Source: a virus
Strand: one strand, 5' to 3'
DNA: 21,627 nucleotides
Virus record (IMG/VR): IMGVR_UViG_3300005451_000010
Span: 1 to 21,627 of that record
Shown: piece after piece, positions 1 through 21,627 of the stretch
How the letters are laid out: the number at the start of each line of letters is the position of its first letter
Position numbering within the stretch: the first letter of the stretch is position 1
The notes under the pieces: generated by a model
Seen by the model: the letters and a program-made list of their open reading frames with translations, nothing else
The model's database searches: none
What the model was told of the DNA's origin: nothing
Translations under genes and position numbers: made by a program

Positions 1-909
1 AACAACTTGAGCAGTCGGGCTAAAACCAGAAATATCATACGACGATTTTAAGCGCCACCATGACCCAAACGGAAAACAAGTCGCATCACTCCCACAAGCC
101 CCTGCGTAGTTTGTGGCAGGCCAAGTTGATTTAGGCTGAATGTATCCACCAGACAAGGTAAAACGCAACGCATGGTCAATATGCCCCGCTTTCAGTTCGT
201 CGTAGCGGACCAGTAACGGCAAGATGTACATACCAGCCGCGTCAATGGACCCACCTCCGTCCCCAGCGTCCGCCAATTGATAGGACATCGGACCATACTG
301 GACGCCAGACTGCGCGTTGCAAGTGGGACAATCTCCTTTGGTTCCAACTGGGTAATAGTTATAGATTTCTGTCATCTGGCATGTGCTTGTGCTGAGCCCA
401 AGCTGATGTCTGTCTTGGGCAAAGTAGTCCGACGGATAGAGCGCACTTTCTACGCCCCGATAAGGTGCCGCTACAATCGGAAACTGCTTTCCGTCGCTTC
501 CTGTCGTGTAGTAGAACTTCATAGTGTCTGTTGGTGTAGCATTGCTCATCACATTTAAAGGAAAGTCCGTCTCAAATTGGATGGGAACGGCCCCGGAGAT
601 ATTGGCAATGCGCGTGGCGCTGTTGGCGGAAACCGGCAAGGAGGTGATATCCACATTATAGATGTGGTCGTTGGGAAGGACCGGACATCCTGCAATTTGA
701 TTACGGGCTGGAAAGGACGCCGGGGCTGTGTAGAGTCCTCCTGCTGAGATGGTTCCGGTACTTCCCGGCATCATGGACCAAGTAACGGTATCCGTCGAAT
801 AGAGCTGAACGCTGTTCCCCAGATAAACGGTTGCTGTGGAAGGTGTGACAATCGGGGCCGCTTGAACAAGTCCTTCCAGAAAGATGAAACTCACGGCGTA
901 CCATTTCAT
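1..909 (-). CDS. Secreted protein with Ig-like N-terminus and conserved beta domain (partial, 3' end outside window)
   Basis: The frame is open from an ATG at 909 to base 1, giving 303 residues without a stop, so the C-terminus is missing. The N-terminus (MKWYAVSFIFL, then VQAAP) looks like a short Sec signal peptide, although a Glu sits at its end. Residues about 20-62 resemble a bacterial Ig-like domain: a 'V-T-P-S-T-A-T-V-x-L-G' strand, then 'V-T-W-S' and 'G-T-I-S-A-G-G-L-Y-T-A-P'. The rest shows a set of motifs (DRHQLGLS, ILPLLVRYDELKAGHIDHAL, WPATNYAG, RLKSSYDISGFSP) that I recall from secreted hypothetical proteins of soil bacteria such as Acidobacteria. This is recollection, not a search. 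Six cysteines are visible, including a DCPTC pair. Its ATG overlaps the upstream TGA (ATGA), so it belongs to the fibre operon. A role as adhesin or secreted accessory protein is inferred. Confidence 0.75.
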   Translation of the reverse strand, partial: MKWYAVSFIFLEGLVQAAPIVTPSTATVYLGNSVQLYSTDTVTWSMMPGSTGTISAGGLYTAPASFPARNQIAGCPVLPNDHIYNVDITSLPVSANSATRIANISGAVPIQFETDFPLNVMSNATPTDTMKFYYTTGSDGKQFPIVAAPYRGVESALYPSDYFAQDRHQLGLSTSTCQMTEIYNYYPVGTKGDCPTCNAQSGVQYGPMSYQLADAGDGGGSIDAAGMYILPLLVRYDELKAGHIDHALRFTLSGGYIQPKSTWPATNYAGACGSDATCFPFGSWWRLKSSYDISGFSPTAQVV

Positions 910-1655
910 TCGCTGAGTCTTTCCATTTTAAGCATTTTACATGCACCACCACCCGCACAAACTGTAGGACTGGATGTTTTAAAGGCTGCCATCAGCATAG
1001 ACCATGGGGCACTTCCCGATGCTGTTATGGTTGCCGTTTGAGCTGTGCAGTCTGTTGCATTGACATCTTCCCATCCATAAGAATTTCCTTGTGAAGTATG
1101 TGCCTCTTGTCCTTCTATCGTATAAGATCCTCCTGCTGTGTAAGTAAGACTATTAGCCATAGATATGCCGCCCGCTACAATCAGATCATTGGCAGCCGTG
1201 GGTGTGCAGGAACCGCTGGTCAATGCAGTACTATTGCCACTGGAGCCAGCAGAATGGCAATCGGCTACAGTCCCAATCGCCGCCATATTGGTATATTCGC
1301 CGCAACCACTATCTCCTGTATGACTGTCAGCCCAAGTAGGACCACACGAACCAAAACCGCTTCCCGCGACAACTGTCCAAGAAATGATCGTTTCGTTACT
1401 GGTGCCATTTAGTGTCGTATAATGAGTCCATGTTTGTGCAGTACCGCCATCTTGATCTCCCGTAATCGTTGTTGTTCCCTGAATGACCGTCACGCAAACA
1501 ACTAAATTCCCAACCGCTACGTTTGGAGTAAAAGAACAAAGACTTCCTGGTTGTGATGTAAAACCTCCTTCCGCACATTTATGAAGTGGCGGAGCGGCGC
1601 ACCACGTTTGATAAGGGATAAACAGGAATAGACCTACAGCAATTAAACGTTTCAT
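906..1655 (-). CDS. Secreted cysteine-rich beta protein, likely appendage or adhesin
   Basis: This 249-aa protein starts at the ATG at 1655, which overlaps the upstream stop as ATGA. An ATG-proximal extension by seven residues is possible but would put a non-signal sequence before the Lys-Arg. The N-terminus (MKRLIAVGLFLFIPYQTWCA) has a basic n-region, a hydrophobic core and an A-x-A-type end: a plausible signal peptidase I substrate. The mature part is rich in Thr, Ser and Gly and has ten cysteines spread along it, an even number consistent with disulfides. The pattern 'VGNLVVCVTV', then a short C-terminal strand ending in 'W-S-M-L-M-A-A-F-K', is of a type I associate with extracellular beta-sandwich proteins next to phage fibres. 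No catalytic motif is seen. It sits between two other signal-peptide proteins. Confidence 0.75.
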   Translation of the reverse strand: MKRLIAVGLFLFIPYQTWCAAPPLHKCAEGGFTSQPGSLCSFTPNVAVGNLVVCVTVIQGTTTITGDQDGGTAQTWTHYTTLNGTSNETIISWTVVAGSGFGSCGPTWADSHTGDSGCGEYTNMAAIGTVADCHSAGSSGNSTALTSGSCTPTAANDLIVAGGISMANSLTYTAGGSYTIEGQEAHTSQGNSYGWEDVNATDCTAQTATITASGSAPWSMLMAAFKTSSPTVCAGGGACKMLKMERLSE

Positions 1656-2689
1656 GGGGAAACAACTTCCATCCATTGCCAGTTAACAGAAATTTTAGCT
1701 CCTGTCATACTGGTATTTTCGAAGTTAACGCCCACACATTGCGTAGCACCTCTCAAAACAATGGGTTTTAGACGCCAATTAGCCGGGGAAATATAGATAT
1801 CATTCGGCGTGGCTGTCGCAGCCGCCATGCAACCTAACTGATAATTGTCCAAATGACCTACCAAAGTCCCGTTATTTTGATTTCCTGTCGTAAAGAAAAT
1901 GGCACTCGATTGGACCACTCCATAGTTAGAGTCCTCTGGAGTGGCTGTCATCGTTGACCATTGACCTGTATAAGCACTGGAACGTTTCATTACAGAAAGA
2001 GACACGTTTCCAGCTGTTGTCTGAGTACAAGATACCCGCAATCCCGTCAGATAGACCGTTTTAGCCGCATTCCCACATAAGGCTGTTACATCCGTGTTTG
2101 TACTGGCTGCTACCAGTGAAAACGTGTTGGTTGACGCACTGTAACTGGCGAAGGTGATATCCGGTCCAGACCAGACACCCATCAAACCGCTGCTACTTAA
2201 AATCATGGTCGCTACATCCCGACCTTGCGTAAATTGGGACCCATTATTCCCAAAAGCACTTTGCGAAATGCCTGGTAAAGTAGGCAATCTGTTGGTGCCA
2301 GCTGCAACGCCATTATTTGATAAGGTTCCCACCATTCCAATGGTTGAATTGGCAACTTGCCAAGAACCCGTGCCCGCTGCAACAGTAAACCCTCCCGCGT
2401 TGAGGACTGTCCAAGTTCCTGTTCCGGCAGTGACCGTAAATCCAGCTACATTGTTCACAGACCCAATTGCGTTGGTACCGGCTGGAATAGCCGCGATCAT
2501 GTTAACAGGTGCCGTGCTGAAGCAAGTCGTCGTTCCTGCCGCTCCGTCGCACAATTTAACCTTCTGGTAGTTCACTCCTCCTACGGCATCTGTTCCGATG
2601 GTTGTTCCTGTTCCCTGTGTGATCGAAATGTCTGCCCAGACCCATGCTCCAAAAGCCAAAATTATGATGCCAATGAGTAAACGTTTCAT
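1652..2689 (-). CDS. Secreted phage-type structural protein with tandem 17-residue repeats
   Basis: The protein has 345 residues, starts at the ATG at 2689, and is preceded by GGGGTG as a weak ribosome site. Residues 1-19 (MKRLLIGIIILAFGAWVWA) form a clear signal peptide with V-W-A before the likely cleavage site. The next segment, 'T-D-A-V-G-G-V-N-Y-Q-K-V-K-L', matches a domain I recognise from phage virion proteins that read D-x-x-G-G-V-x-Y-Q-R-V-K. Residues 81-97 and 98-114 are tandem copies of A-G-F-T-V-x-A-G-T-G-x-W-x-V. The C-terminal half (about 190-345) resembles a receptor- or fibre-type beta domain and carries most of the six mature cysteines. The phage-type domain fused to a secretion signal is the odd feature. 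Fibre or surface attachment is the likely role, by context. Confidence 0.78.
   Translation of the reverse strand: MKRLLIGIIILAFGAWVWADISITQGTGTTIGTDAVGGVNYQKVKLCDGAAGTTTCFSTAPVNMIAAIPAGTNAIGSVNNVAGFTVTAGTGTWTVLNAGGFTVAAGTGSWQVANSTIGMVGTLSNNGVAAGTNRLPTLPGISQSAFGNNGSQFTQGRDVATMILSSSGLMGVWSGPDITFASYSASTNTFSLVAASTNTDVTALCGNAAKTVYLTGLRVSCTQTTAGNVSLSVMKRSSAYTGQWSTMTATPEDSNYGVVQSSAIFFTTGNQNNGTLVGHLDNYQLGCMAAATATPNDIYISPANWRLKPIVLRGATQCVGVNFENTSMTGAKISVNWQWMEVVSP
2348..2449 (-). repeat. Two tandem 51-bp coding repeats (17-aa beta unit)
   Basis: The two copies encode VAGFTVTAGTGTWTVLN and AGGFTVAAGTGSWQVAN within the secreted phage-type protein. The DNA copies have diverged at third codon positions while the peptide is kept. 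This suggests a selected structural repeat, such as a beta-solenoid rung, rather than a recent duplication. Confidence 0.8.
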
Positions 2690-2702
2690 ATCATCACCCC
2701 AA

Positions 2703-2918
2703 TCATTGTTTGTATGTCACTGCGCATAAAATACCCATACACTGACCTGTCACTGTTGAAACCGCAACGGACTCAAATTCTCTGACTCCTAAATCCAGAT
2801 AACCTCCCTGGACTGTAACTTTAGCTCCCTGGATATTCACTTCCGATTGCGGAACAGCCCAAACTCGACTAATAAAAAATACAGAAAAAACAGCCGAAAT
2901 GATCCATATTATCTTCAC
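2703..2918 (-). CDS. Small secreted protein of unknown function
   Basis: This is a 71-aa protein with a GTG start at 2918, placed six bases after AAGGGG. That ribosome site lies across the TAA of the fibre gene upstream, so translation is probably coupled. Residues 1-22 (MKIIWIISAVFSVFFISRVW, then A) form a strong signal peptide with V-W-A before V-P. The mature part is only about 50 residues and contains short alternating strands (SEVNIQGAKVTVQGG) and two cysteines near the C-terminus (QCMGILC), which could form one disulfide. I do not recognise the family. Its place in a run of secreted genes and its coupling to the fibre gene suggest a fibre accessory or chaperone-like factor, but nothing in the sequence proves this. 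Confidence 0.65.
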   Translation of the reverse strand: MKIIWIISAVFSVFFISRVWAVPQSEVNIQGAKVTVQGGYLDLGVREFESVAVSTVTGQCMGILCAVTYKQ

Positions 2919-2921
2919 TCC

Positions 2922-5777
2922 TTACCCCTTATTTCCGTGACAAATATACCACACCGTTCCGCCGCCTAAAGTAGCACTGAACCCAAACGTAATCCCGGTG
3001 GTCGTGATGGACGTAATATCCGCTGTCACAGCGGTTGAGTTGGTGGATTGCACGCAGATTGGCGGATTGACCCAGGGATTGGCAAAAGTCATGGCGCAGG
3101 ACGTTACTATTCCACCTCCAACAGTAATCATACCAGCGGTATCCGTTCCGGAAACTGAAGGGGATGTCCCACAAGTCCCCATGGTAGGAGTCGTACCGCT
3201 TGAAACAATATGACCATCCGCCTGCACTCCGAATACCATGGTGGATGTTGCGGCAGACGTGAGCGTCAGTTCGTAGTCTGTCGGTGCCACAGCGGGCTGT
3301 GTTGAGATACTGACCATTGGCGTACCAACTGTGGATGTTGAAAATTGCGCGATATATTGGTACGTGTTGCTGTTAGCCACGCTCATTAAACCGCCTGCCG
3401 TAATCGTCCAGCTGGATGCGGATGTTTGCGCATGACTCCAGTTATTTTCTAAATCAGTGTAGGCCACATCCGTTGGAATCTCTGCGGCTACTAGACGCGT
3501 CGCACTCCAGATACCCTGTGTAACGGTACCCAACAAGGTAGGCAATGTCCCCTGCAAGGTAACAGAGGAAGGATTCAATGTATAGAAATAGGTATTCCCA
3601 GCAATCAATTTTCCATTGGTTGTCGCTGAATCAAACAAAATCTGTGTGGTGGAATTGGAACTTGAAATCGCTGGACCAAAAAAAGCGTTAGGACCTCCGG
3701 TAGTAATCGCTAGCGAAAAGGCACTCCCTCCACTTCCTCCAGTTAACGCCTGACACGTAAATAAGCTAGATGCACTGTAACCTATAGCATGAGTTCCGTC
3801 ACCGCACGTTGAAAGACCGGCCCCTGTCATACTTCCCACATTCATGTTATAAAGCACATTCATGCCGTTGGTTCCTTGAACACTCATACTGGAGTAAACA
3901 ACCACACCGTTCGATGACACAGAGACGGTTTTTGTCTGTCCTGGGAGCATCACGATCGGCTGACCTTTATTGGCTGTTGTCTGCAAATCCATTTCACCAG
4001 TATTCCCACTACCACTGTAAAAATCTATTTTATTGTCTACAGATGCCTGAGCGTGAATATCATTGTCGCTTTTTCCCATAATGATCGCCGCTCCACTAGC
4101 ACCCGCTACGATTCCCTTATCAATGACCAAATCTTGATGGTCTTGGAGGTAAACTTGATTTTGTTTTGTTTGACTTCCAACATTAAATAAGACACGGCCA
4201 TCGTAAGAATCGGGTCCTACATAGATATCTAAAAAACTTGGTAAACTATTAGTACCTCCAGTATTGATGGTGACGGAGCTGCCAATCGTGACACTCGATC
4301 CATTGAATTGAAATTTGCTAGATCCCGCAAAAGCGCTACCACTTTTATACTGGACCGAATTGTCGGGACCACCCGGCGTAAAAGAATTGGGACAGGGACC
4401 GGCATCAAGAAGCGTATAGTCCGTCGTATTCCCCCATTTCGCACAATTCCCAAACGTAAAAGGACCGCTGGCCGCGACCACGGTGTAAGTAGACCCTCTG
4501 AGCGTTTCAATAACAGAACCATCACCAGGACCATTAATTGTCACTGAACCGGCTGTTATTCCATAAGTGACCGTACTTTGAGAAGGACCGGTAAAAAGAA
4601 ACGTAGTTCCCGTTTCATTTGCCGTCAAATTAAGATAAGTGATCGTTGAGGCGTTGGACGTAAAGTTCGCAACAGTTCCGCTGGACACATTGAATGTCGC
4701 CGACTGAACGGTTGTCTGACTATGGATAAAATCGGTCGTTGCGGGATTTAACGAAAGATAAGCCGTGGTTCCTGACGCAGTAACCAAAAATCCTTGACTG
4801 TTGAAATTCTCAGAATTAGTGGGGCTTGTGACTTGGACGCCAGAACGTGTTACCTGCAATGATGATCCGCTTCCGCCGCCGCCGCCTCCACATGCCCCTC
4901 CACTGCTGGTCAATTTTCCAGTTCCATCAGACTGTACGCACTGCCCGGACGCTAGGTAACTCGCTATAAGAGACGTATCAACAGACATGGAATGCGCCTG
5001 TAGAATTCCAGTCGTAGTCGATATAGCCATATGATAATCTGTTCCAGAAAGAGTCGGAGAAGTACCAATCAATACGGAATAAGCATTGGCTGTGCCTCCC
5101 TTAACAGCAAACTGGGATGTTCCTGAAACGGTATGAGTCCCAATATAAACAGGATTTTCAAAGGCCGAACGAGTACCAGATGGACTAATTGAATTTCCCA
5201 CACGGTCCCCGTAAATGGGACCAATCATCAAATGACCTGCCGAAAAAACGGCTGGAACATTGGACCCGTCAATTAAAGCAGACCCGCCAGCAGTACTTCC
5301 TATCAATTGAAGAACCGGCTGAGTCGCTCCGTCGTTTTTCACGTAGACATAGGCCGTCCCATCTGTATTCGGCAATTGAAGATAGGCAGTCCCACCTGCC
5401 GTGGTAAAAAGCCCGCAGATGGTCCCGGACGAGTTGCAGACATCCAGCGTACCCCCGGTCGGCCCGAAAAACTTGACCGTACCGTTTACCACCAGTTTCT
5501 CCGTGCCATTATAAGCATCTGTCGAAACATAAAGGCGGTTGAAGGTGGCAGACGAAAAGGCGACGGAACCAACAAATATGTTGTATCCCGTAAACGAATT
5601 GGAACTGCTCAAAACCGCAACGGAAGAATCAATAATATAGAAATTGGTGGAAACTTTCGTTCCCCAATTTGTTTCGTGGAGATCAGGCGCGTACAGTCCG
5701 ATTTTAGGCGTGGTAGTCCCAGCTAGACAAAACGCGGGTATTAAAACACTGCCTAACCCGATCAAAAAACGCTTCAT
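2922..5777 (-). CDS. Tail-fibre-like protein with N-terminal signal peptide
   Basis: The largest protein here has 951 residues. Its ATG overlaps the glycosyltransferase stop (ATGA). Residues 1-19 (MKRFLIGLGSVLIPAFCLA) form a signal peptide. Residues 22-55 (TPKIGLYAPDLHETNWGTKV, then an N-F-Y-I-I-D motif) resemble the start of phage fibres that mention a time- or position-counted 'N-x-N-x-x-I-D'. The body is Ser/Thr/Gly-rich beta repeat. It includes a glycine run at about 295-305 and a 'D-N-S-V-Q-Y-K-S-G-S-A-F-A-G-S-S-K-F-x-F-N-G' unit of the kind repeated in many phage fibres. The C-terminus has a fibre-tip-type domain (GTDTAGMITVGGG, then SCAMTFANPW, ending in WYICHGNKG). Twelve mature cysteines occur as six close pairs. 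Host recognition is the likely role. The signal peptide on such a protein is very unusual. Confidence 0.85.
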   Translation of the reverse strand: MKRFLIGLGSVLIPAFCLAGTTTPKIGLYAPDLHETNWGTKVSTNFYIIDSSVAVLSSSNSFTGYNIFVGSVAFSSATFNRLYVSTDAYNGTEKLVVNGTVKFFGPTGGTLDVCNSSGTICGLFTTAGGTAYLQLPNTDGTAYVYVKNDGATQPVLQLIGSTAGGSALIDGSNVPAVFSAGHLMIGPIYGDRVGNSISPSGTRSAFENPVYIGTHTVSGTSQFAVKGGTANAYSVLIGTSPTLSGTDYHMAISTTTGILQAHSMSVDTSLIASYLASGQCVQSDGTGKLTSSGGACGGGGGGSGSSLQVTRSGVQVTSPTNSENFNSQGFLVTASGTTAYLSLNPATTDFIHSQTTVQSATFNVSSGTVANFTSNASTITYLNLTANETGTTFLFTGPSQSTVTYGITAGSVTINGPGDGSVIETLRGSTYTVVAASGPFTFGNCAKWGNTTDYTLLDAGPCPNSFTPGGPDNSVQYKSGSAFAGSSKFQFNGSSVTIGSSVTINTGGTNSLPSFLDIYVGPDSYDGRVLFNVGSQTKQNQVYLQDHQDLVIDKGIVAGASGAAIIMGKSDNDIHAQASVDNKIDFYSGSGNTGEMDLQTTANKGQPIVMLPGQTKTVSVSSNGVVVYSSMSVQGTNGMNVLYNMNVGSMTGAGLSTCGDGTHAIGYSASSLFTCQALTGGSGGSAFSLAITTGGPNAFFGPAISSSNSTTQILFDSATTNGKLIAGNTYFYTLNPSSVTLQGTLPTLLGTVTQGIWSATRLVAAEIPTDVAYTDLENNWSHAQTSASSWTITAGGLMSVANSNTYQYIAQFSTSTVGTPMVSISTQPAVAPTDYELTLTSAATSTMVFGVQADGHIVSSGTTPTMGTCGTSPSVSGTDTAGMITVGGGIVTSCAMTFANPWVNPPICVQSTNSTAVTADITSITTTGITFGFSATLGGGTVWYICHGNKG

Positions 5778-6505
5778 TCCTCAGCCTCATTTCCTATAAT
5801 GACTTTCTCGGTCACATGGCCTACCATAACTCTTGGGTCAACCAAAACCTTGATCCCTGCCTGCTTAAGCTGGTTGCAAAACCACATGTCTTCACTGTGA
5901 CCATTGAACGTGAAGTCCCCACCCGTGGAATAAGCATTCACATACTTGCAAAAAGGCTGTTCCAGTTTCTTGAAAATTTCCGTACGCATCAAAACACATC
6001 CCAGGCCGAACACGTCCACTGGCTGTATCACATCAAAGAATTGGAGATGCTTGAAAAAAAGCGTCTGGGTTCCGTCCTGAGCGATAAACCCCTGAGATTT
6101 CAACGCTTCCCGCTTGGGTTCCAAGCTCTCAGACCATGGGCTGTATTTCCCGACCACGGCCCGATAGGGGAACGTTTTGGTGAAGTAAACGCCCGTCACC
6201 GCACCTGCATCGGGATTTTCAAGCAAGGTATCAAGGAGCGCGGTCAGCGTGTTTTTCTTAAATACCTGGTCCATGTCAGCGCACATGATCAATTCCGCTT
6301 CATATTTGTTGGAAGTTGAAACAGCGAAGGCTTCGTTACGATTCAAGCAGATCGGGAATTTGCCGCTGATATAAAACTTGAGCTTGTAGTCTTTCAGAGC
6401 GAGTTCTTCCTGAACGTCAGGCCCCGTCATTTCAAGAAAACTCTTAAAGACTTTGCTTGAAACGGTCTGGAAGGTAAGGGGGCTGTAAACAAGGATAGTT
6501 TTAAT
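5774..6505 (-). CDS. GT-A-type (family 2-like) glycosyltransferase, apparent ATT start
   Basis: It probably transfers a sugar from a nucleotide-sugar donor in the cytoplasm; donor and acceptor are unknown. The first ATG (6430) would give 218 aa but would cut off the first beta strand. The frame continues upstream as KTILVYSPLTFQTVSSKVF, a good GT-A N-terminus. The only plausible start there is ATT at 6505, 11 bases after a perfect AGGAGG, giving 243 aa. With that start, the DxD motif is A-D-M-D (D77, D79) after the hydrophobic strand, and a later G-H-S-E-D motif (E205, D206) fits the catalytic-base region. V-F-G-L-G-C-x-L-M-R lies between them. No membrane segment is seen. Phages use such enzymes on DNA, host surface sugars or virion proteins. 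The adjacent fibre makes the last idea attractive but unproven. Confidence 0.82.
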   Translation of the reverse strand: MKTILVYSPLTFQTVSSKVFKSFLEMTGPDVQEELALKDYKLKFYISGKFPICLNRNEAFAVSTSNKYEAELIMCADMDQVFKKNTLTALLDTLLENPDAGAVTGVYFTKTFPYRAVVGKYSPWSESLEPKREALKSQGFIAQDGTQTLFFKHLQFFDVIQPVDVFGLGCVLMRTEIFKKLEQPFCKYVNAYSTGGDFTFNGHSEDMWFCNQLKQAGIKVLVDPRVMVGHVTEKVIIGNEAEE

Positions 6506-6516
6506 GACGAAACAAA

Positions 6517-6522
6517 CCTCCT
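6517..6522 (-). promoter_or_regulatory. Strong Shine-Dalgarno (AGGAGG) of the glycosyltransferase
   Basis: The minus strand reads TAGGAGG, where the TAG is the stop of the upstream gene. Eleven bases separate the motif from the ATT at 6505-6503. There is no ATG, GTG or TTG in the glycosyltransferase frame until the ATG at 6430, 86 bases further on, so this site decides the start in favour of ATT. Confidence 0.75.
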
Positions 6523-8044
6523 AAGGATTATTTCCTAGAGCGCCGGATGAAACAAGTCTCACTAAAACATTGTACGGAAGATTGGCCAAATAGGGTTTTG
6601 CTCGCAAATAAGAGTCAATAATTTTAGCGGCCACTTCACGACCTGAGGTATCTGTCGCCATTCCGGCAAGTCCTCCCACCATACTACCAACTGTCCCACC
6701 TTCACCGGGAGCGCCAACTAAATGACCCAACAAAGCTCCCACAGCCGATCCTATAGTTGCGCCGCCTAAGGTTCTCCTAGACCCCTGCGCATTGCTGCCT
6801 GAGAATTGTTCAGCCAATGCCCTGTCTTTCGACTTCTGCGTAAAATCTTCACCTGTTGCGACTTTAATGCGCTTCATAATTTGTTGAGACATCCCACGCC
6901 GTTCCTGCGGGAGTGTTTTCATAGAAGAAATCGTAGTGTCCGTTGGTTGGAGTCCCTCGTCCGTTCTTTTTGTAAGAGCGAACTTTTCAGCCGCATCGTT
7001 ATACAAACGAGTTAAAACACTGACAGGTTTCATTGCCCTACGGTAAGTATCGTTTCCTGTTTTCAAAAGACTATCTAATTGAGCGCTGACATCTGTCAAT
7101 ATAGAGTTGGTTACATCTGCTGATTTATCGTCGAAATTAATGTCTTTCCTAATTCTCTGAATAACTTTCTGAAACGTTGTTTCAGGAATGTACGCTTCCG
7201 CTTGCCGTAACATTATGGGTTGGCCTGTCGGACCCAAGATGGGCGCAGGAGTAGGCCGTTTAATGATGTCATTCAAATCTCCCATTAAAGACAAAACTTT
7301 CTGCGTAGCCGCTTTATCGGAAGCCCCAACAGTCGTCGCTCCAACTTTTAGTTTTTCCTGCAATCCATTTAAAATTCCCGTAAGCTGAGAAACTGGAACA
7401 GCTCCTTCTTCCGGATTTGGCGAATTTCTCAGCAATGAAGAAGCCTTATCATAAGCGCTGGAAATAGCACGGCTGATATTTCCCAAGACTTTAGGAAGTC
7501 TTTCAGCTTGCATCTGATAGGTTGGCGCACCTTTAATGGATACAGGCCTTTCAAGTCTGGCCGCAACAGCTTCTTTGCTCGGACCCAACAGTGTTGGCAC
7601 ACCACCGCGAACGAGTGTCTCAGCACCCTTTCTAACTGCTGATCCAAGAACTTTTCCGCCCATTTCAATCCCTAAACCAGTTTGAAATTCTCCAAGAGTT
7701 TTTTCCAAATCTCCAACGGGTTTCTGCATCCCGGAAATTCCCAGCAGTTCATCTAAACGATTAACCGCTTCATGGGCTGGAGGGTACATTGCCGCACCGC
7801 CGACTACCCCAGCAAGCCCAGATGCTATAGGACCAGCAGGAGATGCTACTGCTGCGCCCGCCCCAGCACCCAATGTCATAGCACCCCCTTCCACAAGCGG
7901 CCTAACAAGATATTTGGATACCATGCGACGAATCGGATAATCGCGTTTAATTCCTTGAGATTGGTCAGACAGATAAGCCACTGGATCAAATTTATCTTGA
8001 GATGCTGACTGATCTGACAAATAGGCTTTAGGGTCGAATGCCAC
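6521..8044 (-). CDS. Probable internal virion / DNA-ejection protein with FDPxAYL repeats
   Basis: The protein has 507 residues with a GTG start at 8044 preceded by AGAGG five bases upstream. It overlaps the upstream gene by 17 bases. The N-terminus holds two copies of FDP-x-AYLSDQS (residues 3-13 and 19-29), a short linear motif I recognise from large phage internal proteins. Residues about 55-90 and 428-463 are Gly/Ala-rich hydrophobic stretches that could insert in a membrane. The middle (about 185-365) is predicted helical by its composition. There are no cysteines. It sits after the propeller-type tail protein and before the fibre, where podoviruses keep proteins that are ejected to carry DNA through the envelope. 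The stop is TAG, and the same frame continues into the glycosyltransferase. No enzymatic domain is visible. Confidence 0.7.
   Translation of the reverse strand: MAFDPKAYLSDQSASQDKFDPVAYLSDQSQGIKRDYPIRRMVSKYLVRPLVEGGAMTLGAGAGAAVASPAGPIASGLAGVVGGAAMYPPAHEAVNRLDELLGISGMQKPVGDLEKTLGEFQTGLGIEMGGKVLGSAVRKGAETLVRGGVPTLLGPSKEAVAARLERPVSIKGAPTYQMQAERLPKVLGNISRAISSAYDKASSLLRNSPNPEEGAVPVSQLTGILNGLQEKLKVGATTVGASDKAATQKVLSLMGDLNDIIKRPTPAPILGPTGQPIMLRQAEAYIPETTFQKVIQRIRKDINFDDKSADVTNSILTDVSAQLDSLLKTGNDTYRRAMKPVSVLTRLYNDAAEKFALTKRTDEGLQPTDTTISSMKTLPQERRGMSQQIMKRIKVATGEDFTQKSKDRALAEQFSGSNAQGSRRTLGGATIGSAVGALLGHLVGAPGEGGTVGSMVGGLAGMATDTSGREVAAKIIDSYLRAKPYLANLPYNVLVRLVSSGALGNNP
7958..8038 (-). repeat. Duplicated FDPxAYLSDQS motif coding repeat
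   Basis: The repeat encodes FDPKAYLSDQS and FDPVAYLSDQS separated by five residues. The near identity suggests a peptide docking tag present in two copies at the extreme N-terminus. Confidence 0.8.
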
Positions 8045-9113
8045 GCTGGCCTCTTTTAGATTGCAGTTTAGCTCTTACGGCATTAGCTTCTGGCGCATTA
8101 GGGTTATCTTGAAGCCATTGACTAGCTGCCATGTCTGTCTCGTCAAGTTGATTTGTTTGATCTTCCAAAAGAGGGTTTTCGTCAGCATGTGAAACCATCT
8201 CAGCCAACCCTGGATTTATGGAACGAAGCTGTGTCGTAGCGGGTTCTCCAAACTGCGTTGCACTTTTAATAAGGTGTTGGTTAACTTCTTTTTCCCGTTC
8301 AAGCAATCCACCTAATTCACCTGTAAACCCAGTAAAGTCAACGGGCGTAGAGGCATTCCCCAAATACTCCATGAAGTTGCCAACCTTACCTTTCAATGTG
8401 TTCGGGATATAAAGATTTAATGCCTCGTTTGTGAGGACACCTGTCGGGTTAATCGACCGTCCAACAGCAGATGCCAGTTCAGTTCTTTGGCGAACCGTTG
8501 CCGTTCCTCCCTGAGAATCAATTTGAGAGAGAAGTTGTTGTGCTCGATTAATATTGGCAAGTCTTCCGACAGAATCTTTGGCTGCTGTTTGGGCCATACC
8601 AGCAGCGCTGTAGCGGAGAGCCGTATTCAAAACAGCATTTTGTAAATTGGCTCGTTGTACTGCCACGCGACCTTCAATGGCATTGGCAATTTTCTCTCTT
8701 GATTTATTAGATACGTAGCCTTGAGCTACTTGTCTAGGAATAGATTTACCACCAAAAGATTGAATGAGTGGTTGATCAACTCCAAATTGTGTTGCTTGTT
8801 CTGGCGTGAGATATTCCTCACCAGCTTTTCCAAATTTAGCCAAAGCATCTAATCCACCTAAGTCCTTTAGCGTTGAAACTGGAATTTGTCCATATCCAAC
8901 AACTTCAGAAGGTACAGTCCCGCCAAGTGCTTCAGATAAAGTCTGCTGTTGTCTTTTACGTTCCGCCAATTTGGCTTTGATATCCTCTCCTTGTAAATAG
9001 CCTTCTCCAATGCCCCGGACAGCCCCTAAAGCCGCCTGTAAATCACGGTAGGGCCTGGAAGGTTGGGCCTCCGCTTCAGCCAGAAGCTCAAATAAACGCG
9101 GATTAACCGCCAT
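8028..9113 (-). CDS. Helical virion protein, probable ejection or internal protein
   Basis: The 361-aa product starts at the ATG at 9113, where GGAG lies seven bases upstream. An open frame continues 42 codons further but has no comparable start signal and lies over the preceding gene, so I reject the longer form. The sequence begins MAVNPRLFELLAEAEAQPSR and is rich in Ala, Gln, Leu and Glu, with long stretches that look helical (about 35-60 and 145-210). No cysteine or signal peptide is present. The start overlaps the upstream stop by 11 bases and the end overlaps the next gene by 17, so it belongs to one operon with its neighbours. I do not recognise a named family. Position between the neck and the fibres suggests an internal virion protein. 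Confidence 0.62.
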   Translation of the reverse strand: MAVNPRLFELLAEAEAQPSRPYRDLQAALGAVRGIGEGYLQGEDIKAKLAERKRQQQTLSEALGGTVPSEVVGYGQIPVSTLKDLGGLDALAKFGKAGEEYLTPEQATQFGVDQPLIQSFGGKSIPRQVAQGYVSNKSREKIANAIEGRVAVQRANLQNAVLNTALRYSAAGMAQTAAKDSVGRLANINRAQQLLSQIDSQGGTATVRQRTELASAVGRSINPTGVLTNEALNLYIPNTLKGKVGNFMEYLGNASTPVDFTGFTGELGGLLEREKEVNQHLIKSATQFGEPATTQLRSINPGLAEMVSHADENPLLEDQTNQLDETDMAASQWLQDNPNAPEANAVRAKLQSKRGQRGIRP

Positions 9114-9603
9114 AATAGTGCTCCAAGCCGGAATAATAAGGGTCGTACAAAGAAAGATTCGGAGAAAGCGACGGCCTGGGAGTTCTCTGCCTGTTATTAA
9201 TCGCGTCAAAAAGCGCCTTGGATTGAAACGCTGTAACACCTGCGCCCCCTAATCCTCCCACCACTTGCGAGAAAACGTCCGGTTTGTATGCCTCGCCCAA
9301 AATCTTGGCAAGCTGGATATTACGCTGATAATCCTGTTCAGACTGGTAATCTTTCAGCGAACCTTCCCCTAAAATGCCTTCCAAACCCCCGGAAATGCCC
9401 ATAGAAGCCTCATTTCCTGCGCGGCCTAGTTCCTGGGGTATATACGACCCTTGAACGCGTCCAGAGGCAATCTGTGAAGTTTTCTCCCGGTCTGAAAGAC
9501 CTCCCAGGGCTTTCTGTAACCTTCCCTGGGCCGCTTGGTTAATCCCAGCCAAAGGTTTCTTAAGTGGTTCAAGTAATCTAATATCGCTCGCAAATAAAGG
9601 CAT
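9103..9603 (-). CDS. Small structural protein, paralogue of the adjacent upstream gene
   Basis: The 166-aa protein starts at ATG 9603 after AGGGAAG. Residues about 84-130 align with the end of the upstream neighbour: DYQRNIQLAKILGEAYKPDV then SQVVGGLGGAG, against DFQRNLQLSKLIAEMQKPST then SQVFGGIGAAG. The shared block places both in one family. It has a Gly-rich centre, a glycine/alanine-rich hydrophobic stretch near 115-125, and an extra Tyr/Pro-rich tail (SLYDPYYSGLEHYYGG). It has no cysteines. Function is unknown. The amphipathic and glycine-zipper character, together with its location, fits a minor virion or ejection protein. Confidence 0.65.
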   Translation of the reverse strand: MPLFASDIRLLEPLKKPLAGINQAAQGRLQKALGGLSDREKTSQIASGRVQGSYIPQELGRAGNEASMGISGGLEGILGEGSLKDYQSEQDYQRNIQLAKILGEAYKPDVFSQVVGGLGGAGVTAFQSKALFDAINNRQRTPRPSLSPNLSLYDPYYSGLEHYYGG

Positions 9604-9617
9604 GAACTTCCCTATCC

Positions 9618-10016
9618 TCAGCCAAAAGCCGCTCCTATAGCCGCCAAGTTACCTGCCGCGCCGATACCGCCAAAAACCTGCGATAACGTGCTTGGTTTCT
9701 GCATTTCGGCAATCAACTTCGATAATTGCAGGTTGCGCTGGAAATCCCGGGCGCCTAAATAGTCCTCTGTGGGAATCTGGCCTAAAGCCTCAGCTAAACT
9801 GCTTTGAACGCCTCCTAAATCGCCTAATTGACCAGCCGCTAAATCCCCAAACTGATAGTTGCTGACACCAGACCTTAAACGTCCGCCAGCCGCTTGCTGG
9901 CTAACCAATTTCTTTCTGGCCTTAGCGTACTGGTTCATAATCGAATTGGAAGCCGTATCAGCTTGCTGGCCTAAAACGTCTTCTAAAGTCGATGTGGGAC
10001 TATCGAAGAGGGCCAT
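9618..10016 (-). CDS. Small structural protein, first of a paralogous pair
   Basis: It has 132 residues, and its ATG follows directly on the TAA of the upstream gene (TAAATG) with no ribosome site, so it is probably translated by coupling. The middle is Gln/Gly-rich (QQAAGGRLRSG, then LAAGQLGDLGG), and the end DFQRNLQLSKLIAEMQKPST then SQVFGGIGAAGNLAAIGAAF is a helix followed by a glycine-zipper-like hydrophobic tail. The similarity to the next gene downstream shows tandem duplication and divergence. No cysteines or signal peptide are present. A role in the tail tip or ejection apparatus is inferred from place and composition only. Confidence 0.65.
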   Translation of the reverse strand: MALFDSPTSTLEDVLGQQADTASNSIMNQYAKARKKLVSQQAAGGRLRSGVSNYQFGDLAAGQLGDLGGVQSSLAEALGQIPTEDYLGARDFQRNLQLSKLIAEMQKPSTLSQVFGGIGAAGNLAAIGAAFG

Positions 10017-10250
10017 TTAAGTGAATTGAACGTACCTCAAAGTTTGGTCAACTGTCATATAAAGCCGATTTAACGTTTTGTCGTATACCACGCACCCTTC
10101 CGGCAAATCTTTTAAAAGCGGCGGGCTGGTCAACGAAAAACGCACATGATTTTCAACCATATATTTATGCAATGCCGTCAAATCGCCAAATGTGGCTGGT
10201 TCATCGTACTGCCCTGATCTAAGCGTGGGAGGTTGTGGAAGGGTACTCAT
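10017..10250 (-). CDS. Small conserved-type phage protein, unknown role
   Basis: The 77-aa protein starts at the ATG at 10250, overlapping the stop of the large propeller-type gene as ATGA. The sequence has a helix (FGDLTALHKYMVENHV) followed by short strands (EGCVVYDKTLNRLYMTVDQT). The second half reads like the small beta motif with which many phage tail-adjacent proteins end, but I cannot name the family. One cysteine is present. The strict coupling suggests it works with the 903-aa protein, for example at the tail-fibre or neck interface. Confidence 0.6.
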   Translation of the reverse strand: MSTLPQPPTLRSGQYDEPATFGDLTALHKYMVENHVRFSLTSPPLLKDLPEGCVVYDKTLNRLYMTVDQTLRYVQFT

Positions 10251-12958
10251 GAAGATAAACTCCCGCGCTGTGGCGTTAAACGGTAATAGCTCCTGATTTC
10301 GTCCACTGAGAAAGGCTGATCCGCCGCGTTAATCCGCACTCTAAAACGAACAATATCCAACATAAAGTTAATATTGAAACGTTTGACAAACGACAGCGAT
10401 TCTCCGCTGTCACGCGTCAAATCAACGCTCTTTTCGGTATACGTTAAACCGCCATCCGAAGACCATCCCACAGAAAGAGAATAAGGCCCCGATCGATCGC
10501 ACGTCACTTGCAGTTCACGGCCTTTGATTTGAAAATTGTCCTTTCCAAAGTCCGCCGTCTCATAAAAAGCGTCCATGGTCGAACCATTCTTTGAAAATCC
10601 CGTTTCAAGCCGGTAAATAGACCCGTTTGTACTGGACCCGGCAATATAATAATCCTGAAACCGGCAATAAGACAAAAACGCGAAATCTTTCTTGTGCCAG
10701 GGACTCCCGAAAGTCGATTTGCCCAAAACAATCACAATATCGTTGGCAGTTGCGCCTAAAGTGGCAGCGGAAAGCCAGTAACGGTTAAGAATGATGATTG
10801 ACGCAACGTTTTGGTTTGTGTTGGTGCCTGTTCCAGAACTGAGCGTCCAGTTGACTGTAAAACTTTCCACAAGTGGCTGATGTGTGGAGTCTATCGTCGA
10901 AAATTCCAAGCGAATTTGAATGTATTGATTAGCAACGATTGTATTCGGTATGGCTCCATTAGCAATCGCTATCCAAGACGCGATGGAAACGCCTGCGGGA
11001 GTCGTGGACGCCCGGTAATAAGCGGAGATCGTTTCCCCAGCTTTATCAAGCGATATTTGGAAAGCCTGCCACTGAAAAATGTTGCCGCCTGTATTGTGAA
11101 TCTCTGAAATGTAGGTTCCACCCACAAAAACTTTGTCAATAACAGGCGTATTAATGCCAGTCGAAGAATTAAGCGTTACACCCCATCGTAAATAGCGCTT
11201 TAATGCCGACCCGATGGCTGCGCCGTTTGCAACATTGACAGCCGCATCCCATGTGGACCCGTCACTGGAAGATTGCGTATAAAACTGGTAGGTTTCGCCG
11301 TTCGTCGCGATCGTGGCCGCCAACGTTCCAAAGGTACTCGGCACAGACCCATAATCCAAAGATTTCGATATGAACGTCCCAGTTGGTTGATATCCCGCAC
11401 GATAAACTTCAATTTCTGTGACCGTTATACGAACATCAGCAGCGATAATTCGCAAGCGAACCGCAGTGGCTACTTGGGTCGAAAAGTCAATCGTAAATGT
11501 AGTGGCTGAAGTAGGACTTCCGGACGCAACAGACGTATTTCCAACACCGACCCAAGAAGAACCCGTATTGACTTCAACGGCCTGTACGCTAATAAACATG
11601 CTAGACGGAGCTTGAGAAGTTGTCATATCACGAATAATGATTCTTCCAACAGCCATTGCCGAAGGAAGATCAATTTCCCATATCAACGTGTTCAGCTGAT
11701 TGTTTGTGTATTGCCATCCCGCCGGATTGGTTTGATTTCCATCAATCAAATAAGAGTTTTGGCCTATCTTGGAAAGACCAAAATTGGGCGTGGCATCCAA
11801 CAACGCGCCACTGGGAGTAATTTGACTTCCCGGCGTTCCAGACGTAACCAACGCCAACTGCAAATTGCCGGGATTGTCCGTGGCCGTCGTATTAGTCAAT
11901 GTCCCCGACGCAAAATCCGTTTGCGAATCATCCGCCGGAACCAGTTTCAGTTCATCGTTTGAGGTAGACAAATTGACGGGAACAGTGCCCGCAACAAAAT
12001 CCGTTGTTTTCGATACATTCCAGAATTGATTGTTCAAAAGCACCTGCTGTAAATTTCGGAACGCGAAAACGCCTGTGTCGGGCGACGCCGGATCAATAAT
12101 ATCCGAAACACGCTTGGCTTCTTCCCCGTCAAAGACGTAGAAGCCGTCCACACCGATAAAATGGACCAAATTATCTTTGATTTGGACAGATTCCTGAAAG
12201 CGCGTTCCGGTTGACGCACGCGTTTTGACGCGTGTGTAAGTATATTCGTCGTAACCTACAATACGCCAAACGGAATACTGCTTGGAACAATAAAGATAGC
12301 CGCGATAGAGCCAAATACCCGTCCCGACATCGGCGTCCCCTTCAGACACCTGGATTTCGTTGTCAGTCGGCCAAGCCACTGCATTATCCGGTTCTATTTC
12401 AGTGCCAGAAGAATTTGTAAGAGCAGAAAAACGCAAAGCAGATAAATCACCGTTAATTCCATAAAGCCAGATTCGTTCATCGTGGTATTCAATGAACTTT
12501 CCTTTCGGAACATTCGGAGTTCCTGCGGTTCCGTCCAAAGTTACGAGCGTCGCCCCGTCCCACGTCATCACAGCGTCTGTTCCATTGGTCAACCACAGTT
12601 TGTTGCGGATCACTTTTCCACGCAATTGAAAGTAAGGCGAGAGGCCTGTTTTGATCGTGGTGTAAATCACGTAGTCCGTCGTCTGATAGATGTTCTGGCC
12701 ATCCGAACAGACAACGCGGGAAGTTCCATCGGATGTCTTAAAAAAGTTGATCAGCGCCGTAACTGGAAGGTTGCTAGGAAGCGCTCCCAATTTAGAATAG
12801 CCGTGGGCTGTAACAACCGACCCCGGTTTCTCGTCAGTCCAGACATTTTGATGGTTCGGGGAATGGCCCTCAGGAAGTTTGTTGGGTGAAGCCGCCGTGT
12901 TCAGCGTTCCCCACTTATCAACTTTAATTTCTAGCGCATCTTCTAAAATGGCTGTCAT
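10247..12958 (-). CDS. Large beta-propeller/discoidin-type tail protein (tubular protein B-like position)
   Basis: This is a 903-aa protein. Residues 22-55 (ASPNKLPEGHSPNHQNVWTD, then a P-G-S-V-x-x-x-x-G-Y) match the opening of phage stabilisation or nozzle proteins, in which N-x-x-D and a final R/H-G-Y precede a propeller. Residues about 60-310 show repeated strand pairs such as 'L-W-L-T-N-G-T-D-A-V-M-T-W-D-G' and 'G-V-D-G-F-Y-V-F-D-G', typical of propeller blades. Residues about 400-522 look like an F5/8-type C (discoidin) domain, ending 'V-R-L-R-I-I-A-A-D-V-R-I-T-V-T-E-I-E-V-Y'. Two more beta domains follow, around 525-740. The position after the adaptor matches the tail nozzle (T7 gp12 role). 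Function follows from position and fold impression, not from sequence identity. It has no signal peptide and only four cysteines. Confidence 0.78.
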   Translation of the reverse strand: MTAILEDALEIKVDKWGTLNTAASPNKLPEGHSPNHQNVWTDEKPGSVVTAHGYSKLGALPSNLPVTALINFFKTSDGTSRVVCSDGQNIYQTTDYVIYTTIKTGLSPYFQLRGKVIRNKLWLTNGTDAVMTWDGATLVTLDGTAGTPNVPKGKFIEYHDERIWLYGINGDLSALRFSALTNSSGTEIEPDNAVAWPTDNEIQVSEGDADVGTGIWLYRGYLYCSKQYSVWRIVGYDEYTYTRVKTRASTGTRFQESVQIKDNLVHFIGVDGFYVFDGEEAKRVSDIIDPASPDTGVFAFRNLQQVLLNNQFWNVSKTTDFVAGTVPVNLSTSNDELKLVPADDSQTDFASGTLTNTTATDNPGNLQLALVTSGTPGSQITPSGALLDATPNFGLSKIGQNSYLIDGNQTNPAGWQYTNNQLNTLIWEIDLPSAMAVGRIIIRDMTTSQAPSSMFISVQAVEVNTGSSWVGVGNTSVASGSPTSATTFTIDFSTQVATAVRLRIIAADVRITVTEIEVYRAGYQPTGTFISKSLDYGSVPSTFGTLAATIATNGETYQFYTQSSSDGSTWDAAVNVANGAAIGSALKRYLRWGVTLNSSTGINTPVIDKVFVGGTYISEIHNTGGNIFQWQAFQISLDKAGETISAYYRASTTPAGVSIASWIAIANGAIPNTIVANQYIQIRLEFSTIDSTHQPLVESFTVNWTLSSGTGTNTNQNVASIIILNRYWLSAATLGATANDIVIVLGKSTFGSPWHKKDFAFLSYCRFQDYYIAGSSTNGSIYRLETGFSKNGSTMDAFYETADFGKDNFQIKGRELQVTCDRSGPYSLSVGWSSDGGLTYTEKSVDLTRDSGESLSFVKRFNINFMLDIVRFRVRINAADQPFSVDEIRSYYRLTPQRGSLSS

Positions 12959-12961
12959 AAT

Positions 12962-13180
12962 TTAAGGTGTATCAATATTCGTCCAAGGTGTCGTAGGAGA
13001 AGAAAGAATTGTCGTTTGAGTCCCGCCCCAAGGTTCGTCGCCCCACGGTTCATCTCCCCATCCAACATCTTCAGTGATAATGGCCCCCTGATCTCCTACG
13101 TCATGGAAATCGACGCCCGTATCAAGTTCCGTGGACGCAAAAATCCCGCTGATATCCAAAGTATTTGTAAAGTTACTCAT
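12962..13180 (-). CDS. Small Trp/Gly-rich phage protein
   Basis: The start is the ATG at 13180, overlapping the adaptor stop (ATGA); a start two codons earlier is possible. The 72-aa product is acidic in the middle and contains a tandem motif, GWGDEPWGDEPWGG, followed by SSPTTPWTNIDTP at the C-terminus. I recall similar short proteins ending W-T-x-I-x-T-P between adaptor and nozzle genes in environmental phages, without a known role. The repeated W-G-D-E-P turns may form a small exposed patch or a tag for tail assembly. Only three bases separate it from the 903-aa gene, which lacks a ribosome site, so the two are likely coupled. Confidence 0.68.
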   Translation of the reverse strand: MSNFTNTLDISGIFASTELDTGVDFHDVGDQGAIITEDVGWGDEPWGDEPWGGTQTTILSSPTTPWTNIDTP

Positions 13181-13812
13181 GCCCAAATCCTCGGCCAGAC
13201 AAATCTCGGAGAGCCGGAGAATTTCTGGACTTTGGACAGTAGTTTCTTCTTATGGTACTCGTACAAATCCAAGTTATTCTGGGCGGTTTTTAAATTTCCC
13301 AGACTCTTTTCACAAATGAATGCGGCATAGAAAGGCAGGCAATCCTGAAAAGAAGTTTGCAGGTCAGGCGCAGTCACATTATCGGACAAATCAGGCGGTA
13401 TTTTGATGTACTGGATTTGGATAGTAAGGCCCGCGTTGACCGCATCCGGTTTCGGCCAAAGACCCATCTTCGCATTGTCCGATTTATAGGCGTATCGAGG
13501 CGTTCCAGCGTTGGCGTCCTGCCATTGAATGTCCAAAGCCGATAAATCGGAGCGTTCTAAAACGGGGATGTTGATATTGTCAAAATAGATGTCCGAAAGA
13601 GAAATGAAATCTTCCGGGAGCGTATAAACAGCCTGATCTTGAATGGACGTCGCTTCTGCCGTTTGTTCCGCCCATTCCAAGTCCGTTCCCATAAACCGGA
13701 TCGCTTGATTTAAAAAGGAGTAGATTTGCGTGTCGGTAAAATGCGTGTTGGCAATATCGGTCTCGTCAATATATTCCCGGACACGAGATGTTAATGTAAG
13801 GCGGGTCGCCAC
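13177..13812 (-). CDS. Head-tail adaptor protein
   Basis: This 211-aa protein starts with GTG at 13812, directly after the TAA of the upstream gene. The N-terminus (TLTSRVREYIDETD, then HFTDTQIYSFLNQAIRFMG) is a clear match to the start of phage adaptor proteins: a helix, a D/S-x-x-I-x-x-F-L-N-x-A motif, then 'Q-x-V-Y-T-L-P-E-D-F-I-S-L', the usual beta strand. It is followed by P-R-Y-A-Y-x-x-x-N-A-K-M-G-L-W-P-x-P and a final helical segment (about 155-200). This arrangement is that of the T7 gp11/P22 gp4-type adaptor set, which sits below the portal and connects to the tail. Its position between head and nozzle genes supports the call. Confidence 0.85.
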   Translation of the reverse strand: MATRLTLTSRVREYIDETDIANTHFTDTQIYSFLNQAIRFMGTDLEWAEQTAEATSIQDQAVYTLPEDFISLSDIYFDNINIPVLERSDLSALDIQWQDANAGTPRYAYKSDNAKMGLWPKPDAVNAGLTIQIQYIKIPPDLSDNVTAPDLQTSFQDCLPFYAAFICEKSLGNLKTAQNNLDLYEYHKKKLLSKVQKFSGSPRFVWPRIWA

Positions 13813-14208
13813 TTAGAGTCTTTCCGCCTGCTCACGGACAGTGCGAATGAACAGGGATACACGGTCCACCTGTTTCTGAGCGTCCAGTTTCATGTCAATG
13901 GACGTCTGCCGCTCTTTTTCAAAAAGAGTCCGATCGCGCTTAAATTCCGTAAGCGCCTTCTCAAAACTTTCACGCTGCATTTTCAGTTCATCTTTTGCGT
14001 TGTTAACTTTTTCCGTTTCTTGACGAAGGTTCGTCAACTTCTTCTCAACGTCCTGATTATGCACGGTGCTTTTGGCGTCCATTTCAGCCTGTAAAGCCTC
14101 TTTTTTAAGTTGAAGAGTGTTCACTTCGTTCTGGACATTTTTTAAGCGCAGTGTCCAAGACGCTACGTCATTGCTCAGGTTTCTGATTTCGGCAGTCGAG
14201 TTAGTCAT
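13813..14208 (-). CDS. Coiled-coil protein of unknown role
   Basis: The protein has 131 residues and starts at ATG 14208, after AAGG seven bases upstream. Nearly the whole length is charged, with heptad-like spacing of Leu, Val and Phe (for example NDVASWTLRLKNVQNEVNTL). It is probably a long parallel or antiparallel coiled coil. It has no cysteine, glycine-rich or membrane segments. It lies between a zinc-ribbon protein and the adaptor and abuts the adaptor start (TAAGTG). Possible roles are an assembly chaperone, a spacer in the neck, or an internal protein. None is proven, and coiled coils draw many false matches in searches. Confidence 0.68.
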   Translation of the reverse strand: MTNSTAEIRNLSNDVASWTLRLKNVQNEVNTLQLKKEALQAEMDAKSTVHNQDVEKKLTNLRQETEKVNNAKDELKMQRESFEKALTEFKRDRTLFEKERQTSIDMKLDAQKQVDRVSLFIRTVREQAERL

Positions 14209-14211
14209 GAT

Positions 14212-14478
14212 TCAACCTTTCATGAAAAAGTATCTTTTCGGTTTTTCTTTGGAGTAATAAAACAGCCTTTTTTCTTCCGGATGCCAACGCCTATCCCGAA
14301 TGTCTGAAATATGCGCTGTGGACCCTTTCGGATCATGCGGGTTGGCATGGCCCATTTCTTTAAAGTAAGGCGCGTTGGACACTTCTTTTTTTAAGCACCA
14401 TCGGCAAATCCATGCGCCGCTTTCCAGAAAAAGCGAGCTGGAAAATTTTAAGCAGTAAGTGCACCGATCTAAGTTCAT
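14212..14478 (-). CDS. Small zinc-ribbon protein
   Basis: The start is ATG at 14478, with no recognisable ribosome site because a strong hairpin lies six bases upstream. The 88-aa product has C6-x2-C9 and C25-x2-C28, a classic two-knuckle zinc ribbon (CTYC, then CRWC). A basic tail follows, with HISDIRDRRWHPEEKRLFYY. The 'H-I-x-D-I-x-x-R-R' phrase is one I recognise in many short phage proteins near the capsid genes. Function is unknown; nucleic-acid or protein binding is likely for a ribbon with a basic tail. It belongs to the region between the head and the neck genes. Confidence 0.7.
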   Translation of the reverse strand: MNLDRCTYCLKFSSSLFLESGAWICRWCLKKEVSNAPYFKEMGHANPHDPKGSTAHISDIRDRRWHPEEKRLFYYSKEKPKRYFFMKG

Positions 14479-14484
14479 CGCACT

Positions 14485-14528
14485 GAGTTATCCCTGAGAG
14501 GGCGATAAGCCCTCCCAGGGAATAACTC
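14485..14528. other. Strong 44-nt hairpin between head and neck blocks
   Basis: The outer arms pair 14485-14496 with 14516-14528 (with one bulged base), and an inner 6-bp stem GAGGGC/GCCCTC closes on the loop GATAA (14504-14508). On the minus strand there is no T-run after the stem, so it is not a standard terminator. It fills the gap between the capsid-block stop (TAG, 14536-14534) and the next ATG (14478). An RNA-processing site, a transcript-end protector for the abundant capsid mRNA, or a translation-blocking element for the zinc-ribbon gene are plausible readings. Confidence 0.75.
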
Positions 14529-14533
14529 GTCTG

Positions 14534-14947
14534 CTAGTAACCTTGTGCAACGCGACCCTTTTCCCAAATAATGGTCGAGGGCACCAAGCTTGTGCCGTTG
14601 GCTGCCATCAGACCGTTATTAAACTGCATGGGAGGATCGAAGTTCACAACTGTTATCGACGCCGTTGACGCCGCATTCACCCGCACGCGGAAGTTCCCAG
14701 TTTGCGCGATATTCGTGATACCTGCGCTGGACGCTGAATCAAAGAGCGTCACAAAGTCTGTGACGGCCCCTGTTCCCAGGATCACGGAATAAACCACTGC
14801 CGCACCCGTGGAAATACCAATTACGGACGTATTTCCATTGATGACCGAGACGCTCTTTGCGCCCCGGACGCCGGAAGCGGCGTATAAGGCACTGCCCAGA
14901 AACAGCATCAAACCCAAGACGAAACAAACCGCCGATTTATTTTTCAT
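14534..14947 (-). CDS. Signal-peptide-bearing beta protein of capsid-decoration type
   Basis: The start is ATG 14947, nine bases after AAGGAGG, which itself spans the capsid TAA; the ATG 12 codons upstream lies only two bases from that site and is rejected. The product is 137 aa. Residues 1-23 (MKNKSAVCFVLGLMLFLGSA, then LYA) form a strong signal peptide. The mature 114 residues form a beta domain: VVYSVILGTGAVTDFVTLFD, then a strand pair and F-N-N-G-L-M-A, ending in STIIWEKG. Such 'x-V-Y-x-V-x-V-x-x-x-G' and 'F-x-x-G-L' patterns belong to small phage decoration- or fibre-type domains. A relative, by pattern, is the protein at 16743-17093. No mature cysteines are present. The gene follows the major capsid protein. 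Secretion of a capsid-associated domain would be remarkable. Confidence 0.75.
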   Translation of the reverse strand: MKNKSAVCFVLGLMLFLGSALYAASGVRGAKSVSVINGNTSVIGISTGAAVVYSVILGTGAVTDFVTLFDSASSAGITNIAQTGNFRVRVNAASTASITVVNFDPPMQFNNGLMAANGTSLVPSTIIWEKGRVAQGY

Positions 14948-14961
14948 AGGTTCATTCCTCC

Positions 14962-15828
14962 TTAAGCCGCGCTCGTGATCCATGCAGCGTGGTTATCCCG
15001 AAGGGTTGCCACACCGTATAGAGCCGAGCCTGCGTAGTTGGTGCTGTACCGAATACGCGCGAACTTTTCCAGTTTGAAGTCTCTCTGCATAACGACGCCG
15101 AAAGCCTCCTTGTGGAAAAGCACGTTATCACGTTTTGAAGACGTCGTTGTCACCCGCGTTGTAACCACGACCGGCGTGCCGTAAAGCCCAACAATGCGTC
15201 CGTCGCCTACCTGAATGCCCTTGGAAAACCCCGTCGTATTGGCAAGCGTGAACTTGTCAATCGTCAGGAGGTCCGAGTGCGCAACAGGAGCTAAGACCCA
15301 CGTCCGATCTTCTTTGGGGACTTCCAGATCATCCAACAGTCTCTGACCTAAGAGAACTTTGGGATCACTGAACGCCCCGCCTGTCGTGTCCGTGTTGGTC
15401 GTCAAGGACGCCACCAGCGCCAGAACGTCGTCATCCTGTTTTTGCGCAATGGCTTTCCCGAACGCTTCCGAGAACTCCGTTTCCCATTCCAGCACGGCCT
15501 GAGCGTCTACAATGTCCACCAAGTCAGCGGATACGTTCTTCCACTTGTTGATGGTAATCGTCGCCACCGTAGGACTCACTTCGGTGTTGGTGAAGGAACC
15601 GTCCGTCGTTGAGATGTCCGTGGTCGAGAGAGACGGAAAGATTTGGAATGTAACACGATCTCCCGCCTTCTTGATTTGGCCCTGAACCAGCGAATCTCCT
15701 TCAACGCCGTTCAAGCATTTCACCCACACTTTTGACGCGGCGTATCGGGCTTTTAACGCGCGGGTTCTAAGCCACGCGGGTACAGCCGTTGATACGCCGG
15801 TACTGTCTAATCCTGTTTCGTTAGCCAT
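14962..15828 (-). CDS. Major capsid protein (HK97-like fold expected)
   Basis: The protein has 288 residues from ATG 15828, with AAGGA nine bases upstream. It carries 'G-D-R-V-T-F-Q-I-F-P-S-L' followed by acidic, Thr-rich 'S-P-T-V-A-T-I-T-I-N-K-W-K', then D-L-V-D-I-V-D-A-Q-A and a long helix (EFSEAFGKAIAQKQDDDVL). This order (extended strand, E-loop region, spine helix) is common to capsid proteins of the T7/P22-like HK97-fold group. The C-terminal part contains V-G-L-Y-G-T-P-V-V-V-T-T-R-V and ends with F-A-R-I-R-Y-S-T-N-Y-A-G-S-A-L-Y-G-V-A, which fit the P/A-domain. It lies between a scaffold-like and a decoration-type gene, as expected. It has one cysteine, and no signal peptide. Confidence 0.88.
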   Translation of the reverse strand: MANETGLDSTGVSTAVPAWLRTRALKARYAASKVWVKCLNGVEGDSLVQGQIKKAGDRVTFQIFPSLSTTDISTTDGSFTNTEVSPTVATITINKWKNVSADLVDIVDAQAVLEWETEFSEAFGKAIAQKQDDDVLALVASLTTNTDTTGGAFSDPKVLLGQRLLDDLEVPKEDRTWVLAPVAHSDLLTIDKFTLANTTGFSKGIQVGDGRIVGLYGTPVVVTTRVTTTSSKRDNVLFHKEAFGVVMQRDFKLEKFARIRYSTNYAGSALYGVATLRDNHAAWITSAA

Positions 15829-15849
15829 GATTGGCTATCCTTCAATTTT

Positions 15850-16686
15850 TTAAGGTTTCATTCGTCCCTGTCGTGAAGCGAGCTTAAATTCCGCATCTAA
15901 GGCGTTCCATTGTTTCGTCTGCTCTTCCGTCCAGGTGCGAGGATCCGGCGGAAATTTGGCTAGTTCCGCGTTCATGCTCGCGCTCGTCCAGATTCGAGGT
16001 CCGCCCGTTCCAGTCGCAGTCCCTATCGGATGCGCCGCTTTACGCTTTAAGTCGCCTTTATCAGCGACCCCTTTCTCCCTGTTCCAGAGATAAACCGCGT
16101 AGTCGGCGCGTTCCATGGGACGCATACTTTTGACAGCAGGGCGTTCCCTGAGCATTTCCGCCAATTCGTCTTCCTCAGATACCGTCAGCTTCAGTTGGTC
16201 CTGAATGAGTTTAGTGGCTTCCAACGTTTCCTGTTTCCAATCCGAAGTCTCTTGGTCCGCTTGCCGGGTCTGCTGGAGATTTTCCATGATGCGTTTTTCC
16301 ATCTCCGACAAATGCCCGCTCAAACGTTCATCTAAGACTTCTTCAGGAGACTCCCAGAACGTCCGCGAAGGTTTCTGGCCCTGACCTCTTTTCAGTTGCT
16401 GCTCAAACTGCGCGAGCCGGTCATTGATCGCCTGGACTTCAGCGTCCCGTTGCTTCAGCCGCTCGCGCAGTTCAAAGATCGTCCGGTTTTTAGACGGAAA
16501 CGATCGCCGAGTATCAGTCCCATTAGCCTTGCCACTATCGGAGTCCTCTTGCGAGGCTCCGGCGTTGGTCGATTCCTCTTTCGAGGCGTGAGGCGCGACT
16601 GTCCCTCTATCGGTCGAACCCGACTCTGTTTTTTCGGTCGCTTCACCCGTTGCCGGGTCGATTGTGGCTGTTTGGATGTCGTCCAT
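15850..16686 (-). CDS. Scaffold-like capsid assembly protein
   Basis: The 278-aa product has an acidic, Ser/Thr/Glu-rich, low-complexity N-terminus (about 1-60), a coiled-coil core (about 68-110 and 125-180; ELRERLKQRDAEVQAINDRL) and a basic C-terminus (ASRQGRMKP). This acidic, helical, then basic design is that of phage scaffolding proteins, in which the basic end binds the coat protein. It lies immediately upstream of the major capsid gene with a 21-base gap. There are no cysteines and no enzymatic motif. The start is ATG 16686; its ribosome site is weak (AGAGACG further up). In the 56-base gap upstream a small hairpin (GTCTC/GAGAC) is visible. An alternative identity as a phage head protein with protease is not supported, since no catalytic triad is visible. 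Confidence 0.8.
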   Translation of the reverse strand: MDDIQTATIDPATGEATEKTESGSTDRGTVAPHASKEESTNAGASQEDSDSGKANGTDTRRSFPSKNRTIFELRERLKQRDAEVQAINDRLAQFEQQLKRGQGQKPSRTFWESPEEVLDERLSGHLSEMEKRIMENLQQTRQADQETSDWKQETLEATKLIQDQLKLTVSEEDELAEMLRERPAVKSMRPMERADYAVYLWNREKGVADKGDLKRKAAHPIGTATGTGGPRIWTSASMNAELAKFPPDPRTWTEEQTKQWNALDAEFKLASRQGRMKP

Positions 16687-16742
16687 GATGTTTCATCGTC
16701 TCTTTCTGCCCTGAGACTTTAGCTGGGGCGTTCAGCCGTTTG

Positions 16743-17093
16743 CTAGTAGCAATCGTATAGAATCGTCGAGACTTGCGTCCCGGTGCTGGTATAAATCAAG
16801 CCGCCTGGAAAAACCGCCCGATATTCGTAACTCCCTAAACTCCTCGGATCAATCGGGCCCAGCTGATTGACGTTGGTAAACGTAAAACTGGAATCCGCAA
16901 GCGTCATCCCGGACGCTTGGCCCCCTGCCGAAGAAATAATCACCTTGTAAACAATGCTATTTCGACTGCCGGCGCATAAAACGCCAACCGGAACGCCTGC
17001 CATTGTCGTGGATGACCTCCAGACCGATTCCATCGCCTGCGCGCAAACCGGCAAAAAAGCCAGCATCAAGAAAAATAAAAGTTTGTTCATCAC
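16743..17093 (-). CDS. Signal-peptide-bearing beta protein of decoration type
   Basis: The start may be GTG at 17093 (GTGA overlap) or ATG at 17090 (TGATG); GAGGAG lies upstream at good spacing for both. Residues 1-21 (MMNKLLFFLMLAFLPVCAQA) form a strong signal peptide with A-Q-A before M-E. The mature part is about 95 residues, mostly beta (IVYKVIISSAGGQASGMTLA), then R-A-V-F-P-G-G-L-I-Y-T-S-T-G-T, ending in LYDCY. Pattern and size match the protein after the capsid gene, and I regard both as the same kind of small phage decoration- or fibre-type domain. Two mature cysteines are seen. It is set between the portal block and the scaffold gene. The stop is TAG. Confidence 0.72.
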   Translation of the reverse strand: MMNKLLFFLMLAFLPVCAQAMESVWRSSTTMAGVPVGVLCAGSRNSIVYKVIISSAGGQASGMTLADSSFTFTNVNQLGPIDPRSLGSYEYRAVFPGGLIYTSTGTQVSTILYDCY

Positions 17094-17386
17094 GGATTCT
17101 CTCCTCTGGGAATTTTAAGTTCATCCAATAACGCATTGACCGGATTGGTCTCTTGATTGGATGCTTCCTGCTCCATTTTTTCCAAAGCCCGCAAGTGCGC
17201 TGTAACCGCTACTTTAAACCCCTTTTCCTGGCCGGACCAGTAACGCCAGGCCGATTCTTGGCCGCGTGAAGCCGCGCGGTCCCGGGCTTCTTCAATTTTG
17301 GATACTTGATGCAGCCATTCCGTCTGTAGAACGGCCCAGCCGGGTGACTCCACCAGCGTTTTCAATTTCAAGTAATCGTTGTTCAC
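17090..17386 (-). CDS. Small helical protein between portal and scaffold
   Basis: The gene encodes 98 residues and starts with GTG at 17386, overlapping the portal stop (GTGA), with GGAGG a few bases upstream. It is charged and helical throughout: 'L-K-L-K-T-L-V-E-S-P-G-W-A-V-L', then HLRALEKMEQEASN. The opening 'L-x-x-L-x-E-S-P-G-W-x-V-L' is one I recognise from short proteins next to portal genes in environmental phages, where the role is unknown. It ends with LLDELKIPRG. A role as portal-capsid assembly helper is possible by position only. Confidence 0.7.
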   Translation of the reverse strand: MNNDYLKLKTLVESPGWAVLQTEWLHQVSKIEEARDRAASRGQESAWRYWSGQEKGFKVAVTAHLRALEKMEQEASNQETNPVNALLDELKIPRGENP

Positions 17387-19137
17387 AGTGCCTCCGCGTA
17401 ACGTCCGACAGATTCTTGATTGGCCGCCGCTCCTAACGACCCAGCATGTGATTTTAAATGGCCCAGTACCGCTTCCGCCTGGTCCGCCGCGTTCGGCATA
17501 ACAGCTTGCGGCGCGTTTGGCGCGGGCGCGGTCATTCCCGGCAACTGCGGGATCGTCTGCCAGACAGATTTCGGGTTCATGCCAACACCGCGAGCGAATT
17601 CCTCTACGAAGGGTTCCAGGTTCACCTGCCCCAACTGCGGGTTTTGATTGCGGATACTGGACACCACCTGCAAGAATTGAAGCAAGTCTTTGTTCCGTTG
17701 CGGACGGAAATCTTTGTCCGTCACGACTTTGGTCGCCACTTCCACGTCAACCGCCAGGTCGGAGGGATAAACTTTCAGCCCTTCGTCGCGGCCTGTCACA
17801 GCCAGCGAAAACGCTTTGTCCAAAAAGGTCATGTTATTTTCGTGCATCTTGGACACGTGCTCGCGCAAAAGAGATTCGGAAATGTTTTCCGCAATCACCG
17901 ACAATCTCCGTACAGCTTCTGTCTGGGCAATAGAGGATTCGGTAGCGGAAGCCTGGGTCACAATCGCTTGCAAGTTATCAGACGCGCCGGAGGTCGTCCG
18001 AAAATCCGTTTTCATCATGGTGTCCATCTGTAACCCGAAGTTGATCGCTTCAATCTGTGGACGGAGGGCCTTTAAGGAATTTTCCACGTCGGTTTCCACT
18101 TCAATCACACCCCAGGGCTTCGCTTTCAACTGCGCCGACTTGATGTTGGCGCTCCGGGACGCCAGCCAAATGTTAAAAAGGCTGAAAATCAACACGTCGT
18201 GCATCCGGCCCATATTGAAATTGATCTCCGGCTGTTTGGCTTCCCCAATCGAACCCACGCCGTACCCGTAGGGTTCCAGCTCAAACTCGTTTAAATGCGC
18301 CACCGTAAACGGCTGGCGTTTGTACACGGACTTGTGCGCTTTCAACGTCGCGTTGTCGTTTAACGTCGCCGCGCAGAATTCGCCTGTCGGACTCGATTTC
18401 AAAGGCCCGTAATAAATCACCAGCTGATACATCTTGGAGGTCTGACTGGACGATCCTAGATAGGACTGATACCCCGCATTGGCAAGCCGGGCGTTCACTT
18501 CCGGCGGGATGTTTTTGGTTTGACTGGAAAGAGTCAACGCGTCTTCCATCACCTGCGGGTCCCAGACGTCCGGCATTTTATGGCTCATCGCGCGCAACTG
18601 ATCTTCCGTCACAAAATCCAGCACGAATTTCCAGGGGGAAGACCCGATATCAAAACACAACGGATCAAAACCCGTCTGTAAGAGACTCCTCGGCACAAAA
18701 TCCGTCGCTTCAAAGTAAGGGGTATTCACAACCCACGGTTCTTCTACCATGACCGTCCCGAACAATGCGGCGGACCGGCAGGCTTTCAAAAGTTTGCGGT
18801 TGTAGCGCGTGGCCGTCATCTGCCAGCCCACCACCGATTCCGCTGTCCATAAATCTTCTTGAGTGACCATCGGGTTATTCGACAAAAATTGGAAATTGGG
18901 CTGAGCCGCCGTTAAAGCCCGATAGAGAAACGTAGCGATAGCTTCCGTGGCGCGAGTCGTTTCCGTGGACTGCGGATTGGCAAACCCGGACAGGTCCGCT
19001 GGACGGGTCGGCTTTAAGAGACGCCAGAAATCCGCCATGGTGTTAAAACGCAAAAGTTTACTCTGCATCCGGGTATGCCAGAAGTCCACTTTTTCTTTGA
19101 TTTCCAGATGCACGTCGCCGATTTCAGGGTCAATCAT
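17383..19137 (-). CDS. Portal protein
   Basis: The portal forms the ring at the DNA-entry vertex and joins the terminase during packaging and the adaptor afterwards. The start is ATG 19137, overlapping the large terminase TGA (ATGA); a start six codons earlier (19155) is open but has a weaker context. The product is 584 aa. The N-terminal part 'S-T-E-T-T-R-A-T-E-A-I-A-T-F-L-Y' and the later 'R-Q-P-F-T-V-A-H-L', E-P-Y-G-Y-G-V-G-S-I-G-E-A-K-Q-P-E-I-N-F-N motif are the signature of podovirus-type portals (pattern Y-G-x-G-x-G then Q-x-E-I-N). The C-terminus is Ala/Pro/Gln-rich (PGMTAPAPNAPQAVM) and probably disordered or barrel-like. Three cysteines are visible in 584 residues. Gene order, terminase then portal then scaffold, fits. 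Confidence 0.9.
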   Translation of the reverse strand: MIDPEIGDVHLEIKEKVDFWHTRMQSKLLRFNTMADFWRLLKPTRPADLSGFANPQSTETTRATEAIATFLYRALTAAQPNFQFLSNNPMVTQEDLWTAESVVGWQMTATRYNRKLLKACRSAALFGTVMVEEPWVVNTPYFEATDFVPRSLLQTGFDPLCFDIGSSPWKFVLDFVTEDQLRAMSHKMPDVWDPQVMEDALTLSSQTKNIPPEVNARLANAGYQSYLGSSSQTSKMYQLVIYYGPLKSSPTGEFCAATLNDNATLKAHKSVYKRQPFTVAHLNEFELEPYGYGVGSIGEAKQPEINFNMGRMHDVLIFSLFNIWLASRSANIKSAQLKAKPWGVIEVETDVENSLKALRPQIEAINFGLQMDTMMKTDFRTTSGASDNLQAIVTQASATESSIAQTEAVRRLSVIAENISESLLREHVSKMHENNMTFLDKAFSLAVTGRDEGLKVYPSDLAVDVEVATKVVTDKDFRPQRNKDLLQFLQVVSSIRNQNPQLGQVNLEPFVEEFARGVGMNPKSVWQTIPQLPGMTAPAPNAPQAVMPNAADQAEAVLGHLKSHAGSLGAAANQESVGRYAEAL

Positions 19138-20531
19138 TGAAAGTACCCGTCCCAAATCTTGTCAAACTGAAATCCGCCCAAGGGTTCGTCGTTTTCCACT
19201 TTCCAATGGGGCCTGGCTAAGGCCGCCTTTTCTTTCCGGTACTCCGCCGCTTTTTCGTCGTGCGTCAGTTCTTTCTTGTACGGACCTAAAAACAATTCGT
19301 ACTGCAGCATCTCCACTAAATAATGCAGAGCGTCCACCAAATCCTGCGCGCTCGTTTCGTCTGTCTTTTCCATCAACGTGTCTTTCCATTCGTACATCAA
19401 AAGCTGCTTCCAGAGTTTCGGACAGCGGTCTTTGTCAATCAGAAGCCGGTTCTGACGTAACAGTTCCTGGATCATTGATCGGCTGTGTTTCTTGTCGCGG
19501 CTGGAAGGAATCAACGGAGAAATCCCAGCGTTCCGAAAATGCCAGATCACCGACAAGCCTTTCATGGCCGGGTCTTCCTTGGCAGCGTCATGCGAAATGG
19601 CGGTCCGGTCCACCTGCTCAGCATCCGAGGTCATGCCTTTCACCAGTTCCGCCTGAGCCGGCGCAGATAAGTTATTGTCGGCGTACTCGCGGTAAATGCA
19701 AAGTTTGTTGCTGCGAATGTCCGCCCACAACACACCTGTGTCATCTCGCATACCCCAGTCAATGGACCGATAAACTTTCCCGACAGGGACCGACAACTTA
19801 GCAACATGATGCTCTGGCGAAAGCGCCGAAAAAACGCGCCCGACGCTCGATTCGTACTCCGCTAAATATTCCTGACGCCAGATCGCCTCGGAATCGCAGG
19901 AACGCCGGGCATCTTCAATCTCGTCTACGGACAGGTGCGGATTGTCGAAAATCGTGTAGTGAAACACCGCCCACTTGTTTTCACCTCGCGCCATGGATCT
20001 CAGAGCCTCCTGCTCCAAATCGTAAAACCAGTTGTAGCCTTTGGGCGTCCCAATAAACAGGCAGGGGGCTAACTTCGGAATTAAGTTCGGACGTAACACC
20101 TCGTGCCAAACTTCTTTGCGCTGGTACGGCGCTTCTTCTAACGTGGCAGACGACGGCGCTGGACCGCGCAGGGAATCCGGGTCATCAGACCCCATCAACA
20201 AAAGCTGCGAGCCGTTCTGCAACAGCAAACTTAAATCCTGTTCGTTCGGGCGTTTGGCAATGGCTTCCTGCGGGATCATGCGCTTGAATTCCGACCAGGA
20301 AATCAGTTTCGCCATCTTGTAGGTGGGCGCTATGTGCCAGTGCGTCTTCCCAGGCGAACCAATCCAGTCTAAACCCTTCTTCTGGGAATAAACTGTCTTC
20401 CCAAATTTCCGGCCAGCCCGCACAATCTTAAACCGCGCCGGATGCGCGTCGATCACAGATTGCGCGGGCGTCAGCTTCAAATCCAGCTTGTAAACTTTCC
20501 GCTTCTTTTCAGCAGACGTCAACAGGTCCAT
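19134..20531 (-). CDS. terL: Terminase large subunit (ATPase and nuclease)
   Basis: TerL drives DNA into the procapsid and cuts the concatemer. The 465-aa product has Walker A at residues 38-46 (RAGRKFGKT), a Walker B-like hydrophobic strand ending in L-E-E-A (E132, E133) rather than the common D-E, and a coupling motif G-T-P-K-G at 161-165. The nuclease half has S-I-D-W-G with D258, S-H-D-A-A with D315, and D-L-V-D-A-L with D397/D400, consistent with the RuvC-like metal centre. Length is on the short side but intact. The start ATG 20531 shares a base with the upstream TGA (TGATG). The Walker B replacement by Glu should not abolish activity but is unusual. Packaging mode (pac or cos) cannot be told from it. 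Confidence 0.93.
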   Translation of the reverse strand: MDLLTSAEKKRKVYKLDLKLTPAQSVIDAHPARFKIVRAGRKFGKTVYSQKKGLDWIGSPGKTHWHIAPTYKMAKLISWSEFKRMIPQEAIAKRPNEQDLSLLLQNGSQLLLMGSDDPDSLRGPAPSSATLEEAPYQRKEVWHEVLRPNLIPKLAPCLFIGTPKGYNWFYDLEQEALRSMARGENKWAVFHYTIFDNPHLSVDEIEDARRSCDSEAIWRQEYLAEYESSVGRVFSALSPEHHVAKLSVPVGKVYRSIDWGMRDDTGVLWADIRSNKLCIYREYADNNLSAPAQAELVKGMTSDAEQVDRTAISHDAAKEDPAMKGLSVIWHFRNAGISPLIPSSRDKKHSRSMIQELLRQNRLLIDKDRCPKLWKQLLMYEWKDTLMEKTDETSAQDLVDALHYLVEMLQYELFLGPYKKELTHDEKAAEYRKEKAALARPHWKVENDEPLGGFQFDKIWDGYFQ

Positions 20532-20716
20532 CAGCGTGGGCGCCTTTCCCCTAACACCTTCTTCAACGGACTTCTCGAAAAGTCGCGGATCGTCTCTAAC
20601 AGCTGGCTCTTCGCTATCTTCGCGGCTTGTGGACTGTATCCCGCGTCTGTCTTGCCTTTCTTGATCGACTCCGCTATCCCGAACAGTCTTCTTTGACGCT
20701 CAGATACGCTGGGCAT
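20531..20716 (-). CDS. Small basic protein with phage 'SxxQRRLFG' motif
   Basis: The 61-aa product starts at ATG 20716, overlapping the upstream gene by 17 bases. The sequence opens MPSVSERQRRLFGIAESIKK, with Ser-Pro/Lys-rich later half (AKIAKSQLLETIRDFSRSPL). It matches a small phage protein motif I recall (the DUF3008-like type: S-x-x-Q-x-x-F-x-G then K/A-x-x-A, then D-F-A/S). Members sit near terminases, and function is not known to me. The basic, helical nature would allow nucleic-acid or terminase binding. The tight coupling to TerL suggests a part in packaging. Confidence 0.72.
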   Translation of the reverse strand: MPSVSERQRRLFGIAESIKKGKTDAGYSPQAAKIAKSQLLETIRDFSRSPLKKVLGERRPR

Positions 20717-20888
20717 GAAGAACCGCCTCCTCCGGCACGTAAACCTCTGCGCCGGGAATCTTCCGGATGTCGTCCGAACCGCAGTTCCAACAGGTAAACG
20801 CGCCCTTCAAAATCGGTATCCCACGCACTAAAATGCCACCTTTGCACACGTTACACCAAGCCATCCAATCCCCGCGTTTGCATTTCAT
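20700..20888 (-). CDS. Small zinc-ribbon protein in the packaging block
   Basis: The 62-aa product starts at ATG 20888, overlapping the upstream stop (ATGA). It holds C12-x2-C15 and C33-x2-C36 (CNVC, then CWNC), a minimal zinc ribbon, with an extra C3 and an acidic tail. Spacing of 17 residues between the knuckles is typical. It stands between the small-terminase-like gene, which also carries a ribbon, and the 61-aa basic protein. A role in packaging, DNA binding or regulation is possible, but nothing decides. Confidence 0.7.
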   Translation of the reverse strand: MKCKRGDWMAWCNVCKGGILVRGIPILKGAFTCWNCGSDDIRKIPGAEVYVPEEAVLHAQRI

Positions 20889-21502
20889 GACGGTTCCGTC
20901 TCAAAGACAATCTCCGTCTTGTCAAACGCGTGCTGAATCCGTTCCACCTTGGGAATTAATCGCGACCCTAATTCTTTCCAGGCCTCCACATTCTCACGGC
21001 TCGGCTTGAAAACCTCAACCGTCTTCTTCACAACAACCGCCCCTGAACAAACCGGACAACTCACCTGAACTTGCATGTCGTCCCCGCGCCCGCTCTCAAC
21101 GTCGTAGGCCGTCAGTTCCCGCTTCTCACGACACCCTGCGCAAAACGCCGTGTACCGCTCCCGCTTCCCATCGGCGCTTTCCTTGCCAAAACGGTACCAC
21201 CACTCCACGGTCACACCTTGCTTGATGCTTAACTCCTGCATCTTCGCCGCCACAAACGCCAGAAATTTCTTCGACCCCAGAAAACGCGTCGCCCAGTCTT
21301 CCGTCTCGTCTACCGCCAATGCCGCCGCCCCTACAGACTTCATCTTCTGTAACGCTAAGAAAAATTCCATCTGCTTACGGCTGAACACAAACGGTTTCCC
21401 GTCAGCCGTCAACGCTGTCACAAACACCTTGTTGCCGATAATGAGGGCGTGGGTTGCGTCCGAGGCGAGCGATCGCGAAAGGTCTTTACTGTCCTGCGCC
21501 AT
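20885..21502 (-). CDS. Probable terminase small subunit with C-terminal zinc ribbon
   Basis: The start is taken as ATG 21502 (205 aa); a TTG at 21520 is also open, and neither has a good ribosome site. Residues 41-110 are helical and read like the DNA-binding part of small terminases: FSRKQMEFFLALQK, an Ala-rich helix (VGAAALAVDE), W-A-T-R-F-L, then FVAAKMQELS and a V-T-V-E-W-W segment. This matches the Terminase_2-type order (Q-x-x-F-x-x-x-x-L, then G/A-rich turn, then a K-M-x-E helix). Residues 121-152 hold C121-x2-C124 and C149-x2-C152, a zinc ribbon not usual in this family. It lies directly upstream of the packaging genes, where TerS is expected. It would recognise phage DNA and load TerL. 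The identity is inferred, not proven. Confidence 0.6.
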   Translation of the reverse strand: MAQDSKDLSRSLASDATHALIIGNKVFVTALTADGKPFVFSRKQMEFFLALQKMKSVGAAALAVDETEDWATRFLGSKKFLAFVAAKMQELSIKQGVTVEWWYRFGKESADGKRERYTAFCAGCREKRELTAYDVESGRGDDMQVQVSCPVCSGAVVVKKTVEVFKPSRENVEAWKELGSRLIPKVERIQHAFDKTEIVFETEPS

Positions 21503-21546
21503 AGCTGAGCGAATGAGCAAGGGGGATCAACCGCATTCCCATCCGC

Positions 21547-21622
21547 CAGTTGCCTCAGGCCTGGAGACAAAATTGAAAAAAGCCCGGAGAAACAACCGAA
21601 AGCAGTTGTCCCTCAGGGCCTG
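21547..21622. repeat. Imperfect direct repeat flanking the terminator
   Basis: On the plus strand, cagttgcctcaggcctg (21547-21563) recurs as cagttgtccctcagggcctg (21603-21622), with three inserted bases. The right copy forms part of the terminator stem; the left copy lies between the terminator and the small-terminase start. Each core (CTCAGGCC type) is also near palindromic. Binding of TerS or a late regulator is conceivable. No -10/-35 promoter is recognisable in the gap 21503-21575. Confidence 0.6.
21576..21619 (-). terminator. Intrinsic terminator upstream of the packaging genes
   Basis: The minus strand folds as a 15-bp stem (21619-21605 with 21596-21582), with one T-C mismatch and two G-T pairs, around an eight-base loop (21604-21597). 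Six Ts (21581-21576) follow at once. This is the full plan of a rho-independent terminator. It either ends the transcript of the next gene outside the window or is a leader terminator that controls late transcription by antitermination. Confidence 0.82.
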
Positions 21623-21627
21623 AGTGT

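Follow-up and report, generated by a model that had tools for sequence, protein, structure and literature searches.

The assembly of tailed phages is, in the textbook account, cytoplasmic. Here we ask why the fibre genes of a short-tailed phage, together with two small genes in its capsid block, should nevertheless begin with what look like cleavable export signals, and at what stage such proteins might join the particle. The window, which is the whole stretch of DNA analysed (a 21,627-nt IMG/VR record), carries a single morphogenesis block of podovirus type, encoded on the - strand. Its genes follow each other in the order terminase, portal, a 98-aa gene, g7, scaffold, capsid, g6, a small CxxC protein, a coiled-coil protein, tail tubular proteins, ejection-type proteins, a glycosyltransferase, P5, P4, P3, P2 and P1. 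The large terminase (19134..20531, - strand; phrog_2, E 2e-33), the portal or head-tail connector (17383..19155, - strand; phrog_332, E 4e-19), the major capsid protein (14962..15828, - strand; phrog_267, E 9e-25; Pfam PF25209) and a tail tubular protein (phrog_399) lie in the order of podovirus-type Caudoviricetes, and neither the portal nor the capsid protein has a signal peptide. The same holds for the glycosyltransferase-2-like gene directly upstream of the fibre cluster (5774..6430, - strand; phrog_1574, E 1e-13), and a similar gene occupies this position in several relatives. The virus family consists of uncultured short-tailed phages, and scans of GTDB genomes with the portal profile and a fibre profile gave no match that could point to a host.

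Signal peptides in the fibre region and the capsid block

The first-pass annotation had proposed Sec-type signal peptides for all five genes at positions 1 to 5777 and had listed seven such N-termini, which are those of P1 to P5 and of the capsid-block genes g6 and g7. All seven pass our scorer, with a positively charged n-region, a short hydrophobic core and small residues at -3 and -1. The scorer is a home-made scheme for n-, h- and c-regions rather than a trained predictor and was used at the same lenient setting for the window genes and the background; on eight well-known E. coli pre-proteins the c-region score was high in seven and lower for PhoA. As a background, 2 of 97 virion-region genes of T7, P22, lambda, HTVC112P, Pf-WMP4 and A-4L were flagged, namely lambda Lom, which is a truly exported membrane protein, and the borderline P22 orf69, and 8 of 323 spurious open reading frames also passed.

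The signals are strong in P3, P5, g6 and g7. The long tail fibre P5 (2922..5777, - strand) opens with the predicted signal MKRFLIGLGSVLIPAFCLA, directly followed by an anchor domain that starts TTTPKIGLYAPDLHETNWGTKVSTNFYIIDSSVAVL, and P3 (1652..2689, - strand), another fibre-region protein, opens with MKRLLIGIIILAFGAWVWA. The 137-aa g6 (14534..14947, - strand), encoded directly after the capsid gene, begins with MKNKSAVCFVLGLMLFLGSALYA, and the 115-aa g7 (16743..17090, - strand), between portal and scaffold, with MNKLLFFLMLAFLPVCAQA. The 71-aa P4 (2703..2918, - strand) has a GTG start preceded by an SD-like site, and its predicted cut, SRVWA/VPQ, lies behind an Arg in the c-region. P2 (906..1655, - strand) has a good hydrophobic core and an unusual site, TWC/AAP or WCA/APP, the former after MKRLIAVGLFLFIPYQTWC. 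The weakest of the seven is P1 (1..909, - strand; incomplete at the window end), in which MKWYAVSFIFLEGLVQA contains a Glu in the hydrophobic core. The N-terminal design that had been described, including the A-x-A-type ends, was thus recovered, the ends reading WVWA/, RVWA/ and FCLA/. At none of the seven cuts does direct reading reveal the lipobox [LVI][ASTVI][GAS]C expected for signal peptidase II: P1, P3 and P4 have no such motif, P2 reads QTWC, P5 AFCLA and g7 PVCAQA, and in g6 the Cys comes early in the core.

We rejected wrong start codons as a source of signal-like N-termini on the basis of SD-like sites and of the start of P2 (MKRLIA...), which is not the upstream ATG at 1676 but the ATG that overlaps the P3 stop as ATGA. 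Chance hydrophobic N-termini were likewise rejected, given the conservation in relatives. Neither Pfam nor PHROGs placed P1 to P5, g6 or g7 convincingly in a family, the PHROG hit of P1 to a protein with an Ig domain being weak (E 0.009), and tblastn against cultured phages gave no match for P5, for g6 (queried with the copy in contig L037) or for the GQCVQ...ACGGGG motif.

Conservation of the signals and the fibre anchor domain

Relatives were collected from IMG/VR via portal, g6, fibre and capsid, and contigs with a portal 59-66% or a capsid protein 39-79% identical were read gene by gene. As judged by the scorer, the signal is kept in three gene families: in g7 in 16 of 17 members, in g6 in 13 of 13 and in the first fibre gene in 11 of 12. 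The two failures are still signal-like, one g7 having Arg-Arg in the c-region (L079) and one fibre having been given a short start (G006). In the most distant relative (L082, 39% capsid identity), a single signal peptide precedes a fusion of three g7 domains (A6 profile, E 1e-14), and g7 is duplicated in tandem in two others (G003 and L073). The 12 fibres include those of two siphophage contigs (L048 and L049), the tail modules of which are unrelated and which carry the same combination of signal and anchor domain. Since the n/h/c architecture is retained across such divergent relatives, Sec export of these proteins is strongly supported by comparative sequence analysis.

The anchor domain helps to interpret the signal in front of it. 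A profile HMM of the mature fibre N-terminal domain, searched against 1492 open reading frames from reference loci, matched six proteins without signal peptides (E 2e-6 to 2e-14): Tunturi_4 gp112, phiM5 gp19, one protein of Chlorobiaceae phage CV-1-33 and three of Manatee Spring phages. In all six the domain starts at residue 2-3, one of them having a possible TTG further upstream, and phiM5 gp19 is annotated as 'detected in phage particle proteome'. The predicted cut in P5 leaves at the mature N-terminus the very domain that opens these fibres, and the signal therefore appears to have been added in front of an ordinary fibre. Homologous fibres without a signal, which the first-pass annotation had named as evidence against its proposal, thus do exist, but in distant phages only (phiM5, Tunturi_4 gp112 and others), and none of the 12 related fibres examined is without a signal-like N-terminus.

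Some virion proteins use hydrophobic termini, and the N-termini described here could in principle insert into the virion, for example in the packing of fibre trimers or in docking to the tail, rather than direct export. We regard this as very improbable: a Lys/Arg n-region, a short hydrophobic core and an A-x-A end recur on unrelated proteins from at least three families, the homologues without signals manage without such an N-terminus, and the enrichment in cysteines counts against this explanation too.

Cysteines in the mature proteins

The mature parts of P1 to P5 had been said to contain 6 (partial), 10, 6, 2 and 12 cysteines, and our counts are identical. The low counts given for the other virion proteins stand for the scaffold (none) and the capsid protein (one), and for the ejection-type proteins (none) with the exception that a 403-aa reading frame has one Cys, and this only with a far-upstream start. 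Within the window, cysteines make up 38 of 2031 mature exported residues versus 12 of 3858 (Fisher P 3e-9), and over 60 exported and 60 cytoplasmic module proteins they amount to 1.34% in the mature parts of the former versus 0.43% in the latter (P 6e-12).

The pattern is most regular in g6 and g7, where the mature proteins always have 0, 2 or 4 cysteines and the count is even in 24 of the 24 that contain any, although these counts are not phylogenetically independent. Close relatives share four conserved cysteines in g7, the second and third of which are missing together from the g7 of the window, and g6 has either none or two, with the pairs at three different combinations of sites. For g6 and g7 the presence of disulfides is thus supported by the sequence patterns.

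The fibres are less clear-cut. In the discovery set, 16 of 17 fibre-region proteins had an even number of mature cysteines. Furthermore, 15 signal peptides in this set had an odd number and all 15 of the corresponding mature parts an even one, as expected if the signal is removed, while the precursors were divided into 16 odd and 17 even. The even-number rule was, however, not replicated on fresh contigs for which it had been predicted beforehand (7 even, 6 odd), and although the pooled fibres still deviate (23 even versus 7 odd, P 0.003), the replication alone shows nothing. The fibres of the two siphophage contigs have one mature Cys each. Because parity failed on the fresh contigs, we claim enrichment for the fibres and pairing for g6 and g7 only, and the data are no more than suggestive of disulfides in the fibres. 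The earlier suggestion of folding in an oxidising compartment is supported by the threefold enrichment and by the even, paired cysteines of g6 and g7; the even counts in the fibres were not replicated.

These data also bear on the possibility that the signals remain in place as uncleaved anchors which hold the fibres in the inner membrane, where the tails would be finished. Hydrophobic N-termini of 17-30 residues could serve as anchors, and P1 and P2 are without a perfect cleavage motif. Yet sites of the A-x-A type are found again and again in these families, cleavage would expose exactly the anchor domain of the fibres without signals, and the parity of cysteines in the discovery set makes sense only once the signal has been removed. 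An uncleaved anchor is therefore, in our opinion, improbable.

Proposed assembly at lysis and comparison with known systems

Of the three interpretations that the first-pass annotation had offered, we favor the attachment of appendages outside the cytoplasm, as the fibre has, once mature, the same N-terminus as a particle-detected fibre that lacks a signal; export itself is well supported, and incorporation into the virion is inferred. In the model that we propose, the fibres and two small beta-sandwich proteins of virion type, g6 and g7, would be made as pre-proteins and exported by the host Sec system, and the sequences strongly suggest that signal peptidase I would remove their signals. The mature chains would then fold outside the cytoplasm, many of them with disulfide bonds, while heads and tails, which have no signal peptides, would assemble in the cytoplasm. 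Upon lysis, the opening of the inner membrane would allow the exported proteins to meet the particles, and the fibre may dock via its freshly exposed N-terminal anchor domain. More speculatively, g6 and g7 would probably decorate the head or the portal at the same late step. On this model the particle would receive its final components outside the cytoplasm. We give a probability of roughly 0.55 to the reading that the fibres, g6 and g7 are exported, cleaved, often disulfide-bonded and attached to the particles at lysis.

The role of g6 and g7 within this model is a guess. AlphaFold2 predicts eight-stranded beta-sandwiches (pLDDT 82 for g6 of the window and 76 for a g7 relative), and in Foldseek searches both folds match many small tailed-phage proteins, the list for g7 including virion proteins of the cyanophages S-TIM5 and S-SCSM1. 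Against the PDB, g6 comes closest to the cement protein of Helicobacter phage KHP40 (7dou), a weak match (E 3.7e-3, TM 0.45 only) with no sequence relation found, and sequence searches of the PDB with g6 and g7 profiles gave none or chance matches. A common origin of g6 and g7 is not claimed, despite a similar strand order, as HHalign aligned only 36 columns with 23% probability. Attachment to the particle is favored by the conserved positions in the capsid block and by folds that are common among small phage proteins, while the cost of exporting an abundant head protein and the weak predicted link to the cement protein speak against it. The two genes, and perhaps the small P4, could instead be separate morons with a function in, for example, lysis or the envelope, in which case only the exported fibres would concern the virion. 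Many small phage proteins without a known role indeed have such folds, and neither position is occupied by a gene in the related podoviruses Pf-WMP4 and A-4L. The strict positional conservation and the tandem duplications of g7 argue against this explanation, which we consider rather unlikely.

As the main alternative, the exported proteins could act at the cell surface against superinfection. They would then not be virion parts but would remain in the envelope or at the surface of infected cells, where they could mask receptors, block superinfection or keep progeny off debris, in the manner of Cor or Llp. Phage surface proteins with signal peptides are established, lambda Lom from the tail-fibre region is truly exported, and such tasks could fall to receptor-binding fibres that are shed to the cell surface. 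The mature fibre, however, retains a virion-type N-terminal domain, in all relatives with a contig that spans the capsid block g6 and g7 lie inside it, and all fibre-region genes in the window are predicted to be exported, which leaves no candidate there for a cytoplasmic fibre. Among the Pfam and PHROG matches there is none to superinfection-exclusion families of the Cor or Llp type. We judge the surface role unlikely, if the most credible of the alternatives, and retain attachment at lysis as the preferred reading.

A conserved export signal ahead of a fibre that is otherwise ordinary implies that morphogenesis involves a second compartment. Such export would permit receptor-binding proteins stabilised by disulfides, and the particles would acquire infectivity at lysis or later, not before. 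The broader proposition, that one lineage of tailed phages completes its virions outside the cytoplasm with fibres and small head or portal decorations that are Sec-exported, cleaved, oxidatively folded and attached at lysis, is tentative, and on the present sequences we would put it slightly below even odds. Such fibres would escape any annotation that takes a signal peptide as a sign that a protein is not part of the virion, and the idea can be tested directly in cultured phages that have fibre genes with signal peptides.

The coat proteins pVIII and pIII of the filamentous phage M13 are virion proteins with cleavable signals that are incorporated outside the cytoplasm. They serve as our working analogy, being unrelated and membrane-anchored and belonging to extruded particles, in contrast to the soluble tailed-phage fibres considered here. 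Among podoviruses, Pf-WMP4 and A-4L (Saffermanviridae) share the order terminase, portal, scaffold, capsid, tail and, further on, fibre, and have a distantly related capsid protein (26-28% identity), but besides the absence of g6 and g7 there are no signal peptides in the module. In a literature search on signal peptides with tail fibres or with virion and structural proteins, largely confined to journals without subscription, exported tailed-phage fibres were not reported; phage DGR target proteins are described as being without the signal peptides present on bacterial ones (PMC6199706).

Further likenesses lie in the fibres themselves. The mature N-terminus of the present fibre has a homologue in the N-terminal domain of gp19 (MADTFTANFNLTKPEVG..TWGAKLNTDLDTIDS; HMM E 1e-8), the host-binding tail fibre of Sinorhizobium phage phiM5, but that domain begins at residue 3 with no signal peptide. 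Likewise, gp112 of Tunturiibacter phage Tunturi_4, a circular phage of far greater size with an acidobacterial host, has the same domain (E 2e-14) without a signal, and gp113 and gp114 of this phage are annotated as tail or virion proteins and have signal peptides, with 8 and 20 mature cysteines. Yet another two cases are Burkholderia phage BcepC6B gp19 and Xanthomonas phage PBR31 orf35, annotated as tail fibre or putative structural protein, which begin with the signals MKKLIAILLAVPALA and MKKLIALFSLFCTSA and have 4 and 2 mature cysteines; we found no comment on the orf35 signal in the PBR31 paper (PMC10975493). They differ from the present locus in that one gene with a signal peptide was found in each phage, beside the lysis genes and outside the capsid block. 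The genes of BcepC6B, PBR31 and Tunturi_4 were reached by homology from the fibre of siphophage contig L049 and are uninformative on frequency, but their signal peptides suggest that the export route is more widespread in tailed phages and has escaped notice.

Genes beside the portal and capsid

The gene between portal and scaffold, g7, occurs in relatives as three tandem genes (L073:1679-2685) or two (L015, G003:18407-19108), each with a predicted Sec-type signal peptide (SP), and as a single SP-bearing three-domain fusion in the most distant relative (L082:4966-5958). The second ORF after the L082 capsid gene encodes an incomplete, possibly nozzle-type tail protein (L082:8675-9441), which appears to carry an N-terminal SP as well (MGHRPAIALIRAFLIGFLFTGSAQA|DIF). 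Its start is uncertain, since the ORF shares 28 bases with the gene upstream of it and is preceded by no SD-like site. A small zinc-ribbon-like CxxC protein (window:14212-14478) follows g6, the gene after the capsid for a small, predicted exported protein, and is kept 3' of g6 in several relatives.

Cysteine motifs in the fibres

A repeated linker motif, GxCVQ...L......ACGxGG, with its two cysteines spaced 15 residues, was found in three fibre proteins, the window long tail fibre P5 (window:2922-5777), G3_fib and G6_b, and had no matches in cultured phages. Otherwise differing fibres end in a similar cysteine-rich motif of the YCSNCVxDxVC...TxxC type (L012:3230-3952, L029:13798-15186 and L084:9609-12365). 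The fibre gene of G003 encodes 1970 aa; the morphogenesis modules of G003 and G004 (L014-L016), contigs of two different metagenomes, are near-identical.

SP-bearing fibres in other phages

The fibre combining an SP with the N-terminal anchor domain is common to these podoviruses and two siphophage contigs (L048:5947-6798 and L049:5962-6993), which suggests either that the module has been exchanged or that the phages have a host group in common. SPs that have apparently gone uncommented so far are also present on fibre-like proteins of cultured phages, namely BcepC6B gp19 (NC_005887 20959-22032), PBR31 orf35 (MT119766 24674-25483) and Tunturi_4 gp113/gp114 (PP885687 83651-87324).
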